Source of the DNA: an uncultured Oscillospiraceae bacterium
GTDB lineage: Bacteria > Bacillota > Clostridia > Oscillospirales > Acutalibacteraceae
Reading direction: 5' to 3'
DNA: 64,000 nucleotides
Assembly (NCBI GenBank): GCA_900541975.1
Contig: UQLR01000009.1
Span: forward strand, 1 to 64,000
Of this stretch, positions 1-64,000 are shown piece by piece (the first letter of the stretch is position 1; every line of letters begins with the position of its first letter). The position numbers and the translations under genes are program-made. The notes under the pieces are model-generated. The model was not told the DNA's origin, searched no databases, and saw only the letters and a list, made by a program, of their open reading frames with translations.

Positions 1-856
1 GTATGGCGTGGCGGAAATAGAGGAAGAAAAATGCATCGGCTTCCAACATATGCATTGCTTTTGAATGACGGAACATATGACAATGTACATGTTCTGGGAA
101 TGTTGCATCTTTTTTGCGGATCGCATCTACATATTTTTTTATGATATAAGAGATACCATCGCGGTCAATCTTTCGATGATAACGGTTAGTGATCAAAAAA
201 TCGGTTCCTACAGCGTATGAACGGTACCGGCTAAGATAGTTTTCGACAAGTTTTGCTGTTGCGTCTGCTATCACGACTGTACGATATTTGTTGCCTTTTC
301 CGTGTAATCTTACGGTTGCAACAGAACCTAACGATATATCGGCTATCGTAATATCGCATAATTCCTGAACTCTGCACCCACTGTCATACAAAAGTGTCAG
401 GATCACCCTGTGTCGGAAACCGGTATGGGAATTAACATCCGGACTGTTTATAAGTGATGACATCTGTTCCACAGTCAGGAAAGATACTTCTTTCGGTGCA
501 GCCTTTTTTGCCCTGATCCCGGAGACATTCTGTAAAGGGGCAATGTACTCGATATGTTCCAGCTGTGCATAATCACTGAATGCTTTCAATGCAGCCAGCC
601 GTTGATTTGCTGCAGTTATACCAGCCCCGTTGTTCCGGTACCATTCCAGGAATTCAATCACCAGTTCACGTTTGAAGTCCCTGATATAAAAAGAATTCGG
701 AGAGGTTTCTTTTTCTTCTTTTAAAAACCGAAGGAACAGTTTCAAAGTGTCTCTGTAACTGAGAATGGTATTCCTGGAATAACATCTATGATGCGGCAGA
801 TAGTCCGTTAAAAATCCTGTGACCAGACAGGCAAAATCAGTAGAATTCGTGTTCAT
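1..856 (-). CDS. Tyrosine recombinase/integrase, partial (cut by window edge)
   Basis: Reading the minus strand from an ATG at 856 gives at least 285 codons without a stop, running off the window. An AGGGAGG ribosome binding site lies 8 nt upstream. The N-terminal third looks like a SAM-like core-binding domain (SRNTILSYRDTLKLFLRFL). The catalytic domain shows the first catalytic Arg in LLYDSGCRVQELCDI, a basic beta-hairpin (RLHGKGNKYRTVVI) and the H-x-x-R box in HCHMFRHSKAMHML. XerC/D and phage or transposon integrases share this layout. After MLEA the expected 'G..l.yIr..LGH' segment is not recognisable; the last visible residues are DAFFFLYFRHAI, so the gene may be disrupted near position 45. 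Family call is firm; biological role (element integrase or stray recombinase) is unknown. Confidence 0.85.
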   Translation of the reverse strand, partial: MNTNSTDFACLVTGFLTDYLPHHRCYSRNTILSYRDTLKLFLRFLKEEKETSPNSFYIRDFKRELVIEFLEWYRNNGAGITAANQRLAALKAFSDYAQLEHIEYIAPLQNVSGIRAKKAAPKEVSFLTVEQMSSLINSPDVNSHTGFRHRVILTLLYDSGCRVQELCDITIADISLGSVATVRLHGKGNKYRTVVIADATAKLVENYLSRYRSYAVGTDFLITNRYHRKIDRDGISYIIKKYVDAIRKKDATFPEHVHCHMFRHSKAMHMLEADAFFFLYFRHAI

Positions 857-954
857 TGATAACTGCCTCCCTGATCAGATCAGGAAAAGATTCCATCATC
901 CGTTCTTTTATATATGGAAACCGTTCTGCCACAGCTTATCAGTCTGTGCACATC

Positions 955-1034
955 AACTATTGAAACCGCCGTGTACCGGACGGTACGCACGGTAGTGTGA
1001 GAGGACGGCGGCTAACCACCGCCTCCTACTCTAT
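955..1034 (+). mobile_element. 3' end fragment of a group II (IIC-like) intron, domains V-VI
   Basis: The stretch contains ACCGCCGTG-TACC-GGAC-GGTA-CGCACGGTAGT, which folds as a ~34-nt domain V hairpin with a CGC-type triad. It is followed by GAGAGGACGGCGG-CTAACCA-CCGCCTCCTACTC, a domain VI hairpin with an unpaired A near its 3' side, ending in CTAT. I recognise this from many bacterial IIC introns. No reverse transcriptase ORF or earlier intron domains precede it: the sequence immediately upstream is the promoter side of the opposite-strand recombinase. It is therefore a truncated remnant. It lies about 15 nt beyond the serA stop codon, a gene-end position typical of IIC introns, which favour transcription terminators. 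Confidence 0.7.
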
Positions 1035-1048
1035 CGTTTTACGTTCTT

Positions 1049-2209
1049 TTATTTAATAACCCGTACACGCAGAACGCCGGCAATTTCCTGGATTTCTTCC
1101 CGGATTTCTTTTGAAACGTTTGTAGCGTCTACAATTGTATAGGCAAATTCTTTTCTGGACTTATTTTCCATATTTTCAACGTTTGCACCCTTTTGTCCAA
1201 GCATTGCAAGAATCTGTTGTAAGATGTTTGGAGCATTTTTATGCAGAATGCAGTAGCGCACTTCTCCGGTCTTTGGCATACATACGTTGGGGAAATTTAC
1301 AGAATTGGTTACGTTGCCATTTTCCAGATAATCCTTAATTTCATCCGCCGCCATGCATGCGCAGTTGTCTTCGCTTTCCGGCGTGGAAGCGCCCAGGTGC
1401 GGCATTGCGATCACACCGGGCTGGCCGAGTACGTCATCGGTTGCAAAATCGGTTACATAAGCCGAAAGCTTACCGCTGTTTAATGCAGCCACAACGTCTG
1501 CAGAACGGACAAGGTCTGCCCTGGAAAAGTTTAATATGCGCACGCCGTCTTTCATTTTTGAGATATTGTCTGCATTGATAATTTCTTTGGTGTCGGGCGT
1601 AAGCGGCACATGCACCGTAATATAATCGCATTGTGCAAAAATGGGATCAAGCGACATGACGTGGGTTGTATGCCTGGAAAGCTGCCAGGCTGCATCTACA
1701 GACAGATAGGGGTCATAGCCAAGCACGTCCATCCCAAGCGCGGTAGCGGCGTTTGCTACCAAAACGCCGATTGCTCCAAGCCCAATTACGCCAAGTTTTT
1801 TACCTTTGATTTCGGGTCCGACAAAAGCGCTTTTGCCTTTTTCGACCATCTTGCCTACCTGATCTCCGTTGCCTTTAAGGGTGTTTGCCCAGGCAATCCC
1901 GTCGACAATCTTTCTGGAACTGAGCAACAACCCTGCAATTACAAGTTCCTTAACGGCGTTTGCATTTGCGCCGGGTGTATTGAACACGACAATCCCCTGC
2001 TCGCTGCATTGATCGACAGGAATATTGTTTACGCCGGCGCCTGCTCTGGCGATAGCAATTGTATTTTTGGAAAATTCCATGTCGTGCATGGAAGCGCTTC
2101 TTACCATAATTGCGTCAGGGTTTTCCACAGCGTCGCTGCAAACATAATTTTCCCCAAGGCGTGCAAGCCCGGTTTTTGCAATTTTGTTAAGCGTAAGAAT
2201 ATTGTACAT
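1049..2209 (-). CDS. serA: D-3-phosphoglycerate dehydrogenase
   Basis: Oxidises 3-phosphoglycerate to 3-phosphohydroxypyruvate, the first step of serine synthesis, in the cytoplasm. The protein is 386 aa. An N-terminal substrate domain carries RAGAGVNNIP; the NAD-binding domain has the Rossmann motif GVIGLGAIGVLVA (about residues 140-152), and later catalytic-site motifs NFSRADLV and MPHLGASTPE. A short ACT-like regulatory domain closes the protein (TGEVRYCILHKNAPNILQQI), as in the ~390-aa Clostridia form. The ATG at 2209 was chosen because an AAAGG sequence is about 11 nt upstream; the ATG at 2221 sits directly on that site. It lies 50 nt downstream of serC in one apparent operon. Confidence 0.96.
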   Translation of the reverse strand: MYNILTLNKIAKTGLARLGENYVCSDAVENPDAIMVRSASMHDMEFSKNTIAIARAGAGVNNIPVDQCSEQGIVVFNTPGANANAVKELVIAGLLLSSRKIVDGIAWANTLKGNGDQVGKMVEKGKSAFVGPEIKGKKLGVIGLGAIGVLVANAATALGMDVLGYDPYLSVDAAWQLSRHTTHVMSLDPIFAQCDYITVHVPLTPDTKEIINADNISKMKDGVRILNFSRADLVRSADVVAALNSGKLSAYVTDFATDDVLGQPGVIAMPHLGASTPESEDNCACMAADEIKDYLENGNVTNSVNFPNVCMPKTGEVRYCILHKNAPNILQQILAMLGQKGANVENMENKSRKEFAYTIVDATNVSKEIREEIQEIAGVLRVRVIK

Positions 2210-2259
2210 GGATACCATCATCCTTTTTATATTTTTTCAAATCGTTTTGTAAAAACGGG

Positions 2260-3345
2260 TCAAATATTTTCTTTCTCAAATTTTTCCATAAACGCGACCA
2301 GCGCGGCTACGCCTTCATATGGCATGGCATTGTAAATAGAAGCGCGCATACCGCCTACAGTACGGTGCCCTTTAATATTGACAAATCCGTTTGCCGTGGC
2401 TTCCTGAACAAATTTTGCATCCATTTCGGCGTTGCCCGTTACAAACGGTACGTTCATTAGAGAACGGTCCTCTTTGACAACCGTGCCCTTAAAGAGCTTG
2501 GAATGATCCAGAAAATCATAAAGCAGCGCTGCCTTTTTTTCGTTGCGCGCTTGCATATTTGCAAGGCCGCCGACTTCATTTTTAATCCATTCAAGGACAA
2601 GCTTCGCCATATAAATAGTATAGCATGGCGGTGTATTAAACATAGAGTCGTTATCTGCGTGAATCTGGTAATTAAACATGGTGGGTGTAATGTCTTGTGC
2701 ATGGCCGATCAGGTCTTCCCGCACGATCACAACCGTAAGGCCTGCCGGCGCCATGTTTTTCTGCGCACCGGCGTATACAAGGCCAAATTTGGATACGTCG
2801 ATCGGGCCTGAAAGAATACACGAGGAAATATCTGCAACCAGCGGCACATCGCCCGTTTGGGGGAGCGTATGGTACACAGTTCCGTAAATAGTATTGTTCA
2901 GGCAAATATGGAAGTAATCTGCGTCTTTGGTAAAGGTTGCGGGGTCCAGCTTTGGAATATAGGAAAACGTCTGGTCCTCCGAGGAAGCGACGACATTGGC
3001 CTGTGCATAACGCGCGCCTTCCTTGTAAGCTTTTTTGGCCCATTGCCCTGTGATGACATAATCTGCCTTTCCACTTTTTACGGCCAGGTTCAGGGGAACC
3101 ATTGCAAATTGTGAAGAAGCGCCGCCCTGCAAAAACAGAACCTTATAATTGTCCGGAATGTTCATGACCTCCCGCAAAAGGGATTGCGCGCCTTGAATGA
3201 TAGAGCCATATACCTTGGAGCGATGGGACATTTCCATAACAGACTGACCGCTGCCTTCGTAATCGAGCATTTCCGCTGCCGCCCTTTTTAATACCGATTC
3301 GGGCAACATGGAAGGCCCTGCTGAAAAATTGTAAACTCTGCTCAT
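2260..3345 (-). CDS. serC: Phosphoserine aminotransferase
   Basis: PLP enzyme that converts 3-phosphohydroxypyruvate plus glutamate to phosphoserine, the step after SerA. It has 361 aa, the usual length. The start YNFSAGPSMLP is a family signature, as are LLFLQGGASSQFAMVPLNL (shortened here) in the PLP pocket and the lysine region YAGAQKNMAPAGLTVVIV, where the Lys forms the aldimine. The C-terminus carries GHRTVGGMRASIYNAMP, which recognises the substrate phosphate. The ATG has AAAGGA 10 nt upstream. It is the first gene of the serC-serA unit, driven by the strong promoter at 3471-3499. A phosphoserine phosphatase gene is not in the window. Confidence 0.97.
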   Translation of the reverse strand: MSRVYNFSAGPSMLPESVLKRAAAEMLDYEGSGQSVMEMSHRSKVYGSIIQGAQSLLREVMNIPDNYKVLFLQGGASSQFAMVPLNLAVKSGKADYVITGQWAKKAYKEGARYAQANVVASSEDQTFSYIPKLDPATFTKDADYFHICLNNTIYGTVYHTLPQTGDVPLVADISSCILSGPIDVSKFGLVYAGAQKNMAPAGLTVVIVREDLIGHAQDITPTMFNYQIHADNDSMFNTPPCYTIYMAKLVLEWIKNEVGGLANMQARNEKKAALLYDFLDHSKLFKGTVVKEDRSLMNVPFVTGNAEMDAKFVQEATANGFVNIKGHRTVGGMRASIYNAMPYEGVAALVAFMEKFEKENI

Positions 3346-3470
3346 GACCTAAACATTTCCTTTCTTTTGCGTTTATGTAACGCTTGTTTTTTAAAAATGC
3401 GGCAGGTAAGGGTGCTACACTGTCACATATTACAAACTATTCAAAAGTTTGTTAAATTGCTAACGCTTCA

Positions 3471-3499
3471 ATTATAATATTTTATAATATGCAAGTCAA
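3471..3499 (-). promoter_or_regulatory. Sigma-A promoter of serC-serA
   Basis: On the minus strand TTGACT (3494-3499) and a perfect TATAAT (3471-3476) are separated by 17 nt. The predicted leader is ~118 nt and includes a small hairpin (AAACT TTTGAAT AGTTT). I looked for a T-box in it and did not find one. Confidence 0.85.
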
Positions 3500-3593
3500 C
3501 ATAAAAAGCGATTTCCCGCCGCTTTTCTGCAACAAACAAGCAGATACGCTTTGTGCAGGCGTGAAAAAATATACGTTTTTACAGAACAGATGT

Positions 3594-4901
3594 TTAAGCG
3601 TCTGCGTTGGCGGCCGATTTGCTTTTTTTGCGTTTTGAAAAGTCCAGCGTCATGGTGAAAATGCGGTCTGTAGAGAAAATACGGACTGCAACCAGCATAA
3701 CAACAGCTAATATAACCACCTGGTACAGCATACCGCCGTAAAACAAAAATGTATTGCCGAACATCAAATTGGACGAAGCGATAAACGTGTGTGTAAATGG
3801 GATCAGATACAGAATAATCTGCACAACGGTGGGCAGGGAGGATATATCGACCATCATGGTAACGAGATAGGGAATGATCGTCAAAAAAATAAGCGGCGCA
3901 ATCATGCTGCTTGCCGATTTCAGGTCTTTGGCCAAGGCGCCAAGCACCATACTGATTGCAAGTGCGATCAGGACCGTCAAAAACAGCTGTATACCAATGA
4001 GCAGATACTGGATGGGAGAAAGCGTAAGGCCGAGCGATTGCATAGCGGCGCTGAAGGCGCTTTCGGCCGTGTGTCCCATACTGCCTGTGATACCACCCAT
4101 AAATGTGGAAAAGCCGATCATATACACACCGGCCATCAAAATGGACAGCACGCCAGAGGCGCACATTTTTGAAGCGAGCACCGAAAGACGTGATACAGGG
4201 CAGGAAAGAAGCGTCTCCAGCGTTTTATCGCTTTTTTCGTTGGCAATGGCCGCTACGTTAAGCTGGGAAGCGTAGATGATCAGTAAAAACACGATAATAG
4301 GAATGAAAATGGATTGCTGCATGGAAAGGCCGCGCAGAGCGTCTGCCCCGATCTGTGCGCTTGCCCCGTTTGCAACGCTTGTTTCAGAAGTAGAAATGGG
4401 GTTTTGCAGAAACGCAGCGTCTGCTGTTTTGCTATGTTCGGCGATCAGCAAAGCGGAAAGGCTTTGCGTAAGCGTCTGTGCAGCGGCGGATGCGGAGTAA
4501 TTGTTACCAGAGAGCATGGAAAAACTGTTTAGAGCCGACAAAATGCGTAGCGTTTGCGTTTTCCCCTGCGCGATCCCCGCAGAGAAGCCTTCCGGGATAA
4601 TCAGCACGCTGTTATGGCCTTCTTCCGCTGCAGCGGCCAAAACGGCGTCATCGCTGCCGTAGGGAACGGTGGATACAGTAAAGCCCGACTGTTCCAACAT
4701 GGAAAGTGACTGGCGGCTCAGCTCGGACTGATCTGCATCGGACACGACCACATCCTGGGATTTGGACGACATGTCCTGGGTGACGCCGCTCATCACCTGT
4801 CCCAGAAGCAGAAATATCAACATGCTGACCAGTACGCTAACAATGGTGGAAACGGTCAAAATTTCCCGCAGCTCTTTTTTAAACAATATGAGAAACTTCA
4901 T
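3594..4901 (-). CDS. ABC transporter permease, NatB/ABC-2 type
   Basis: Membrane subunit of an ABC exporter, 435 aa. One N-terminal membrane segment (about 15-38) is followed by a ~170-residue extracytoplasmic domain and then at least five C-terminal membrane segments (starting at SIFIPIIVFLLIIYASQLN). This is the architecture of the ABC2_membrane_3 group that includes NatB and YhaP. The cytoplasmic loop IANEKSDKTLETLLSCPVS is the typical coupling motif. The substrate cannot be read from the sequence; Na+ export is known for NatAB, but drugs or peptides are equally possible. The start overlaps the end of the ATPase gene by 23 nt, so the two are translationally linked. Confidence 0.9.
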   Translation of the reverse strand: MKFLILFKKELREILTVSTIVSVLVSMLIFLLLGQVMSGVTQDMSSKSQDVVVSDADQSELSRQSLSMLEQSGFTVSTVPYGSDDAVLAAAAEEGHNSVLIIPEGFSAGIAQGKTQTLRILSALNSFSMLSGNNYSASAAAQTLTQSLSALLIAEHSKTADAAFLQNPISTSETSVANGASAQIGADALRGLSMQQSIFIPIIVFLLIIYASQLNVAAIANEKSDKTLETLLSCPVSRLSVLASKMCASGVLSILMAGVYMIGFSTFMGGITGSMGHTAESAFSAAMQSLGLTLSPIQYLLIGIQLFLTVLIALAISMVLGALAKDLKSASSMIAPLIFLTIIPYLVTMMVDISSLPTVVQIILYLIPFTHTFIASSNLMFGNTFLFYGGMLYQVVILAVVMLVAVRIFSTDRIFTMTLDFSKRKKSKSAANADA

Positions 4902-5625
4902 TTGTCTTCACCGTCCTTTCAAATACCTCTTCCAGGTTTTGGGATCCGGTCTGCTTTTTCAGCTGTGCCGGCGTTCCGGTCAGGTGCATAACGCCATTTG
5001 CAATAATCCCCACCCGGTCAGAGACAAATTCAATTTCCAGCATATTGTGGGAAGAAAGTAAAAAAGACATTCCATCGTTTGCCAGGGAGCGTATCATACG
5101 GCGGATTTCCAACGCGTTAAGAATATCCAGACCGCTGGTAGGTTCATCAAGTATGGCAAGTGCCGGGCGGGTCATCACCGCGCGCGAAAGCAGAAGCTTT
5201 CGGATCATACCGCGGCTGTAAGTGCCAATTTTATCCTGTAGCCTGTCGCCCAGGCCACAAATTTCAACGGCACGCGCCACATATTGTGCACACTGGTTTT
5301 TATCAGAAGAAAATAAAGACGCCATAAAATCAAGATAGCGTTTTCCTGTCATACTTTTATAGGCGCCCGCCTCATCGGGAAGATAAGTGATGCTTTGCCG
5401 GACTTTATCCGGGTGGCGAATAATACTGTGGCCGCTTACAAAAGCGTCGCCTGCTGTAGGCTGAATCAACGTGGCGATCATACGCAGCGTGGTGGTTTTC
5501 CCGGCGCCGTTGGGGCCGATCAGTGCAAAAACTTCGCCGGGTTCCACAGTAAAGCTGATCTGGTTGGCCGCCAGTTTGTCTGTGTATTTTTTTGAGAGCT
5601 TATCAACATGTAAAACAGCTTCCAT
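4879..5625 (-). CDS. ABC transporter ATP-binding protein, NatA type
   Basis: The ATPase partner of the adjacent permease, 248 aa. Walker A is GPNGAGKTTT (about 38-47), the Q-loop lies near TYLPDEAGAYKSMTG, the signature is YSRGMIRKLLLSRA, Walker B is LAILDEPTSGLD and the switch His is in LLSSHNM. The signature Y-S-R-G-M in place of LSGGQ is normal in the NatA/CcmA-like exporter branch. An AAAGGAAG site precedes the ATG. The gene is first in a two-gene operon whose likely promoter is at 5721-5749. Confidence 0.94.
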   Translation of the reverse strand: MEAVLHVDKLSKKYTDKLAANQISFTVEPGEVFALIGPNGAGKTTTLRMIATLIQPTAGDAFVSGHSIIRHPDKVRQSITYLPDEAGAYKSMTGKRYLDFMASLFSSDKNQCAQYVARAVEICGLGDRLQDKIGTYSRGMIRKLLLSRAVMTRPALAILDEPTSGLDILNALEIRRMIRSLANDGMSFLLSSHNMLEIEFVSDRVGIIANGVMHLTGTPAQLKKQTGSQNLEEVFERTVKTNEVSHIV

Positions 5626-5720
5626 TATATCACTTCCTTTTGTTGTATGGCCGGCATATTTGTAAAAGAACGCAGTAGCCTGTGCCTTGTAAAATTACCG
5701 GACATTTTTCTGACGAAGCT

Positions 5721-5749
5721 ATTGTAGCATAAGCAAAAAAAATGGGCAA
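5721..5749 (-). promoter_or_regulatory. Probable sigma-A promoter of the ABC exporter operon
   Basis: Minus-strand TTGCCC (5744-5749) and TACAAT (5721-5726) with a 17-nt spacer, about 95 nt upstream of the ATPase start. The -35 is imperfect. Confidence 0.5.
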
Positions 5750-5898
5750 TAACAAATTGCCTTGCGTTTTGCGTTTCGGCTCTTTTACTGTAAAAACAAT
5801 ATAATTTGTCTGTAAAAATTGTGGCGCCCGTTTGACAGGAGGGTTGTATGGGCAGGCGGAACGCCGGTATTGATAAAATAAATTTGCAGGTCGGCCGT

Positions 5899-6654
5899 TT
5901 ATAGATAGGCTATATGGTCTGTGCAGCGTTCAGAAATAAAAAATGTTGTGCCTGGGAATTGTTTTGCAAGAAAGTCTGTAAGCGGACGAATTACCACATT
6001 TTCCGTTTTAAAATGGCCGGCGTCAACAATACAAAGCCCGTGTGATGCGGCGTCCAAAAGCTGATGATGTTTGATTTCCCCGGTCACAAAGGCATCGGCA
6101 CCAAGCTGTAATGCTTTATAAAGCCCATCGCCGCCAGCGCCGCCGCTTACAGCCACAGTTTTTACCTGTTTTTGTATGGCGGTGAAGCGTACCCCTGTGC
6201 AGGAGAGAGCGGTTTTTACGTGCATGGCAAATGCGTAAGCTGTAAGCGGCGGCGAAAGTGTGCCTGTTACCATGCATTCTCCGTCTATCAGTTTTTGGTT
6301 TGCAAGGCCGAGCGCTTGTGCCAAACAGACATTTACGCCGCGGGGGGAAAGGTCCAGGTTTGTGTGTGCGCAAATAGCGGCGATATGATTCTGCGCCAGC
6401 AGGCCTGCAGGGCTGTCAAATGCAAGCGAACGCAGGGGCTGAAAAATTACAGGATGATGGCTGATAATGAGCTGTGCTTTTTTCTGTACGGCTTCTTCAA
6501 CCACATCTTTTGTAATGTCCAGAGCGACAAGCGCTGTTTTAACCTGTGTGTTTGCATCTCCGGCCAGAATGCCGCAATTGTCAAAATCCATTGCGCTTTG
6601 AAACGGTGCAACGGTATCTATGAAATCATAAATTTTTTTTACGGTTGTCAGCAT
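5899..6654 (-). CDS. Nif3-like dinuclear metal-centre protein (YqfO family)
   Basis: Member of the NIF3/DUF34 family, 251 aa, the short form without the inserted PII-like domain found in Bacillus YqfO. Metal-ligand motifs are visible: LIISHHPVIFQPL (His pair, about 62-74), AICAHTNLDLSPRGVN (His and Asp) and, near the end, the H-x-x-x-E-like region DAGHFKTENVV. Members form toroidal hexamers; a role in GTP cyclohydrolase or metal handling has been proposed but is not settled. The ATG at 6654 follows GGAGGG; a longer reading from 6696 would run back into trmK. It overlaps trmK by 7 nt, an arrangement conserved across Bacillota. Confidence 0.92.
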   Translation of the reverse strand: MLTTVKKIYDFIDTVAPFQSAMDFDNCGILAGDANTQVKTALVALDITKDVVEEAVQKKAQLIISHHPVIFQPLRSLAFDSPAGLLAQNHIAAICAHTNLDLSPRGVNVCLAQALGLANQKLIDGECMVTGTLSPPLTAYAFAMHVKTALSCTGVRFTAIQKQVKTVAVSGGAGGDGLYKALQLGADAFVTGEIKHHQLLDAASHGLCIVDAGHFKTENVVIRPLTDFLAKQFPGTTFFISERCTDHIAYL

Positions 6655-7355
6655 TTTTTCTTTCCCTCCAATATATGCTGGATTGACTCTATGCATTGTA
6701 TAACCTGTGCTGCCTGCATTTTTTGCCCTGCGTGCGATAATCCGGAGGCCTTTCGCTGCAGGCGCAGGATCACCTGCGCAATATAGCTTTTGTCAACCTC
6801 GTTTTGCAAAGGCTGCAGCCTGCCGCAGTATAAAAGCGCCGGGTCTGCGCGGCAGGAAATGCCGGTATATGTACAATACAGGACAGTATAGAGCTTGCCT
6901 TCTGAGAAAACTGCTTTTTCCTGCAGTATATTAAACCCGCATTGAAACAGATATTCACGCAGCGCCTCTGCCTTAGACATGGGCTGCAGGATCAGGCGTT
7001 TTTGGGGGTTTTGGATCCATACGGTGTTGGAGAGGATCTTTACAATCTGTTCACCACCCATGCCGGCAATGACAATGTCGTCGCATTCTTCCGGCGCAAT
7101 TTGCAAAAGGCCGTCTGTAAGACGTATGGATACCTGTTGCTGCACATGGTATGTTTCAATTGTTCTGCGCCCATTTTCCAAAGGGCCGGGGCGTATATCC
7201 GCCGCAACAGCGCTTTTTATATAACCCGATTTTGCAAGCCATACGGGAAGATAAGCATGGTCAGTGCCGATGTCTGCCATACGGCAGCCATACCGGACAA
7301 AAGAAGCGCACAGAGCAAGGCGGGGTGATAATGAAAACAGTGTTTTTGTGCTCAT
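6648..7355 (-). CDS. trmK: tRNA (adenine(22)-N1)-methyltransferase
   Basis: SAM-dependent enzyme that methylates A22 in the D-loop of tRNAs (YqfN in Bacillus). 235 aa. The start MSTKTLFSLSPRLALCASFV and the SAM motif MADIGTDHAYLPVWL (about 24-38) are family signatures, followed by AADIRPGPLENG and the catalytic-pocket motif IAGMGGEQIVKIL, and ILQPMSKAEALREYL. The ATG at 7355 has AAAGGAC at the proper distance; the reading frame stays open further upstream through a terminator and is non-coding there. In Bacillus it follows rpoD; here rpoD is not adjacent. Confidence 0.94.
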   Translation of the reverse strand: MSTKTLFSLSPRLALCASFVRYGCRMADIGTDHAYLPVWLAKSGYIKSAVAADIRPGPLENGRRTIETYHVQQQVSIRLTDGLLQIAPEECDDIVIAGMGGEQIVKILSNTVWIQNPQKRLILQPMSKAEALREYLFQCGFNILQEKAVFSEGKLYTVLYCTYTGISCRADPALLYCGRLQPLQNEVDKSYIAQVILRLQRKASGLSHAGQKMQAAQVIQCIESIQHILEGKKKC

Positions 7356-7419
7356 GGGACAGTCCTTTCTGTGACAATCAGATTGGTTGAAAGTCCGGCA
7401 GTCAGCCGGTTTTTTGTCT

Positions 7420-7458
7420 AAAAAATAAAAAGGCAGGATCGTATTGTGCGACCCCGCC
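7420..7458 (-). terminator. Terminator of the DUF1858 gene
   Basis: A 10-bp stem (GGCGGGGTCG / CGATCCTGCC, two G-T pairs) is followed on the minus strand by TTTTTATTTTTT, 10 nt past the stop codon. A second small hairpin, CCGGC-TGACT-GCCGG, lies at 7395-7410 between this and trmK. Confidence 0.8.
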
Positions 7459-7468
7459 CGCTGCGTGT

Positions 7469-7672
7469 TTATTTGTTTGCAAGATGCGCATTGATCCGGT
7501 TTACAAGGTCGTCGGCGTCCACGCCGTGTACCATACAGGCCTCTTCCAGTGTTTCTCCCCTTGCGGAAGGACATCCCAGGCAATGCATTCCCATTTCTAG
7601 AAAAAAAGGTGCGGTTGTCTGGTCCAGGTCAAGAATATCGCCTATAATTGTTTGTTTTGTAATCTGTGCCAT
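7469..7672 (-). CDS. DUF1858 small redox-disulfide domain protein
   Basis: A 67-aa protein of the hybrid-cluster-protein-associated redox disulfide family. The start MAQITKQTIIGDILDLD, the FFLEMGMHCLGCPSA segment with the C-x-x-C pair (Cys31, Cys34) and the final EEACMVHGVDADDLVNRIN match the family. The C-x-x-C may be a redox or cluster-associated site; the biological partner is unknown. It forms a single-gene unit with its own terminator. Confidence 0.9.
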   Translation of the reverse strand: MAQITKQTIIGDILDLDQTTAPFFLEMGMHCLGCPSARGETLEEACMVHGVDADDLVNRINAHLANK

Positions 7673-7780
7673 TATTTTAACCTCCGTAATTTTATTTGTG
7701 ACAGCGTTTGAATTTTACGCTGCTTTGATTATAGAACATAAAACGCCAAAAAGCAACAGCTGTAAGCAAGCCGAAGCCGG

Positions 7781-9544
7781 TTATCCCTGCCCATGCTGCA
7801 TTTGTACGCTTTGTGGGATGCACGGCGCGACATAAAGCGTTTTATTGTTTTTATAAATAACCATACCCGGTTTGGCGCCGGATGGTTTGCTTACATACCG
7901 GATTTGAGTGTAGTCTACGGGAACCTGGGCGCCGTCCCTGGCTCTGCTGTGGAACGCGGCAAGCTGTGCCGCTTCTAAAAGCGTCTGTTCATCCGGCGTG
8001 CGGGTCTCTGTTACAATCACCGTATGGGAGCCGGGGATATTTTTTGTGTGCAGCCATATGTCGTTGTTGCCTGCCGTTTTCAGGGTAAGGGCATCGTTTT
8101 GCCGGTTGTTCCTCCCAACCAAAATTTGAAACCCGCCGGAAGAAACAAAACAAAGCGGCGGCAGCGCGGCTGTTTTCTGTTTTTCTTTGCTGCGCCGGAT
8201 GTACCCTTGCTCCATAAGCTCCTGCCGGATCTCTGCAAGCTCGCGTTCTGCGTTTGCCCGGCTGAGCGCCTCAAAGACGGTATCTATATACTGCAGTTCC
8301 TGTTGCGCTTTTTCAATCTGCACCTGCAATATCTGCTCAGCTGTTTTTGCCCTGCGGTAGTCTTTATAATATTTCTGTGCATTTTGCGCAGGGGAAAGGG
8401 CGGGGTTGAGTTTTACGCGCAACGTGCTTCCCTGCTCGCCATAAAAATTTTCCAGTTCTGCAAAGGGAGCGCCCTTTTCTATTTTATAAAGGTTTGCCTG
8501 AATGAGATCGCCGTAAATACGCAGGGTTTCACGGTCTGCGCATTGGGAAAGCTCTGCCTTTTGTGCGTTGATTTTTCTTGCAAGGCGGTCAGAGGCGTTT
8601 GTTAGAACTTTTAACAAATCCTGCGCCTTTGTGCGCATGCGCTCGGCCCGGTCGCGTTCGTAGTAAAAGCTGTCAAGCAGTTGGGAAAAACTTTCGTAGC
8701 GCTTTATGCTGGCCGCCGTACCGTACTGGACGATATTCATAAAGGAAAAATCCAGCGGCTTGCCGTCGGGCCGGTTGACCATATAGGGAGCGCCGCTTGT
8801 ATTTTGAACAGATTGCACGGTCCTGGACAGGAAAAACTGCAGCCTTTGCCTGTGTTCCGGCATCATGGATTGCACGGCAGGGTCTGTGCCGCGGCAGGAG
8901 AGATGGGCAAGCTCCCGGCATACAATAGGAGAAAGGCCCTGAATATGGTTTAACAGTGCGCGGCTTAACGGAAGGGCGTTTTCCTGTTGGTAAATATGCG
9001 CGAGGATGTCTTGTATATCGGTCTGCAAAAAGCAGAACTTGTTCTGTGCAGGCGGCATTTGATAAGGAATGCCCGGAAGAACCAGCCGTTGTGACGACAT
9101 TGTCATGTCGACGCGCTTTAACGCGTCAATAATTTTACCGTCTTCTTCCGTTAAAATAACGTTGCTGTATTTGCCCATGATTTCGATTACCAGCGTCAGC
9201 ACAACCCGGTCGCCCAGTTCGTTTGTTGCATCAAAGTCAAAACAGAGCATTCGTTCCAGATTGGGCTGCCGGATATCTTTGAGCTTTGCGCCCGAAAGGC
9301 GTTTGCGCAAAAGCATGCACAGCATGGGAGGCGTTTGCGGGTTTTCAGGCGCATAAGCGGTCAACGCGGCCCGGGGGGAGTTCGCGCGCGATGAAAGCAG
9401 GAGTTTGTGCGCTCCGCCTGTGCCGCGCATGGAAAGCACAATTTCTTCTTTCGCCGGCTGATAAATTTTTTCTACTCTACAATGGAGCAAAGCGCTTTTG
9501 AGTTCTGCCTTTAAATGGTGTAAAAAAGCACCGTCCAGCGCCAT
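7781..9544 (-). CDS. rqcH: NFACT protein RqcH (ribosome quality control)
   Basis: 587 aa. Bacterial homologue of Rqc2/NEMF that binds 50S-peptidyl-tRNA complexes and recruits tRNA-Ala to add C-terminal alanine tails. The N-terminal NFACT-N domain starts MALDGAFLHHLKAEL and contains LLSSRANSPRAALT and MLLRKRLSGAKL; a long coiled coil lies about 290-420 (rich in Lys, Glu and Gln); the C-terminal NFACT-R domain has NNRQNDALTLKTAGNNDIW and HTKNIPGSHTVIV, then YVSKPSGAKPGMVIYKN. Older annotation calls this fibronectin-binding protein A. MutS2, which splits stalled ribosomes, is also in the window (36754). Confidence 0.94.
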   Translation of the reverse strand: MALDGAFLHHLKAELKSALLHCRVEKIYQPAKEEIVLSMRGTGGAHKLLLSSRANSPRAALTAYAPENPQTPPMLCMLLRKRLSGAKLKDIRQPNLERMLCFDFDATNELGDRVVLTLVIEIMGKYSNVILTEEDGKIIDALKRVDMTMSSQRLVLPGIPYQMPPAQNKFCFLQTDIQDILAHIYQQENALPLSRALLNHIQGLSPIVCRELAHLSCRGTDPAVQSMMPEHRQRLQFFLSRTVQSVQNTSGAPYMVNRPDGKPLDFSFMNIVQYGTAASIKRYESFSQLLDSFYYERDRAERMRTKAQDLLKVLTNASDRLARKINAQKAELSQCADRETLRIYGDLIQANLYKIEKGAPFAELENFYGEQGSTLRVKLNPALSPAQNAQKYYKDYRRAKTAEQILQVQIEKAQQELQYIDTVFEALSRANAERELAEIRQELMEQGYIRRSKEKQKTAALPPLCFVSSGGFQILVGRNNRQNDALTLKTAGNNDIWLHTKNIPGSHTVIVTETRTPDEQTLLEAAQLAAFHSRARDGAQVPVDYTQIRYVSKPSGAKPGMVIYKNNKTLYVAPCIPQSVQMQHGQG

Positions 9545-9581
9545 TTAAACCACCTTCCTTCTATATATTTTGTCCTTCGTT

Positions 9582-10064
9582 TTATTTATGATACTTGCCT
9601 CCCGAGGAGATTTGGAACGCGCGGTAGATTTGTTCACAAAGCATAACCCTTGCAAGCTGATGGGGAAAGGTCATGGGAGACATGGAAAGCTGCAGGTTTG
9701 CTGTCTGCTTGACTGTATCGGAAAGGCCAAAAGAGCCGCCGATGAGAAAAATAATTTTGCTTGTGCCCGCTATGGTGACGGCGTTTATTTGTTCAGATAA
9801 CGCCCTGGAGGAAAGCGGCTTGCCCTCTATGCACATGGCGACAGTATATGCCTGCCGGTCCGTTTTTGCAAGGAGACGGCCGCCCTCAACCTGCAAAATT
9901 TGCTCGATCTGTGCAGGAGAGGGGCTTCGAGGAGCCTTTTCCTCGTTTACCTCTGTAATGATAAGACGGCAAAATGCACCCAGACGCTTTTGATATTCAG
10001 CGCAGGCTTGCGCCCAGTAGGCTTCTTTTAAGGAGCCTACGCAAAGAATGTGTATGGTCAGCAT
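9582..10064 (-). CDS. rlmH: 23S rRNA (pseudouridine1915-N3)-methyltransferase
   Basis: SPOUT-class enzyme that methylates pseudouridine 1915 in helix 69 of 23S rRNA on the assembled 70S ribosome. 160 aa, the usual size. The SAM-binding knot is IIFLIGGSFGLSDTV (about 103-117), and the C-terminal motif MTFPHQLARVMLCEQIYRAF is diagnostic, followed by the conserved end GGKYHK. It is 15 nt downstream of the metallo-beta-lactamase gene on the same strand; in Bacillus rlmH also lies downstream of yycJ. Confidence 0.96.
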   Translation of the reverse strand: MLTIHILCVGSLKEAYWAQACAEYQKRLGAFCRLIITEVNEEKAPRSPSPAQIEQILQVEGGRLLAKTDRQAYTVAMCIEGKPLSSRALSEQINAVTIAGTSKIIFLIGGSFGLSDTVKQTANLQLSMSPMTFPHQLARVMLCEQIYRAFQISSGGKYHK

Positions 10065-10079
10065 AATTTGGCCTCTTTT

Positions 10080-10871
10080 TTAAAAAATAATGGTTTTTCC
10101 CTGCGTAACTTCGGGCGCGATCGTCAGTATATAGTCGCTGTCGCGACGCATACCGGCGCTTTCCAGCGCACATACGGCCGACTGCATGGCAATATTGGGA
10201 AGGTTGTTTTCGCGGCTTAAGTGGGCCAGCACCAGCCTGGTTGTACCGTGCCTGACCAGCGAGGGAAGGAATTGCGCGCACATCTCGTTGGAAAGATGCC
10301 CCCGGTCTGAAAGAATCCGGCGTTTTAAGTGATAGGGGTAGATGCCGTTGAGCAACATGCCCACGTCGTGGTTTGATTCAATTATTACGCAGTCGCACCC
10401 CAAAACGGCATGTTTAACAGCTTCTGTTAAAACACCGGTGTCTGTTGCAACGGCAGCCTTCCTTCCGTCGCCGGTGGTAACGACAAAGCCGGTACTTTCT
10501 TTTGCGTCATGCGATGTTTGGAAAGGCCGGATCAGCATATCGCCGGCCTGTACGCCGCTGCCTTCGACCATGTGGCTTTTAAACTGCCCGTTTAGGACAC
10601 CCTGGGCGCTTAGTGCTTCAAGCGTGCCGGGGGAGGCATACACATCCATATGGTAACGGGAAGCAAGCACGCGCAGCCCCTGTATATGGTCGGAATGCTC
10701 ATGTGTAATGAAAATGCCTTTTACAAGGCGGATATCCAGTTCGTTTTGTGCCATGGCAGCTTCAATTTGTCTGGCGCTGCGGCCTGCGTCTACCAAAATG
10801 CCGCCGCTGCCGCTGCCTATGTAGTAACAATTGCCTTTGCTGCCTGAAAACAGTGGGCATAAACGTGCCAT
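10080..10871 (-). CDS. Metallo-beta-lactamase-fold hydrolase, YycJ/WalJ type
   Basis: 263 aa. The fold signatures are MARLCPLFSGSKGNCYYIGS at the start, GILVDAGRS, the zinc motif ITHEHSDHIQGL (HxHxDH), and the later metal ligands ATDTGVLTEAV and ESNHDVGML, then LAHLSRENN. In Bacillus, YycJ/WalJ is part of the WalRK region and linked to cell wall or DNA repair functions; the substrate is unknown. No walRK genes are next to it. The ATG at 10871 follows AAAGGAG; an upstream reading to 10937 would pass through the murA terminator. Confidence 0.92.
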   Translation of the reverse strand: MARLCPLFSGSKGNCYYIGSGSGGILVDAGRSARQIEAAMAQNELDIRLVKGIFITHEHSDHIQGLRVLASRYHMDVYASPGTLEALSAQGVLNGQFKSHMVEGSGVQAGDMLIRPFQTSHDAKESTGFVVTTGDGRKAAVATDTGVLTEAVKHAVLGCDCVIIESNHDVGMLLNGIYPYHLKRRILSDRGHLSNEMCAQFLPSLVRHGTTRLVLAHLSRENNLPNIAMQSAVCALESAGMRRDSDYILTIAPEVTQGKTIIF

Positions 10872-10918
10872 ATAAAAAAGCGCTCCTTTAAGAATTTTAG
10901 CATTCTTTTTGTATATAT

Positions 10919-10950
10919 GAAAAAAGAAGGCAGACAAAACTGTCCGCCTT
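10919..10950 (-). terminator. Terminator of murA (first copy)
   Basis: 9-bp stem (AAGGCGGAC / GTCTGCCTT) with an AGTTTT loop and a CTTTTTT tail on the minus strand, 39 nt past the murA stop. Confidence 0.85.
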
Positions 10951-10988
10951 TCCTTCCTTTTTGATCGTCATCCGCGTCTGGTGAGCAA

Positions 10989-12275
10989 TTAAGCCGTTAC
11001 AATGTGCGTGGTAGTTTGTGTACGCTCTTTTTTGATGTCTGCGCCAAGCCCCCTAAATTTATTGACAATATCTTCATAGCCGCGCTCTATGTGGACAATG
11101 TTTTCAATTTCTGTGGTACCACTTGCGCAAAGGCCGGCAATAATCATAGCCGCGCCGGCCCGCAGGTCGGTTGCCTTTACAGGCGCGGCGATCAGCTCCT
11201 CCACGCCCTCAATAATGGCAAGCCTGCCGTCGACAGAAATTTGCGCGCCCATCCTGCAAAGCTCACTGACATAGCGGAAACGGTTATCCCATACATTCTC
11301 GCTAATGATGCTGGTTCCGTTGGAAATTGACAAAAGCGCCGCAAACTGCGGCTGCATATCGGTAGGAAAGCCGGGATGCGGCATCGTTTTTATATTGCAG
11401 CGTGAAAGGCGTCCGCTGCTCTTTACATGAACGGCCTCGTCATATTCCGTAACCTGCGCGCCCATTTCGCGCAGCTTTGCAGAAATGGACTCTAAATGCT
11501 TGGGAATGACATTTTTAACCAGTACGCTGCCGTTCGTGGCAGCAGCGGCGACCATGTAGGTGCCTGCTTCGATCTGGTCGGGGATAATAGAATAAGCTGT
11601 GCCGTGCAGATGCTGCACACCTCTGATTTTGATGACATCTGTACCTGCGCCGCGGATATCCGCACCCATGGAGTTTAAAAAATTTGCAAGGTCGACAACG
11701 TGCGGTTCCTTAGCGGCGTTTTCCAGCACGGTCATACCCTGCGCCTTTACAGCCGCAAGCATGATGTTCATGGTTGCACCCACAGAAACGACATCCAAAT
11801 AGATGTGCGCTCCCACAAGCTGTTCGGCGCTTACACTAATAACCGCGCCGTTGATCAGTTCGTGCCTGACGCCCAGAGCAGCAAAGCCTTTTAAATGCTG
11901 GTCGACAGGGCGAACGCCAAAATCGCACCCGCCCGGCATGGCAACCTGCGCCTGGTTAAATTTTCCAAGGAGTGCACCTAAAAGATAATAAGAGGCCCGC
12001 ATGCCCTTGACCTGCTCGTAGGTTGCAATAGAGGTGCGTATACTGGTGGGGTCTATTTCCAAAGTGGATTTGTTAATTCTTTTGATTCTGGCGCCAATTT
12101 CCGCCAGAATATTTGCAATAAAGGTCACGTCGCTGATGTTTGGTATATTTTCAATGCGGCAGGGTTCATCGGCGAGAATAACGGCCGGAATAATGGCAAC
12201 AGCCGCATTCTTTGCCCCGCTTACGGTAACTTCCCCTTTTAGGGGAAGACCGCCGTTGATCACAAATTTATCCAA
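10989..12275 (-). CDS. murA: UDP-N-acetylglucosamine 1-carboxyvinyltransferase (first copy)
   Basis: Transfers enolpyruvate from PEP to UDP-GlcNAc, the first committed step of peptidoglycan synthesis. The TTG at 12275 is the likely start, because GGGAG is 10 nt upstream and the product then begins MDKFVINGGLPLKGEV as in homologues; a GTG three codons earlier sits on the binding site. 428 aa. The substrate motif SGAKNAA (about 18-24) and the catalytic Cys in MPGGCDFGVRPVDQHL are present, so it should be active and fosfomycin-sensitive. A second murA lies in the dcw cluster (54858); two copies are common in Bacillota. Confidence 0.95.
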   Translation of the reverse strand: MDKFVINGGLPLKGEVTVSGAKNAAVAIIPAVILADEPCRIENIPNISDVTFIANILAEIGARIKRINKSTLEIDPTSIRTSIATYEQVKGMRASYYLLGALLGKFNQAQVAMPGGCDFGVRPVDQHLKGFAALGVRHELINGAVISVSAEQLVGAHIYLDVVSVGATMNIMLAAVKAQGMTVLENAAKEPHVVDLANFLNSMGADIRGAGTDVIKIRGVQHLHGTAYSIIPDQIEAGTYMVAAAATNGSVLVKNVIPKHLESISAKLREMGAQVTEYDEAVHVKSSGRLSRCNIKTMPHPGFPTDMQPQFAALLSISNGTSIISENVWDNRFRYVSELCRMGAQISVDGRLAIIEGVEELIAAPVKATDLRAGAAMIIAGLCASGTTEIENIVHIERGYEDIVNKFRGLGADIKKERTQTTTHIVTA

Positions 12276-12469
12276 GTGTGGCACACTCCCATATCGTTTT
12301 TCAGTTGCGCCGTTTTATGTACCAACGGTGCAATCCACCTATGTATAAAAATTCCGGAACCAGTCCGGAATTTGTCGGAATTCAAAACCTGCGAATTTGT
12401 TTTTTGTTCGATATAATCAAACATATGGTTGTTTGCTGTTGCAACATTACCAAAAAAACACTACTTGCA
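12276..12469 (-). promoter_or_regulatory. murA leader with terminator-like hairpin
   Basis: The leader between the promoter and murA is about 190 nt. It contains a 10-bp perfect stem (AAATTCCGGA-CTGGT-TCCGGAATTT, 12347-12371) directly followed by TTTTTATA, which looks like an intrinsic terminator before the gene. A second hairpin (GCACCGTT / AACGGCGC, 12309-12336) lies between it and the start. A preceding GAATTCCG (about 12376) could compete for the same 3' arm. No known riboswitch was recognised. Confidence 0.45.
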
Positions 12470-12498
12470 ATGATAATACAATTCCATATTCTTGTCAA
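12470..12498 (-). promoter_or_regulatory. Sigma-A promoter of murA
   Basis: TTGACA (12493-12498) and TATCAT (12470-12475) on the minus strand with a 17-nt spacer. Confidence 0.75.
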
Positions 12499-12612
12499 CC
12501 GAAAATCGTGTTCGTAACATCATTTTAACCAATTTTGTAATTATTTACACAAAAGTGCGGCGCAATCGTACAGGTTTCTTTTATATGGCGCGAAAAACGG
12601 AATTTGGTTTGC

Positions 12613-14139
12613 TCATACCGTACTCCAGTATTTCCGGTCGAGACTTCTGTACTGGATTGCCTCTGCAATGTGTGCAGAGTGAATTACCTGGCTTTGTTCG
12701 AGATCTGCGATGGTGCGCGACACCTTTAGCACGCGGTCGTAAGCGCGTGCGGAAAAGCCCAGCCTGTCAAAAGCGTTCTTTAACAGCAGCTCGGCCTTGG
12801 CATCCATAGGACAGCAGCGTTGCAGCATGGCGGGGCTTAAATGTGCGTTACATGTAATTTTGCTGCCTTTGTACCGTGCGCGCTGAATTTCTCTTGCACG
12901 ATTTACGCGCGCCTGCACCTGCTGAGAGCTTTCTTCACAACCGTCTTTTGCCAATTCTTCGAACCGGACGGGAGGAACCTCTATGTGCAGGTCCAACCGA
13001 TCCAGCAGCGGGCCTGACACGCGCGAAAGATAACGTGCTACGGCGCCGGGCGTGCAGGAGCATTTGCGTGTGGGATGGCCAAAATAGCCGCATGGGCAGG
13101 GGTTCATAGCGGCAACCAGCATGACGCGGCAGGGATAAGAAACACTACCGCTGACTCTGGATATGGTTACAACGCCTTCCTCTACCGGCTGGCGCAGAAC
13201 CTCAAGTGTACTGCGCGAAAATTCCGGTAGTTCGTCTAAAAAAAGCACGCCGTTATGCGCCAGCGAAAGCTCGCCGGGCTTTGGTATTGCGCCGCCGCCG
13301 GAAAGGCCCGCCGCCGAAACCGTATGGTGCGGGCTGCGAAACGGCCGGCTGCGTACAAGCTGCCCGTTTTTTAATACGCCGGCGATAGAATGGATTTTTG
13401 TTGTTTCTATGGTTTCGTCAAAACGCATGTCTGGCAAAATGGAAGGCAGGCGCTTGGCGAGCATGCTTTTACCGGAACCGGGCGGGCCGACCAGTAAAAT
13501 GTTGTGGCCGCCTGCGGCGGCGACCTCCATAGCGCGCTTTGCCTCATACTGGCCTTTTACCTGGGAAAAATCCAGCAGAGCCGGAGGCTGTAAAACAGGC
13601 TCGGCAGTAAGGCGGGCGGGCGTTATTTCTTGCTTGCCGCTTAAATGTAGAAGCAACTGCCTGAGATTCTGTACAGGATAAATGCAAAGGCCCTGTACAA
13701 CGGCGCCTTCCTGCGCGTTTGCGTAGGGGACGAACAATTTTTTAATCCCCGACTGCTTTGCGTGGATGGCCATAGGCAGTATGCCGTTTATCCGCCGGAT
13801 TTCCCCGCTTAGAGACAGTTCGCCGATCAGGGCGGCGTCATTTGGCAGCGGTGCGATCTGCCCTGTTGCCTGCAGCAAAGCGGCAAGAATGGGCAAATCG
13901 TATAAGGGGCCTTCCTTACGAATATCCGCCGGCGCAAGGTTGATGGTGATCCTGCCTAAAGGAAAGGTAAACCCACAGTTTTTCAGTGCGGCGCGCACCC
14001 GGTCGCGTGATTCTTTCACGGCGGCATCGGGCAGTCCGACAATATCAAATGCGGCCATCCCGTTTGACAGATCTGCTTCTACCTCTACTAAAAAAGCGTC
14101 CAGCCCAAAAAGCCCAAGGCTGTTGCAATGTACTACCAT
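12613..14139 (-). CDS. YifB/ComM family Mg-chelatase-like AAA+ ATPase
   Basis: 508 aa. The N-terminal ChlI-like domain (LFGLDAFLVEVEADLSNGMA) resembles a Lon protease S5 fold; then the AAA+ core has Walker A GPPGSGKSMLAKRLPSILP (about 217-235), Walker B VLFLDELPEF and sensor region RQPVEEGVVTISR. A zinc-type cluster follows (MNPCPCGYFGHPTRKCSC), and the Mg_chelatase C-terminal domain ends with LKVSRTIADLEQSQVI. In Gram-negatives ComM is a hexameric branch-migration helicase for natural transformation; the role in Clostridia is not established. Start at 14139 follows AAAGGAAG. Confidence 0.94.
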   Translation of the reverse strand: MVVHCNSLGLFGLDAFLVEVEADLSNGMAAFDIVGLPDAAVKESRDRVRAALKNCGFTFPLGRITINLAPADIRKEGPLYDLPILAALLQATGQIAPLPNDAALIGELSLSGEIRRINGILPMAIHAKQSGIKKLFVPYANAQEGAVVQGLCIYPVQNLRQLLLHLSGKQEITPARLTAEPVLQPPALLDFSQVKGQYEAKRAMEVAAAGGHNILLVGPPGSGKSMLAKRLPSILPDMRFDETIETTKIHSIAGVLKNGQLVRSRPFRSPHHTVSAAGLSGGGAIPKPGELSLAHNGVLFLDELPEFSRSTLEVLRQPVEEGVVTISRVSGSVSYPCRVMLVAAMNPCPCGYFGHPTRKCSCTPGAVARYLSRVSGPLLDRLDLHIEVPPVRFEELAKDGCEESSQQVQARVNRAREIQRARYKGSKITCNAHLSPAMLQRCCPMDAKAELLLKNAFDRLGFSARAYDRVLKVSRTIADLEQSQVIHSAHIAEAIQYRSLDRKYWSTV

Positions 14140-14351
14140 ATTGCCACTTCCTTTTACAATGCGTATAATACATGAACGTATTCTACCATAACGCATACAA
14201 ACAAAATAAAATATGTTTGTATTCTTCACAAACATTATTAAAAAAAGTACAAAAGGGCATGCAAAGCCTGCTTTTACGACAGGAATGTGTAGATTGTATC
14301 TAAAAATTTAACACATCTTTTTATAATTTTACGAGGAATAGAAAAAAGTAT

Positions 14352-14380
14352 TTGACTTATTTTTAGAAATGCAGTACAAT
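14352..14380 (+). promoter_or_regulatory. Sigma-A promoter of the sigH-like gene
   Basis: TTGACT (14352-14357), 17-nt spacer, TACAAT (14375-14380). It is the only clear promoter in the divergent region between yifB and this gene. Confidence 0.8.
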
Positions 14381-14421
14381 ATCCATTACACGGGCAAAAG
14401 GATCGGCGGCGGGGTAATTTT

Positions 14422-15009
14422 ATGGGCAAAACATGGGCGGATAAGCATATGGACAACTATTCTGACGACCGCCTGATTGCATTGATCCGCAGCGGCGATG
14501 GAAATGCGTTTAATACGCTGGCAGAGCGTTATCTTTCGGTGATCCGGGCGAAGGCTTCTGTATATCGCGGAGCAAAAACCGAGCTGGAGGACTTTATCCA
14601 GGAGGGGTTTATTTCTTTTATTCATGCGGTAAAGAGTTTTGACAGTACGGCAGGCGCTTCTTTTTCTACTTATGTAGGGGTTTGTATTCAGCGGCGTTTT
14701 CTGTCTGTTTATAAAAGCGAGAAGAGGGCAAAAGATATTCCGCGGGAATGCCTTGTGCCGTTGTCTGACAGCAGTTTGCAGCCGGATGGCAGGATGTCCC
14801 GTGATCCGGAGCAGGAGCTAATTGACGCGGAAAGCTATCAGGCTGTGATGCGGCATATTAAAAGTGTGCTTTCCCCTTTTGAGCTGCAGGTGCTTTCCTA
14901 CTATTTAAGCGGACACACCTATGCGCATACGGCGAAAGCTTTGGGTACGCACCCCAAAGCGGTAGACAATGCTTTACAGAGAATAAGAAAAAAACTCAGA
15001 AGCGTTTAA
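14422..15009 (+). CDS. sigH: SigH-like RNA polymerase sigma factor
   Basis: 195 aa, sigma-70 family. Region 2 carries VIRAKASVYRGAKTELEDFI and QEGFISFIHAVKSFD, and region 4.2 is an HTH ending KAVDNALQRIRKKL. Both closely match Bacillus SigH (RAKARSYF, EDIVQEGM, KSIDNALQR as recalled), the post-exponential sigma that starts spoIIA transcription. Region 3 is missing, as in SigH. The start is uncertain: the ATG at 14422 has only a weak GGCGGGG upstream; an in-frame ATG at 14449 (MDNYSDDRL) with GGCGGAT upstream would give 186 aa. It could be a related alternative sigma, but the SigH match is good. Confidence 0.85.
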   Translation: MGKTWADKHMDNYSDDRLIALIRSGDGNAFNTLAERYLSVIRAKASVYRGAKTELEDFIQEGFISFIHAVKSFDSTAGASFSTYVGVCIQRRFLSVYKSEKRAKDIPRECLVPLSDSSLQPDGRMSRDPEQELIDAESYQAVMRHIKSVLSPFELQVLSYYLSGHTYAHTAKALGTHPKAVDNALQRIRKKLRSV

Positions 15010-15122
15010 AATTGAATATGTCCCATGTAGCTTATTCCAGAAGAGCGTTGTTTAACAAAGGCGGCGGTGCAAATCCGCCCGGGGGCGAAAAATTTATTTA
15101 ATCCAAAGCGAGGTAAAATCAC

Positions 15123-15404
15123 ATGTACGAAGACAAAACTCTCATTTGCAAGGAGTGCGGGCAGGAATTTATTTTCACCGCGGGCGAGCAGGAATTTTAT
15201 GCGGAAAAAGGCTTTGTAAACGAGCCGCAGAGGTGTAAGCCCTGCCGCGACGCGAGAAAGAACGCGGCAAAGGCTGACCGTGAAATGTTTGTGGCAACCT
15301 GCGCAGCATGCGGACAAGAAGCCAGGGTTCCTTTTAGGCCCAGGGAAGACCGCGCTGTATACTGCAGCGACTGTTTCGCAAAAATGAGAGAAGAGCAGGA
15401 ATAA
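15123..15404 (+). CDS. Small zinc-ribbon protein
   Basis: 93 aa with four C-x-x-C pairs: ICKECGQEF (start), RCKPCRDA (about 39-46), TCAACGQE (about 61-68) and YCSDCFAKM near the end. These should form two zinc ribbons. The N-terminal half matches the probable zinc-ribbon domain family found in many Clostridia (CxxCGxxFxFTxGEQEFY). The function is unknown; nucleic acid or ribosome binding is a guess. It is 113 nt after the sigH-like gene and is followed by a clear terminator. Confidence 0.85.
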   Translation: MYEDKTLICKECGQEFIFTAGEQEFYAEKGFVNEPQRCKPCRDARKNAAKADREMFVATCAACGQEARVPFRPREDRAVYCSDCFAKMREEQE

Positions 15405-15439
15405 AATTCTTTTAAATAGAGTTTTTCATGCGAACAAAA

Positions 15440-15475
15440 AACCTCCGGCTGTGTTTTGCCGGAGGTTTCTGTTTG
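15440..15475 (+). terminator. Terminator after the zinc-ribbon gene
   Basis: 10-bp perfect stem AACCTCCGGC / GCCGGAGGTT with an 8-nt loop, then TTCTGTTT. Confidence 0.8.
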
Positions 15476-15594
15476 CCGGCATTTTTGACAAAATCTTGTT
15501 TAATTTGCCTATTTACTCTATTTTGTTAATATGATAAAATTTGCCTTGTCGGCATGTTTTTAACGCCAAAACATTTTGTATAGGGGAGCTTTTT

Positions 15595-16467
15595 ATGAAA
15601 AAAATAACAGCGTTTGTTCTTGCAGCATTTATGGTAATGACGCTGATAGCAGGGTGCTCGCAGGAAAATGTGCAAACGAGCGGTAATGGAAGCGGAGCAG
15701 ACGCCGCTACGCAGAGCGGTGTGGATGATTCATGGACAAAGGTTCAAAGTGCAGGAAAGCTGGTCCTTGGCCTGGATGCGGAATTTCCGCCCATGGGGTA
15801 CAGGGATACAGAAACAGGAGAGATTGTCGGCTTTGATATTGACCTTGCAACAGAGGTTTGTAAGCGCCTGGGTTTGGAATTGGTAAAAACGCCCATTAAC
15901 TGGGACAATAAGCAGCTGGAGCTTGACGGCGGCAACATTGACTGCATCTGGAACGGCATGAGCTATACCGGGGAGCGTGCGCAGGAAATGCTGGTGTCGG
16001 CTCCTTATATGCAGAACAAACAGTTTATCATTACGCTGAAAGGCTCTGAATATACGACAATGGATTCGCTTGCCGGGAAAATTTTGGGCGTGCAGAAGGA
16101 CAGTTCAGCAGAAGCGGCGCTTGATAAAAATGAAGCATTTAAAAATACATTAGGCCAGATTATTGGCATAGAGAATTATACATCGGCCGTTTTGGAGCTG
16201 CAAAACGGAACAATTGATGGAATTGCTATTGATGAAATTGTAGCGCGTTATTATATTGCAAAGGAACCGGAGTTATACCAGATTGTGCAGGATGAAAACG
16301 GGGAGGAAGCGTCCCTTGCTCAGGAGGATTATGTAATTGGGTTTAGAAAAGGCGACGTTGCGTTGAAGGATAAGATTTACGGCACGCTGCAGGAAATGAA
16401 GCGGGACGGCACGCTTGCAAAAATTTCAAACGACTGGTTTGAAAAAGATATTACGGCAGTGGAATAA
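15595..16467 (+). CDS. Amino-acid ABC transporter substrate-binding lipoprotein
   Basis: 290 aa. A signal peptide ends in the lipobox LIAGC (Cys21), so the protein is anchored on the outer face of the membrane. The rest is a family-3 solute-binding domain (SBP_bac_3): GKLVLGLDAEFPPMGYRD, VGFDIDLATEVCKRLGLEL, the ligand-contact segment IWNGMSYTGERAQEMLVS and the hinge LAGKILGVQKDSSAE. The Asp/Arg pattern fits a polar amino acid such as glutamine, cystine or arginine, but which one is not clear. The ATG at 15595 follows GGGGAGC; permease and ATPase follow. Confidence 0.93.
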   Translation: MKKITAFVLAAFMVMTLIAGCSQENVQTSGNGSGADAATQSGVDDSWTKVQSAGKLVLGLDAEFPPMGYRDTETGEIVGFDIDLATEVCKRLGLELVKTPINWDNKQLELDGGNIDCIWNGMSYTGERAQEMLVSAPYMQNKQFIITLKGSEYTTMDSLAGKILGVQKDSSAEAALDKNEAFKNTLGQIIGIENYTSAVLELQNGTIDGIAIDEIVARYYIAKEPELYQIVQDENGEEASLAQEDYVIGFRKGDVALKDKIYGTLQEMKRDGTLAKISNDWFEKDITAVE

Positions 16468-16485
16468 AAGCATAAAAACATCCGG

Positions 16486-16520
16486 GGGGCGGGAGCTTTG
16501 ACCGCTCCCTTTGCGGTTTT
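16486..16520 (+). promoter_or_regulatory. Intercistronic hairpin between binding protein and permease
   Basis: GGGAGC-TTTGACC-GCTCCC, overlapping ACCGC-TCCCTTT-GCGGTTTT. Such a structure after the binding-protein gene could stabilise that mRNA or partly terminate, giving more binding protein than permease, as in many ABC importer operons. This is inference. Confidence 0.4.
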
Positions 16521-16609
16521 ATCAAACTTTTTGCAAAAACGGCGGCGGTGTGCGGCGCGTTTTACAGAAAACTGAGAAGTGGAATCCGGGGCAAAGGAGA
16601 ACATATATC

Positions 16610-17248
16610 ATGAATTTTCAGGTGTTATTGGAGGAAATGCTCTCCGGTGCGATGTTCACCGGGATGATTTTTGGGCTGACGCTGCTGTTTGCACTGCCGC
16701 TGGGCCTGATCCTTTCTTTTGGGAGGATGTCGAAACTGAAAATTGTGCGTATCCCAATTCAGCTGTATCTGCTGGTTATGCGTGGTACACCGCTTATGCT
16801 GCAACTGATGTTTGTGTTTTTTGGCCTTCCTTTTGTTGGGATTGTTTTTGACCGCTTTACCGCCTGCATTATTGCATTTTCGTTAAATTATGCGGCATAT
16901 TTTGCAGAAATTTATAGAGGCGGAATCCAGAGCATTCCCCAGGGGCAATATGAAGCTGCCAGGGTTTTGGGGTTTACAAAGGGGCAGACGTTTTTAAAAA
17001 TTATACTGCCCCAGGTGATTAAGCAGATTCTTCCGCCGATGGGCAATGAGTTTATCACGCTTGTAAAAGATACGTCTTTGGCGCTTACCATATCGGTTAT
17101 TGAGTTGATGAACGTGACCAAGACATTTGCAAATTCTGCAGTGAGCGTTGTACCGTATATAATAGCCGCACTGTTTTATCTTGTAATGAATGGAATTGTT
17201 ACGCTGTTCTTTTCCGCACTGGAAAAAAAGCTGAGCTATTACAGGTAA
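16610..17248 (+). CDS. Amino-acid ABC transporter permease (HisM/GlnP type)
   Basis: 212 aa with about five membrane segments. The N-terminal segment MFTGMIFGLTLLFALPLGLI and RGTPLMLQLMFVFFGLP are typical of the His/Glu/Gln/Arg permease subfamily. The coupling (EAA) loop is AYFAEIYRGGIQSIPQGQ followed by YEAARVLGFTKGQTFLKIIL (split here), which contacts the ATPase. The ATG at 16610 has AAAGGAGA 10 nt upstream. One permease gene only, so it should form a homodimer. Confidence 0.94.
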   Translation: MNFQVLLEEMLSGAMFTGMIFGLTLLFALPLGLILSFGRMSKLKIVRIPIQLYLLVMRGTPLMLQLMFVFFGLPFVGIVFDRFTACIIAFSLNYAAYFAEIYRGGIQSIPQGQYEAARVLGFTKGQTFLKIILPQVIKQILPPMGNEFITLVKDTSLALTISVIELMNVTKTFANSAVSVVPYIIAALFYLVMNGIVTLFFSALEKKLSYYR

Positions 17249-17290
17249 GTTGAAAAAGCTGTTGAATGATGAAGATAAGGGGAAAATATC

Positions 17291-18058
17291 ATGAAGATCC
17301 TTACAGCTGAAAAAATTAAAAAAGCATATGGCAAGGCGGTTGTTCTTAAAAATATATCCGTTGAGGTAAAGCAGGGAGAGGTGCTTGCCATTATTGGGCC
17401 GTCCGGCTCAGGGAAAAGCACGCTTTTGCGTTGTATCACACAACTGGAGACCATTGACAGCGGCCGGATTGAAATTTGCGGGCAAACGCTGGTGCAGACC
17501 AATGAAAATGGGCGCGCCGTATATGCAGATAAAAAGACATGCGTAAAAATAGGCCTGCATTTGGGCCTTGTTTTTCAGAACTTTAACCTCTTTCCGCATT
17601 TTTCTGTTATGCGGAATATTACGGAGGCGGCGGTGACTGTGCTGAAAACACCGCGGGAGGAAGCGCAGGAGACGGCACTTGCACTGCTTGAGAAAATGGG
17701 GCTGAAGGATAAAGCGCAGGCGTATCCTTACCAGCTTTCCGGCGGGCAGCAGCAACGTGTTTCTATTGCCAGGGCGCTGGCGCTTAAACCGGAACTGCTC
17801 TTATTTGACGAGCCTACCTCAGCGCTGGACCCGGAGCTTACGGGAGAAATTCTTAAGGTGATTCGGTCCCTGGCAGCGGAAAAAATGACGATGGTTGTGG
17901 TTACGCATGAAATGGCTTTCGCAAGAAGCGTTGCAGACAGGGTGATTTTTATGGACGGCGGTGTGATCATTGAAAGCGGCACACCGCAGGAGCTTTTTGG
18001 AAATACACAAAATGAAAGGACCAAAGCGTTTCTTGCACGCTTTGACCAAAACCTGTAA
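17291..18058 (+). CDS. Amino-acid ABC transporter ATP-binding protein (GlnQ type)
   Basis: 255 aa. Walker [14 protein letters not shown] (about 37-49), Q-loop [15 protein letters not shown], signature [17 protein letters not shown], Walker [16 protein letters not shown], switch His [18 protein letters not shown]. The F-N-L-F-P-H motif after the Q-loop is typical of the polar amino acid subfamily. A ~10-residue insertion ([16 protein letters not shown]) precedes the Q-loop region. Third gene of the importer operon, followed by a strong terminator. Confidence 0.95.
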
Positions 18059-18060
18059 AA

Positions 18061-18108
18061 AGCCCGTTATCCGCTGGAAGAAAGTATAGCGGATAACGGA
18101 CTTTTATG
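18061..18108. terminator. Bidirectional terminator
   Basis: 12-bp perfect stem CCGTTATCCGCT / AGCGGATAACGG (18064-18099). Plus-strand tail ACTTTTATG ends the importer operon; minus-strand tail GCTTTTTAC ends the convergent M28 peptidase gene. Confidence 0.85.
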
Positions 18109-18115
18109 TTGCGGT

Positions 18116-18889
18116 TTATCGCAGTCCGTCGTACAGATATTGAACAAGCATATCCATGGAGGGCTGTGACACGGCGCCGATATGGTCTTTGGCACCCAAA
18201 TGCATGGTCGCAATCACATCCAACGCCAGAAAGCGTGTTTGATCTTCTTCCGTAAGAGGCTGCCCCGCATTTATTTTTTGCGATATGTATTGAAAAAAGA
18301 CAAGGTCCCGGTTGTTTAACACACAAACAGAAATGTTGGGGATACCGGCTTGAGAAAACCGCTGGTCATCCCCGTTTGGCAGATACGCGACAGTATGGAC
18401 GTTGTACTTTTTTAATATGGAATCATCCATCACGCGCATAAACAGAGCGTTGCCAGTGTTGCCTTTGTCGGAAACGATGATGTTTTCACCGTGTCCGCAC
18501 ATGTCCAGGTTGATCATGGCGGAAATCCTGTCTTTCCCGGTATATGTAAGATAGGTGGTGCTTCCGTGGTCTTCATACTCTTCCCTGTCAAAAAACACAA
18601 GGTCTATGCTATGCTTCGTGTTTGTAAGCAGCGCGGCAAGACGGATTAAAATACTGCAGGCCGCTGCGTTGTCGTTTGCACCGGTGCTGCCTTCTACGCT
18701 GTCCCAATGGGCGCCGATTACAAGGCGTGAGGGGGAGGGGTTATAGGAAACAATGATGTTTTCCGGTGCATGTTTTCCTAAGACCGCCTTTTGCCGTGTA
18801 TAGCGGATACCCAGTTCGTCGAGTATGGAAAGGATTGCGTTTTTTCTGTCTTCCTGCGTTACCTGTGCAATTCGTTTTACATATTCCAT
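18116..18889 (-). CDS. M28 family zinc aminopeptidase
   Basis: 257 aa, no signal peptide or membrane segment, so probably cytoplasmic. Metal and catalytic motifs in order: VIGAHWDSV (HxD), GANDNAAACSI (bridging Asp), FFDREEYEDHGS (catalytic Glu pair), MINLDMCGHG (Asp) and, near the C-terminus, TMHLGAKDHIG, which aligns with the final ligand motif usually written as YHTxxD. Substrate unknown; the family removes N-terminal residues or acts on small peptides and acylated amino acids. Own promoter at 18976-19004. Confidence 0.88.
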   Translation of the reverse strand: MEYVKRIAQVTQEDRKNAILSILDELGIRYTRQKAVLGKHAPENIIVSYNPSPSRLVIGAHWDSVEGSTGANDNAAACSILIRLAALLTNTKHSIDLVFFDREEYEDHGSTTYLTYTGKDRISAMINLDMCGHGENIIVSDKGNTGNALFMRVMDDSILKKYNVHTVAYLPNGDDQRFSQAGIPNISVCVLNNRDLVFFQYISQKINAGQPLTEEDQTRFLALDVIATMHLGAKDHIGAVSQPSMDMLVQYLYDGLR

Positions 18890-18975
18890 GTTTATCCATC
18901 CTTTTGTGTACTAAATAGCAGATGCCGCAGCGTGTACGATCAAACATTTAGCAGGTATCGTAGAGCTTTTACAAT

Positions 18976-19004
18976 ATTATAGCATTGGACCGGGGGGAAA
19001 ACAA
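18976..19004 (-). promoter_or_regulatory. Probable sigma-A promoter of the M28 peptidase gene
   Basis: TTGTTT (18999-19004), 17-nt spacer, TATAAT (18976-18981) on the minus strand. The divergent gap 18890-19252 otherwise holds only the proB promoter; I see no further gene in it. Confidence 0.65.
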
Positions 19005-19173
19005 GAAAAAGGCGGCGCACAAGGAGTGTTTGGCGCTTCTGCTTTTTGACAAAAGCTGCCCGCAGGGTGTGCCGGCAGTATGCCGCTTTCTGCTTTAGAC
19101 GGCTTTGCGCAGCAGATGGTTGCAGGCAATTTGATAGGATAGGGTTCATATAAAAATATTTTTTGCAGATCCC

Positions 19174-19202
19174 TTAAAATTTTATTTGATCTGTGGTATA
19201 AT
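19174..19202 (+). promoter_or_regulatory. Promoter of proB-proA
   Basis: Extended -10 TGGTATAAT (TATAAT at 19197-19202) with a weak -35 TTAAAA (19174-19179), spacer 17 nt. Located ~50 nt upstream of proB; no T-box was found. Confidence 0.65.
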
Positions 19203-19252
19203 CAAATGGAATTCTTTTTTTATCAGGGACAAATATTATGAGGTAATACGGT

Positions 19253-20038
19253 ATGAAGGATAAAAAGCTTGTAGTAAAAGTGGGGACCTCCACTCTGACA
19301 TATGAAAGCGGCAGATTGAATTTAAGGCGGATGGAACAGCTTTGCAAAGTTTTGTGTAATTTACAGAATGCAGGCTACGATGTGGTTTTGGTTAGCTCAG
19401 GTGCCATTGGCGTGGGGATTGGCAAGCTGGGTTTGAAGGAGCGCCCAAAGGAAACGCGCAAAAAACAGGCGCTTGCAGCAGTTGGACAGTGTGAATTAAT
19501 GTTTATGTATGATAAATTTTTTGGGGAATACAATCATACGGTTGCACAGGTGCTTTTGACAAGAAGAGAGATAGAAAACGAGCACAGCAAGCAGAATGTA
19601 GTTAATACGTTTCACACCTTGCTGGAAATGGGAATTATCCCTATTGTAAACGAAAACGATACGGTGGCGATCGACGAGCTTGACGGGCAAAATTTTGGCG
19701 ACAACGACATGCTTTCCGCTATTGTGGCCAGCATTATTGGTGTGCAGCAGCTTATCATTTTAACGGACATTGACGGGCTATATGATAAAAACCCAAAGAC
19801 AAACCCGGATGCAAAACTGATTCGACAGGTTGGAAAAATAGACGGCGCTATTAAAAAAATGGCGGACGGGACCGGCTCAAACAGGGGAACAGGCGGAATG
19901 CGGACCAAACTGCTTGCGGCGGAGTTTGCTACGGCAGGCGGAATAGAATGTTGTGTGATTAACGGAACCAATCCGGAAAACATTTATGCGTTGCTGGAAG
20001 GCAAGGCGATTGGGACAAAATTTATGGCAAACAGTTAA
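19253..20038 (+). CDS. proB: Glutamate 5-kinase
   Basis: Phosphorylates glutamate to gamma-glutamyl phosphate, the first step of proline synthesis. 261 aa: only the amino-acid-kinase domain, without the C-terminal PUA domain of the ~370-aa form. Visible motifs are VVKVGTSTLT at the start, VLVSSGAIGVGIGKLGL, IPIVNENDTVAIDEL and FGDNDMLSAIVAS for substrate and Mg-ATP, LTDIDGLYDKNP, and GTGGMRTKLLAAEFAT. It lies 30 nt upstream of proA. Confidence 0.96.
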   Translation: MKDKKLVVKVGTSTLTYESGRLNLRRMEQLCKVLCNLQNAGYDVVLVSSGAIGVGIGKLGLKERPKETRKKQALAAVGQCELMFMYDKFFGEYNHTVAQVLLTRREIENEHSKQNVVNTFHTLLEMGIIPIVNENDTVAIDELDGQNFGDNDMLSAIVASIIGVQQLIILTDIDGLYDKNPKTNPDAKLIRQVGKIDGAIKKMADGTGSNRGTGGMRTKLLAAEFATAGGIECCVINGTNPENIYALLEGKAIGTKFMANS

Positions 20039-20068
20039 ACAAACGACAAAACGGGGAGGAAGCCAGCA

Positions 20069-21313
20069 ATGACAGTTTTAGAACAGATGGGACAAAGAGC
20101 AAAAGAGGCGGCGGCAGTGTTGCGTATTGCAGGCAGCAAAAAAAACCACGCACTGCTGGAGATTGCGCAGGCTCTGCTTGACAACAGCGAAAGCATCCGC
20201 GAAGAAAATGCAAAGGATTTGGAAAATGGCAGAAAGGCCGGGCTGACAGACGCACTTCTTGACAGGCTTTGCCTGACGCAGGCACGTATAGAAGGAATGG
20301 CGCAGGGTGTGCGCCAGATTGCGCAAATGGATGATCCCATTGGGGAGGTATTAAACGGAAAGCAGCTTGAAAACGGGCTGGAGATCAGGAAAATACGGGT
20401 TCCGCTGGGTGTGATCGGGATTATTTTTGAAGCCCGTCCCAACGTTACCTCGGACGCTGCGGCGCTTTGCTTGAAATCCGGCAATGCCGTTATATTGAGA
20501 GGGGGAAAGGAAGCCATTTGTTCCAATACGTGTATTGCAGCCATTATGCGCGACGCAATAGAGCACGCCGGCCTGCCAAAGGATTGTATCCAGCTTGTAG
20601 AAGATACAACGCGGCAATCTTCGATGGAGTTGATGGCGCTTTCCGATTATCTGGATGTACTGATTCCGCGTGGAGGAGCCGGGTTGATCAGAGCCGTTGT
20701 GGAAAACTCCCGCGTGCCGGTTATTGAAACGGGCGTGGGTAACTGTCATGTATATGTGGACAAAAGCGCCGACCTTGCTATGGCTGCGGATATTATTTAT
20801 AATGCGAAAACTTCGCGTCCGTCTGTTTGTAACGCGATAGAAACCGTACTTGTCCACCAAGGCGTTGCGCAAGAAGCCCTGCCGATGATCAAGGCAAGGC
20901 TGGATGAAAAGAATGTGCAGCTTCGTGGTTGCGCGCGCACGATAGAAATATTGGGCGGCGGCGTAGCCGAAGCGACAGAGGACGACTGGTATACGGAATA
21001 TCTGGATTATATTCTTGCCGTACGCGTGGTGGATTCGTTTGATGCGGCGATTGCGCATATTGCAAAATACTCCAGCGGGCACAGTGAGTGCATTGTGACA
21101 AAAGACTATGCGCGCGCGCGCAGATTTACCGCCTGTGTAGACAGTGCGGCGGTATATGTCAACGCTTCTACGCGCTTTACAGACGGCGGGATGTTTGGCA
21201 TGGGTGCAGAAATTGGCATTTCCACACAGAAGCTCCATGCCAGAGGACCCATGGGCCTGCATGAGCTTACTTCCATGAAGTTTATTATCAACGGCGACGG
21301 GCAGGTCAGATAA
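20069..21313 (+). CDS. proA: Gamma-glutamyl phosphate reductase
   Basis: NADPH-dependent reduction of gamma-glutamyl phosphate to glutamate semialdehyde, the second proline step. 414 aa. ALDH-fold signatures: VPLGVIGIIFEARPNVTSDA, LKSGNAVILRGGKEA, the loop LIPRGGAGLI, the catalytic Cys region SRPSVCNAIETVLVH, and the C-terminal DGGMFGMGAEIGISTQKLHA. It overlaps by 8 nt the tail of the convergent small gene at 21306. proC is not in the window. Confidence 0.97.
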   Translation: MTVLEQMGQRAKEAAAVLRIAGSKKNHALLEIAQALLDNSESIREENAKDLENGRKAGLTDALLDRLCLTQARIEGMAQGVRQIAQMDDPIGEVLNGKQLENGLEIRKIRVPLGVIGIIFEARPNVTSDAAALCLKSGNAVILRGGKEAICSNTCIAAIMRDAIEHAGLPKDCIQLVEDTTRQSSMELMALSDYLDVLIPRGGAGLIRAVVENSRVPVIETGVGNCHVYVDKSADLAMAADIIYNAKTSRPSVCNAIETVLVHQGVAQEALPMIKARLDEKNVQLRGCARTIEILGGGVAEATEDDWYTEYLDYILAVRVVDSFDAAIAHIAKYSSGHSECIVTKDYARARRFTACVDSAAVYVNASTRFTDGGMFGMGAEIGISTQKLHARGPMGLHELTSMKFIINGDGQVR

Positions 21314-21623
21314 TCAGGTACATCAATGCAAGCAACAGGCCGCTGTCGGTATTTTCGCTGGAAAGAAGTAAAATCAGAAGCAAGATCAAGTTGCGTTCCT
21401 TGTCTTCAAAAAAGCCTGCAAGAAGATCTTTTGCAGGCTTTTCGCTTTCATGTGTGCTATTATTTGTCGCAGACAGTCCCTCCGGCGCCGGGGGAGGAGG
21501 GGGAGCTTTTGCGGAGCTTGTCGGAGAGGCCTGCGACTTTCCAGCGGCCGGCCGGGATCTTGCCTGCATTTCGTGCATTCTGCGGACGGCCTCCTGCTGC
21601 ATGCGGTCTATCGTATCGCTCAA
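21306..21623 (-). CDS. Uncharacterised small protein with hydrophobic C-terminus
   Basis: 105 aa. The TTG at 21623 is chosen because a textbook AGGAGGTG lies ~8 nt upstream. The N-terminal third is basic and Met/Gln-rich (MQQEAVRRMHEMQARSRP), the middle is a Pro/Ala linker (APPPPPAPEG), and the C-terminus is a run of Leu/Ile broken by SSENTDSG (NLILLLILLLSSENTDSG then LLLALMYLII). This could be one membrane hairpin or a hydrophobic packing element. I do not recognise a named family. It is last of three closely spaced small genes (21306-22342), all on the minus strand. Confidence 0.75.
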   Translation of the reverse strand: MSDTIDRMQQEAVRRMHEMQARSRPAAGKSQASPTSSAKAPPPPPAPEGLSATNNSTHESEKPAKDLLAGFFEDKERNLILLLILLLSSENTDSGLLLALMYLII

Positions 21624-21645
21624 GCGTTGTCACCTCCTGCGTTTA

Positions 21646-22014
21646 TTAAAGCTGCAGTCCTTTGAGCATAGGCAGCAATTTCATCATATGCAGCATTCTG
21701 GAAGCTTCATCAAGCTTTTTTTTACGCGCGTCGCTTAAGAATGGGCGCAGGGCGTGCAAAAGGCGTGTAGACGCATCTTCCTTTTTAAATTCATTTAAAA
21801 GAGGCATAACGCGCATGATGGTCTGCATTGTGTCGCCTGAAAGCGCGGAGGAAAGGTCCAGCCCTCCTGTCCCGGCGGCAGGGGTTTCCTGGGCGGCCGG
21901 GGCAGCCGGAGGGGCGGACGGTTCCTTTTGCAACATGCCGGTCAGCCCCTTTAATTGTTGCAGGGTTTCGGGGTCGCTTAACATTTGAGAAATTTTCCCC
22001 GCCAGGTCATCCAT
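21646..22014 (-). CDS. Uncharacterised small helical protein
   Basis: 122 aa, start preceded by AAAGGAAAG. The N-terminus is helical (MDDLAGKISQMLSDPETLQQ, LKGLTGMLQ), the middle is an Ala/Pro-rich linker, and the C-terminus is basic and helical (LLHALRPFLSDARKKKLDEA, MLHMMKLLPMLKGLQL). 'SDPETLQQLKGL' resembles 'NTPQAKALLKKL' in the next gene, which suggests relationship or shared function. No membrane segment or known domain is seen. 23 nt separates it from the gene that follows it on the minus strand. Confidence 0.75.
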   Translation of the reverse strand: MDDLAGKISQMLSDPETLQQLKGLTGMLQKEPSAPPAAPAAQETPAAGTGGLDLSSALSGDTMQTIMRVMPLLNEFKKEDASTRLLHALRPFLSDARKKKLDEASRMLHMMKLLPMLKGLQL

Positions 22015-22084
22015 TGGGCGTCACTTTCCTTTCATTAAGATATCAGAGTTGAAATGTTTCAGATTGGCGATGAGAAAATTTGAG

Positions 22085-22342
22085 TTATTCGCCGCCCATT
22101 AGCTTTTTTAAAAGCGCCTTTGCCTGGGGCGTGTTCAGAAGCTTTTCAGAGGCCTCTTTGTCGTTGAGGATTTGCTGAATTTTTTTTGCCTGGTTTTGAT
22201 CCATTTGGTTTAAAAGATTTTGCAGGTTTCCCTGTTTTGCGGCCTTTCCAAGCGCTTCAGGATTTGTTCCAAGACGCTGGGAAACGGTATTTATTAAATT
22301 TTGCATTTGTTCGTTGTTTTGGTTTTTGCCGTTGTTTTGCAT
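22085..22342 (-). CDS. Uncharacterised small Asn/Gln-rich helical protein
   Basis: 85 aa from the ATG at 22342, which has AAAGGTGG upstream; the frame stays open further back but without a binding site. The sequence begins with an Asn/Gln-rich stretch (MQNNGKNQNNEQMQNLINTV) and continues in amphipathic helices (LGTNPEALGKAAKQGNLQNL, LLNTPQAKALLKKLMGGE). First gene of the three-gene set, divergent from the phosphodiesterase at 22436 (93 nt between). No family known to me; similar small proteins occur in other Clostridia, from memory. Confidence 0.75.
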   Translation of the reverse strand: MQNNGKNQNNEQMQNLINTVSQRLGTNPEALGKAAKQGNLQNLLNQMDQNQAKKIQQILNDKEASEKLLNTPQAKALLKKLMGGE

Positions 22343-22435
22343 AAAAGCACCACCTTTATAAAAAATAAGGCCTACAGCACATATTATGCAGCAGGCAGAA
22401 AAAATATACTTTTTACTTACCGGGGTGTAAAAAAT

Positions 22436-22906
22436 ATGAGAATATTGGTCGTTTCTGATACGCATGGCGATTATGATACACTACGCAGGGTAGTAATTGC
22501 GCAGCCAAAGGCAGAGGTTGTGATTCATTTAGGCGATGGGGAAGAGCAGTCTGCGCAGCTGGTTACAGATTTTCCTGAAAAAATGATTGTACGCATACGA
22601 GGAAATTGCGACTGGGGTTCGTCGCTTTCTTCCAAGCAGGTACTGACGATTGCAGGAAAGAAAATCTTTGCAACGCATGGACATCTGTATCAGGTTAAAA
22701 TGGGATATTACAATATTTATTGCGCTGCACGGGAGGAAAAGGCCGATATCCTGCTGTTTGGGCATACCCACACCGCTATGACTGATTATGAAGACGGATT
22801 GTATGTGATGAATCCCGGAAGCCTGCATGGCCTGTACGCTTCATTTGGCATTGTGGATATTACAGGCGCAGGGATTGTAACAAACGTGATTCAATTACCT
22901 TACTAA
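22436..22906 (+). CDS. YfcE-type metallophosphoesterase
   Basis: 156 aa, single-domain calcineurin-like phosphodiesterase (MJ0936/YfcE group). The five metal motifs are present: MRILVVSDTHGDYD, VVIHLGDGEEQ, RIRGNCDWG (GNCD), IFATHGHLY (GH) and ILLFGHTHTAM (GHTH). Members hydrolyse model phosphodiesters with Mn2+; the natural substrate is unknown. The start at 22436 follows GGGGTG and gives the family-typical MRILVVSD. Confidence 0.92.
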   Translation: MRILVVSDTHGDYDTLRRVVIAQPKAEVVIHLGDGEEQSAQLVTDFPEKMIVRIRGNCDWGSSLSSKQVLTIAGKKIFATHGHLYQVKMGYYNIYCAAREEKADILLFGHTHTAMTDYEDGLYVMNPGSLHGLYASFGIVDITGAGIVTNVIQLPY

Positions 22907-23010
22907 AGGCTAATATTGGTTTAAAATAGAATATCAGTGTGTAAAAGAAGACCGCTGCGGGTTTATGCTGCCGTACCTTTTATCGCGGCGCAATGCCGGC
23001 GATTTGCATA

Positions 23011-23039
23011 TTGAAAAAGAAGGGGAAATCCGCTATAAT
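23011..23039 (+). promoter_or_regulatory. Sigma-A promoter of proS
   Basis: TTGAAA (23011-23016), 17-nt spacer, TATAAT (23034-23039); leader of about 45 nt, too short for a T-box. Confidence 0.75.
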
Positions 23040-23090
23040 ACAAATACTGCGGCGTTTTAAACCGACGTACAACGAAAGGGCAGATGAAAA

Positions 23091-24527
23091 ATGGCAGAAA
23101 AGAAAATGGTAGAATCTATTACTTCTATGGAAGAGGATTTTGCAAAATGGTATACCGATATTGTAAAAAAAGCGGAGCTGATTGAGTATACAAGCGTAAA
23201 GGGTTGTATGGTTATACGTCCTTACGGCTATGCGATATGGGAAAATATACAGCGCATTCTTGACAGTATGTTTAAGCGCACGGGGCATGAAAACGTGTGT
23301 ATGCCCATGTTTATCCCCGAAAGCCTGCTGCAGAAGGAAAAAGACCATGTTGAGGGCTTTGCCCCGGAGGTTGCCTGGGTAACGCACGGCGGCGATGAAA
23401 AGCTGGAAGACCGACTTTGCGTGCGGCCCACGTCTGAAACGCTGTTTTGCGAGCATTATGCAAATATTATACAAAGCTGGCGCGATTTGCCCAAACTTTA
23501 CAACCAGTGGGTAAGCGTTGTGCGCTGGGAGAAGACAACGCGTCCTTTTTTACGCAGCAGAGAGTTTTTATGGCAGGAAGGACATACGATCCATGCCACT
23601 GCACAGGAGGCGCAAGAGGAAACGGAGCGCATGTTGGGGATATACGCCGACTTTTGTGAAAATACGCTGGCAATGCCGGTTATTAAAGGAAGAAAGACAG
23701 ACAGCGACAAATTTGCAGGCGCAGAAGCCACCTATGCAATAGAAGCACTTATGCATGATGGAAAGGCGCTGCAGGCCGGGACGTCCCATAATTTTGGGGA
23801 TGGTTTTGCAAAGGCCTTTGGGATTACCTATACCAACAAAGAAAACAAACAGACATACCCGTTTCAGACGTCGTGGGGGGTTTCCACGCGATTAATTGGC
23901 GGAATTATTATGACGCACGGCGACGACAACGGGCTTGTATTGCCGCCCGCTGTAGCGCCGATTCAGGCGGTGATTATACCGATTGCCCATCATAAACCGG
24001 GCGTTTTGGAAAAAGCGGCGCAGCTTAAAGCCCGCCTGGAGAAGAGCGTGCGCGTGAAGCTTGACGACAGCGATAACAGCCCGGGATGGAAATTTTCTGA
24101 ATATGAGATGAAGGGCGTGCCTGTGCGCATAGAGCTTGGCCCGCGCGATATGGAAAGCAATCAGTGTGTGTTAGTAACCCGCCATAACCGTGAAAAGACA
24201 GTCGTTTCTCTGGATGATCTGGAGAGCGCCGTGCAGGAAAAGCTTGCACAGGTACATAGCGGGCTTTATCAAAAGGCGCTGGAGAACAGGGAAAAAAGGA
24301 CATATACCTGCAAAACGATGAACGAAATTATGCAAGCGCTTGCGGAAAAGGGCGATGGGTTTGTCAAAGCCATGTGGTGCGGCAGCGAAGCCTGCGAAGA
24401 CACGGTGAAAGAGAAAACAGGCGTAGGGTCGCGCTGCATTCCTTTTGAGCAGGAGCATATTTCCGACGCATGTGTTTGCTGTGGAAAGCCCGCCAAATGT
24501 ATGGTTATGTGGGGAAAGGCCTACTGA
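23091..24527 (+). CDS. proS: Prolyl-tRNA synthetase, type 3 (archaeal/eukaryotic-like)
   Basis: 478 aa class II synthetase. Motif 2 and 3 regions are [20 protein letters not shown] and [19 protein letters not shown]; the proline pocket contains [16 protein letters not shown] and [11 protein letters not shown]. The editing INS domain of bacterial-type ProRS is absent and a C-terminal zinc-like module is present (CGSEAC, then [10 protein letters not shown]), which defines the short ProS type 3. Such enzymes cannot clear Ala-tRNA-Pro in cis, so a stand-alone editing protein would be expected elsewhere. Followed 60 nt later by metA. Confidence 0.96.
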
Positions 24528-24587
24528 TAACAGAAACGGACCAATCCGGTATTTAAGGAAAAAGTAAAGCGCGAAAGGGGGGGTTTG

Positions 24588-25517
24588 ATGCCCATCAGAA
24601 TTCAAAGCGACTTGCCGGCCAGAAAGATCCTGGAATCGGAAAATATATTTGTTATGCCGCTTGAGCGGGCGATGATGCAGGACATCCGTCCTTTAAAAAT
24701 TGTAATTTTAAATCTGATGCCCACAAAGATTGAAACAGAAACGCAGCTTTTGCGTCTTTTGGGCAATAGCCCATTACAGGTGGATATAGAGCTTTTACAG
24801 ACGGCCACACATATTTCGAAAAATACCTCCCAGCGCCATTTGACAACCTTTTATAAAACGTTTGACGAAATTAAAGACCAGAAATTTGACGGGATGATTA
24901 TAACGGGCGCGCCTGTGGAACTGCTGCCGTTTGAGCAGGTGGATTACTGGGAAGAGCTATGCCTGATTATGCAGTGGAGCAAGAAGAACGTGTATTCCAC
25001 GTTTCACATCTGTTGGGGCGCGCAGGCAGGACTTTATTATCATTTTGGCGTTCCAAAGTATGAGCTGGACGGAAAGATCAGCGGTATATACAGCCACCGT
25101 GTGTTAAACCCCAATCATCCGCTTATGCGTGGGTTTGACGATCGGTTTGCACTTCCGCATTCGCGGTATACAGGCGTTTTGCGGGAGGATGTGGAGCAGC
25201 ATTTGGAGCTTGAAATTCTGGCTACGTCCCGTATGGCGGGGGTGTCGGTTGTATGTAACAAAAACGGACGCCAGTTTTTTGTGATGGGACATGCGGAATA
25301 CGACCGCAATACGCTGGCAACGGAGTATTTCAGAGATGTCAACAAGGGGTTAAACCCACAGGTTCCTTATAATTATTTCAGGAACGACGATCCTTCCGCG
25401 ACGCCGCCAATGACATGGCGCAGCAATGCAACGCTGCTCTATACCAACTGGCTGAATTACTATGTGTACCAGCAGACGCCGTACGATCTGGAAGATTTGA
25501 AAAAGATATTTATATAA
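24588..25517 (+). CDS. metA: Homoserine O-acetyltransferase (MetA family)
   Basis: 309 aa, first committed step of methionine synthesis. The catalytic Cys142 lies in [13 protein letters not shown] and the His in [14 protein letters not shown]. Residue 111, in [15 protein letters not shown], is Glu. In this family Glu111 marks acetyl-CoA use and Gly111 marks succinyl-CoA use, so the product should be O-acetylhomoserine. The start is the ATG at 24588 with AAAGGGGGGG upstream. No SAM riboswitch was seen in the 60-nt gap after proS, so it may share the proS transcript. Confidence 0.95.
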
Positions 25518-25524
25518 CGGGAAA

Positions 25525-25566
25525 GGGCCTTCCGGTGCAAGTATCAGCACCGGAAGGCCCTTTTTA
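25525..25566 (+). terminator. Strong terminator after metA
   Basis: 14-bp perfect stem GGGCCTTCCGGTGC / GCACCGGAAGGCCC with an 8-nt loop and TTTTTAT. The convergent sigF gene ends 8 nt away and may use the same hairpin, though its T-run is short. Confidence 0.9.
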
Positions 25567-25573
25567 TAAAAAA

Positions 25574-26239
25574 TCAAACGACAAGCTTTTCCCGCAGGAA
25601 CAGAAGAATTTTCTTTTCCCTGCGGGAAACCTGGACCTGTGTCATGGAAAGCGCCTGTGCGGTTTGCGTTTGTGTTTGATTTTTAAAAAAACGCAGGGTG
25701 ATCAGCATACGGTCCTGTTCGTTTAGCTCATGGAGAACCTGTTTTAAAGAAAGCAGTTCTGTCAGGCGTTCTTCTGGTGCGTCTGTGGGAATGTCCAACT
25801 GTCCGCCGCCGTTTTCCTCATCGACAGAAAGAGAAATGGGTCTTGCAGCGGCGTTTAAGGCTTCTGCCGCCTGCTGTGGTTCAACGTTTAAAACAGCGGC
25901 TAATTCATTAATAGTGGGCTCTCTGCCATGTTCTGTAATAAAAGCCGTACAGACCCGGCTTGCCTTTAACGAAAGTTCCTTCAAACTGCGACTGATCTTG
26001 ACCGTTCCGCCGTCGCGAAACAGCCGCCGGATTTCCCCCAAAATGACAGGAACGGCATAGGTTGAAAACTGAAACCCCCGTGTACTGTCAAAATGACCGG
26101 CCGCTTTTACAAGGCCCAGACATCCCGCGCTGTACAGATCGTCGTATTCAATCCCCCTGCCTTTAAACCGTTTTGCACAGGCATGAACCAGCCCAAGGTT
26201 TTTCTGTATAATACAGGATTTCTCAACGGCCTCAGGCAT
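25574..26239 (-). CDS. sigF: RNA polymerase sigma-F factor
   Basis: Forespore-specific early sigma factor (SpoIIAC), 221 aa. Region 2 is LVHACAKRFKGRGIEYDDLY and GCLGLVKAAGHFDSTRGFQF, then STYAVPVILGEIRRLFRDGG; region 4 ends MTQVQVSRREKKILLFLREK. These match SigF/SigG. Held inactive by SpoIIAB, encoded directly upstream. The ATG at 26239 is preferred over one at 26251 because AGGA is then ~11 nt away; it overlaps the spoIIAB stop by 8 nt (ATGCCTGA). Confidence 0.96.
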   Translation of the reverse strand: MPEAVEKSCIIQKNLGLVHACAKRFKGRGIEYDDLYSAGCLGLVKAAGHFDSTRGFQFSTYAVPVILGEIRRLFRDGGTVKISRSLKELSLKASRVCTAFITEHGREPTINELAAVLNVEPQQAAEALNAAARPISLSVDEENGGGQLDIPTDAPEERLTELLSLKQVLHELNEQDRMLITLRFFKNQTQTQTAQALSMTQVQVSRREKKILLFLREKLVV

Positions 26240-26675
26240 TTTGCTGTACATCCTGCGATAAAAATTTTGTCATGGTTACGGTCGTACCCTTTTGTGGGGC
26301 GGAGGTAACCTTTAACTTGTCTGTAAAGCTTGTCATAACTGCAAAGCCCAGCCCGGCCCGTTCATCGCCGCCGGTTGTGAAAAGCGGCTTCATGGCCTGC
26401 TCAATATCTGCAATGCCGCAGCCCTTATCGCGCACCCGGATGACAACCCTGCCTTTTTCAAAAATTTGCGCCGTTATGTATATAATCCCCGACGTACCGG
26501 CATATGCGTGAACAATGCAATTGGTGACGGCTTCTGATACGGCGGTTTTAATATCCGCCATTTCCCCAATTGTAGGATCCAGTTGTAAAATGAATGCGGA
26601 AACTGCGGCTCTTGCAAAGCTTTCGTTTGCACTGCGGCTTAAGAAGCTTAGCTTCATTTCATTGATCGGCTTCAT
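26232..26675 (-). CDS. spoIIAB: Anti-sigma F factor and serine kinase
   Basis: 147 aa GHKL-fold protein. It binds sigma F and phosphorylates SpoIIAA. ATP-binding boxes: N-box AVSEAVTNCIVHAYAG (about 43-58), G1 VRDKGCGIADIEQAM and G2 DERAGLGFAVMTSF, then KGTTVTMTK. Second gene of spoIIA; its ATG overlaps the spoIIAA stop (ATGA). Confidence 0.96.
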   Translation of the reverse strand: MKPINEMKLSFLSRSANESFARAAVSAFILQLDPTIGEMADIKTAVSEAVTNCIVHAYAGTSGIIYITAQIFEKGRVVIRVRDKGCGIADIEQAMKPLFTTGGDERAGLGFAVMTSFTDKLKVTSAPQKGTTVTMTKFLSQDVQQNA

Positions 26676-27019
26676 TTTTGCACTTCCTTTCCTTTTGCTT
26701 TTCCCTTTCCCTTATATTCTAAAACGCCCAGAGCCCCTACACCGGAAAGTTCGATCAGGCGTTTTAAATGCGGCGGAACGTTAATAACCTTTACGTAACC
26801 CCCGGTCAGCTGCATCAGGCGGAAACGCCCCATGATTAAACCAATGGCTGAGCTGTCCATAAACTGGACGTTTGAAAAATCCAGATTTAAAAGGGATGGA
26901 TGCAGGCGTTCTATATCGCTGTCAATTGCCTTTCGGATTTCGCGCGCTGTGTGATGGTCGATTTCGCCGCGCAAAAGAGCGGTAAGTTCGCCTTTGGAAC
27001 AGCTAAGCTGTACATTCAT
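26672..27019 (-). CDS. spoIIAA: Anti-sigma F factor antagonist
   Basis: 115 aa STAS-domain protein that, unphosphorylated, releases sigma F from SpoIIAB. The phosphorylation site is in QFMDSSAIGLIMGRFR, where the second Ser corresponds to Ser58 of Bacillus. The C-terminal tail KGKGKAKGKEVQK is unusually Lys/Gly-rich. First gene of spoIIA; GGGGAATG precedes the ATG. SpoIIE, the phosphatase that activates it, is not in the window. Confidence 0.95.
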   Translation of the reverse strand: MNVQLSCSKGELTALLRGEIDHHTAREIRKAIDSDIERLHPSLLNLDFSNVQFMDSSAIGLIMGRFRLMQLTGGYVKVINVPPHLKRLIELSGVGALGVLEYKGKGKAKGKEVQK

Positions 27020-27075
27020 TTTACATTCCCCGATTCACATTTACATATTTTTTTAAAATTCCCCAAAATACGTGG

Positions 27076-27105
27076 ATTATACATGGGAAATACAAAAAAG
27101 TCCAA
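27076..27105 (-). promoter_or_regulatory. Candidate promoter of the spoIIA operon
   Basis: TTGGAC (27100-27105), 18-nt spacer, TATAAT (27076-27081) on the minus strand, a sigma-A-like pair. spoIIA is normally SigH-driven; a GGGGAATTTT / GTGAATC pair closer to the gene resembles SigH elements but its spacing is too long. The controlling sigma is therefore not settled. Confidence 0.45.
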
Positions 27106-27113
27106 AAAGATAA

Positions 27114-27148
27114 TAAAAAAATCACCTATCCTGTGGATAGATGATTTT
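27114..27148 (-). terminator. Terminator between folC and spoIIA
   Basis: On the minus strand ATCATCTATCC-ACA-GGATAGGTGAT (11 bp, one mismatch) is followed by TTTTTTTATTATC. It should end transcripts coming from folC before the spoIIA promoter. Confidence 0.75.
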
Positions 27149-27238
27149 CAGCGCCTTTTCTGAAAAGCCGGCGATAGACGGCGCTGCTTTTTTGCTCCAT
27201 CGTAAAATCATCTACTGATAGTAATAATAGATGATTTT
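27138..27238. repeat. Three copies of an 11-mer forming alternative hairpins
   Basis: TAGATGATTTT occurs at 27138-27148 and 27228-27238, and inverted at 27204-27214. The inverted copy can pair perfectly with either direct copy. Between the first two lies another stem, CAGCGCC (27149-27155) with GGCGCTG (27180-27186). This gives nested or mutually exclusive structures in the folC-spoIIA gap. No coding sequence seen here. Confidence 0.7.
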
Positions 27239-27278
27239 ATAAAAATTTTTTATCGAATACGGTTGTCATATTTTTGAA

Positions 27279-28565
27279 TTAATTTCTATTTACTGTCTTA
27301 AGTAAAACGGGGCGCAGCTGCGCGGCCAGATACAGAGAACCACAGCATACGACCGCGCCGTCAGCACCGGCAAGAGAAAGCGCCTTTTCAATGGCCTGTG
27401 CAGGATCTTCCATTGCGATCGTATTTGGAAAACAGGTTTTTGCCTCCTGCGCCAGCGTTTGCGCAGGGAGCGCCCGTGGATTTTGCGGCGTCAGCGTGAT
27501 CAGCGTGGAGAAAAGCCCGCTTATGTGGGAAAGAGATGAAATACTGTCCTTGTCGCGCAGCATGCCCATAATACATACGGCCTTTTTATTGGGCAGGTAG
27601 GTTCGGATGACGTCGGCAAGTGCGGAAAGCCCGTCTGGATTGTGCGAACCATCGAGCAAAACAACGGGGCGGCTGCTTAAAAGTTCCATTCTGGCCGGCA
27701 AAAACACCTGTGAAAAGCCGTCTGCAATGGAGGAAGCGCTTATGGAAATCCCAGTTTTTTGTAGGACCTGCAGCGTTTGCAAAGCAGTTTTTGCATTTTT
27801 TATTTGATGGCGGCCAATCAACGGCAGTAGCAGGCGCTGCCCGTTGTAGTCCAATATAGTTCCTTTAATTGTGCTTTCCAGAGGTGACAGTGGGACTTTG
27901 TCTGCGTAAAAGAGCGTATTTTTTTGCTCTGTTACCGCTCTTTCAATTACGGCATTGACAGATTGCTGCTGCGGATAAAAAACGGTGTTCCCGTGTGGTT
28001 TAATGATCCCGCTTTTTTCAAATGCAATTTGCTCCATTGTGCTGCCCAGAACGGCTGTGTGGTCCAGGCCGATAGAAGTGATGACAGAGCAAAGCGGCGT
28101 TTGGATTACGTTTGTAGAATCGAAGCGCCCGCCCAGACCTGTTTCCAATACGACAACGTCGCAGTTTTGGCGTTTGAAGCATAAAAAAGCAATTGCGGTA
28201 ATCAGCTCAAATTCTGTAATAATTTCATTTTGTTTTGCCATTTCTTCAACAAACGGCAGCACTTGCGCTGTTATTTCGCATAGCTGTGTTTCTGGGATCA
28301 TACAGCCGTTGATCTGTATACGCTCGCGAAAATCGACGACATAAGGGGAAATAAACAAGCCTGTTTTGTGGCCTGCATTTTTCAGGACGGAGGAAAGCAT
28401 TGCGCAGACAGAGCCTTTTCCGTTTGTGCCTGCCACATGGACGCAGGAAAGCCCCTTGTGTGGATTGCCCAAAAGCTGCAACAGCTTTGTAATGCGGCCA
28501 AGGCCGGGGCGCGAACCGAAGCGCAAAAAGGAATGAATTTTATTGACAGTCTGCTGATAGGTCAT
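27279..28565 (-). CDS. folC: Folylpolyglutamate/dihydrofolate synthase
   Basis: Adds glutamate to folates and, in bifunctional members, to dihydropteroate. 428 aa, Mur-ligase superfamily. The P-loop is VAGTNGKGSVCAMLSSVLK (about 44-62); the folate/Mg loop is FISPYVVDFRERIQINGCMI; the central domain has VLETGLGGRFDSTN and SIGLDHTAVLGSTMEQIAFE; and the C-terminal domain has LLDGSHNPDGLSALADVI. This is a full three-part ligase, useful for contrast with the truncated ligase-like protein at 50610. It follows rsmI by 38 nt. Confidence 0.96.
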   Translation of the reverse strand: MTYQQTVNKIHSFLRFGSRPGLGRITKLLQLLGNPHKGLSCVHVAGTNGKGSVCAMLSSVLKNAGHKTGLFISPYVVDFRERIQINGCMIPETQLCEITAQVLPFVEEMAKQNEIITEFELITAIAFLCFKRQNCDVVVLETGLGGRFDSTNVIQTPLCSVITSIGLDHTAVLGSTMEQIAFEKSGIIKPHGNTVFYPQQQSVNAVIERAVTEQKNTLFYADKVPLSPLESTIKGTILDYNGQRLLLPLIGRHQIKNAKTALQTLQVLQKTGISISASSIADGFSQVFLPARMELLSSRPVVLLDGSHNPDGLSALADVIRTYLPNKKAVCIMGMLRDKDSISSLSHISGLFSTLITLTPQNPRALPAQTLAQEAKTCFPNTIAMEDPAQAIEKALSLAGADGAVVCCGSLYLAAQLRPVLLKTVNRN

Positions 28566-28603
28566 TGTAAGCTACGTCCTTTCAAAAAATACTGCCATAC
28601 TTT

Positions 28604-29440
28604 TTATGGCTGCTTGCCGTTTTGCAGTGCTTTGTAAAGGTCTCCCTTTTTTAATCCTGTGAATTTTGCTGCTGTTTTTGCTGCTTCAGAAGTAGACATT
28701 CCCTGTTGTGTGTACTCCTGTGCAAGCAAAAGCGCCTGATCAAACGGGCAGGGCTGCGGCCGCTCTTGCGGTTTTCCTTCTATTATGAGGACCAGCTCGC
28801 CTTTTAACGGGTCCTGCGCGTAACGCTGTACGGCGTCTTTCAGCGTTGTGCGAATGACCTGTTCATGTACCTTTGTGAGCTCACGGACAATGGAAAGACG
28901 TCGGTCTCCAAAGGTTTGGTACAGATCTGCAAGCGTGTGAGACAGCTTGTGCGGGGCCTCGTAAAAAACCATAGTGCGCGTTTCTTCTTTAAGCTGCGCC
29001 AGATGTTCGCGTCTGTTTTTTTTGTTCATGCTTAAAAAGCCTTCAAAGGTAAAACGCCCGGTAGGAAGTGCGGACAGCGCAAGCGCAGAGACAACGGCGC
29101 TTGGTCCCGGCACGACGATCGCTTGTATACCGCGCTGTGCACATTGCCGTACCAGGTCTTCCCCAGGATCGGAAATTGCCGGCATACCTGCATCTGTAAC
29201 CAAAGCGCAATTTTCGCCGGATTCTATTCTGGTACAGATTACATCGCCGCGCTGCAGCTTGTTATGCTCAAAGTAGCTGATCAGGGGTTTCTTTATGGAA
29301 AAATGATTCAAAAGCTTTAAGGTGACGCGCGTATCTTCCGCTGCAATAAAATCCACGTCGCGCAGCGTTTGCAGGGCGCGCGGCGACAGATCGCCCAGAT
29401 TACCAATGGGGGTACCCACTACATACAATGTTCCCGCCAT
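28604..29440 (-). CDS. rsmI: 16S rRNA (cytidine(1402)-2'-O)-methyltransferase
   Basis: 278 aa, tetrapyrrole-methylase fold. Motifs: TLYVVGTPIGNLGDLSPRAL at the start, FIAAEDTRVTLKLLNHF, LVTDAGMPAISDPGEDLV and VVPGPSAVVSALALSALPT for SAM. It methylates the ribose of C1402 in the 16S decoding centre. AAGGAGGA precedes the ATG. It sits 14 nt after trmN6, the same pair as yabB-yabC in Bacillus (which has yazA between). Confidence 0.97.
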   Translation of the reverse strand: MAGTLYVVGTPIGNLGDLSPRALQTLRDVDFIAAEDTRVTLKLLNHFSIKKPLISYFEHNKLQRGDVICTRIESGENCALVTDAGMPAISDPGEDLVRQCAQRGIQAIVVPGPSAVVSALALSALPTGRFTFEGFLSMNKKNRREHLAQLKEETRTMVFYEAPHKLSHTLADLYQTFGDRRLSIVRELTKVHEQVIRTTLKDAVQRYAQDPLKGELVLIIEGKPQERPQPCPFDQALLLAQEYTQQGMSTSEAAKTAAKFTGLKKGDLYKALQNGKQP

Positions 29441-29454
29441 AGAAACCGTCCTCC

Positions 29455-30189
29455 TTAATGTCCGTCCTTATAGGATCCGTATATTGCGCGCATTTCATCG
29501 GAAAGTCTGCCGTTACGTTCGATGAAAAGCGCGGGTTCAGTACAAAGCCCGCCCGGCCTCGCGCCTTTTTTTGCTTCAATCAAAAAAAGCTTGGGAGCTT
29601 TATCTTCACGCGGTTGTACAAACCGCAGGCGTTTTGGCTCCAACCCCGCCTGCCGGAAGGCCTGAATACTGTCGCACAGGCGTTCCGGACGCTGGCAAAG
29701 GCAGAACCTGCCGCCAAAACGCAGCAGAGAGGAGGCCGCCATAGCGGCGTCTGAAACAGTACAGGTGTATTCATGACGCGCGAGTTTTTGCGCGTAAGAG
29801 GGGTTGACAAGACCGCTTCCCAGCGTTTTATACGGCGGGTTGCATACAACTAGGTCAAAAACCCCCAAGGGCAGCAGACCTTTCAGGTTGCGAAGGTCTG
29901 CGTGCAGGACGGTTATTTTTTCTTCCAGACAATTCATTGCAATGCTGCGCACAAGCATGTCGCAGGCTTCCTGTTGCAGTTCAACCGCTACTGTGTGGGC
30001 GGGGGCGTTTCCTCTGCTCCACAAAAGGGGGATCGTACCACATCCACTGCCAAGATCGACGGCTTTTTCACGCGCTGCAGGCTTTGCAAAATCTGCAAGC
30101 AGCACGGTGTCTGTAGCAAAATGATGGTCGTCCGATACAATGATCTGCACGCCGTTTCCCAAGGGTTCTGTACGCTGGCCGTCAACCAT
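29455..30189 (-). CDS. tRNA1(Val) (adenine(37)-N6)-methyltransferase-like protein
   Basis: 244 aa class I methyltransferase of the YfiC/YabB (TrmN6) group. SAM motif AVDLGSGCGTIPLLWSRG (about 42-59) and the amino-methylation motif VCNPPYKTLG (NPPY), which defines N6-adenine enzymes. E. coli TrmN6 acts on A37 of tRNA-Val; in Bacillota the target is less certain. The start at 30189 uses AGGTGG and yields MVDGQRTEPL; a longer frame to 30252 lacks a binding site. Confidence 0.9.
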   Translation of the reverse strand: MVDGQRTEPLGNGVQIIVSDDHHFATDTVLLADFAKPAAREKAVDLGSGCGTIPLLWSRGNAPAHTVAVELQQEACDMLVRSIAMNCLEEKITVLHADLRNLKGLLPLGVFDLVVCNPPYKTLGSGLVNPSYAQKLARHEYTCTVSDAAMAASSLLRFGGRFCLCQRPERLCDSIQAFRQAGLEPKRLRFVQPREDKAPKLFLIEAKKGARPGGLCTEPALFIERNGRLSDEMRAIYGSYKDGH

Positions 30190-30349
30190 ATTTGTCCACC
30201 TGCCGTTGAAAAGATTTGTATCTATTATAGCAAAAAAAAAGCGGCGGGACAATGCCTGTATGTTGTTCCGCGTTTACGGTTTTTAAACAGGCAGCACGCC
30301 GCTGCTATGAAATCTTTTTATTTTTTACAGTTAGCCATTGGTTCATAAA

Positions 30350-30390
30350 TAAAAAAACAACGGCAGGGCCAGACATGGCCGCCTGCCGTT
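30350..30390 (-). terminator. Terminator of the ferredoxin gene
   Basis: AACGGCAGG / CCTGCCGTT with an inner GGCC-ATGTCT-GGCC stem, then GTTTTTTTATTT on the minus strand. Confidence 0.85.
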
Positions 30391-30415
30391 TATTTTCTGA
30401 TGTACACGGAGGTCA

Positions 30416-30586
30416 TCAACCCTGCTGCGGAGCGCCCACGGGGCAGGTGTCTGCGCATGCACCGCACTCTGTGCAGGTATCTGCGTCTATTACGTATTTT
30501 CCATCCCCTTCAGAAATAGCGCTGACGGGACATTCAGCCTCACACGCGCCGCAGGAAATGCAATCATCATTTATTACATATGCCAT
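30416..30586 (-). CDS. Short 2[4Fe-4S] ferredoxin
   Basis: 56-aa ferredoxin beginning MAYVINDDCISCGACEAECP. Two classic C-x2-C-x2-C-x3-C-P motifs (CISCGACEAECP and CTECGACADTCP) bind two [4Fe-4S] clusters; the length and spacing are those of clostridial ferredoxins. A low-potential electron carrier in the cytoplasm. AAGGAGGTG precedes the ATG at 30586 and a terminator follows, so it is probably a single-gene unit. It interrupts the ricT-trmN6 synteny seen in Bacillus, where yabA occupies this spot. Confidence 0.95.
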   Translation of the reverse strand: MAYVINDDCISCGACEAECPVSAISEGDGKYVIDADTCTECGACADTCPVGAPQQG

Positions 30587-30690
30587 TTGGAAACACCTCC
30601 TTTTAAAATTACACCTCTATTGTATCATTGTTCAAAAAAAAAGCAACTGTTTTCCTGAAAAAAGTAAGATTTACATCTCATGTATAAAAT

Positions 30691-31554
30691 TTACTCCAAG
30701 CCTTTTAATTCTTCTATTTCTTTTTTCTCAAGGCGGATTTGCGCGTCTTTTAAAACCTTGACCTCTTTTACCTTAAAGGTTAACGGTGCCGCTTCGGGGG
30801 ATCTGTCCATGCGCACCTTTAAAACGCCGGTGAGCAGATTTTGGTCGACCACAACGCCGCGCCCTTCCGGTGTGCCTACGATGGCGCCTACCTTTGGGGT
30901 TGTTTTTAAAAGGTCTGTATAAGCTTCCTGCTCATATTTTAAACAGCACATCAGCCTGCCGCAGGTTCCGGAAATCTTTACAGGGCTTAAGGACAGCCCC
31001 TGTTCCTTTGCCATTCGAATAGAAACCGGCTGGAATTCACCCAGGAAGGTGGAGCAGCAAAACGGTTTGCCGCAGATGCCAAGCCCGCCGAGCATTTTTG
31101 CTTCGTCGCGCACGCCGATTTGGCGCAGTTCGATCCTTGTGCGGAAGACAGACGCAAGATCCTTCACCAGCGCGCGAAAATCCACCCGCCCGTCCGCTGT
31201 AAAATAAAACAGAATTTTGCTGTTGTCAAATGTATATTCTACGTCTACCAGCTTCATATCCAGCTTATGAGCGAGGATTTTCTTTTCGCAAATGCCAAAC
31301 GCTTCTTTTTCCTTTTTTCTGTTTTCTTCTACGCGCACAAGGTCTTCCTGTGTGGCTTTACGTATGAGCTTTTTGAGCGGATGGACAATGTCTTCGTCCG
31401 GTATTTCCCTGTTTGCGGTAGCCACACGGCCGCATTCAACACCACGGGCCGTTTCTACTATGACTGCGTCCCCTTCTTGAAGGGTTGTATTGTCGGGGTC
31501 AAAGTAATATACTTTTCCAACGTCTTTAAAGCGTACACCAATTACTTCTGCCAT
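30691..31554 (-). CDS. ricT: PSP1-domain protein RicT (YaaT)
   Basis: 287 aa. In Bacillus, RicT forms an iron-sulfur complex with RicA and RicF that helps RNase Y mature mRNAs and affects sporulation and competence. The PSP1 domain is visible with GDAVIVETARGVECGRVA, FYFTADGRVDFRALVKDLAS and RTRIELRQIGVRDEAKMLGG, then the Cys-rich segment GGLGICGKPFCC and GTCGRLMCCLKYE, which supplies cluster ligands. RicA and RicF are not in the window. 36 nt downstream of holB, the Bacillus order. Confidence 0.94.
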   Translation of the reverse strand: MAEVIGVRFKDVGKVYYFDPDNTTLQEGDAVIVETARGVECGRVATANREIPDEDIVHPLKKLIRKATQEDLVRVEENRKKEKEAFGICEKKILAHKLDMKLVDVEYTFDNSKILFYFTADGRVDFRALVKDLASVFRTRIELRQIGVRDEAKMLGGLGICGKPFCCSTFLGEFQPVSIRMAKEQGLSLSPVKISGTCGRLMCCLKYEQEAYTDLLKTTPKVGAIVGTPEGRGVVVDQNLLTGVLKVRMDRSPEAAPLTFKVKEVKVLKDAQIRLEKKEIEELKGLE

Positions 31555-31590
31555 TTTATCCTCCTGTATTATATCGGCTTTTTCTTTATT

Positions 31591-32463
31591 TTAACGATTT
31601 TTTTCTTGCCTGAACGCCGCGCACAGCCAGGTGCAGAAAAGTGCCATATTGACATTGCGTATAAGTTTTGCCTGCGCGGTGCTTATGACGTTTAGAAGAT
31701 TTAAAAGTCCCTGTTTTCTGATATGCGCACAGAGCGCTGCTTCCTGCGGAGCGGCCCGCGTATTGCCGGTTACGGAGCAAACCAACGCGCCGCGGAGCAA
31801 AAGAGTGAGCTGTGCCAGCACGTCTGCGGCAAATGCTTTGTCTGAAAGCGCACCTGTCAACTCCAGAAGGCGCATTTCGCCGCCGGTGTAAAGCGCCTGA
31901 CAAATTTGCAGTGCAAGCGCGTATGCCTTCTGTTCAGCGGGGATGTCCTGTATTTGCCCGGAAGATGTGGAAGACAGGTGAAAAACAGTCGCTCTGGAGC
32001 GGATTGTGGGCAAAAGGTTTTCCGCGTTTTCGCACGTCAGAATGAAAAGGATATTCTGCGGCGGTTCCTCCAATACTTTTAAAAAGGCGTTTTGCGCGCC
32101 TTGCTGCATATTATCTGTATCAAACAGCAGATATACCTTGACCGGGGCTTCGTTGGGGACAATATAAGCATCCATACAGATTTTGCGAATCTCGTCCACC
32201 GGAATGGCCCGTGTTTTCCCTGCGGTTTGCGCTGTGTAAATATCGGGATGGCTGTTTTTTACAGCTTTTATACATGCGTTGCATACACCGCATGGTTTTT
32301 CTTTGCCGGTGCACACCGCCCACCTGGAAAGATACAACGCGGTATCCAGAGCGGCCTGCTTGTCGCGGCATTCCAAAACAACCGCGTGCGGCAGACAGCT
32401 ATGTTCCAAAAGCGCCAGAAGTTCCTCTGGAAGGGAAAACGTTTCCGAACTTGCAGCGGGCAT
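31591..32463 (-). CDS. holB: DNA polymerase III delta' subunit
   Basis: 290 aa clamp-loader subunit. The four-Cys zinc module CTGKEKPCGVCNAC (about 51-64) and the AAA+ segments VYLLFDTDNMQQGAQNAFLK and VLEEPPQNILFILTCE, then LPTIRSRATVFHL with the SRC-like motif (here S-R-A), match delta'. The nucleotide-binding P-loop is degenerate, as is normal for this subunit. Start ATG at 32463 follows AAGGGGGTG; a GTG three codons earlier is within that site. In Bacillus tmk, yaaQ and yaaR precede holB; they are absent here. Confidence 0.9.
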   Translation of the reverse strand: MPAASSETFSLPEELLALLEHSCLPHAVVLECRDKQAALDTALYLSRWAVCTGKEKPCGVCNACIKAVKNSHPDIYTAQTAGKTRAIPVDEIRKICMDAYIVPNEAPVKVYLLFDTDNMQQGAQNAFLKVLEEPPQNILFILTCENAENLLPTIRSRATVFHLSSTSSGQIQDIPAEQKAYALALQICQALYTGGEMRLLELTGALSDKAFAADVLAQLTLLLRGALVCSVTGNTRAAPQEAALCAHIRKQGLLNLLNVISTAQAKLIRNVNMALFCTWLCAAFRQEKNR

Positions 32464-32648
32464 TGCGCGCACCCCCTTTTATGATACTATCCAGTTTATT
32501 TATACTACCATTTTTTCGCCTAAAAAGCAAATCAAAGGACATATAGAAAAATGGTAAAAAATACAACAATACAAAGGTGAATTTTGTTTTAATTATTGGA
32601 TATTTTAGACAAAAGTTTTTCCTGATATAATATTTTTACACAAATTTA

Positions 32649-32677
32649 ATGACTTTAAAAAATTTCTGTGTTATAAT
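32649..32677 (+). promoter_or_regulatory. Candidate promoter of the phoH-ybeY-dgkA unit
   Basis: ATGACT (32649-32654), 17-nt spacer, TATAAT (32672-32677). A second TATAAT at about 32624 has a poorer -35. The gap 32464-32745 is very AT-rich and shows no gene; yqfC-yqfD, which usually precede phoH, are missing. Confidence 0.55.
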
Positions 32678-32745
32678 TACAGATAATTTGAGTATAGTAG
32701 GGTTATATTGTGTATTTCCCATAATTTATTTTTCTGTAAGACCAC

Positions 32746-33729
32746 TTGGATGAAGGTGAAGATGCACTGGAGCAAATTGTAAATGTAGACAGAATGGAGC
32801 ATGCCGTAGCGTTATTTGGCAGCTTTGATGAAAACATTAAGCTGATAGAAAACGAATATGCAGTTGGTGTAATTGGCAGAGGCTCCGATTTGAAAATTAC
32901 AGGCGAACCGGAGGCTGTTTCAAAGGCGGCGAAAGTGATTGAAAGTCTTTTAAAGCTTATTAACCGGGGCGAAAGTTTAAGCGAGCAAAACGTTCGTTAT
33001 TGCATGTCGCTTGTCAATGACGGAAGCGAAGAGAAAATTGAACAGTTGGCGGGCGATTGCATTTGTATAACGTCGAAAGGCAAGCCTGTAAAACCCAAAA
33101 CGCTTGGGCAAAAGCAATACTGTAACGCAATCCGAGACAATACAATTACCATAGGTGTTGGACCTGCCGGCACGGGAAAAACCTATCTGGCGGTCGCTAT
33201 GGCGGTAACAGCATTTCGTTCCAGGCAGATCAACCGGATTATTTTGACGCGTCCGGCTGTAGAGGCGGGAGAAAAGCTGGGATTTTTGCCAGGAGATTTG
33301 CAGAGCAAGGTAGACCCCTATCTGCGCCCGCTGTATGACGCGCTGTTTGACATGCTTGGCGCCGAAACCTATCAGAAATATGTGGAACGGGGCAATATTG
33401 AGGTTGCACCGCTTGCCTATATGCGCGGCCGCACGCTGGACGACAGCTTTATTATTCTGGATGAGGCGCAGAATACAACCAGCGAGCAAATGAAAATGTT
33501 TTTGACAAGGCTTGGGTTTAACTCAAAAATGGTGATCACCGGCGATATTACACAAATTGATCTGCCGCCGGGATGCCGGTCTGGATTAAAGGAATGTGTC
33601 AGGGTTTTAAAGAATATTAAAGATATCTGCCATGTGACCTTTAACGAGAAGGACGTTGTCAGACACAAGCTTGTACAAGATATAATAAGAGCCTATGAAA
33701 AAAATGAGGAGGTCAGACATAACAGATAA
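32746..33729 (+). CDS. phoH: PhoH-like ATPase
   Basis: 327 aa RNA/nucleotide-binding ATPase conserved next to ybeY. An N-terminal KH-like region (ALFGSFDENIKLIENEYAVG) precedes the PhoH domain: Walker A GVGPAGTGKTYLAVAMAV (about 137-154), ILTRPAVEAGEKLGFLPGDL, Walker B DSFIILDEAQNTT and MFLTRLGFNSKMVITGDITQ. The start is a TTG with no good binding site (an upstream in-frame TAA excludes a longer form); an ATG at 32794 is an alternative that would shorten the conserved N-terminus. Its stop overlaps the ybeY ATG (TAATG). Confidence 0.93.
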   Translation: MDEGEDALEQIVNVDRMEHAVALFGSFDENIKLIENEYAVGVIGRGSDLKITGEPEAVSKAAKVIESLLKLINRGESLSEQNVRYCMSLVNDGSEEKIEQLAGDCICITSKGKPVKPKTLGQKQYCNAIRDNTITIGVGPAGTGKTYLAVAMAVTAFRSRQINRIILTRPAVEAGEKLGFLPGDLQSKVDPYLRPLYDALFDMLGAETYQKYVERGNIEVAPLAYMRGRTLDDSFIILDEAQNTTSEQMKMFLTRLGFNSKMVITGDITQIDLPPGCRSGLKECVRVLKNIKDICHVTFNEKDVVRHKLVQDIIRAYEKNEEVRHNR

Positions 33730-34226
33730 TGGATAAGATAAGAGTAATTATTACAAACAAGCAGAAAGAAGTAAAAATTCCTACAGGACTGCGCATGCTG
33801 GTGCGCCGTTGCTGCAATGCGGTTTTACGTTTGGAAGAATTTAAGGGTCCGGCAGAAATTAGTGTGACCTTTGTAGATAATGCGCAGATTAAGGAGTATA
33901 ATAAGCAGTACCGCGACAAGGATATGGTTACGGACGTTCTTTCCTTTGGAATGGGGGAAAACGGCGTTTACGACACAGACCCTGAAACGGGTGCGCAGAT
34001 TTTGGGAGACGTAGTGATTTCCATGGAAAAAGCGCAGGAGCAGGCAAGACGCTTTGACCACAGCCTGCAGCGGGAGGTTGGGTACCTTACGGCGCATTCT
34101 GTGCTGCACCTTCTTGGTTATGACCATGAAGACAACCTGGAACGGGTACGTATGCGCGAAAAGGAAGAGTTTATTATGGATCAGTTGGGGCTCCCGGCGT
34201 CCTCCAGCTATGTAATCAATGAATAA
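33729..34226 (+). CDS. ybeY: Endoribonuclease YbeY (rRNA maturation)
   Basis: 165 aa metal-dependent RNase involved in 16S rRNA 3' processing and ribosome quality control. The zinc motif H-x3-H-x5-H is in AHSVLHLLGYDHEDN, and the family motif YRDKDMVTDVLSF is present. Stop/start overlaps (TAATG) with phoH before and dgkA after show a tightly coupled operon. Confidence 0.96.
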   Translation: MDKIRVIITNKQKEVKIPTGLRMLVRRCCNAVLRLEEFKGPAEISVTFVDNAQIKEYNKQYRDKDMVTDVLSFGMGENGVYDTDPETGAQILGDVVISMEKAQEQARRFDHSLQREVGYLTAHSVLHLLGYDHEDNLERVRMREKEEFIMDQLGLPASSSYVINE

Positions 34227-34723
34227 TGCGTTTTTTTCGTGCTTTTAAATATGCTGTAAACGGTATTGCGCACTGCATAAAAACAGAGCGGAATATACGG
34301 ATACATATTGTGGTAACGGCCTATGTGCTGGTATTTGCAGCGTTTTTTGAATTGCCTGCGTTGCATTGGGCTTTACTTCTTCTGACGATTGCGGCGGTGT
34401 TGGCGGCGGAGCTTTTGAACACGGCGGTTGAACGCGTTTGCGATTACTGCGCAAAACAGCGCCATCCTTTGATTAAGGCGGCGAAAGATATGGCCGCCGG
34501 CGCGGTTCTTGTTTTGTCGGTTATTGCTGTGGCCGTGGGCGTATGCCTGTTCTGGCAGCCGCAAAAGCTTTGGGAGATGGTTACTTTTTTATGTTCCGAT
34601 CCCGCGCTGTTTACCATATTTATTTTAACGGTTGTCCTAAGCCTTCTGTTTGTGATAATTGGTCCGTCTGGTATGGCGGAAAATGCAAAATGGTTATGCA
34701 GCAGAAAAAAGGATAAGGATTAG
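34226..34723 (+). CDS. dgkA: Diacylglycerol/undecaprenol kinase
   Basis: 165 aa membrane kinase (prokaryotic DAGK). The signature is ERNIRIHIVVTAYV and, in the active site, AAELLNTAVERVCDYCA with the catalytic Glu; KAAKDMAAGAVLVLSVIAVA follows. Gram-positive DgkA recycles undecaprenol to undecaprenyl phosphate. There are four membrane segments instead of three: an extra C-terminal one (LFTIFILTVVLSLLFVIIG) makes it ~40 aa longer than usual. Confidence 0.93.
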   Translation: MRFFRAFKYAVNGIAHCIKTERNIRIHIVVTAYVLVFAAFFELPALHWALLLLTIAAVLAAELLNTAVERVCDYCAKQRHPLIKAAKDMAAGAVLVLSVIAVAVGVCLFWQPQKLWEMVTFLCSDPALFTIFILTVVLSLLFVIIGPSGMAENAKWLCSRKKDKD

Positions 34724-34743
34724 ATTTTGATGATACGAACAGC

Positions 34744-34772
34744 AGCGGAGAGTTGTCGGCTCTCCGCTTTTT
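34744..34772 (+). terminator. Terminator or attenuator between dgkA and era
   Basis: 9-bp stem AGCGGAGAG / CTCTCCGCT, then TTTTT; about 28 nt before the era start. Confidence 0.7.
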
Positions 34773-34800
34773 ACATAAAGCGTAAACATGGAGGGATATT

Positions 34801-35736
34801 TTGACTAGTACAGGTTATCATGCGGAAAACGGGCAGGAAAAAACAGCCTTTATTGCAATTGTGGGCAGGCCCAATGTGGGAAAGTCTTCTATACTGAATC
34901 AATTGCTGGGGCAAAAGGTGGCAATTGTTTCCAGCAAGCCGCAAACAACGCGCACCAGGATTATGGGAGTTTTGACAAAGGCGGATATTCAGCTTGTTTT
35001 TATTGACACGCCCGGTATGCATAAGCCCAAAACGCAGCTTGGCGATTATATGGTGCGTGCCGTCAGAGAATCTGTGTCCGGTGTGGACGCCTGCCTGCTT
35101 GTTGCGCAGGCGGGGAAAGCCCCGGCGGATATGGAACTTTTGCTGGTTGAAAAATTTAAGGCGCTTGGTATACCGGCGGTGCTGGCCTTAAATAAAATTG
35201 ATCTTGTTAAAAACAAAGAGGATCTGATGCAGAATATTGCAGATTACAGTAAGCTGTTTGATTTTTCTGCGGTTGTACCGGTTTCCGCACTGCATGCAAA
35301 CGGTATGCAGGCGCTGGAGAACGAGCTGAAAAAACAGGCACGGCAGGGCCGGCACCTGTTTGAAGGGGATACTTTAACCGACCAGCCTGAGCGGGTGCTT
35401 GCGGCAGAAATGATCCGTGAAAAGATTTTGCGGCAGTTGAATCACGAAATTCCGCACGGGACGGCGGTTATTGTGGAAAAAATGCAGGCAAGGGAAGAAA
35501 GCGGCATAATGGATATGGACGCGGTTATTTACTGCGAGAGGGAAAGCCATAAAGGAATTATTATTGGAAAAAACGGGGCAATGCTCAAAAGAATCGGTTC
35601 CTATGCGCGACAGGATATGGAGGCGTTTTTTGCCTGTAAAATAAACCTTTCGCTTTGGGTAAAGGTTAAAGAGGACTGGCGCAACAGGCGGGGGATTTTG
35701 CGGTCGCTAGGTTATGACAGCGATTATTTTCGTTAA
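34801..35736 (+). CDS. era: GTPase Era
   Basis: 311 aa GTPase that binds the 3' end of 16S rRNA and assists 30S assembly. G1 is GRPNVGKSSILNQL (about 22-35), G3 is DTPGMHKPKT and G4 is LNKIDLV. The C-terminal KH domain holds IIGKNGAMLKRIGSYARQDM. The start is a TTG at 34801 with GGAGGG six nt upstream; no in-frame ATG fits. Confidence 0.96.
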   Translation: MTSTGYHAENGQEKTAFIAIVGRPNVGKSSILNQLLGQKVAIVSSKPQTTRTRIMGVLTKADIQLVFIDTPGMHKPKTQLGDYMVRAVRESVSGVDACLLVAQAGKAPADMELLLVEKFKALGIPAVLALNKIDLVKNKEDLMQNIADYSKLFDFSAVVPVSALHANGMQALENELKKQARQGRHLFEGDTLTDQPERVLAAEMIREKILRQLNHEIPHGTAVIVEKMQAREESGIMDMDAVIYCERESHKGIIIGKNGAMLKRIGSYARQDMEAFFACKINLSLWVKVKEDWRNRRGILRSLGYDSDYFR

Positions 35737-35867
35737 TATAAAAACGGGAAAATTTAACTTTCATTTCTTCTACAATTTACACGCTATATCATCAAGCCGG
35801 GTGCGTATACTGTTAATAGGGATGCAAAAAACCATTCCCGCTATTTAACGTTAAGGGTGTGTAAGGT

Positions 35868-36044
35868 ATGGATGAAACGGATGCATGGACGGCCTTTTTG
35901 AAATCGGGCAGCGTTCTGGACTATTTAACGTATACAAGCATAAAAAACGGTAAGGATTTTGCAGACAACACGCAGGAGGCGGAGCATGAAAATCAGCACG
36001 GACGGCCTGATTATAAAGGAACAGAATATAGGGGAGCAAAATAG
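35868..36044 (+). CDS. yqzL: YqzL-like small protein
   Basis: 58 aa, start MDETDAWTAFLKSGSVLDYL. In Bacillus the ~47-aa YqzL lies between era and recO and has a similar 'W..F...G....YL' N-terminus, and the position here is identical. The function is unknown. AAGGGTG is 8 nt upstream of the ATG. The last 59 nt overlap the start of recO in another frame, so the two are likely translationally coupled. The C-terminal half (after about residue 35) is probably unconstrained. Confidence 0.7.
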   Translation: MDETDAWTAFLKSGSVLDYLTYTSIKNGKDFADNTQEAEHENQHGRPDYKGTEYRGAK

Positions 36045-36732
36045 ACTTGTGACAGCGCTTACAAAGAGTCATGGCATTATACGGGCGTTTGTCAGGAATG
36101 CCCGCAGCATAAAAAGCCCCAAAGGTTCTGCAACACGGCTGTTGTGCTATTCCCGGCTTACTATTTTTATTGGCCGGGATACATATACAATTGACGAGGC
36201 GCAATCGCAGGAAATGTTTGTAAGCCTGCGCACGGATATTGTAAAAATGTCTTTGGCGCAGTATTTTTGCGAACTTGCGTTGGCTTTTGCACCGGAAAAT
36301 CTTCCGGCAGAGGAGTATTTGCGCCTGTTTTTAAACGGGTTGTACGTATTGTCCAGAGAAAAACGCCCCAGAGGGCTGGTAAAGGCGGCCGTGGAGCTGC
36401 GGCTTTTGTCCATTGCAGGTTACATGCCAGACCTTATGTGCTGCAACGGCTGCCAATGTTATGCGCATGAGAACATGTTTTTTTTACCGCAAAGCGGTAT
36501 ATTGCTGTGTGGAGATTGTATACAGGGAAGAGAAAAATACGGTATATTGCTTGGCATGGGTGTGACAACGGCAATGCGGCATTGTATTTACGCGCCGTTT
36601 GAAAAGCTTTTTGGCTTTACCCTGCCGGAGCCATCCGTTGCGCTTTTGGAGCAGGCAAGCGAGGCGTATGTGCTGCATGTGAGCGAGCGTGTCTTTAAAA
36701 CGCTTGATTTTTATAAAACGATTCAAAATTGA
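35986..36732 (+). CDS. recO: DNA repair protein RecO
   Basis: 248 aa. Loads RecA onto SSB-coated DNA in the RecFOR pathway. N-terminal OB domain: TDGLIIKEQNIGEQNRLVTA, LTKSHGIIRAFVRNARSIKS. The zinc finger has CCNGC(QC) and LCGDC (C-x2-C...C-x2-C, about 153-180). The ATG at 35986 has AGGAGGCGG upstream; a longer frame from 35959 lacks a site. Confidence 0.95.
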   Translation: MKISTDGLIIKEQNIGEQNRLVTALTKSHGIIRAFVRNARSIKSPKGSATRLLCYSRLTIFIGRDTYTIDEAQSQEMFVSLRTDIVKMSLAQYFCELALAFAPENLPAEEYLRLFLNGLYVLSREKRPRGLVKAAVELRLLSIAGYMPDLMCCNGCQCYAHENMFFLPQSGILLCGDCIQGREKYGILLGMGVTTAMRHCIYAPFEKLFGFTLPEPSVALLEQASEAYVLHVSERVFKTLDFYKTIQN

Positions 36733-36753
36733 CGACAAGTTGGAGATACATAT

Positions 36754-39111
36754 ATGAACAAACATGAAAAGGCTTTGGAGCTTGATAAAATACTGGACAG
36801 GTTATCACAGGAAACAACCTGCCCTGACGCACGCGATCTGGCGTTGCGTTTGGAGCCTGTGCATAACGCCGCGCAGGCGCGGCGTTTGCTGGAGGAAACG
36901 GCGGATGCGCATATGCTTGCAGGACGTTTTGGGGCGCCGTCATTTTACGGTATGGAAAATGTCACAAATGCGTTGAAAAGAGGGCAGGCGGGCGGTATTT
37001 TGACAATGAAGGAACTGCTTTTGATAGCACAGTGTCTTCGTGTAATTCGTTCAGTTGCCCAGTGGAGACAAAAGTCGCAGGCAATAAAAACGGCGCTGGA
37101 TCTTCGTTTTGAAGGACTTATCCCCAATAAATATATGGAGGATAAAATTACCGGTGCGATTTTATCGGAAGATGAAATGGCGGACCAGGCTTCGCACACG
37201 CTTGCGGAAATCCGAAAAAAAATAGCTGCAACGTCTGCAAAAGCAAGGGAAGCGCTTGAAAAAATGGTGCGCTCCGCTGCCTATCAGAAGTATTTGCAGG
37301 AAGCAATTATTACGATGCGCGACGGCAGATTTGTTGTGCCTGTCAAGGCGGAATGCAAGGGGAATATCAGCGGCCTGGTACACGATACTTCCGCCAGCGG
37401 CGCAACGCTTTTTATTGAGCCTATGAGCGTGGTAGAAGCCAATAATGAGATAAAAGTACTCAAGGCAAAGGAAGAGCAGGAAATAGAACGGATTTTATTT
37501 GCGCTTTCTGCAGAAGCAGGTTCGTTTGCAGATGCGATTATTGGCAGCTACGAAAACCTGGTGGAGCTAAATGTTATCTTTGCAAAAGCGCAGCTCGGCT
37601 ATAAAATGAAAGCCAGTGTGCCTGTGCTTAACGAGGAGGGAATCATCCGTCTGCACAGCGCGCGCCATCCACTGATTGCTTCGGACCGGGTTGTGCCTAC
37701 GGATATAGAGCTGGGCGACCGCTTTGATACGCTTGTGATTACAGGGCCAAACACAGGCGGAAAAACGGTGTCGCTGAAAACGCTGGGGCTTTTAACCCTG
37801 ATGGCCATGTGCGGGCTTATGATCCCGGTGCGCGACAACAGCCAGATTTCTGTATTTCAAAATGTTTTAGTCGACATTGGCGACGAGCAGAGCATTGAGC
37901 AATCGCTTTCTACTTTTTCCGCACATATGACCAATATTACACAAATTTTAAAGCAGGCCGATGCAAACAGTTTGGTGTTAATTGATGAGCTTGGCGCGGG
38001 GACAGACCCTGTAGAGGGCGCGGCGCTGGCTATTGCCATATTGGAGCGTTTGCACGCGATAGGTGCGAAAACAGCCTCTACCACCCATTATGCAGAGCTT
38101 AAAGCATATGCACTGCAGACTAAACGTGTAGAGAACGGCTGCTGCGAATTTGACGTTGCGACTTTGCGACCAACCTATAAGCTTTTAATTGGCGTGGCGG
38201 GCAAGTCGAATGCCTTTGCCATATCAGAACGCCTGGGACTGGAACAGGCGGTGGTGGAAAGGGCGCGCACGCTTGTTTCAAGGGAAAACAGAGCGTTTGA
38301 GGACGTTATGCAGACCTTGGAAAGCAAAAGACAGGAACTGGAAAAGCACTTAAAACAGGCGCAGCAGGCCGTCTTACAGGCGCAGGCAGACAGACAGGCT
38401 GCAAAAAAAGAGCTGGACGGCGTAAAACAGCAGACCGAGAAGGAAATAAAAAGGGCAAAGGAAGAGGCGCAGCGCATCAGCACACAGACAAAAGCGCAAG
38501 CCTATGCGATTTTGGACCACCTGGAAGAAGTACAGAAAAAGAAGGAGAGTCTTTCAGCAGAAGACAGAACGCGTTTAAAGGCCAAAATAAAGTCTATGGA
38601 GGACAGTGCAGACCCCATAAAAGAAAAGGAAAACGATGGATATAAGCTGCCAAGAAAACTTAAACCAGGGGACAGCGTATTGATTTTTGATATTGACAAG
38701 GAGGGCGTGGTATTAAAGGAAGAGGATGCTGCCGGGCAGGTGCTTGTACAGGCGGGAATTATTAAAACAAAGGTTCCGGTCGCTAACCTGCGGCTGCTGG
38801 ATCAAAAACCAAAGCAACAGGTTGTGCGCTCTGTATCAAGAAACGTCAGGGGAAGGTCGGATATACGGCCTGTAACGGAAGTAGACCTGCGGGGAATGAC
38901 CGCAATAGAAGCTGTTATGGAGCTGGACAGCGCAATTGACGCTGCCGTGCTTTCCGGTTTAGGGCGGCTTACGGTGATTCATGGCAAGGGAACAGGCGTT
39001 TTACGCCGTGAGGTGCACACGTTTTTAAAGGGACATAAGGCCGTTTGTTCGTTTCGTCTGGGCGTCTATGGAGAGGGTGAAACGGGTGTGACTATTGTGG
39101 AACTGAAATAA
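36754..39111 (+). CDS. mutS2: Endonuclease/ATPase MutS2 (RqcU)
   Basis: 785 aa. MutS core: Walker A GPNTGGKTVSLKTLGLL (about 332-348), IGDEQSIEQSLSTFSAHMTN, Walker B LVLIDELGAGTDPVEGAALA and the switch STTHYAELK. A long coiled coil (about 515-640), a KOW-type region and a C-terminal Smr nuclease domain (VDLRGMTAIEAV, IHGKGTGVLRREVH) follow. It lacks MutS mismatch domains. In Bacillus, MutS2 splits collided ribosomes and feeds RqcH, also encoded in this window. Confidence 0.96.
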   Translation: MNKHEKALELDKILDRLSQETTCPDARDLALRLEPVHNAAQARRLLEETADAHMLAGRFGAPSFYGMENVTNALKRGQAGGILTMKELLLIAQCLRVIRSVAQWRQKSQAIKTALDLRFEGLIPNKYMEDKITGAILSEDEMADQASHTLAEIRKKIAATSAKAREALEKMVRSAAYQKYLQEAIITMRDGRFVVPVKAECKGNISGLVHDTSASGATLFIEPMSVVEANNEIKVLKAKEEQEIERILFALSAEAGSFADAIIGSYENLVELNVIFAKAQLGYKMKASVPVLNEEGIIRLHSARHPLIASDRVVPTDIELGDRFDTLVITGPNTGGKTVSLKTLGLLTLMAMCGLMIPVRDNSQISVFQNVLVDIGDEQSIEQSLSTFSAHMTNITQILKQADANSLVLIDELGAGTDPVEGAALAIAILERLHAIGAKTASTTHYAELKAYALQTKRVENGCCEFDVATLRPTYKLLIGVAGKSNAFAISERLGLEQAVVERARTLVSRENRAFEDVMQTLESKRQELEKHLKQAQQAVLQAQADRQAAKKELDGVKQQTEKEIKRAKEEAQRISTQTKAQAYAILDHLEEVQKKKESLSAEDRTRLKAKIKSMEDSADPIKEKENDGYKLPRKLKPGDSVLIFDIDKEGVVLKEEDAAGQVLVQAGIIKTKVPVANLRLLDQKPKQQVVRSVSRNVRGRSDIRPVTEVDLRGMTAIEAVMELDSAIDAAVLSGLGRLTVIHGKGTGVLRREVHTFLKGHKAVCSFRLGVYGEGETGVTIVELK

Positions 39112-39122
39112 GGAGGAAAACT

Positions 39123-39890
39123 ATGCCGGAAAGGGATCAACGCAAGCGGCAACCGGCGTTTGCAGATCAATATGGAGATTCTTATGGGGAATTGCAAAAT
39201 AGCGAGAAAAAACGCAGACATTTTGGAAGGAATATACTGATTACGCTAGGCGTTTTGATTGTTTTGCTGGCTGTTTCGTTCGTTGTAGTGGTTTGTTTGG
39301 CACTGCAGACGGAGGATCTGGAAAAATTTGATACGCCGCCGGATGACGGGCTGGTCTACACGTTGGCGCAGTCATTTATTTTTGGACAAAGGCAGGAAAT
39401 TACGGATGAGCAGATCAACGCGTTTTTCGCCTGTCTTTTTGATCAGAAGCAGGAATCTGTGCCAGAGGGTTTGCAAATTTCGGCAGATGCGCTTGCTGTC
39501 TATTTTCACGATACGCAGCCAAGTGAAATTTATGTAAAACTGTTGTGTGGAAAGCAGGTGGTTGTACTTTCCGCGCTTGCAGATATATGGCTGGACACGG
39601 AGCAAAAGCAATTGATTGTGGACATAAAAGAAACCAGGATTGGCGCACTTGCGGTCGCGCCGGACTGGGTAATCCCGTTTTTGTTTGCGCATGAGGCGGT
39701 TACACCTGTTTCTGACCAAATTTCCTGCAGCGGCAATTTGGTATACGTGCCGTCTTACTGGACGGTGCAGGCGCTTTCAAACGAGGTGACATTTGAAGTG
39801 AAAGAATTTATTCCACAGCAGGCGCACGTGCAAATTCTTACTTCCAGCGCCGCAGATGTAATTGGGGGATTTTTTGAAGGGCTTTTTTAA
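39123..39890 (+). CDS. Uncharacterised single-pass membrane protein
   Basis: 255 aa. A basic N-terminus (KKRRHFGRN) precedes one membrane segment (ILITLGVLIVLLAVSFVVVV, about 39-58); the remaining ~195 residues should lie outside the membrane. The topology, length and a segment such as LPVYEFHD-like beta-rich repeats are reminiscent of the YpmS/DUF2140 group, but I cannot confirm this. It starts 12 nt after mutS2 with AAGGAGG and is followed by a terminator. Confidence 0.8.
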   Translation: MPERDQRKRQPAFADQYGDSYGELQNSEKKRRHFGRNILITLGVLIVLLAVSFVVVVCLALQTEDLEKFDTPPDDGLVYTLAQSFIFGQRQEITDEQINAFFACLFDQKQESVPEGLQISADALAVYFHDTQPSEIYVKLLCGKQVVVLSALADIWLDTEQKQLIVDIKETRIGALAVAPDWVIPFLFAHEAVTPVSDQISCSGNLVYVPSYWTVQALSNEVTFEVKEFIPQQAHVQILTSSAADVIGGFFEGLF

Positions 39891-39987
39891 AAGCAGAAAG
39901 ACTTGCATAAAAACGGATAAACGGCGGTTGTGCAGAAAAGCTTAAAAACGTGAGCAGAAAAAGCGCTGTTAATATATCAGATGGAGA

Positions 39988-40014
39988 GCAGAGCGCTAAT
40001 GCGCTCTGCTTTTT
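39988..40014 (+). terminator. Terminator ending the recO-mutS2 unit
   Basis: 9-bp stem GCAGAGCGC / GCGCTCTGC, TAAT loop, TTTTT. Its T-run overlaps the -35 of the rimM promoter. Confidence 0.85.
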
Positions 40015-40041
40015 GCAAAAGCAAGCAGAATATGATACAAT
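40013..40041 (+). promoter_or_regulatory. Sigma-A promoter of rimM-trmD
   Basis: TTGCAA (40013-40018), 17-nt spacer, TACAAT (40036-40041), ~40 nt before rimM. Confidence 0.75.
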
Positions 40042-40079
40042 CAACGTCAGATATAATAAAAGAAGAAAAGGAGAGCGGC

Positions 40080-40592
40080 ATGCGCAAAAGGTATTTGGAA
40101 ATAGGTAAAATTGTTGGAACACACGGGCTAAGGGGCGAAATGCGGGTGGAACCCTGGTGCGATACGCCGGCTTTCTTTTGCAGGTTTCAAACACTGTATT
40201 TGCAAGAGGGGGAAAAAAAGCTGTCTGTTTGTTCCCGCGTACATAAGCGGCTGGCCATTATGAAGGCGGAAGGCATAGACACGATAGAACAAGCAGACCT
40301 TATGCGGGGAAAAGTTTTGTATATGGACAGAAACGATGTTGCATTGGAAGAAGATGTGTACTTTATACAGGACATTATTGGGCTTCGAGTGCTTGATATT
40401 GACAGCAACAAAGAATATGGGATTATAACGGATGTATTTAAAACCGGAGCAAATGATGTGTACCGGGTAATGGACAGTGAAAAAAAAGAGTTCCTTTTGC
40501 CGGTAATTGATGAAATTATCAAAAAAACAGATATTGAAGACGGTGTTGTGCTGATAAAACCAATGAAAGGACTTTTTGAAGATGCGGATTGA
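40080..40592 (+). CDS. rimM: Ribosome maturation factor RimM
   Basis: 170 aa, binds S19 and helps 30S head assembly. N-terminal domain: [23 protein letters not shown]-barrel: [40 protein letters not shown]. The ATG at 40080 has AAAGGAGAG upstream. Overlaps trmD by 11 nt. rpsP and rplS, the usual neighbours, are not here. Confidence 0.96.
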
Positions 40593-41322
40593 CCTGATTA
40601 CGCTGTTCCCCGAAATGTGTGAGGCGGTTATGGCGGAAAGCATTATTGGACGGGCAAGACAGCGGGGCGCACTTGAAATTGTGTGCCACCAGCTGCGAGA
40701 TTTTGCCTTTAACAAACACAACCGCGTGGACGATGCACCATATGGCGGTGGGATGGGTATGCTGTTAATGGCGCAGCCTGTTGCGCTTTGCTTTGAGAAT
40801 ATTTGCGAAATTCTTGGAAAAAAGCCGCATTTTATCTATATGTCGCCGCAAGGAAAAGTTCTTACACAGCAAAGAATAAAGGAGCTGTCGCGGTATGATA
40901 CTATCTGTATACTTTGCGGCCATTATGAGGGGGTCGATCAGCGTGTGATCGATGCATATGTAGATGAACAGATATCCATAGGCGATTATGTTCTTACCGG
41001 CGGCGAACTTCCGGCGCTGATTCTTGCAGACGCTGTAAGCCGAATGGTCCCCGGCGTTTTATCAGACGATCTTTGCTTTGAAGAGGAAAGCCATTTTGGC
41101 GGGTTGTTGGAATATCCACAATATACGCGCCCGGCGGTTTGGCGTGAACGGGAAACGCCGCAGGTGCTGCTTTCCGGTCATCATGCAAATATTGAAAGAT
41201 GGAGGAGGCAGCAGTCTTTGCTGCGTACCAGGCAACTTCGCCCCGATCTGCTTGCACAGGCGCAGCTGTCGTTGGAGGATAGGCATTTTTTAGATGAAAC
41301 AGCGGGGGAAATTGACGAATAA
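40582..41322 (+). CDS. trmD: tRNA (guanine(37)-N1)-methyltransferase
   Basis: 246 aa SPOUT enzyme that makes m1G37 and prevents frameshifting. Motifs: [65 protein letters not shown] (knot) and the tRNA-contact region [23 protein letters not shown] at 40582 preferred (AAGGA 10 nt upstream) over a TTG at 40576. Confidence 0.97.
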
Positions 41323-41450
41323 ATTTTTTATAGAAATAAATACTGTATGTCTGAAACAAAAATCGCAATACTTTTTGGCAAAGTTGTACAAGAAAGCGCG
41401 GAGGTGTTCGTCGGCAAATCGTTCATCAATCCGAAAATAGAAAAATAATG

Positions 41451-41478
41451 TTGACGGTGGTTTTCTTTGTGCTATAAT
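41451..41478 (+). promoter_or_regulatory. Sigma-A promoter of HPr gene
   Basis: TTGACG (41451-41456), 16-nt spacer, TATAAT (41473-41478), ~100-nt leader. Confidence 0.8.
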
Positions 41479-41586
41479 ACTAATTATTCATAAGAGGAAG
41501 TTTTTGTTTGGGAAACGCTTTTGGCATTACATGCAAATAGGTTTATAGTTTAAATGAAATTTATGTATGTAGGAGAGGGTTCAATT

Positions 41587-41850
41587 ATGTTTGTAAAAGA
41601 TGTAGAAGTTCAAAATCAGGTAGGTCTTCACGCGCGCCCGGCAACTTTCTTTATTCAGAAAGCCAACGAGTATAAATCTTCCATTTGGGTTGAAAAGGAA
41701 GAAAGAAGAGTAAACGCAAAGAGCCTTCTGGGCGTTCTTTCGCTTGGTATTGTTGGGGGGACTTCCATCCGGATTATTGCGGACGGCGCGGATGAACAGG
41801 GTGCTGTAAACGATCTGGTAAAGCTTGTTGAGTCAGGGTTTGCAGAATAA
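41587..41850 (+). CDS. ptsH: Phosphocarrier protein HPr
   Basis: 87 aa. His15 in QVGLHARPAT is the PTS phospho-acceptor and Ser46 in NAKSLLGVLSLGI is the regulatory site for HPr kinase, so both transport and carbon catabolite control functions are possible (unlike Crh, which lacks the His). No ptsI is adjacent, as in many Clostridia. ATG at 41587 has GGAGAGGG upstream; a strong terminator follows, so it is a one-gene unit. Confidence 0.94.
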   Translation: MFVKDVEVQNQVGLHARPATFFIQKANEYKSSIWVEKEERRVNAKSLLGVLSLGIVGGTSIRIIADGADEQGAVNDLVKLVESGFAE

Positions 41851-41874
41851 TTGGAAAACAGGCGAAAAGTTTGT

Positions 41875-41902
41875 GGGCGGAGCTGTACTCCGCCCGTTTT
41901 TT
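41875..41902 (+). terminator. Terminator of HPr gene
   Basis: 8-bp stem GGGCGGAG / CTCCGCCC, 5-nt loop, then GTTTTTT. Confidence 0.9.
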
Positions 41903-41945
41903 GTTATGATAAAAATGTTATGAAGAAAAGGGCTGGTGAAACGGC

Positions 41946-43772
41946 ATGAATCAAAATTTGGAGAGCTTGCGAAAAAAATCCATGCGCCTGCCGCTTTTGC
42001 CAGGCGTATACATGATGCGCGACAAAAGTGGAAAGATAATTTATATCGGTAAGGCCAAGGCGTTAAAAAACCGGGTGAGTTCCTACTTTGGGTCCCAGAA
42101 AAATCACCAGGAAAAAGTCAGGCGGATGGTGGCGCAGGTACAGGATTTTGACTATATTATAACGGACAGTGAATTTGAAGCGCTGATTTTGGAGTGCAGT
42201 CTGATTAAGCAGTACACGCCCAAATATAATATTTTACTGAAGGACGACAAGGGATATAGTTATATTAAAATTACAAAGGAAGAATGGCCGAGAATATCGG
42301 AGTCCAAACAGGCGTCTGACAAGAATGCTGAATATATCGGTCCATATAGCAGCGGCTATTATGTAAAGAATGCAGTGGACGAGGCAAGAAAGATTTTTAA
42401 ACTTCCAGACTGTACCAGAAAATTTCCGCAAGAGTTTGGAAAGGGAAGGCCCTGTTTGAATTATCATATTAAGCAGTGCTGCGCTCTGTGCACGGGAAAA
42501 GTGTCCAATAAAGAGTATAATGAATATGTTGCGGAGGCCGTGGAGTTTCTTAAAGGAGGGAACAGCCTTTCCATCCGGGATCTGACAGAAAAAATGAATT
42601 CTGCGGCAGAAAATATGGAATATGAACGCGCGGCAAAAATTCGTGACCGCATCGCGGCGGTAAAGCGAATGAAGGAAAAGCAAAAGGTTGTTGCTACAAA
42701 GGTACGCGACCAGGATGTTATTGCACTTGTGCGCAACGGAACCACCGGTTGTTTTGAGGTTTTCCGGTTTAAGGACCGAAAGCTTTTTGACCGGGAGCAT
42801 TTTATTATTTCGGATATTGGCGACCCGGTGCAGGCGCGCGCGGAATTTATTGTACAGTACTATTCTATCCGAGAATGGGTTCCCGGGCAGATTACGCTTG
42901 ACGGAGGCTGCGACGATGGAGAAACGCTGGAGCAGTGGCTTTCACAAAAGGCCGGACGCCGTGTGCGGATTGTGGTACCGCAAAAGGGCGAACAAATGCA
43001 GCTTGTGACCATGTGCAAAAATAACGCGGCGGAACGAATTGGGCAGATGAAGGGAAGCAGTGGGCGAGAAGCTTCTGCGCTGGACGAGCTTGCTTCTGTT
43101 TTAGGTCTTTCCAGTGTGCCTTCTTATATTGAGGCTTACGACATATCCAACCTTGCAGGAAATGAAAATGTTGCAGGAATGATTGTATTTGAGAACGGAC
43201 GTCCGCTGAAAAGCGCTTATAAGAAATTTAAAATTCAGGAAATTGCAGGGCAGGACGACTATGGTTCCATGTGTGAAGTCATTCGCCGCCGGTTTGAGGA
43301 ATATAAGAAGGCGGAAAAAAACGGAGAAGGCTTTGGAAGGCTGCCCGACCTGATTTTGCTTGACGGGGGGAAAGGGCATGTTTCAGCGGTTGAACCCGTT
43401 TTGCGTAAACTGGGGATACAGGTGCCGCTGTATGGTATGGTAAAAGATGACAAGCACCGGACCCGTGCAATTACAGGCGACGGCGGAGAGATTGCAATTC
43501 AGTCCAACAGACGGGCGTTTTCACTTGTTTCTGCTATTCAGGAAGAGGTGCACCGGTTTGCAATCGGTTATCACAGGCAAAAGCGCAGCAAAAATACGTT
43601 TAAAAGTTCGCTTACGGAAATTGAAACGATTGGGCCTGCGCGTGCAAAGGCGTTGCTGCGCCATTTTGGTACGATTAAAAATATTGAGCTGGCAGATCTG
43701 CAGGAGTTGCTTGCGGCACCTTCCATGAATAAGGCTTCGGCGCAGGCGGTGTACAACCATTTTCACGGTTGA
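41946..43772 (+). CDS. uvrC: Excinuclease ABC subunit C
   Basis: 608 aa nuclease that cuts both sides of a lesion in nucleotide excision repair. GIY-YIG domain: LPGVYMMRDKSGKIIYIGKA (about 19-38); UVR motif near KMNSAAENMEYERAAKIRDR; RNase H-like domain: IEAYDISNLAGNENVAGMIV, LILLDGGKGHVSAVEPVL; tandem HhH at the C-terminus (IGPARAKALLRHFGT). uvrA and uvrB are not in the window. Confidence 0.97.
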   Translation: MNQNLESLRKKSMRLPLLPGVYMMRDKSGKIIYIGKAKALKNRVSSYFGSQKNHQEKVRRMVAQVQDFDYIITDSEFEALILECSLIKQYTPKYNILLKDDKGYSYIKITKEEWPRISESKQASDKNAEYIGPYSSGYYVKNAVDEARKIFKLPDCTRKFPQEFGKGRPCLNYHIKQCCALCTGKVSNKEYNEYVAEAVEFLKGGNSLSIRDLTEKMNSAAENMEYERAAKIRDRIAAVKRMKEKQKVVATKVRDQDVIALVRNGTTGCFEVFRFKDRKLFDREHFIISDIGDPVQARAEFIVQYYSIREWVPGQITLDGGCDDGETLEQWLSQKAGRRVRIVVPQKGEQMQLVTMCKNNAAERIGQMKGSSGREASALDELASVLGLSSVPSYIEAYDISNLAGNENVAGMIVFENGRPLKSAYKKFKIQEIAGQDDYGSMCEVIRRRFEEYKKAEKNGEGFGRLPDLILLDGGKGHVSAVEPVLRKLGIQVPLYGMVKDDKHRTRAITGDGGEIAIQSNRRAFSLVSAIQEEVHRFAIGYHRQKRSKNTFKSSLTEIETIGPARAKALLRHFGTIKNIELADLQELLAAPSMNKASAQAVYNHFHG

Positions 43773-43883
43773 CACATAAAGTAAGGTACGGTACTATGAA
43801 ATAAATGAGTACGAAAGTACCGTTCAGTAAAAGAAGACATGTTCGGATTTGCTATGTACGATAAAGCGGAAGGATAAAGATTT

Positions 43884-44432
43884 ATGAGAGTCATTACCGG
43901 AAATGCGAGAGGAAGAAAACTGCTGACGCTGGCAGGGGAAGAGGTACGGCCAACGCCGGAGCGCGTGAAAGAGGCGGTTTTCAGCATTATACAGTTCCAG
44001 ATAGAGGGCAGAAGCTTTCTGGACCTTTTTGCTGGGTCCGGGCAAATGGGGATAGAGGCTCTTAGCCGCGGCGCCAGAAAAAGCGTTTTTGTGGATGCAA
44101 AGCGTGAAAGCGTGGAAACGGTGAAGAAAAATCTGGAAAATACAGGCCTTAAAAAAGATGCAGAGGTGGTACTGGCTGATGCATTAGCCTATTTGCGGCG
44201 ATGCCGCGATACCTTTGACCTGGCTTTTTTGGACCCACCGTATTACAGCGGGTTGCTGCAGGAAACGTTACCAATGGTTGCCGAAATAATGAATCGGGGC
44301 GGTTTGATTATATGTGAAAGTCCACAAAATGAAGATTTATCACAGAAAATTGGTGATTTTGTGCTTGACAGAAGCTATCGCTATGGTAAAATAAAAATTA
44401 ACATATATTGTCATAAGGATGTGGTCAGATGA
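43884..44432 (+). CDS. rsmD: 16S rRNA (guanine(966)-N2)-methyltransferase
   Basis: 182 aa. Start MRVITGNARGRKL and RPTPERVKEAVFSII are family signatures; SAM motif FLDLFAGSGQMGIEALSRGA and N2-guanine motif FLDPPYYSG (DPPY). Overlaps coaD by 4 nt; this rsmD-coaD pair is conserved in Bacillota. Confidence 0.96.
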   Translation: MRVITGNARGRKLLTLAGEEVRPTPERVKEAVFSIIQFQIEGRSFLDLFAGSGQMGIEALSRGARKSVFVDAKRESVETVKKNLENTGLKKDAEVVLADALAYLRRCRDTFDLAFLDPPYYSGLLQETLPMVAEIMNRGGLIICESPQNEDLSQKIGDFVLDRSYRYGKIKINIYCHKDVVR

Positions 44433-44914
44433 AAAGGACTGTAATCTGCCCAGGCAGCTTTGACCCAGTGACTTTGGGCCATGTGGATATTATCGGCAGA
44501 GCTGCAAAAATGTTTGACCATGTGATTGTGGCGGTGCTGACAAATCTTGCAAAACAGCCCAGTTTTGCGATTGAAGAACGGATGTATCTTCTGAAGAAAG
44601 CGACAAAGGGTATAGAAAATATAGAAGTTGTGAGCTTTGACGGCCTTTTGGCGGAATATGCAAAGCAAAGAGGCGCAATTGCCGTAGTGAAAGGCCTGCG
44701 CGCTGTTTCTGATTTTGAATACGAATTTCAAATGTCTCTTACCAATAAAAAATTAAACCCCAATTTGGAAACAGTTTTTTTAACTTCCAGCGCGGAAAAC
44801 ATGTATTTAAGTTCCAGCATTGTAAAGCAGGTTGCAAGCCTGGGGGGCGATATTACCAACTTTGTGCCGGAATGTATTCATGACGAAATCAAGGGAAGGC
44901 TCTATTCCAAATAA
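44429..44914 (+). CDS. coaD: Phosphopantetheine adenylyltransferase
   Basis: 161 aa, fourth step of coenzyme A synthesis. CPGSFDPVTLGHVDIIGRAA holds the T-x-G-H nucleotidyltransferase motif; VVKGLRAVSDFEYEFQMSLT and the C-terminal SSSIVKQVASLGGDI complete the signature. Confidence 0.97.
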   Translation: MKRTVICPGSFDPVTLGHVDIIGRAAKMFDHVIVAVLTNLAKQPSFAIEERMYLLKKATKGIENIEVVSFDGLLAEYAKQRGAIAVVKGLRAVSDFEYEFQMSLTNKKLNPNLETVFLTSSAENMYLSSSIVKQVASLGGDITNFVPECIHDEIKGRLYSK

Positions 44915-44996
44915 ATATGTACTTTATGCTAACGTGTGCCAAGCTTTAGTTTTAGTTCAGTATTTTTGGGAATCAAGAGAAAGGAATGAGTGTGTA

Positions 44997-45458
44997 ATGA
45001 AGGTTGAAGATTTGATTATTGAATTGAGAGAGGTTATTGACGATGCAAAAACCCTGCCGCTTTCCGGTGGGAAATCCGTAATAGATGCGGAACATATTAA
45101 GGAAATTTTGGATGACATTGAAGAAACGCTGCCGCAAGAGGTAAGACAGGCAAAGGCAATTGTTGCAGATCGGGCACAAATTATTGCAGACGCAAAAAAA
45201 GAAGGCGAAAACATTGTGCGTTCTGCTGAGGAGCGGAAAAAGACCCTGGTCAATCAGAACGAAATTGTGCGCCAGGCACAGCAGGAAGCAAGCGAGATTA
45301 TTTCTGATGCAAAACTGAAAGCCAAGGAGATCAGAAAGGCCGCCAATGAATATGTAGAAGAGCTTATGCGTAAAACAGACGAATTGATGACGGCGCAGGC
45401 AAACGAAATTAAGAAAACAAGGCAAAGTTTAAAAGCGAGCCAGCGTACGGGAAACTGA
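44997..45458 (+). CDS. Coiled-coil protein resembling ATPase subunit b/H
   Basis: 153 aa, almost entirely charged helix (about 45-150), with no membrane segment. The repeating pattern (QAKAIVADRAQIIADAKKEG, then EIISDAKLKAKEIRKAANEY) resembles the stalks of F-type subunit b or V-type subunit H, but the position next to rsmD-coaD recurs in Clostridia for an uncharacterised protein. It is not part of an ATP synthase operon. The N-terminus (MKVEDLIIELREVIDDAKTL) may be a separate domain. The ATG at 44997 has AAAGGA 13 nt upstream. Confidence 0.8.
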   Translation: MKVEDLIIELREVIDDAKTLPLSGGKSVIDAEHIKEILDDIEETLPQEVRQAKAIVADRAQIIADAKKEGENIVRSAEERKKTLVNQNEIVRQAQQEASEIISDAKLKAKEIRKAANEYVEELMRKTDELMTAQANEIKKTRQSLKASQRTGN

Positions 45459-45487
45459 GAGGATCATTTTTTAATAACAGCCCATTA

Positions 45488-45533
45488 AACAATAAAACCG
45501 GCAAGTGGAATTCCACTTGCCGGTTTTATTGTT
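45488..45533. terminator. Perfect 46-bp palindromic terminator
   Basis: A 23-bp perfect inverted repeat with no loop bases between its arms: 45488-45510 pairs with 45511-45533. Its arms carry A-rich starts and T-rich ends (core ACCGGCAAGTGG / CCACTTGCCGGT). It can terminate in both directions, though only the plus-strand gene ends here. The rest of the gap to mraZ (45534-45651) shows nothing else. Confidence 0.85.
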
Positions 45534-45651
45534 TTTAAGCGCAGGCAGAACTGCTGGCGGAGAAAAAGGCCGGAAAAACGAGGGAAGGCTGAAAAACACA
45601 TAAAAAATTAGAAAAAATGTGCTTTTTGGCATATCTTTTTTTAAAAACATA

Positions 45652-45680
45652 TTGCAATTTCTAAATCAATCGTCTATAAT
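45652..45680 (+). promoter_or_regulatory. Sigma-A promoter of the dcw cluster (mraZ)
   Basis: TTGCAA (45652-45657), 17-nt spacer, TATAAT (45675-45680). Confidence 0.8.
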
Positions 45681-45689
45681 TGAAACACA

Positions 45690-45720
45690 AAGTGGCACTT
45701 TAGGCCATTTTGTGGCACAC
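45690..45720 (+). promoter_or_regulatory. Candidate MraZ operator repeats
   Basis: AGTGGCAC (45691-45698) and TGTGGCAC (45711-45718) are direct repeats 20 bp apart, just downstream of the mraZ promoter. MraZ represses its own operon by binding short G-rich direct repeats in this position in other bacteria. The exact site here is inferred. Confidence 0.5.
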
Positions 45721-45761
45721 AATAGCACTATAGTATGCATGTATGACATGGAAGTGATGTT

Positions 45762-46196
45762 ATGTTTATTGGGACTTACCAACATAACATAGATGCGAAA
45801 GGCCGCATTATTATGCCCGCGAAGTTCCGTGAGGAGCTTGGCGAGGCTTTCTATGTCACAAAAGGGATCCATACAGGGCCGGAGGAAGGAAAAGGCTGCC
45901 TGCAGGTGCTTTCCCTTGCAAAATGGGAAGAGTTCCTGGCAAAAATTAGCGCTTTGCCGGTTTCAAAGGCGACAGGGCTGTACAGGTATTTCTGTGCGGG
46001 GGCAGATGTTTCTGAACCAAACGCACAGGGAAGAATTCTGATACCCGACCATTTACGGCAGCATGCCTGTTTGGAAAAAGAGGCCGTGATTATCGGCTGC
46101 GGCACAAGAGTGGAGATTTGGAACAGGGAAAACTGGGAAAATTATCTGGACCGTCAAGCAGGCGAGGATATTGTTGCTTTACTAGAAATGATTTAG
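45762..46196 (+). CDS. mraZ: Transcriptional regulator MraZ
   Basis: 144 aa, two SpoVT/AbrB-like repeats: FIGTYQHNIDAKGRIIMPAK and, in the second half, SEPNAQGRILIPDHLRQHAC. The D-x-K-G-R and D/N-x-x-G-R motifs are characteristic. DNA-binding octamer or dodecamer that represses the dcw operon. First gene of that cluster. Confidence 0.96.
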   Translation: MFIGTYQHNIDAKGRIIMPAKFREELGEAFYVTKGIHTGPEEGKGCLQVLSLAKWEEFLAKISALPVSKATGLYRYFCAGADVSEPNAQGRILIPDHLRQHACLEKEAVIIGCGTRVEIWNRENWENYLDRQAGEDIVALLEMI

Positions 46197-46216
46197 CATG
46201 ACGGAGGGTCCTACCG

Positions 46217-47140
46217 ATGGAGTTTTCCCATATACCGGTGCTGCTTACTGAAACCATACAGGCGCTTGCGATAAAACCAAACGGAATTTACGTGGATGGA
46301 ACAGCCGGCGGAGGCGGCCACTCAGCTGAAATTTTAAAAAGGCTGAAAGCCGGGAGGCTAATTTCTATTGATCAGGATCCCGACGCCATTGAAACAGTAA
46401 CAAAGAGGTTTTTTGGAAACGGCAACTCCATGGTGGTGCAGGCCAATTTTAGTCAGATGGATACGATTGTACGGTCGCTTGGGTTTGAAGGCGTTGACGG
46501 AGTGCTGTTGGATATAGGGGTTTCCTCCAGACAGCTTGATACTGCGCAGCGTGGATTTTCCTTTCATCACGAGGCTCCGCTGGATATGCGTATGAGCAAA
46601 CAGGGGACGACGGCATACGAGTTGGTTAACACTCTGCCGTATGTGGAACTTACAAAGATAATTCGCACTTATGGGGAAGAAAAATTTGCAGGGCCGATTG
46701 CAGGAGCAATTATAAAGACCAGGGAAAAAGAAGCGATACGGACAACCACGCAGCTTGCGGAAATTATTAAAAGCGCTGTACCTGCGGCCAGAAGGCGCGA
46801 CGGGCATCCTGCAAGGAAGACGTTTCAGGCGCTCCGGATTGCTGTCAACGGCGAGCTTGACAGGCTTTCGCAAGGGCTGGACGCTGCGTTTTCCATTTTA
46901 AAACCCGGTGGACGTCTTGCGGTGATAAGTTTCCATTCGTTGGAGGACCGCATTGTTAAGCAGCGTATGGCGATGTGGTGCCAAGGATGTACTTGCCCAA
47001 AAGATTTTCCCATATGTGTTTGCGGGAAGAAGCCCAAAGCAAAGCTTATTTTTAAAAAGCCGGTGGAGGCCTCAGCGCAGGAGCTGCAGGAAAATCCAAG
47101 AAGCAGAAGTGCAAAGCTGCGAGCAATAGAAAAATTGTAA
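46217..47140 (+). CDS. rsmH: 16S rRNA (cytosine(1402)-N4)-methyltransferase
   Basis: 307 aa (MraW). FSHIPVLLTETIQALAIKPN, GTAGGGGHSAEILKRL (SAM), LLDIGVSSRQLDTAQRGFSF and AVISFHSLEDRIVKQRM are family signatures. Works on the same nucleotide as RsmI (C1402), also encoded in this window. The C-terminal region has C-x-x-C pairs (CQGCTCPKDFPICVCGKKP) that may bind a metal. Confidence 0.97.
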   Translation: MEFSHIPVLLTETIQALAIKPNGIYVDGTAGGGGHSAEILKRLKAGRLISIDQDPDAIETVTKRFFGNGNSMVVQANFSQMDTIVRSLGFEGVDGVLLDIGVSSRQLDTAQRGFSFHHEAPLDMRMSKQGTTAYELVNTLPYVELTKIIRTYGEEKFAGPIAGAIIKTREKEAIRTTTQLAEIIKSAVPAARRRDGHPARKTFQALRIAVNGELDRLSQGLDAAFSILKPGGRLAVISFHSLEDRIVKQRMAMWCQGCTCPKDFPICVCGKKPKAKLIFKKPVEASAQELQENPRSRSAKLRAIEKL

Positions 47141-47169
47141 CAAAGTTGTAAAAATTGTTAAAAAAAGCT

Positions 47170-47198
47170 TTGACAAAAGCAGGTACATGTAGTAGACT
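47170..47198 (+). promoter_or_regulatory. Candidate promoter upstream of ftsL
   Basis: TTGACA (47170-47175), 17-nt spacer, TAGACT (47193-47198). It lies in a 294-nt AT-rich gap after rsmH with no other gene. Confidence 0.55.
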
Positions 47199-47434
47199 AT
47201 ATATTGTGGTTGAATGAAAAAGTTTTGCAGGGAACACTACATATTGTGCATACATACGTTCGACTAACAAGCCGTAAAAAAATAGATAAAATTCAAAAAG
47301 TTACAAAAATAATACAAGGCAGTTTGCCACCTGAAATTACATAAAAAATACGTTTAAAACAGAAAAGAATATACAAAAATACGACTTCGTTTATATATTA
47401 TAGGATGTTAAGGGTTTACATAGAGGTGTAAGGA

Positions 47435-47953
47435 ATGGCTTTTGAAGAGAGAAATGCAGCGTATGATATTAGCCTGTTTGAAGCAGCCGAACAGATTGAG
47501 ATAGAAGAACCGAAAAAGCAGGTTCACAGGAGAAAAAAGAATAATGTGCTGAGTATTCCTGAAGAGCAGCTGGATAAAATACGCAGGCGTAAATATAACC
47601 CTGCGAAACTGTTTACAGGGTTTATGTTGGGATTGATTGTCACCGGTGCTGTGGTCATGATTGTACATGGACAGGTACAGTTGACAGAGCTGAACCAGCA
47701 GATCAGCAACGCGGCAAGCGAGCTTGCAGATCAGGAAAGCCTGTATACGCAGCTGCAGATGAAGGTGGAGTCCAAACTTTCCCCATCTGTGGTAGAGGCG
47801 TATGCGTCGGAAGAATTGGGAATGTCCAGAGCCGACAATTATCAAAAAGAGTACATAAGTCTTTCACAGGGGGATAAAGCGGAAATCTCTCAGACAGACG
47901 GCGGTAATCTGTTTGAATCCATTGCTGATGCGATTGCAGGGCTTTGGTCATAA
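47435..47953 (+). CDS. ftsL: FtsL-like cell division protein
   Basis: 172 aa. Cytoplasmic basic N-terminus of ~70 aa, one membrane segment (LFTGFMLGLIVTGAVVMIVH, about 67-86) and an extracellular heptad-rich segment (LTELNQQISNAASELADQES). The position between rsmH and the PBP is that of ftsL; primary sequence in this family is poorly conserved. Partner of FtsQ (DivIB) and probably DivIC in the divisome. Confidence 0.85.
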   Translation: MAFEERNAAYDISLFEAAEQIEIEEPKKQVHRRKKNNVLSIPEEQLDKIRRRKYNPAKLFTGFMLGLIVTGAVVMIVHGQVQLTELNQQISNAASELADQESLYTQLQMKVESKLSPSVVEAYASEELGMSRADNYQKEYISLSQGDKAEISQTDGGNLFESIADAIAGLWS

Positions 47954-48005
47954 CCAGAGCAGGTTTCTAATACACATATATATAAGAATTATAAGAATGA
48001 CGAAG

Positions 48006-48112
48006 CGGTTGTAACAGGGAGCGGCGGTCTGCCGTTTCTGAATGAGTTGGTAAACGGACGTATTACTGTTATGGGGTAATTGCTGGCTGACTTATGTTAC
48101 AACCGTATTTTT
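48006..48112 (+). ncRNA. Putative structured RNA between ftsL and the PBP gene
   Basis: Terminal stem CGGTTGTAACA (48006-48016) pairs perfectly with TGTTACAACCG (48095-48105), enclosing ~78 nt with further small stems (CGGC-GGTCT-GCCG; CGTTT / AAACG; TTAC / GTAA), and it is followed by TATTTTTATA. This could be a multibranch regulatory leader or a complex terminator. The rest of the 378-nt gap (47954-48331) holds a TTTACC / TATATT promoter-like pair near 48160-48190 and a hairpin (CAGCCG / CGGCTG) near 48268-48290. No known riboswitch class was recognised. Confidence 0.4.
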
Positions 48113-48331
48113 ATATGCAAAACGATATATGTAAGAAAGCCGAGGCAAAAATTTCAGGTTTACCCTGTGTGCAGGATATGCTTATATTATATATGTAGAC
48201 AGAATATAGGGAAAATATCCTGTAAAAAGGGATGAATAAGTAGTATAAAATGGTAACATTTCCCGGCAGCCGGTAAAAGCGGCTGTTTATAGGGGAAGAA
48301 CCCCAGTGAGTTGGAAGGGAGTTTGTCTGAT

Positions 48332-50581
48332 ATGTCAAAAGGCGCAAATACAAAGCTGGTTCACAGGTCTGTAATTATTTTGATATTAATCCTTGTGATT
48401 GGTTTTGGCAGCGCAATATTGCGGCTTACGCAGTTAAGCGTCGTACAGGGGGAAGAACTGCAGCAGGCGGCTGTGGCGCAGCAGCTGAACGATACGACGA
48501 TCAGTGCAAGGAGAGGCACCATTTATGATACCAACGGAAAGGTGCTTGCGCAGAGCGCCACCGTTTGGAAGGTGGTATTGTCCCCAATCAATTTTGAATC
48601 TGACGAGGAACGTACCATTGTTTCCCAGGGGCTGGCAGAGATACTGGATTTGGAACAGGCGGATATTTTTGAAAAAACAAAGGAAAAGTCTTATTATGTG
48701 GTAGTAAAGCGGCAGATTGAAAGCGACGTCAGAGACGAAATTCTGAAGTTTGTAGACGAATTGGACGAAGAACATAATATTACCGGTGTAATCGACTTGA
48801 TTGAGGACTATAAACGGTACTACCCATATGGCTCGTTTGCCTCTTCCCTGATTGGTTTTACAGGCAGCGACGACCAGGGGCTTTCCGGTATAGAATATCA
48901 GTATGACGAAAGCCTGACGGGAACGCCCGGCCGGCTGGTAACGGCGAAGAATGCAAACGGGACGGAAATGCCGTTTGATTATGAGCAAAAAGTACAGGCG
49001 GAGGATGGGAACAGCCTGGTGCTGACGATTGACGAAACGATTCAGCATATTATGGAAAAGTATTTACAAAAGGGCATAGAAGAGCACAAGGTGTATAATC
49101 GCGCAGTGGCGATTATGATGGAGGTCAACACGGGCGCCATTTTAGGAATGGCGGTGGAAGAAGGGTATGACCTGAACGACCCGTTTACTTTAGTCAGCCA
49201 GACGGCAAAAGATGAGATCGCGCAGCTGCCGGAGGATGAGAAGGCTGCGGCGGAAAGCGCCGCGCTTTCCAAACAATGGAGAAACAAGGCAGTCAGCGAT
49301 ACTTACTATCCCGGTTCGGTATGGAAAATTATCACGTCTTCCATGGCGCTGGAGGAAAACCTGGTCAATGATGAATCGCGCTTTTACTGCACGGGGTCTT
49401 ATGTGCCGTTTGAGGGTGCGTCGTCTATCAGCTGTCATAATACGGCGGGACATGGTACACAGACTTTTGAAGAAGCACTGTGTAATTCCTGCAACCCAGC
49501 ATTTATGCAGATTGGTAATTTGATTGGCGCAACAAAATTCTGGGAATATTACCAGGCGTTTGGATTTTCTGAGAAAACGGGGATTGACTTGCCGGGCGAA
49601 TCGGAAGACATCTTTTTTAACGAGGACGGCTCAATGGGCCCTATGGATCTGGCGGTTGCATCGTTTGGGCAAAACTTTTCTGTAACTCCGATTCAGATGG
49701 TAACGGCTGTTTCTGCAGTTGCAAATGGGGGAAAACTTTTGCAGCCCTATATGGTAAGACAGATTCTTGACAGCGACGGCAATGTGGTAGAGTCGACAGA
49801 TACAACAGTGAAACGACAAGTCATTTCGGAAGAGGTGTCCGAGAAGCTGTGCGCTGTACTGGAGGAAAATGCGATTAGCGGTGCGGCGACAAATGGTTAC
49901 GTACAGGGGTACAGAATTGCCGGAAAAACGGGAACGTCTGAAAAACTGACTGATTCTAACGGCGATGGAATGGAGGACTATATTGCATCTTTCTGCGGCT
50001 TCGCCCCGGCGGATGATCCACAGGTAGCGCTGCTTGTATACTTTGATACTCCCACTGGCGGACAGTATTACGGAAGCCAGGTGGCAGCGCCTGTGTTTGC
50101 GGAAATTATGGCAGAAGTGCTGCCGTATCTGGAGGTCGAAACACAGTATAATGAAGAAGAACTGTCGATGCTGGATACAACAGCGGGCAATTACGTGGGC
50201 GAAAGTGTGGAGCAGGCGCAGGCTGCGGCTGAGAAAGACGGATTTGTATCTATTGTAAAGGGTGAAGGGACGACCGTTGCTGCACAGATTCCTGCGGCGG
50301 AGTCCAGAATCCCGCAGGGAGGTACGGTTGTACTTTATACAGATACAGCCGGCGTAGACGAGGATATGGTGGAAGTCCCCGATCTTACAGGGCTTTCCAT
50401 ATCGGATGTAAACAGTATAGCCTCTCAGTATAATTTAAATATCAGCATTGCAGGCGCAAGCGCTGCCGGCGAGGGAATTTCCCAATCGCAAAGTGTTGCA
50501 CAGGGAACCATGGTAAGCCAGGGGACGGTCGTTATTGTGACGTTTGTGCAGGACAGCAGCTACGGAGAACCAATCTTTTAG
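48332..50581 (+). CDS. Class B penicillin-binding protein with PASTA domains (SpoVD/FtsI type)
   Basis: 749 aa transpeptidase. N-terminal membrane anchor (VIILILILVIGFGSAILRLT), dimerisation region with RRGTIYDTNGKVLAQSATVW, transpeptidase domain with S-x-x-K as YPGSVWKIITSSMALEE (Ser in GSVWK), SxN as CNSCNPAFMQIG and K-T-G as AGKTGTSEKLTD. Two C-terminal PASTA repeats (from about 615 and 685) end with MVEVPDLTGLSISDVN and TVVIVTFVQD. With the dcw position and PASTA domains it resembles SpoVD or Pbp2B; whether it serves vegetative septation or the spore cortex cannot be told apart. Partner of FtsW. The ATG at 48332 has GGGAG 11 nt upstream; a TTG at 48311 is less likely. Confidence 0.93.
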   Translation: MSKGANTKLVHRSVIILILILVIGFGSAILRLTQLSVVQGEELQQAAVAQQLNDTTISARRGTIYDTNGKVLAQSATVWKVVLSPINFESDEERTIVSQGLAEILDLEQADIFEKTKEKSYYVVVKRQIESDVRDEILKFVDELDEEHNITGVIDLIEDYKRYYPYGSFASSLIGFTGSDDQGLSGIEYQYDESLTGTPGRLVTAKNANGTEMPFDYEQKVQAEDGNSLVLTIDETIQHIMEKYLQKGIEEHKVYNRAVAIMMEVNTGAILGMAVEEGYDLNDPFTLVSQTAKDEIAQLPEDEKAAAESAALSKQWRNKAVSDTYYPGSVWKIITSSMALEENLVNDESRFYCTGSYVPFEGASSISCHNTAGHGTQTFEEALCNSCNPAFMQIGNLIGATKFWEYYQAFGFSEKTGIDLPGESEDIFFNEDGSMGPMDLAVASFGQNFSVTPIQMVTAVSAVANGGKLLQPYMVRQILDSDGNVVESTDTTVKRQVISEEVSEKLCAVLEENAISGAATNGYVQGYRIAGKTGTSEKLTDSNGDGMEDYIASFCGFAPADDPQVALLVYFDTPTGGQYYGSQVAAPVFAEIMAEVLPYLEVETQYNEEELSMLDTTAGNYVGESVEQAQAAAEKDGFVSIVKGEGTTVAAQIPAAESRIPQGGTVVLYTDTAGVDEDMVEVPDLTGLSISDVNSIASQYNLNISIAGASAAGEGISQSQSVAQGTMVSQGTVVIVTFVQDSSYGEPIF

Positions 50582-50609
50582 TTTTAGATGAATGAAGGCA
50601 GGGAAAGCG

Positions 50610-51197
50610 ATGAAAAACAGAAAATCAGGCGGCGGCGTACCTCCATACGGGCAGATTACAGCAGTGGGAAGGCAGCCATTGGTGGAACGTTCCTTAAAAG
50701 CGCTGGAGTATGTGCTTGCAGCGGCGGGAAAAAGTGTAACGGCAAAAAGCATGTCTGTTCAAACAGAGCATCCCTGTTGCGTTGGAAGTATTACCTGTGC
50801 GGCGGGACAACGTGTGATCGACACGGTGCTGTTTACAGATGAGAGTGCCTGTCCATATGAGCAGAAGTGGCTGCAAACATGCACTGCGCTGGTTCTTCCC
50901 TATGAGGAGCCAAGAAAACAGCGGCTGGAAGAAAAGCAAAGAGAAAAAATTGTAGAATATTCCTATAATGACGACCGGGCGGACCTTGTTGCAAAGAATA
51001 TAACGCAAACGCCGGAGCATATAAATTTTGAACTTGTAGGCACAGGGCTGATTGGCCGGATTAAGTTAAAAGAAGGCTGCGGCCTTTCAGTTGAAAGTGC
51101 ACTTGCGCTTGCAGGCGCGCTGCTTGCTTCGGGTATTGCGCTGAAAGAGATAGCAGACGGGCTCAATGCCCTTGAAAGCCTGACGGCCTTTGCATAA
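50610..51197 (+). CDS. Mur-ligase-like short protein in the murE-murF slot
   Basis: 195 aa, start ATG at 50610 with AGGGA upstream. I know no named family. The C-terminal ~80 residues follow the end of the Mur ligase central domain: VEYSYNDDRADLVAKNI, then INFELVGTGLIGRIKLKEGC, GLSVESALALAGALLASGI and LKEIADGLNALES. MurE shows the same order (VxTYGxxxxADxxAxxI, xFxL, GxxxVxNxLAAxAxxLxxGI, LxxI). Upstream, VGSITCAAGQRVIDTV could be a degenerate P-loop (usual GxTGTNGKTT); the catalytic GKT(S/T) and the whole C-terminal domain are missing. It lies between the PBP and mraY where murE and murF normally stand. Possibly a non-catalytic relic or a scaffold; assignment is inference. Confidence 0.6.
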   Translation: MKNRKSGGGVPPYGQITAVGRQPLVERSLKALEYVLAAAGKSVTAKSMSVQTEHPCCVGSITCAAGQRVIDTVLFTDESACPYEQKWLQTCTALVLPYEEPRKQRLEEKQREKIVEYSYNDDRADLVAKNITQTPEHINFELVGTGLIGRIKLKEGCGLSVESALALAGALLASGIALKEIADGLNALESLTAFA

Positions 51198-51227
51198 TTT
51201 GAGGTTGAAAATGATGGAGGTTTTTCT

Positions 51228-52247
51228 ATGAACGTTGGTTGGATTTTGGGAAGTGCGGTGGTTTCGTTTGCAATTGCCGCTATTTTAGGAAAATGGCTTG
51301 TTCCTTTTTTACAGAAGCTGAAGTACGGACAGACGATTTTAGATATAGGACCAAAATGGCACAAAGGAAAACAGGGTACGCCAACTATGGGCGGTCTGAT
51401 GTTTGTAGCCAGTACCATTGTGACGTCTGTCGCCGGCGTTTTACTTTGCAGCGCGTTTGCTTCGGGAGAAGACCCTGTGTTTACACAGGTGACGCTTTCT
51501 TTCAATAAGGTATTTGCGGGCCTTGCCATGGCGGCGGCATTTGGCGCAATTGGTTTTTTTGACGATTATATTAAGGTGGTAAAGAAGCGAAATTTGGGCC
51601 TTACGGCAAAGCAAAAGCTCCTTTTGCAGTTTGGCGTTGCAGCTGCATATTTGTTTACACTGTCTTTAACCGGCGTTACTTCTGAAACGCTGCTCCCCTT
51701 TATTGGGCCGGTAGATCTGGGGTGGCTTTACTGGATATTATCTGCGATACTGATTGTGGGCGTTGTGAACGCCGTTAACCTTTCAGACGGGATAGACGGA
51801 CTGGTGGGTTCTATGACCTTTTTTGCCGCGCTTGCTTTTATGCTGATTGCTTCTACTTTGGTTTCGCAGGGAATCGGGATTATGTCTGCAGCTCTGGCAG
51901 GCGGATGCCTTGGCTTTCTGATCTGGAACTTTCATCCGGCAAAGGTTTTTATGGGCGATACGGGCTCCTTGTATCTTGGAGGTTTTTTATGCGCGTTGGC
52001 ATTTGGAATGAATATGCCGGTTATTTTAATTCCCATTGCGCTTGTATATTTGCTTGAGATGCTTTCAGTCGTTTTGCAGGTTGTATATTTTAAAGCGACA
52101 AAAGGAAAAAGGCTGTTTAAAATGAGCCCGATTCATCACCATTTTGAAATGTGCGGATGGTCGGAAGTGAAAATTGTAGTTGTGTTCAGCCTGGCAACGG
52201 CGCTATGCGGCGTGTTGGCGCTTGCGTTGGTAATGACGGGTTTTTAA
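51228..52247 (+). CDS. mraY: Phospho-N-acetylmuramoyl-pentapeptide-transferase
   Basis: 339 aa, ten predicted membrane segments. Makes lipid I from UDP-MurNAc-pentapeptide and undecaprenyl phosphate. GTPTMGGLMFVASTI, FFDDYIKVVKKRNLGLTAKQ (Asp pair), NLSDGIDGLVGSMT, FMGDTGSLYLGG and SPIHHHFEMCGW are diagnostic. GATGGAGG precedes the ATG. Confidence 0.97.
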   Translation: MNVGWILGSAVVSFAIAAILGKWLVPFLQKLKYGQTILDIGPKWHKGKQGTPTMGGLMFVASTIVTSVAGVLLCSAFASGEDPVFTQVTLSFNKVFAGLAMAAAFGAIGFFDDYIKVVKKRNLGLTAKQKLLLQFGVAAAYLFTLSLTGVTSETLLPFIGPVDLGWLYWILSAILIVGVVNAVNLSDGIDGLVGSMTFFAALAFMLIASTLVSQGIGIMSAALAGGCLGFLIWNFHPAKVFMGDTGSLYLGGFLCALAFGMNMPVILIPIALVYLLEMLSVVLQVVYFKATKGKRLFKMSPIHHHFEMCGWSEVKIVVVFSLATALCGVLALALVMTGF

Positions 52248-52294
52248 AATGAGGCTGGCGCGCGTTTTATGTATAACTGTATGGTGGTGGAAAG

Positions 52295-53563
52295 ATGGAT
52301 AGAAAATACCCCTTAAGATATGAGGCGGAGCTTAAACGAAAAGCACAGGAAGCATATAACAAAAGGCGCAGTTACTATGCTTCTGCAGCGGCGCGCGAAA
52401 AAACGGCGGATACAAAACGCCGTGGTATACGGAAAAAACTCAAGCTGTTTTCAGTACGTGCCGGGTTGGATATGCCTTTTTTGCTTTTAATCCTGATTTT
52501 GCTTGTTATTGGAATTATTATGATGTTTTCCGCAAGCTATCCGGTTGCTTATTTTACCAACGGAGATAGTTACCTGTATTTGAAAAGACAAGTCATTTTT
52601 GCAGTGATTGGCGTTGCTGCAATGCTTGCTATTTCTTTTTTTGATTATCATCACTTCCATAAACTGGCGGTGTGGGTTTTAGCCCTTGCGTTTTTACTTT
52701 TGGTTGTTGTGCTGTTTATTCCGTCTGAAACGGGTGTGCACCGATGGATTGACCTGGGCATAGCAAGTTTCCAGGCGTCTGAGCTTATGAAATTTGCGTT
52801 GATTTTGTTTTTGGCCCATTGGAGTTCTGTGTATTTTTATAAAATGGAAACGTTTAAATACGGTGTTTTACCGGCAATTGTAATCCTTGTTCCCACAGTG
52901 TTGCTGCTGCTGTTGGAACCGCATTATTCCGGTATTGTTATTGTAACGCTTTTAACGGCGCTGATGATGTATATATCGGGTGTGAAGGGAAAATGGTTTT
53001 TATTTGCAGGCGGCGGCATATTGGTTATTTTTCTTGTTATGTCGGCTACCGGACTGCTTTCTTATGCAATGGAGCGCATGGAAGGCTGGGGGCAGGCGCT
53101 GGAATATACAACGCCTGAGATGTGGCAGACGACATGGCAGACCAGAAATTCCATGTATGCAATTGGCTCCGGCGGGCTTATGGGCCTGGGGTTAGGGCAG
53201 TCCAGGCAAAAATATCTGTATCTGCCGGAACCGCAAAACGACTTTATCTTTGCGATTGTCTGTGAAGAGCTGGGGTTGATCGGCGCAGTGATTATCCTTG
53301 CAATTTTTGGACTTCTTGTATGGCGCGGGATTACCATATCGATGCGTGCAAAGGATAAGTTCGGTACGCTTTTAGGCGTGGGGCTGACCGCACAAATTGG
53401 GCTGCAGGTAATTTTGAATATTCTGGTTATTACCGATTTGCTTCCAAACACCGGAATCAGCCTGCCGTTTTTCAGCTCAGGCGGAAGTTCGCTTGTTATG
53501 TTGTTGGCGCAGATGGGGATTGTGCTTTCGATTTCAAGGACGTCTAATATTAATAAAGCATAA
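52295..53563 (+). CDS. ftsW: SEDS peptidoglycan glycosyltransferase FtsW/SpoVE
   Basis: 422 aa. Polymerises lipid II with the class B PBP. A ~60-residue basic N-terminal tail precedes ten membrane segments, more than in most FtsW. SEDS motifs: FSASYPVAYF, WIDLGIASFQASELMKFALI, LLEPHYSGIVIV, GLGLGQSRQKYLYLPEPQND and FIFAIVCEELGLIGAV, LPFFSSGGSSLV. The gene position and the following murG fit FtsW or SpoVE; the two cannot be separated by sequence alone. Confidence 0.95.
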   Translation: MDRKYPLRYEAELKRKAQEAYNKRRSYYASAAAREKTADTKRRGIRKKLKLFSVRAGLDMPFLLLILILLVIGIIMMFSASYPVAYFTNGDSYLYLKRQVIFAVIGVAAMLAISFFDYHHFHKLAVWVLALAFLLLVVVLFIPSETGVHRWIDLGIASFQASELMKFALILFLAHWSSVYFYKMETFKYGVLPAIVILVPTVLLLLLEPHYSGIVIVTLLTALMMYISGVKGKWFLFAGGGILVIFLVMSATGLLSYAMERMEGWGQALEYTTPEMWQTTWQTRNSMYAIGSGGLMGLGLGQSRQKYLYLPEPQNDFIFAIVCEELGLIGAVIILAIFGLLVWRGITISMRAKDKFGTLLGVGLTAQIGLQVILNILVITDLLPNTGISLPFFSSGGSSLVMLLAQMGIVLSISRTSNINKA

Positions 53564-53599
53564 GCCTGTGGCGGGTTGTGTGACAAGGGAGGAGCGTCT

Positions 53600-54727
53600 A
53601 TGAGAATTTTATTTGCAGGCGGCGGCACGGCGGGCCATATTAACCCTGCGCTTGCAGTAGCCGGTTATATAAGGAAAAAAGAGCCGGATGTGCAGATTTT
53701 GTATGTGGGAGCAAAAGGCGGTATGGAGGAACGCCTGGTGCCGCAGGCCGGTTTTGCTTTTAAAGGGATTTCTGTGTCCGGGTTTAAGCGGAGCTTTTCT
53801 CCAGGAGCCATAAAGGACAATATCATTACAGTAAAAAAGGCGTTGCAGGCGGGGGCTGTGTCAAAAGGAATTATCCGGGATTTCAGGCCGGATATTTGTA
53901 TGGGAACGGGCGGCTATGTGAGCGGTCCGGTGATTCGGGCGGCAGCAAAGCTTTCTGTCCCGACGGTGATTCATGAGCAGAACGCTTTTCCGGGCGTTAC
54001 TACAAAAATGTTGTCCAGATATGCAAAGCGCGTAATGCTTGCAATGCCGGAGGCAAAACGCTATTTAAGCAGCGGATGCCACTGCGTTACGACGGGCAAC
54101 CCCGTAAGGCAGGAGATTTTAACAGCAGACAAAACGGCGTGCAGAAAGAAGCTGGGGCTGGATAGCCGCCCTGTGATTTTGTCGTTTGGTGGAAGCCTGG
54201 GCGCCAGGAAGATCAACGAGAGCGTTGCAGGAATGATAGCGCGCAGTGCCAGGGACGGAAGATACCAAATTATACACGCTTACGGCCAATATGGGAAATG
54301 GTTTCCCGATCTTTTGCGAAAGATGGGGGCGGACCCGGATGGTTGTGAAAATTTAGATATAAGAGAATATATTGACGATATGCCTGTGTGCCTTGCGGCG
54401 GCAGACCTTGTTATATGCAGGGCGGGGGCAATTACGTTAAGCGAGCTGCAGGCGCAGGGAAAACCCGCTATTTTGATTCCTTCGCCCAATGTAGCGGAAA
54501 ACCACCAGTATCACAACGCTATGGCGATGGCTGACCAGAAGGCGGCCCGCGTTTTAAAAGAAGAGGCATTGACCCGGGAATCGGTTATGCAGGCGGTGGA
54601 CGATATGGTAAGCGATCCGGAAAAGCTAAAAAAGTATAGTGAAAACGCCAGAAGGCTTGCAATTACAGATGCAAACGAAAGGATTTATTCGGTTATTAAA
54701 AAAGTGCTTGGCACAGCAACAGTTTAA
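53600..54727 (+). CDS. murG: UDP-GlcNAc:MurNAc-(pentapeptide) lipid I transferase
   Basis: 375 aa, GT28. Converts lipid I to lipid II at the inner face of the membrane. LFAGGGTAGHINPALAVA at the start, GTGGYVSGPVIRAA, PTVIHEQNAFPGVT, SFGGSLGARKINE and ICRAGAITLSELQAQGKPAI, then IPSPNVAENHQYHNA are the family motifs. ATG at 53600 has GGGAGGAG upstream. Confidence 0.97.
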   Translation: MRILFAGGGTAGHINPALAVAGYIRKKEPDVQILYVGAKGGMEERLVPQAGFAFKGISVSGFKRSFSPGAIKDNIITVKKALQAGAVSKGIIRDFRPDICMGTGGYVSGPVIRAAAKLSVPTVIHEQNAFPGVTTKMLSRYAKRVMLAMPEAKRYLSSGCHCVTTGNPVRQEILTADKTACRKKLGLDSRPVILSFGGSLGARKINESVAGMIARSARDGRYQIIHAYGQYGKWFPDLLRKMGADPDGCENLDIREYIDDMPVCLAAADLVICRAGAITLSELQAQGKPAILIPSPNVAENHQYHNAMAMADQKAARVLKEEALTRESVMQAVDDMVSDPEKLKKYSENARRLAITDANERIYSVIKKVLGTATV

Positions 54728-54857
54728 CCGTTGAGATGCGCCGGCTGTATGGAAACGTTTTGGCTTTTGTACCTGTGTAACAACAGACAGCCTTAAAACA
54801 TAAGATATCAAGGGTTGATTTTCAGCTCTAAAGCTTTTGTTGGAAAGGGTGTTCTGT

Positions 54858-56111
54858 GTGTCGAAGCTTATGATAGAGGGATGCAACAGACTAAACGGCA
54901 GTATTTCTGTACAGGGGGCTAAAAACAGTGCGCTCCCTGTTCTGGCGGCAACACTGTTATCAGGTGACCGCTGTGTGTTACATAACTGCCCGCACCTTTC
55001 CGATGTGGAGACTTCTATCAAAATTTTACGTTATCTGGGCTGCAACGTCAGCCGCAGCGGCAGCACCCTAACTGTGGATACACACAATATGTACCGGTAT
55101 GATATACCGGATGAGCTAATGCGGGAGATGCGATCTTCTATTGTCTTTTTAGGTGCGATTATTGCCACCATGGGAAGGGCAAGGCTGTCTTTTCCGGGCG
55201 GATGTGAGCTGGGACCGCGCCCGATTGATTTGCACTTAAAGGCGTTGCGCCTGATGGGGCTGGAAATCACGGAGCATCATGGGATTTTAGATTGCAGCGT
55301 TCCCAACGGCTTACACGGTGCAAAGGTTACGTTGTCTTTTCCAAGTGTGGGTGCTACTGAAAATATTATGCTTTCGGCTGTGCTTGCCAAGGGAACGACG
55401 ATCATTACAAACGCGGCAAGAGAACCGGAAATCTGCGACCTTGCGGACTTTTTAAACGGCTGCGGTGCAAAGATTTCCGGCGCCGGCGAAGGGACCATTT
55501 TTATTGACGGTGTAGAACGGCTTACAGGAACGCAGCATACGATTATTCCGGACAGAATTGTAACCGCAACTTATATGGCTGCAGCGGCTGTGACCGGCGG
55601 CAGTCTGGAACTGAAACATGTTGTTCCCGCGCATCTGGGTTCTATTATTTCCGTTTTTGAAGAAGCTGGTTGTACGATCCGGATCAGCGGAAATACACTG
55701 CATATTTTTGCACCGCAGCGGCTTAAGGCGGTAAAGTTTATAAGGACGATGCCGTATCCCGGTTTTCCTACAGATGCGCAGGCGCCTATTATGGCGATGA
55801 CGGCTCTTGCAAATGGAACAAGCGTGTTTGTGGAAAATATTTTTGAAAGCCGTTATAAGCATGTGGGGGAACTGTTGCGTCTTGGTGCAAATATCAAGGT
55901 GGAAGGCAGAGTTGCTGTTGTAGAGGGCGTAAAACATTTTTACGGCGCTTCTGTGGAGGCGCTTGACCTGCGCGGCAGTGCCGCATTGGTGGTAGCAGCG
56001 CTTGCGGCGGAGGGCGTAACTGAGCTTAAGGGCGTAAATTTTCTGGAACGCGGTTATGAAGATATAGAGCTTTATTTATCCAACGTGGGAGCAACGGTTA
56101 AAAAGGTGTAA
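54858..56111 (+). CDS. murA: UDP-N-acetylglucosamine 1-carboxyvinyltransferase (second copy)
   Basis: 417 aa. A GTG start at 54858 is chosen: AAAGGG lies 8 nt upstream and the product begins MSKLMIEGCNRLNG as in homologues. SIQVQGAKNSALPVL-like substrate motif near residue 19 (read: SVQGAKNSALPVLAATLL) and catalytic Cys in SFPGGCELGPRPIDLHLKAL; both are intact. It sits between murG and ftsQ, the position of murA or murB in Bacillota. Diverged from the first copy at 10989, so probably an old duplication. Confidence 0.95.
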   Translation: MSKLMIEGCNRLNGSISVQGAKNSALPVLAATLLSGDRCVLHNCPHLSDVETSIKILRYLGCNVSRSGSTLTVDTHNMYRYDIPDELMREMRSSIVFLGAIIATMGRARLSFPGGCELGPRPIDLHLKALRLMGLEITEHHGILDCSVPNGLHGAKVTLSFPSVGATENIMLSAVLAKGTTIITNAAREPEICDLADFLNGCGAKISGAGEGTIFIDGVERLTGTQHTIIPDRIVTATYMAAAAVTGGSLELKHVVPAHLGSIISVFEEAGCTIRISGNTLHIFAPQRLKAVKFIRTMPYPGFPTDAQAPIMAMTALANGTSVFVENIFESRYKHVGELLRLGANIKVEGRVAVVEGVKHFYGASVEALDLRGSAALVVAALAAEGVTELKGVNFLERGYEDIELYLSNVGATVKKV

Positions 56112-56166
56112 AACAGAGAACAACCGGAGAAAGATATGGACTTCAATCTGTAAGGATGTAGAAAAG

Positions 56167-57600
56167 ATGGAAAACAAGAACAAAGGCAGCAATCAAAATC
56201 AGCAAAGCAAGCGGGCGCCCGCACAGGGGCCAGGTATGCAAAATAGCAGCCGGAAGCTGCGCAGCACAAGAAAACCGGCAGGCGAAAGAAGGACCGCGGC
56301 GGCTCCGGGCAATAAACGGGCTGCCACGGAAAAAAGCGCTGGGCGGCCTTTTTCTGGGGAAAAAGAGAAAAAACAACAGACAAAGCGCAGCTCCGCTGCG
56401 AAAACGGTGCAAAAGGCTGCGGGGAAATCAACGCGCATGCCTCAAAACGGGGGTAAGAAGGGAAATAACGCGGCAAGAAGAAGCAGAAGCGGCGCGGTAA
56501 GAAAGGCGTACACAGAGGAGCCGATTATCCGGCGGGATGATTACGGCGACGGCTTTTACACGGATGAAGTCGCCATGAAGCGAAATGCCGCTATGCAGGC
56601 CGAGGAAGAGGCAAGGATCCAGGAGGAACTCAGCAGAGAGCCGTTTTCCAGAAAAACCAGAAAGGCTATTAACATTGCCGTTTGCGGCGCAATCCTGCTG
56701 GTTATACTGATCACAGGCATTGTGCTTTCATTGACGGTGTTTTTTAAATCAGAGCAAATTGAGGTGGAAGGTTCTGCACATTACAGTAATCAGGAGATTA
56801 TTGATGCAAGCGGTCTGACGCTGGGGGAAAATTTGTTTTTAAGCGATAAAAAAACAGGGGAAGAGAAGATTAAGCAGGCGCTCCCATATGTGGAAGAGGC
56901 GAAAATTGATATACGAATCCCCGATACGATGGTCATACATATCACAGAAGCGCAGCCGGCGTATGTGATTGCACAAGGGAAAGAATTTGTGGTCATTTCC
57001 TCTGAGGGAAGGGTGCTGGAGCGAATCAGTAAAAATACATATGACGCACCGGTCATCAAAGGCTGCACGCTGGAAAAGGCCGAGGTGGGGAACGCGGCTC
57101 AGGTAAAGAATAAGAATATTATGCCGATCTTAAACGAAGTTACCGAGGTCTTGCAAAAAAATGAATTTAACGGTATACGGGAAATTGATGTTTCAAGCAC
57201 AGCCAATATTACGTTGAATTATGCAGACAGAATTCAGATTGTTCTGGGAATGCCGGAGGATATTGATTATAAAATCCGTACGGCGCAGACGATTATTAAC
57301 CAGAAGCTTGCCCAGACAGATATGGGCGTTTTAGATGTCTCCGCCTGCAATGGAAGTAAAAAGGCGTCTTATTACAATCCGGACAATACGTTGTATGCCA
57401 CCGAGCCCGCTACTGAGCCCGCAACCGCTGCTACCGAGCCTGTAACAGATTATACCTGGCAGGACAGCGGTGATGGATATACCGACAGCTATTCCGCAGA
57501 GGGATATGACTATGACGACGGCTATTCCGACGAGGGGTATTACTATGACGACGGGTACACCGACGGAACAGACGGGTATAACGCCGGGGTATATGCCTGA
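56167..57600 (+). CDS. ftsQ: FtsQ/DivIB-like division protein with long low-complexity tails
   Basis: 477 aa, far longer than the usual ~260. Residues 1-120 are basic and low in complexity (Lys, Arg, Gln, Ala); then acidic; one membrane segment (INIAVCGAILLVILITGIVL, about 174-193). The outer part has the POTRA domain (VEGSAHYSNQEIIDASGL, LPYVEEAKIDIRIPDTMVIH) and FtsQ/DivIB domain (VVISSEGRVLERIS). The final ~75 residues are Thr/Pro then Tyr-Asp-Gly repeats (GYDYDDGYSDEGYYYDDGY). Partner of FtsL in the divisome. The tail resembles surface or spore-coat sequences but its role is unknown. Confidence 0.9.
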   Translation: MENKNKGSNQNQQSKRAPAQGPGMQNSSRKLRSTRKPAGERRTAAAPGNKRAATEKSAGRPFSGEKEKKQQTKRSSAAKTVQKAAGKSTRMPQNGGKKGNNAARRSRSGAVRKAYTEEPIIRRDDYGDGFYTDEVAMKRNAAMQAEEEARIQEELSREPFSRKTRKAINIAVCGAILLVILITGIVLSLTVFFKSEQIEVEGSAHYSNQEIIDASGLTLGENLFLSDKKTGEEKIKQALPYVEEAKIDIRIPDTMVIHITEAQPAYVIAQGKEFVVISSEGRVLERISKNTYDAPVIKGCTLEKAEVGNAAQVKNKNIMPILNEVTEVLQKNEFNGIREIDVSSTANITLNYADRIQIVLGMPEDIDYKIRTAQTIINQKLAQTDMGVLDVSACNGSKKASYYNPDNTLYATEPATEPATAATEPVTDYTWQDSGDGYTDSYSAEGYDYDDGYSDEGYYYDDGYTDGTDGYNAGVYA

Positions 57601-57678
57601 TCTTTCCGTGGTACCTGGGTAAAAGGCGTTGAAATCGAGAATATTTGCTGAATTTTTAAATTTTTCTGCAAGAACTTA

Positions 57679-57707
57679 TTGAAATTTTTCAGCGCTTGTG
57701 ATACATT
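57679..57707 (+). promoter_or_regulatory. Candidate promoter of ftsZ
   Basis: TTGAAA (57679-57684), 17-nt spacer, TACATT (57702-57707), in the 202-nt gap after ftsQ. Confidence 0.6.
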
Positions 57708-57802
57708 ATTAAATAGGCGTATAGTCGATTGGATTATAGATTGAAAACATCAGGCTTTTTTAATTGGATAAGCAATCAGATGTTGATTAGGAGGAAGTTC
57801 AA

Positions 57803-58954
57803 ATGGCATTCGAGCTTGAAAAAGAGTACAGCAACAACATCCCTGTTATTAAGGTCATTGGCGTAGGCGGCGGCGGCGGAAACGCTGTAAACCGCATGGT
57901 AAAAATGGGTGTGCGCTGTGTTGAATTTATTGCAATTAATACCGACGACCATGTTTTGCAGTTTTCCAACGCTTCACAGAAGCTTCAGATAGGCGAAAAA
58001 ATTACGCATGGAAAAGGCGCTGGATCCAAGCCGGAGGTTGGCAGAGAGGCGGCGGAAGAAAACCGCGAGGAAATCACCGCTGTGCTGCAGGGGACGGACA
58101 TGGTCTTTATTACTGCCGGTATGGGCGGCGGAACCGGCACGGGCGCCGCACCAATTGTTGCGGAAATTGCAAAAGATATGGGTGTGTTGACAGTTGCCAT
58201 TGTAACAAAGCCTTTTGCATTTGAGGGTAAAAAGCGTATGGAGCAGGCGGAAGCCGGTATTGCGGCTTTAAGGGAGCATGTGGATTCGCTGATTGTTGTA
58301 CCGAACGAAAGGTTGAAATATGCAAGCGAACAGCGCATTACATTAAAAAATGCGTTTGATCTGGCGGACGATGTGCTGCGTCAGGGCGTACAAAGTATTT
58401 CGGACCTGATCTTAATTCCCGGTTTGGTCAACCTGGACTTTGCGGATGTAACCGCTATCATGAACAACGCGGGTTATGCGCACATGGGAATTGGCTATGC
58501 ACAGGGGAAGGACAAGGCCGAAGAAGCTGCAAGAATGGCGATTACAAGCCCGCTGCTTGAAACCTCGATTGACGGCGCCAAGGGTGTGATTGTCAATATT
58601 ACGGCTTCTGCGGATATTGGGCTGGATGAAATTGATACGGCTTCCGCCATGATCACAGACCAGGCCGACCCGGAAGCAAATATTATCTGGGGTGCTGTTT
58701 TGGATGAAAATATGGAAGACGAAATGAGCGTTACAGTGATTGCCACAGGCTTTGCGTCGTTTGACGGCGGAAAGAAGGATAATGCGTCTGCGTCCAGAAT
58801 GTCGATGACCTCTTCACGGACGGAAATGCTCAGAAACCAGGCGGCCTCTGTTGCAGCGGCAAAGGATGTGGCGGCAAGAAAAACGGGCAATGTGGATGTA
58901 GCCGACGACGACGATACTTTCTATGACATTATGTCTATTTTTAACCGTAAATAA
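57803..58954 (+). CDS. ftsZ: Cell division protein FtsZ
   Basis: 383 aa tubulin-like GTPase that forms the Z ring. [20 protein letters not shown], tubulin signature [39 protein letters not shown] and the T7 loop ([15 protein letters not shown]) are intact. The C-terminal peptide DIMSIFNRK is a variant of the usual D(I/V)PxFLR that binds FtsA, SepF or EzrA. ftsA is not in this cluster. GGAGGAAG precedes the ATG. Confidence 0.98.
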
Positions 58955-58977
58955 TAAAGTGTAAAATGAAAAAAAAG

Positions 58978-59014
58978 AGCAGGAGAACAGCGGCGACTTG
59001 TTTTCCTGCTTTTT
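58978..59014 (+). terminator. Terminator of ftsZ
   Basis: 12-bp stem AGCAGGAGAACA / TGTTTTCCTGCT with one G-T pair, 9-nt loop, then TTTTG. It ends the dcw cluster. Confidence 0.85.
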
Positions 59015-59043
59015 GTATGTGCAAACGGAAAGAGGGTTTTTGT

Positions 59044-59862
59044 GTGCAGATAGATACAATTGATAAGGGAAAAGCTTTTGATTTTGGAAACACAGCGCGG
59101 GAGTACGGAAAATACAGGGATATTTACCCGCAAAGTATGTATAATAAGCTTTATGCCTTTGGGATTGGCAGGTCGGGGCAAAAAATACTGGACCTGGGCA
59201 GCGGCACGGCTGTGCTGCCGCGCAATATGTATGCTGCAGGCGCGAGCTTTACCGCGACAGACCCTTCCCGGGAGCAGCTGGCTGCAGGCAAAAGGCTTGC
59301 AGAAAGGGCCGGCATGGATGCAATTGCGTTTCAAGTGTGCGCCGCGGAGGATACCGGTTTTGCAGACAGGCAGTTTGACGCGGTAACCGCCGCGCAATGC
59401 TTTTGGTATTTTGACGTAAAGCGCGCAGTGCCGGAAATTGCGCGTGTTTTGCGGCCCGGCGGGGCGTTTTGTAAAATTTCCATGGAATGGCTGCCGTTCG
59501 AAGATGCCGTTGTAAAGGAAATGGAAGCGCTTGTACTGCAGTATAATCCGGACTGGACAGGAGGCGGGTTTTGCCCGGGCGTCTATTCGTTTCCAGCGTG
59601 GGCGAAACCGCATTTTACATTGGAGACTGTCCATGTATATAAAGAGAAAATTGTCTTTGCTAAAGACGCATGGCGCGGCAGAATCCGGACCTGCAGGGGG
59701 GTGGGTGCAAGCCTGCCGGAAGAAAGGGTGCGGGCGTTTGACCGTGCGTACAAGGCACTTTTGTCAAAATACCCCGGCAACACGGTTGCGATCCGGCATC
59801 AGATTCAGATAGAAGTTTACAGGCGCATGGAAGAGCCCGCCAACCGGACCGCGCCGCAATAA
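59044..59862 (+). CDS. Class I SAM-dependent methyltransferase
   Basis: 272 aa from a GTG at 59044 (GAGGG 7 nt upstream); a longer frame from 58966 would run through the ftsZ terminator. Methyltransf_11 fold: SAM motif ILDLGSGTAVLPRNMYAAGA (about 44-63), acidic TATDPSREQLAAGK, and motif II-IV AAEDTGFADRQFDAVTAAQC, then RVLRPGGAFCKISM. The substrate is unknown; UbiE/Coq5-like small-molecule methylases are similar. Confidence 0.87.
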   Translation: MQIDTIDKGKAFDFGNTAREYGKYRDIYPQSMYNKLYAFGIGRSGQKILDLGSGTAVLPRNMYAAGASFTATDPSREQLAAGKRLAERAGMDAIAFQVCAAEDTGFADRQFDAVTAAQCFWYFDVKRAVPEIARVLRPGGAFCKISMEWLPFEDAVVKEMEALVLQYNPDWTGGGFCPGVYSFPAWAKPHFTLETVHVYKEKIVFAKDAWRGRIRTCRGVGASLPEERVRAFDRAYKALLSKYPGNTVAIRHQIQIEVYRRMEEPANRTAPQ

Positions 59863-59893
59863 AAAAAGCCCGCCGGGGTGCTCCCGGGCGGGC
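59861..59893 (-). terminator. Terminator of cysK
   Basis: GCCCGCC(C)GGG / CCC(C)GGCGGGC hairpin followed by TTTTTTTATTG on the minus strand; the stop codon of the convergent methyltransferase overlaps its T-run. Confidence 0.85.
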
Positions 59894-59913
59894 CTGGTCT
59901 GTAAAAATAAAAA

Positions 59914-60840
59914 TCAGGTGAAAAGCGGCGTGCTGAAATAACGCTCGGCAGTGTCTGGCAGCACGGTGATAACGGTTTTGCCGGGTCCAAGCTTTTTTGC
60001 CATTTTTAAGGCGGCTGCTACGTTTGTGCCGGAGGAAATCCCGCACATAAGCCCTTCCAGGCGCGCAAGATCTTTGGCGGTTTGTATGGCTTCTTCGTCA
60101 CTTACAATGTAGATATCGTCATAAATCTGTGTGTTCAGGTTGCGGGGAATCAGGCCGTCACCTATCCCCATCTGCAAATGGGCGCCTATGGTGCCGCCTG
60201 CCAGAATCGCCGCGTTTTCCGGCTCGACCGCCCAGATGAGAATATCAGGATATTGCGCCTTGAGCACCTCGCCTATACCGGTAATGGTGCCGCCTGTTCC
60301 TATACCGGAGCAAAAGCCGTCGATTGGCTGCGCAACCTGCTCCATAATCTCCAGAGCGGTGTGGCGCTTATGTACAAGCGGGTTTGCGGGGTTTTCAAAC
60401 TGCTGCGGAACGTAAACGCGCGGGTCTTCTTTTACCATTTGCAGCGCCGTTTGCAGGCAGGTTTCTATACATTTGCCAATGTTGCCGTCGTCATGAATTA
60501 AAATGACCTTTGCGCCGTAATGCTCAACCAGCTTTCTGCGCTCGTAGCTGACCGAGTCCGGCATAATGATCACCGTTTGGTAACCGCGTACCGCGCCCAC
60601 AAGCGCCAGGCCAATGCCCTGGTTGCCGCTGGTGGGCTCTACTATGATGGTATCTTTATGGATAAGCCCGTCTTTTTCGGCCTGCAGGATCATGTTATAG
60701 GCGGTTCTGGTTTTAATCGACCCACCTACGTTGAGCCCTTCGTATTTTACAAGCACCTGCGCGCCGTTTTTGTCGGCCATCCTGTTTAAGCGTATGACCG
60801 GCGTATGGCCAATTGCTTCGAGCACGTTGTCATAAATCAT
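59914..60840 (-). CDS. cysK: Cysteine synthase-like PLP enzyme
   Basis: 308 aa, fold-type II. Makes cysteine from an activated serine and sulfide. N-terminal MIYDNVLEAIGHTPVIRLNR, the PLP Lys in NVGGSIKTRTAYNM, TSGNQGIGLALVGAVRGY, the phosphate loop GIGTGGTITGIGEVLK, EPENAAILAGG, and CGISSGTNVAAALKMA. The substrate loop S-I-K-T-R and S-G-N-Q-G differ from the classic S-V-K-D-R and S-G-N-T-G, so the donor may not be O-acetylserine. cysE is not adjacent. Confidence 0.9.
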   Translation of the reverse strand: MIYDNVLEAIGHTPVIRLNRMADKNGAQVLVKYEGLNVGGSIKTRTAYNMILQAEKDGLIHKDTIIVEPTSGNQGIGLALVGAVRGYQTVIIMPDSVSYERRKLVEHYGAKVILIHDDGNIGKCIETCLQTALQMVKEDPRVYVPQQFENPANPLVHKRHTALEIMEQVAQPIDGFCSGIGTGGTITGIGEVLKAQYPDILIWAVEPENAAILAGGTIGAHLQMGIGDGLIPRNLNTQIYDDIYIVSDEEAIQTAKDLARLEGLMCGISSGTNVAAALKMAKKLGPGKTVITVLPDTAERYFSTPLFT

Positions 60841-60880
60841 AATGCCGCCCCTTTTCCATATGTAGATTCACACGAAAGAA

Positions 60881-60909
60881 ATTATACACCGAAATTGCCG
60901 TTTGTGCAA
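60881..60909 (-). promoter_or_regulatory. Sigma-A promoter of cysK
   Basis: TTGCAC (60904-60909), 17-nt spacer, TATAAT (60881-60886) on the minus strand. Confidence 0.8.
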
Positions 60910-60938
60910 TTGCAAAGCAGAGAATAAAACCGGTTGCG

Positions 60939-60967
60939 TTGTTGTTTGCCCGCAATTGTGGTATAAT
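60939..60967 (+). promoter_or_regulatory. Sigma-A promoter of nfo
   Basis: TTGTTG (60939-60944), 17-nt spacer, extended TGGTATAAT (TATAAT 60962-60967). Divergent from the cysK promoter. Confidence 0.75.
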
Positions 60968-61006
60968 AACTACAATATGCAATTATATGAAAGGACGGAA
61001 AAAAAC

Positions 61007-61855
61007 ATGCTGCATATTGGTTCGCATTTGTCGGCCGCCAAAGGGTTTACCCATATGGCGCAGGAGGCGGTGTCCATAGGCGCCAACACGTTCCAGTTTT
61101 TTACGCGCAACCCCAGAGGGTTTGCTGCAAAGGAGATAGACCCGGAAGATATTGCGCAGTTTCACGCATATATAGCAGATAAAGGCTTCGCGCCAATTTT
61201 GGCGCACGCGCCGTATACGCTCAATGCCTGCTCTGCAGACGCCCGCACCAGAGAGCTGGCGCAGATGATTATGGAAGACGACCTTAAGCGGATGGAGTAT
61301 GTGCCGCATAATTATTATAATTTTCATCCGGGCAGCCATGTAAAGCAGGGGGCGGAAGCGGGCATTGAGATGATTGCGGCGCTTTTAAACAGAATTTTAA
61401 AGCCGGAGCAGACCACAACCGTGCTGCTGGAAACCATGGCGGGCAAGGGCAGCGAGGTGGGACGCAGTTTTGAAGAGCTGCGCGCAATTTTAGACCGCGT
61501 GCAGCTAAAAGAGAAAATGGGTGTGTGCCTGGATACCTGCCATGTAAACGACGCGGGGTATGACATTGTGCATAACTTGGACGGCGTTTTGGAGGAGTTT
61601 GACCGGGTGATCGGCCTGGAGCGGCTGTACGCCGTCCATCTAAACGACAGCAAAACCCCCGGCGGCAGCCATAAAGACAGGCATGAAACCATTGGCAACG
61701 GCTATTTGGGGCTGGAGGCCATTGCCCGGGTGATCAACCACCCCAGGCTTCGGCATTTGCCGTTTTATCTGGAAACGCCGAACGACCTTGCGGGTTATGC
61801 GCAGGAGATCCGGCTTTTGCGGGGCCTGTATCAGGAAGACGGCGCACCGGCATAG
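61007..61855 (+). CDS. nfo: Endonuclease IV (AP endonuclease)
   Basis: 282 aa TIM-barrel zinc enzyme that cuts at abasic sites. Motifs: [99 protein letters not shown] and [16 protein letters not shown]; all nine metal ligands are expected from these. ATG at 61007 has AAAGGACGG upstream. Confidence 0.96.
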
Positions 61856-61882
61856 CGGGCCGCGCGCCGTTTACAGGCGGGC

Positions 61883-62066
61883 TTATTCTTTTTTATACCT
61901 TTGCTGTAAAATTTTCAGCTGTGTCTCCAGCATGCTGGTGGCAACATTGTTAAAACTGGAATCGGTCATGCTTGCAATTTCTTCAATACCGGCAATATAA
62001 ATGGATTTACTGCTGCATTTTTTCTTTGCCGGATCCCCAGTTCATCAAAATCAAACGCAAAGCTCA
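61883..62066 (-). pseudogene. Frameshifted copy of a small ribbon-helix-helix-like gene
   Basis: From the ATG at 62066 the frame reads MSFAFDFDELGIRQRKN and stops after 33 codons. A single-base shift at the run of six A's (about 62018) restores a ~61-residue product with CSSKSIYIAGIEEIASMTDS and SFNNVATSMLETQLKILQQR. This matches the intact gene at 62218 (IEEVSIKNDTSFNFALVSILE). One A lost from a run of seven would explain it; a sequencing error or programmed frameshift is also possible. The C-terminal part ends at 61883 (TAA). Confidence 0.65.
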
Positions 62067-62145
62067 TAAGGCCGTGTCTTCCCTTCAAATTTGTTTTTAC
62101 GTTTTTCTTTATACAAGTTGTTTTTAACCCAACGGTTTTTTCTGT

Positions 62146-62185
62146 TTATATACATTTCTTCTAATAAGTTTTTGTTCATTTCTTA
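62146..62185. repeat. Direct repeat, copy 1 (upstream of the pseudogene)
   Basis: About 39 bp nearly identical to 62471-62509 (shared cores TTCTTCTAA and AAGTTTTTGTTCATTTCTTA). Each copy lies 70-80 bp upstream of one of the two minus-strand RHH-like genes, so the genes were duplicated with their upstream regions. Confidence 0.75.
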
Positions 62186-62196
62186 CGGAAGCCTTT

Positions 62197-62235
62197 TTAA
62201 AAAACCGCTGTGTGGATTTATTTCACACAGCGGTT
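62197..62235 (-). terminator. Terminator that overlaps the end of the RHH-like gene
   Basis: 12-bp perfect stem AACCGCTGTGTG / CACACAGCGGTT with a 9-nt loop, then TTTT on the minus strand. The 5' arm codes for the last residues (NRCV) and the stop codon TAA lies in the loop. Confidence 0.85.
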
Positions 62236-62403
62236 TTCCGGTTGTTCCGGGAACAGCGTTTTTTCCAGTATAGAAACAAGCGCAAAGTTAAAACTGGTAT
62301 CGTTTTTTATGGAGACTTCTTCTATTTTGTCGGCAAGCGCTTCCGGCAAGTAAACGGTTTTGTAGATGTGAGGAGTTTTTTTTCGCGGGGACACCCTGTA
62401 CAT
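62218..62403 (-). CDS. Small ribbon-helix-helix-like DNA-binding protein
   Basis: 61 aa, AAAGGAGG upstream of the ATG. The segment KTVYLPEALADKIEEVSIKN has a short beta strand (YKTVYLP) followed by two helices, the last being DTSFNFALVSILEKTLF; this is the layout of Arc/CopG/MetJ proteins and of short plasmid antitoxins. No toxin gene is beside it. Paralogue of the frameshifted gene at 61883. Fold call from pattern only. Confidence 0.65.
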   Translation of the reverse strand: MYRVSPRKKTPHIYKTVYLPEALADKIEEVSIKNDTSFNFALVSILEKTLFPEQPENRCVK

Positions 62404-62470
62404 GCTTTTTCCTCCTTTCCTAAGTTTTCTTTATACGGGCTTTTATTTTACCCGCCGGCTATGATATGTT

Positions 62471-62533
62471 TATATAGCTTTCTTCTAAAAAGTTTTTGTT
62501 CATTTCTTATAAAAGAAATGAACAAAAACTTTT
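62471..62533. repeat. Direct repeat copy 2 and perfect 21-bp inverted repeat
   Basis: 62471-62509 repeats 62146-62185. Within it AAAAGTTTTTGTTCATTTCTT (62488-62508) is mirrored exactly at 62513-62533 across a 4-nt ATAA loop. So the 19-mer AAGTTTTTGTTCATTTCTT occurs three times in 370 bp, twice direct and once inverted. The rest of the gap to the next gene is empty. Confidence 0.85.
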
Positions 62534-62575
62534 CTGTCCGCGTAGCGGCTTTTCGTTCTATGCTGGATTGTTTAT

Positions 62576-63115
62576 TTAAATGGAATACCCATCCTCCGGC
62601 TTAATCCCGCACAGCAAAAGCGTACCGCACACGGCAAGCAGCGGGTAAACTTCTGTCTTTTCAGAAAGATGCGCAATAAAATCGTGTGGCTCGTATGCTT
62701 CCCCGTTTATGGAAGTCAGCTCGCGCTGCAGGCTGATGGTGGCGCGCGCATCGTCCAGGCTTGCAATGCTTAAAGTGTCGCGCAGGCCGGTGCCGCAGGT
62801 AATGGCGATATGGCTTGCGTCTTTCAGGCGGGAAACCGCCTTTTTATTATTGCTTTCCAAAACGGGGATCAACCCCTGAGAAAGCGGAAAACTGCCCGCG
62901 CTTTTAAAATTTTCGTCAAATACCAAAACGCCCTTTGCGCTGCCGGCGCGTGGCGCGCTGTGCGTACAAAAAAGCGTAAAGCGCGGGTCTTTGCAGCTTG
63001 TATACAGGGTGTTGCCAAGCATACCCTGCACGCCGCCATAATTGGAAAGCGCGCGCAAAAAGGTATGGTGCAGGCTTTGATCCCTGCGGCAGGAGCATAA
63101 CACGACAACGGGCAT
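62576..63115 (-). CDS. Uncharacterised protein
   Basis: 179 aa from the ATG at 63115 (GGAT 7 nt upstream); a second ATG at 63124 is possible. The sequence starts MPVVVLCSCRRDQSLHHTFL and contains GNTLYTSCKDPRFTLFCTHS, a short central beta-rich part and a helical C-terminal half; AITCGTGLRDTLSIASLDDA resembles a nucleotide- or phosphate-binding loop but no known motif is complete. The family is unknown to me. The end (AVCGTLLLCGIKPEDGYSI) is hydrophobic. Its neighbours give no clue to its role. Confidence 0.75.
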   Translation of the reverse strand: MPVVVLCSCRRDQSLHHTFLRALSNYGGVQGMLGNTLYTSCKDPRFTLFCTHSAPRAGSAKGVLVFDENFKSAGSFPLSQGLIPVLESNNKKAVSRLKDASHIAITCGTGLRDTLSIASLDDARATISLQRELTSINGEAYEPHDFIAHLSEKTEVYPLLAVCGTLLLCGIKPEDGYSI

Positions 63116-63189
63116 AAGAATCATCCATTTCTATTGTATTATGTAGCATTGCGTTTATTATTTGCCTTTGCCGCCGTTGTATACGCCTG

Positions 63190-64000
63190 TTATGCGTTTA
63201 TCAACGCGTCAAGCGCCGTTTCGTCTGTAAAGCCGTTTGCCGCTCCCGCTTCGCCAATTTTATAAGAGGCAAAATACACGGCGCGCCGCAAAGAGAAGAG
63301 CGCGTCGTTTGTTTTTGTATAAAAATGCATAAAGGCGGAAAAAAGCGCGTCGCCCGCGCCGACCGTATTCACAACCGGGCGGGTATAAACAGCGGGGATA
63401 TGAATGCACTGCCGGTTTTCCCTTGTGTAAAGTAAAGCGCCTTTATGCCCAAGCCCTACGGCGATGACCTTACAGCAGTAAACGCCGGCGAGCGCTTTTA
63501 CAAAGTCAGAAACTTCTCCTGGGATTGCTTCGTCGCTTAAAAAAAGCACGTCGGCGCTGTGCATGAAGTCCGCGTTAAAGGCGTCGTGCAGATCGGAAAG
63601 GACATGCACGTCCGTAGCGATTAAAACGCCGGCCTTTTTTGCAACGGACAAAAGCGGGCGGTTAAAATTGATGTTGCATAATACGGTCGTTTTGCAGCCT
63701 GTAAGCGCTTTTGTAAAAAGCGCGGGGTCGCACACGGCCTGCTGAATGTCTTTCAGGTCGCAGTAGATCTGGCGCTTTCCGCTTTTGTCATATAAAACGA
63801 CCGTTTGGGGCGACAGTGCCAGAGCAGGGCGGATATATGCAGTTTCCAGTCCTGCTTCCTGCACAGCCTGCAAAATGGCCTGCCCGGCCTGGTCGCGGCC
63901 TGTCAGGGAAAACAGCGTTACGCTGTCGCCCAGTGTGCGCAGCGCCTTTGCAACGTTAAAGCCCACCCCGGATACAGTGGCGTCGATACCGAAAAACGGA
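63190..64000 (-). CDS. PfkB-family sugar kinase, partial (cut by window edge)
   Basis: At least 269 codons; the 5' end lies beyond 64000. The reading frame continues upstream of the ATG-like GTG at 63966 (FGIDATVSG). A ribokinase-fold domain is visible: VGFNVAKALRTLGDSVTLFS, LLSVAKKAGVLIATDVHVLS and the catalytic motif VNTVGAGDALFSAFMHFYTK, where Asp is the base. The substrate (fructose-1-P, tagatose, ribose, nucleosides) cannot be settled from the visible part. Own stop at 63190; 74 nt separates it from the unknown gene. Confidence 0.88.
   Translation of the reverse strand, partial: PFFGIDATVSGVGFNVAKALRTLGDSVTLFSLTGRDQAGQAILQAVQEAGLETAYIRPALALSPQTVVLYDKSGKRQIYCDLKDIQQAVCDPALFTKALTGCKTTVLCNINFNRPLLSVAKKAGVLIATDVHVLSDLHDAFNADFMHSADVLFLSDEAIPGEVSDFVKALAGVYCCKVIAVGLGHKGALLYTRENRQCIHIPAVYTRPVVNTVGAGDALFSAFMHFYTKTNDALFSLRRAVYFASYKIGEAGAANGFTDETALDALINA

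Follow-up and report, generated by a model that had tools for sequence, protein, structure and literature searches.

The 195-residue protein encoded between the class B PBP gene and mraY in the 64,000-nucleotide stretch of DNA analysed here (hereafter the window; uncultured Oscillospiraceae bacterium, contig UQLR01000009.1) is in all likelihood a selected, non-catalytic descendant of MurE. Its descent from the MurE that fills the same slot in other members of the order is shown, at the level of sequence, by profile comparison and phylogeny. As to its role, the reading we prefer, with a probability of roughly one half, is that of a MurE pseudoenzyme kept for a non-catalytic role, most likely as an adaptor among the lipid II enzymes. 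The features referred to below are:

48311..50581, plus strand: class B PBP gene, upstream (ORF with mechanically listed start; Pfam dimerisation, transpeptidase and PASTA domains)
50610..51197, plus strand: short MurE-derived protein, Mur ligase central domain only (195 codons and a stop; ORF, homologues in the same slot, model and profiles)
50658..50693, plus strand: degenerate equivalent of the ATP-binding P-loop, about residues 17-28 (alignment with the P-loop of slot MurE; TAVGRQ...)
50946..51194, plus strand: C-terminal lobe, residues 113-195, a three-stranded sheet with two helices; the most conserved part
50958..51059, plus strand: YS..ADxxAKN...FExxGxGxIGR segment, residues 117-150 including Arg150 (alignment columns)
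51228..52247, plus strand: downstream neighbour, which we take to be mraY (ORF; homologue at the same place in relatives)

The ORF that a preliminary description had placed between the class B PBP gene and mraY was confirmed at 50610-51197. It starts 28 bp after the stop of the PBP gene and ends 30 bp before the start of mraY, which is all the room that is left there for a ligase C-terminal domain. An alternative in-frame ATG at 50592 would give 6 additional residues (the 201-aa form), while the start at 50610 is that of P0001 (92% identity) and P0002 (84%), the only two close proteins found in a single-sequence protein search. These two are identical to each other in the last ~120 residues; they diverge over the first ~70, a stretch in which P0001 is the same as the window protein, and the pattern looks like recombination or a chimera. 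Two further ORFs of the window, at 10989-12314 (minus strand) and 54837-56111 (plus strand), presumably encode MurA-like proteins, one in the wall gene cluster and the other elsewhere.

Sequence models of known families capture the protein poorly. A Pfam search of the window ORF gave no family above its cut-off, and at E 0.01 none of 47 members of the family matched any Pfam entry, PF08245 (Mur ligase middle domain) included. Generic profiles favour MurF: the NCBIfam murF model TIGR01143 matched the 201-aa form over residues 95-195 with E=6e-4, and the murF model matched 15 of the 47 members. The best murE model reached E 0.03 and 12.8 bits against the window protein, and TIGR01085 (MurE; curated cut-off 257.3 bits) was absent from the NCBIfam matches of the window. 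The family is new to Pfam, and its members, among whose named sources is the genus Caproiciproducens, have so far been called hypothetical proteins or have received automatic Mur synthase names, such as UDP-N-acetylmuramyl pentapeptide synthase.

The AlphaFold model (pLDDT 86.0, pTM 0.85) has a confident Mur ligase central-domain fold of the PF08245 type, and its matches in the PDB are MurF, MurC and MurE, with PaMurF (4cvk) at the top both by sequence and by fold. Residues 8-195 of the model align with residues 95-324 of MurF (4cvm). The comparison with Mur ligase structures that the preliminary description had called for thus supports its view of a degenerate Mur ligase, as do the motif patterns below, but the likeness is not confined to the C-terminal 80 residues, as had been thought. 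Conservation is uneven along the chain, the mean frequency of the top residue being 0.53 for residues 113-190 and 0.31 for residues 1-112.

The slot in related organisms was located by using the PBP gene as anchor, since a scan of genome contigs with the short protein as query, which is too insensitive for this purpose, returned no match. Among the best 30 PBP loci from 300 genomes of one family, the slot held a homologue of the short ORF in 10, no such ORF in 19 and an unrelated 122-aa ORF in one; a full MurE was found in none of these 30. The 122-aa ORF (G191, L052) presumably encodes a protein resembling the 23S rRNA intervening protein. A profile built from 13 sequences and run against 398 genomes from the family of the closest relative gave matches in 244, and the matches listed fell for the most part into short frames on the one hand and ~480-500 aa frames on the other. 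At least 45 related species have a short homologue in the slot (145-201 aa, with starts picked by script), a number which is a minimum and not a frequency, as the loci were fetched by choice from among the matches listed. All 45 collected short forms are preceded by the PBP gene and followed by mraY, both in the same orientation, so that orthologues at the same locus in related Clostridia, for which a search had been suggested, were indeed found. Apart from P0001 and P0002, the window protein is 18-32% identical to its orthologues. In other members of the order the slot is full, with the arrangement PBP-murE-murF-mraY or PBP-murE-mraY and complete enzymes. One full-length slot murE (G150, L113) has an in-frame stop with MurE similarity on both sides, which may be a broken gene or a sequence error.

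The motifs needed for catalysis are missing from the short forms. The P-loop pattern GT(N/K)GK(T/S) occurs in none of the 46 short forms (window included), compared with 14 of 14 slot MurE rows and all 23 ectopic MurE, i.e. MurE encoded away from the slot; a looser P-loop pattern was found in one of the 46. Patterns for the catalytic Glu, the Lys region, fNvyN, DYAH and GCGG were each found in 0 of 46 and the DH pattern in one, whereas all of these are present in 12-14 of the 14 slot MurE rows. The patterns must be regarded as rough, because among the 23 ectopic MurE, which all have the P-loop, DH and DYAH patterns and nearly all the Lys region (22; fNvyN 17), the catalytic Glu pattern was seen in just 12 and GCGG in one. 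The C-terminal ligase domain, as judged by the DYAH motif, is absent from 46 of 46 short forms and present in 14/14 slot MurE rows and 23/23 ectopic MurE. The loss of both the P-loop and this domain had been correctly noted before; the proposed degenerate P-loop at VGSITCAAGQ was, on the other hand, misplaced, the equivalent stretch lying at about residues 17-28. GK(S/T) strings do occur in four short forms, that of the window at residue 40 and away from the place of the P-loop, and one relative (L076) has a TGKS string near that place. The only Mur-type P-loop pattern found across the whole window belongs to a minus-strand FolC-like ORF at ~28430.

Intact murE genes are found elsewhere in most of the relatives with a short slot gene. 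In 42 of the 45 short-slot genomes (19/20 and 23/25) a murE match that exceeds the curated cut-off is located outside the slot; the exceptions are G025, an assembly of 1.0 Mb, G216, and G088, which has two murE halves at contig ends. The murE model also found murE in all three empty-slot genomes to which it was applied, and a Mur_ligase_M domain search of six further relatives gave 5, 5, 5, 3, 5 and 2 matches. Of five full-slot genomes, four have the slot murE alone over the cut-off. The fifth, G012 (L116, L121, L145), has two complete murE, the slot copy being followed by murF and the other copy lying elsewhere; it was considered as a clean intermediate and rejected, as its ectopic copy falls off the branch of the other ectopic murE. 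Flanking 45 ectopic murE loci, 35 MurF ORFs were found. The earlier proposal that the short gene replaces murE-murF needs correction: the protein descends from MurE and not from MurF, and the murE of the relatives, often with murF behind it, is located elsewhere.

Several lines of analysis point to MurE of the slot as the ancestor. In a first tree of 78 rows, made from the shared domain with ORFs longer than 230 aa trimmed to about 190 aa, the 46 short forms make up one clade (100/99), which joins seven slot MurE (100/99) and is separate from 23 ectopic MurE and two MurF. Since this tree contains long branches, profiles were compared as well. Slot MurE was the best-scoring profile for 46 of 46 short forms, with median scores of 51.9 bits for slot MurE, 8.6 for slot MurF, 7.0 for ectopic MurF and -2.0 for ectopic MurE; the corresponding values for the window protein are 68.6, 15.4, 8.9 and 1.7 bits. 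The mean identity in the C-terminal half is 34.4% to slot MurE, 19.1% to ectopic MurE and 18.7% to MurF. Derivation from MurF, the family preferred by the generic profiles, is thereby ruled out, since with profiles made from the MurE and MurF of related organisms the short forms are nowhere near closer to MurF (median 8.6 versus 51.9 bits). As regards sampling, the 16 slot MurE rows represent 15 genomes and the 14 rows of the profile 13 genomes (L152 and L164 are one gene); L113 and L111, which is cut by a contig end, entered the trees as pieces and were excluded from the slot MurE profile, and L078, with its in-frame stop, was omitted from alignment A2. A second tree used 21 of the 46 short forms.

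A recent frameshift of murE is ruled out as the origin of the short gene, because the slot could not accommodate the remainder of murE and the clade of short forms is old. The possibility raised earlier, that relatives would hold a complete murE in the slot that was broken here by a recent indel, is accordingly right for the slot in other members of the order, and wrong for the indel, given an old clade of at least 45 species. In a host tree of PBP and MraY (86 rows, a quick method with SH-aLRT support only; L007, L008 and L052, whose slot has the unrelated 122-aa ORF, excluded) the 46 short-slot and 27 empty-slot rows group together at 99, and all nine full-slot rows fall outside this group. 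The short label changes 9 times on this tree, and well supported branches force at least 8 of these changes. The simplest history has a single reduction and then repeated complete loss, and because of this repeated loss the short gene seems to be dispensable in many lineages. In the 27 empty slots, remnants of murE were sought and found in none (best E 3.5).

Loss on this scale raises the question of whether the short gene is a decaying relic, a functionless leftover of murE on its way out. The fast divergence of the protein (18-32% identity, as above), its variable length, the repeated complete loss and one frame with a stop, an in-frame TGA near the end of the gene in L078 (G301), agree with such decay. 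That stop is, however, the sole internal one among the collected genes, the other 44 of 45 being free of it, and the predicted fold is well defined. Selection was estimated by the Nei-Gojobori method on pairs of relatives, none of which includes the window gene, for which no close DNA relative was found. The four pairs with lowest dS (0.39, 0.64, 0.77 and 1.05; two share one sequence) have dN/dS of 0.15, 0.12, 0.19 and 0.12, with Fisher p from 1.4e-12 to 3.2e-22; over all 13 pairs, dS was not estimable in two and dN/dS was 0.08-0.22 in the other 11. In the same four pairs the neighbours have dN/dS of 0.030-0.054 (PBP) and 0.027-0.064 (MraY), and the ratio of the short gene's dN to the dN of PBP or MraY ranges from 1.0 to 4.8. 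The short protein is thus constrained, though less so than its neighbours. Pooled over the four pairs, dN/dS is 0.19 for the N-terminal and 0.11 for the C-terminal part, with one pair in which the C-terminal part is not lower. That the gene is kept under selection, as had been supposed, is borne out for the family by this purifying selection among relatives, and on the same relatives the short forms appear to be pseudoenzymes in the usual sense, having lost catalytic motifs in a frame kept by selection. Given these dN/dS values, a relic is improbable.

The same values also weigh against a spacer, i.e. a frame kept open solely to carry translation from PBP to mraY and to leave transcription uncut. 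The position in the middle of a compact operon, with the short forms separated from the PBP gene by a median of 42 bp and from mraY by a median of 65 bp (for L090 the distance to the PBP gene is mis-called), would suit this explanation. The amino acid sequence of a spacer would be free to vary, yet the observed dN/dS is well under 1, and in 27 of 27 empty-slot relatives mraY follows the PBP gene after 27-261 bp without the short ORF. We therefore consider a spacer highly improbable.

The residues that have been kept are those of slot MurE. In alignment columns, which were used instead of a badly spaced YS..AD text pattern (7/46), residues typical of slot MurE are retained in the 46 short forms as follows: Ala124 in 46, Asp125 in 45, Arg150 in 46, Ser118 in 40 and Asn130 in 39. 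Arg150 is also present in all 16 slot MurE rows (15 genomes), but in 0 of 23 ectopic MurE and 0 of 2 MurF; Asp125 is found in 6 of the 23 ectopic MurE. The FE..IGR pattern occurs in 42 of 46 short forms, 7 of 14 slot MurE rows and 0 of 23 ectopic MurE. Asp125 and Arg150 may be conserved for fold stability only.

A second group of short slot proteins was found in four genomes of the same order (G667, G415, G520 and G583; L159-L162), where a protein of ~180 aa lies between PBP and mraY, the PBP being ~37% identical to that of the window. The P-loop pattern is absent from 4/4 of these proteins, slot MurE is the best profile for 4/4, and Arg150 is present in 4/4 and in 0 of 5 MurE-type proteins of the same genomes; the FE..IGR pattern is seen in 1/4. 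Their dN/dS is 0.18-0.35 (three pairs), and the model of a member (pLDDT 70.7, 86-95 in the C-terminal lobe) also matches MurF, MurC and MurE. All four genomes have murE matches over the cut-off elsewhere; there are two such matches in each genome, the second lying in frames of 525-875 aa. In a MurE tree the second group falls among full-length slot MurE and outside the main clade, and the host tree separates it from the main short forms, while a single clade for both groups is not rejected by the AU test (p 0.30). A separate, parallel reduction of slot MurE is therefore likely, though not proven.

The retention in the slot of a MurE stripped of its catalytic motifs suggests a second, non-enzymatic function for MurE. 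In the history that we find most plausible, catalysis would have passed, in an ancestor of the clade, to a murE located outside the slot and in most cases followed by murF. The slot murE would then have shrunk to its central domain, losing ATP binding and ligase chemistry, with the domain retained for the second role of slot MurE, most likely that of an adaptor. The conserved C-terminal lobe may bind a partner from the same operon (MraY, MurG or PBP) or the relocated MurE or MurF, and the adaptor would help to keep together the enzymes of lipid II synthesis. Expression of the protein, its binding to a partner and the choice of that partner are all inferred. An adaptor role is pointed to by the position in the lipid II operon, by the slot-specific residue and by the binding of Mur ligases to MurG, as reported in PMC6420597 for the Bordetella pertussis MurE-MurF fusion, which resembles the proposed adaptor in that Mur ligases act inside a complex, but in which both ligases are active enzymes.

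Two other roles for a selected protein have to be weighed against the adaptor. It may be a sensor or allosteric regulator that binds a wall precursor or nucleotide without turnover and adjusts MraY, PBP or the relocated MurE. The central domain lines the active site of Mur ligases and its fold is kept in the model, and dispensability in many lineages would suit a regulator. None of the 46 short forms, however, has the P-loop pattern, the protein lacks an N-terminal UDP-sugar-binding domain, and conservation peaks in the C-terminal lobe rather than at the former ATP site, all of which makes a sensor unlikely. For the same reason, namely the absence of the N-terminal UDP-binding domain, binding of UDP-MurNAc peptides, which had been offered as one possible function, appears less likely. 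Alternatively, the short protein may be a subunit of the ectopic MurE, in a mixed dimer whose activity it tunes. Pseudoenzymes often regulate active paralogues, and an ectopic murE is present in 42 of 45 genomes; but the ectopic MurE belongs to a different branch, without Arg150 in 23 of 23, and all three empty-slot genomes that were tested have it but no short form, so that this role is rather unlikely as well. The adaptor reading may be taken further: two lineages would each have cut slot MurE to the same minimal domain while keeping slot-specific residues, the protein would connect MraY and the division PBP with the soluble Mur ligases that have been relocated, and the MurE of this order would have had a second, non-catalytic function where lipid II is synthesised. 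We regard this extended version as tentative and, on balance, doubtful.

The short form shares with slot MurE, the UDP-MurNAc-tripeptide ligase of the order, its place between PBP and mraY, a homologous central domain and the YS..AD..AKN..FE..G..IGR segment, but has 195 instead of about 490 residues and lacks the N- and C-terminal domains, the P-loop, the catalytic Glu and the Lys-region motif. With MurF it has in common the central-domain fold, and MurF is its best generic family match (TIGR01143, E=6e-4), while the slot and ectopic MurF profiles score far below slot MurE. PAP11, the MurE-like protein of the plastid RNA polymerase, is a full-length plastid protein bound to RNA polymerase, and differs from the minimal central domain encoded here in a wall operon. 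No short MurE pseudoenzyme is described in the available portions of the matches listed in our literature search.

The automatic Mur synthase names given to members of the family would lead to MurE and MurF being miscounted in pathway annotation. Possible non-catalytic roles of Mur ligases, for instance in a complex with MraY and MurG, are hard to test because the ligases are essential. In these bacteria evolution appears to have split catalysis, carried by one gene, from a leftover domain, carried by another, which is dispensable in some lineages.
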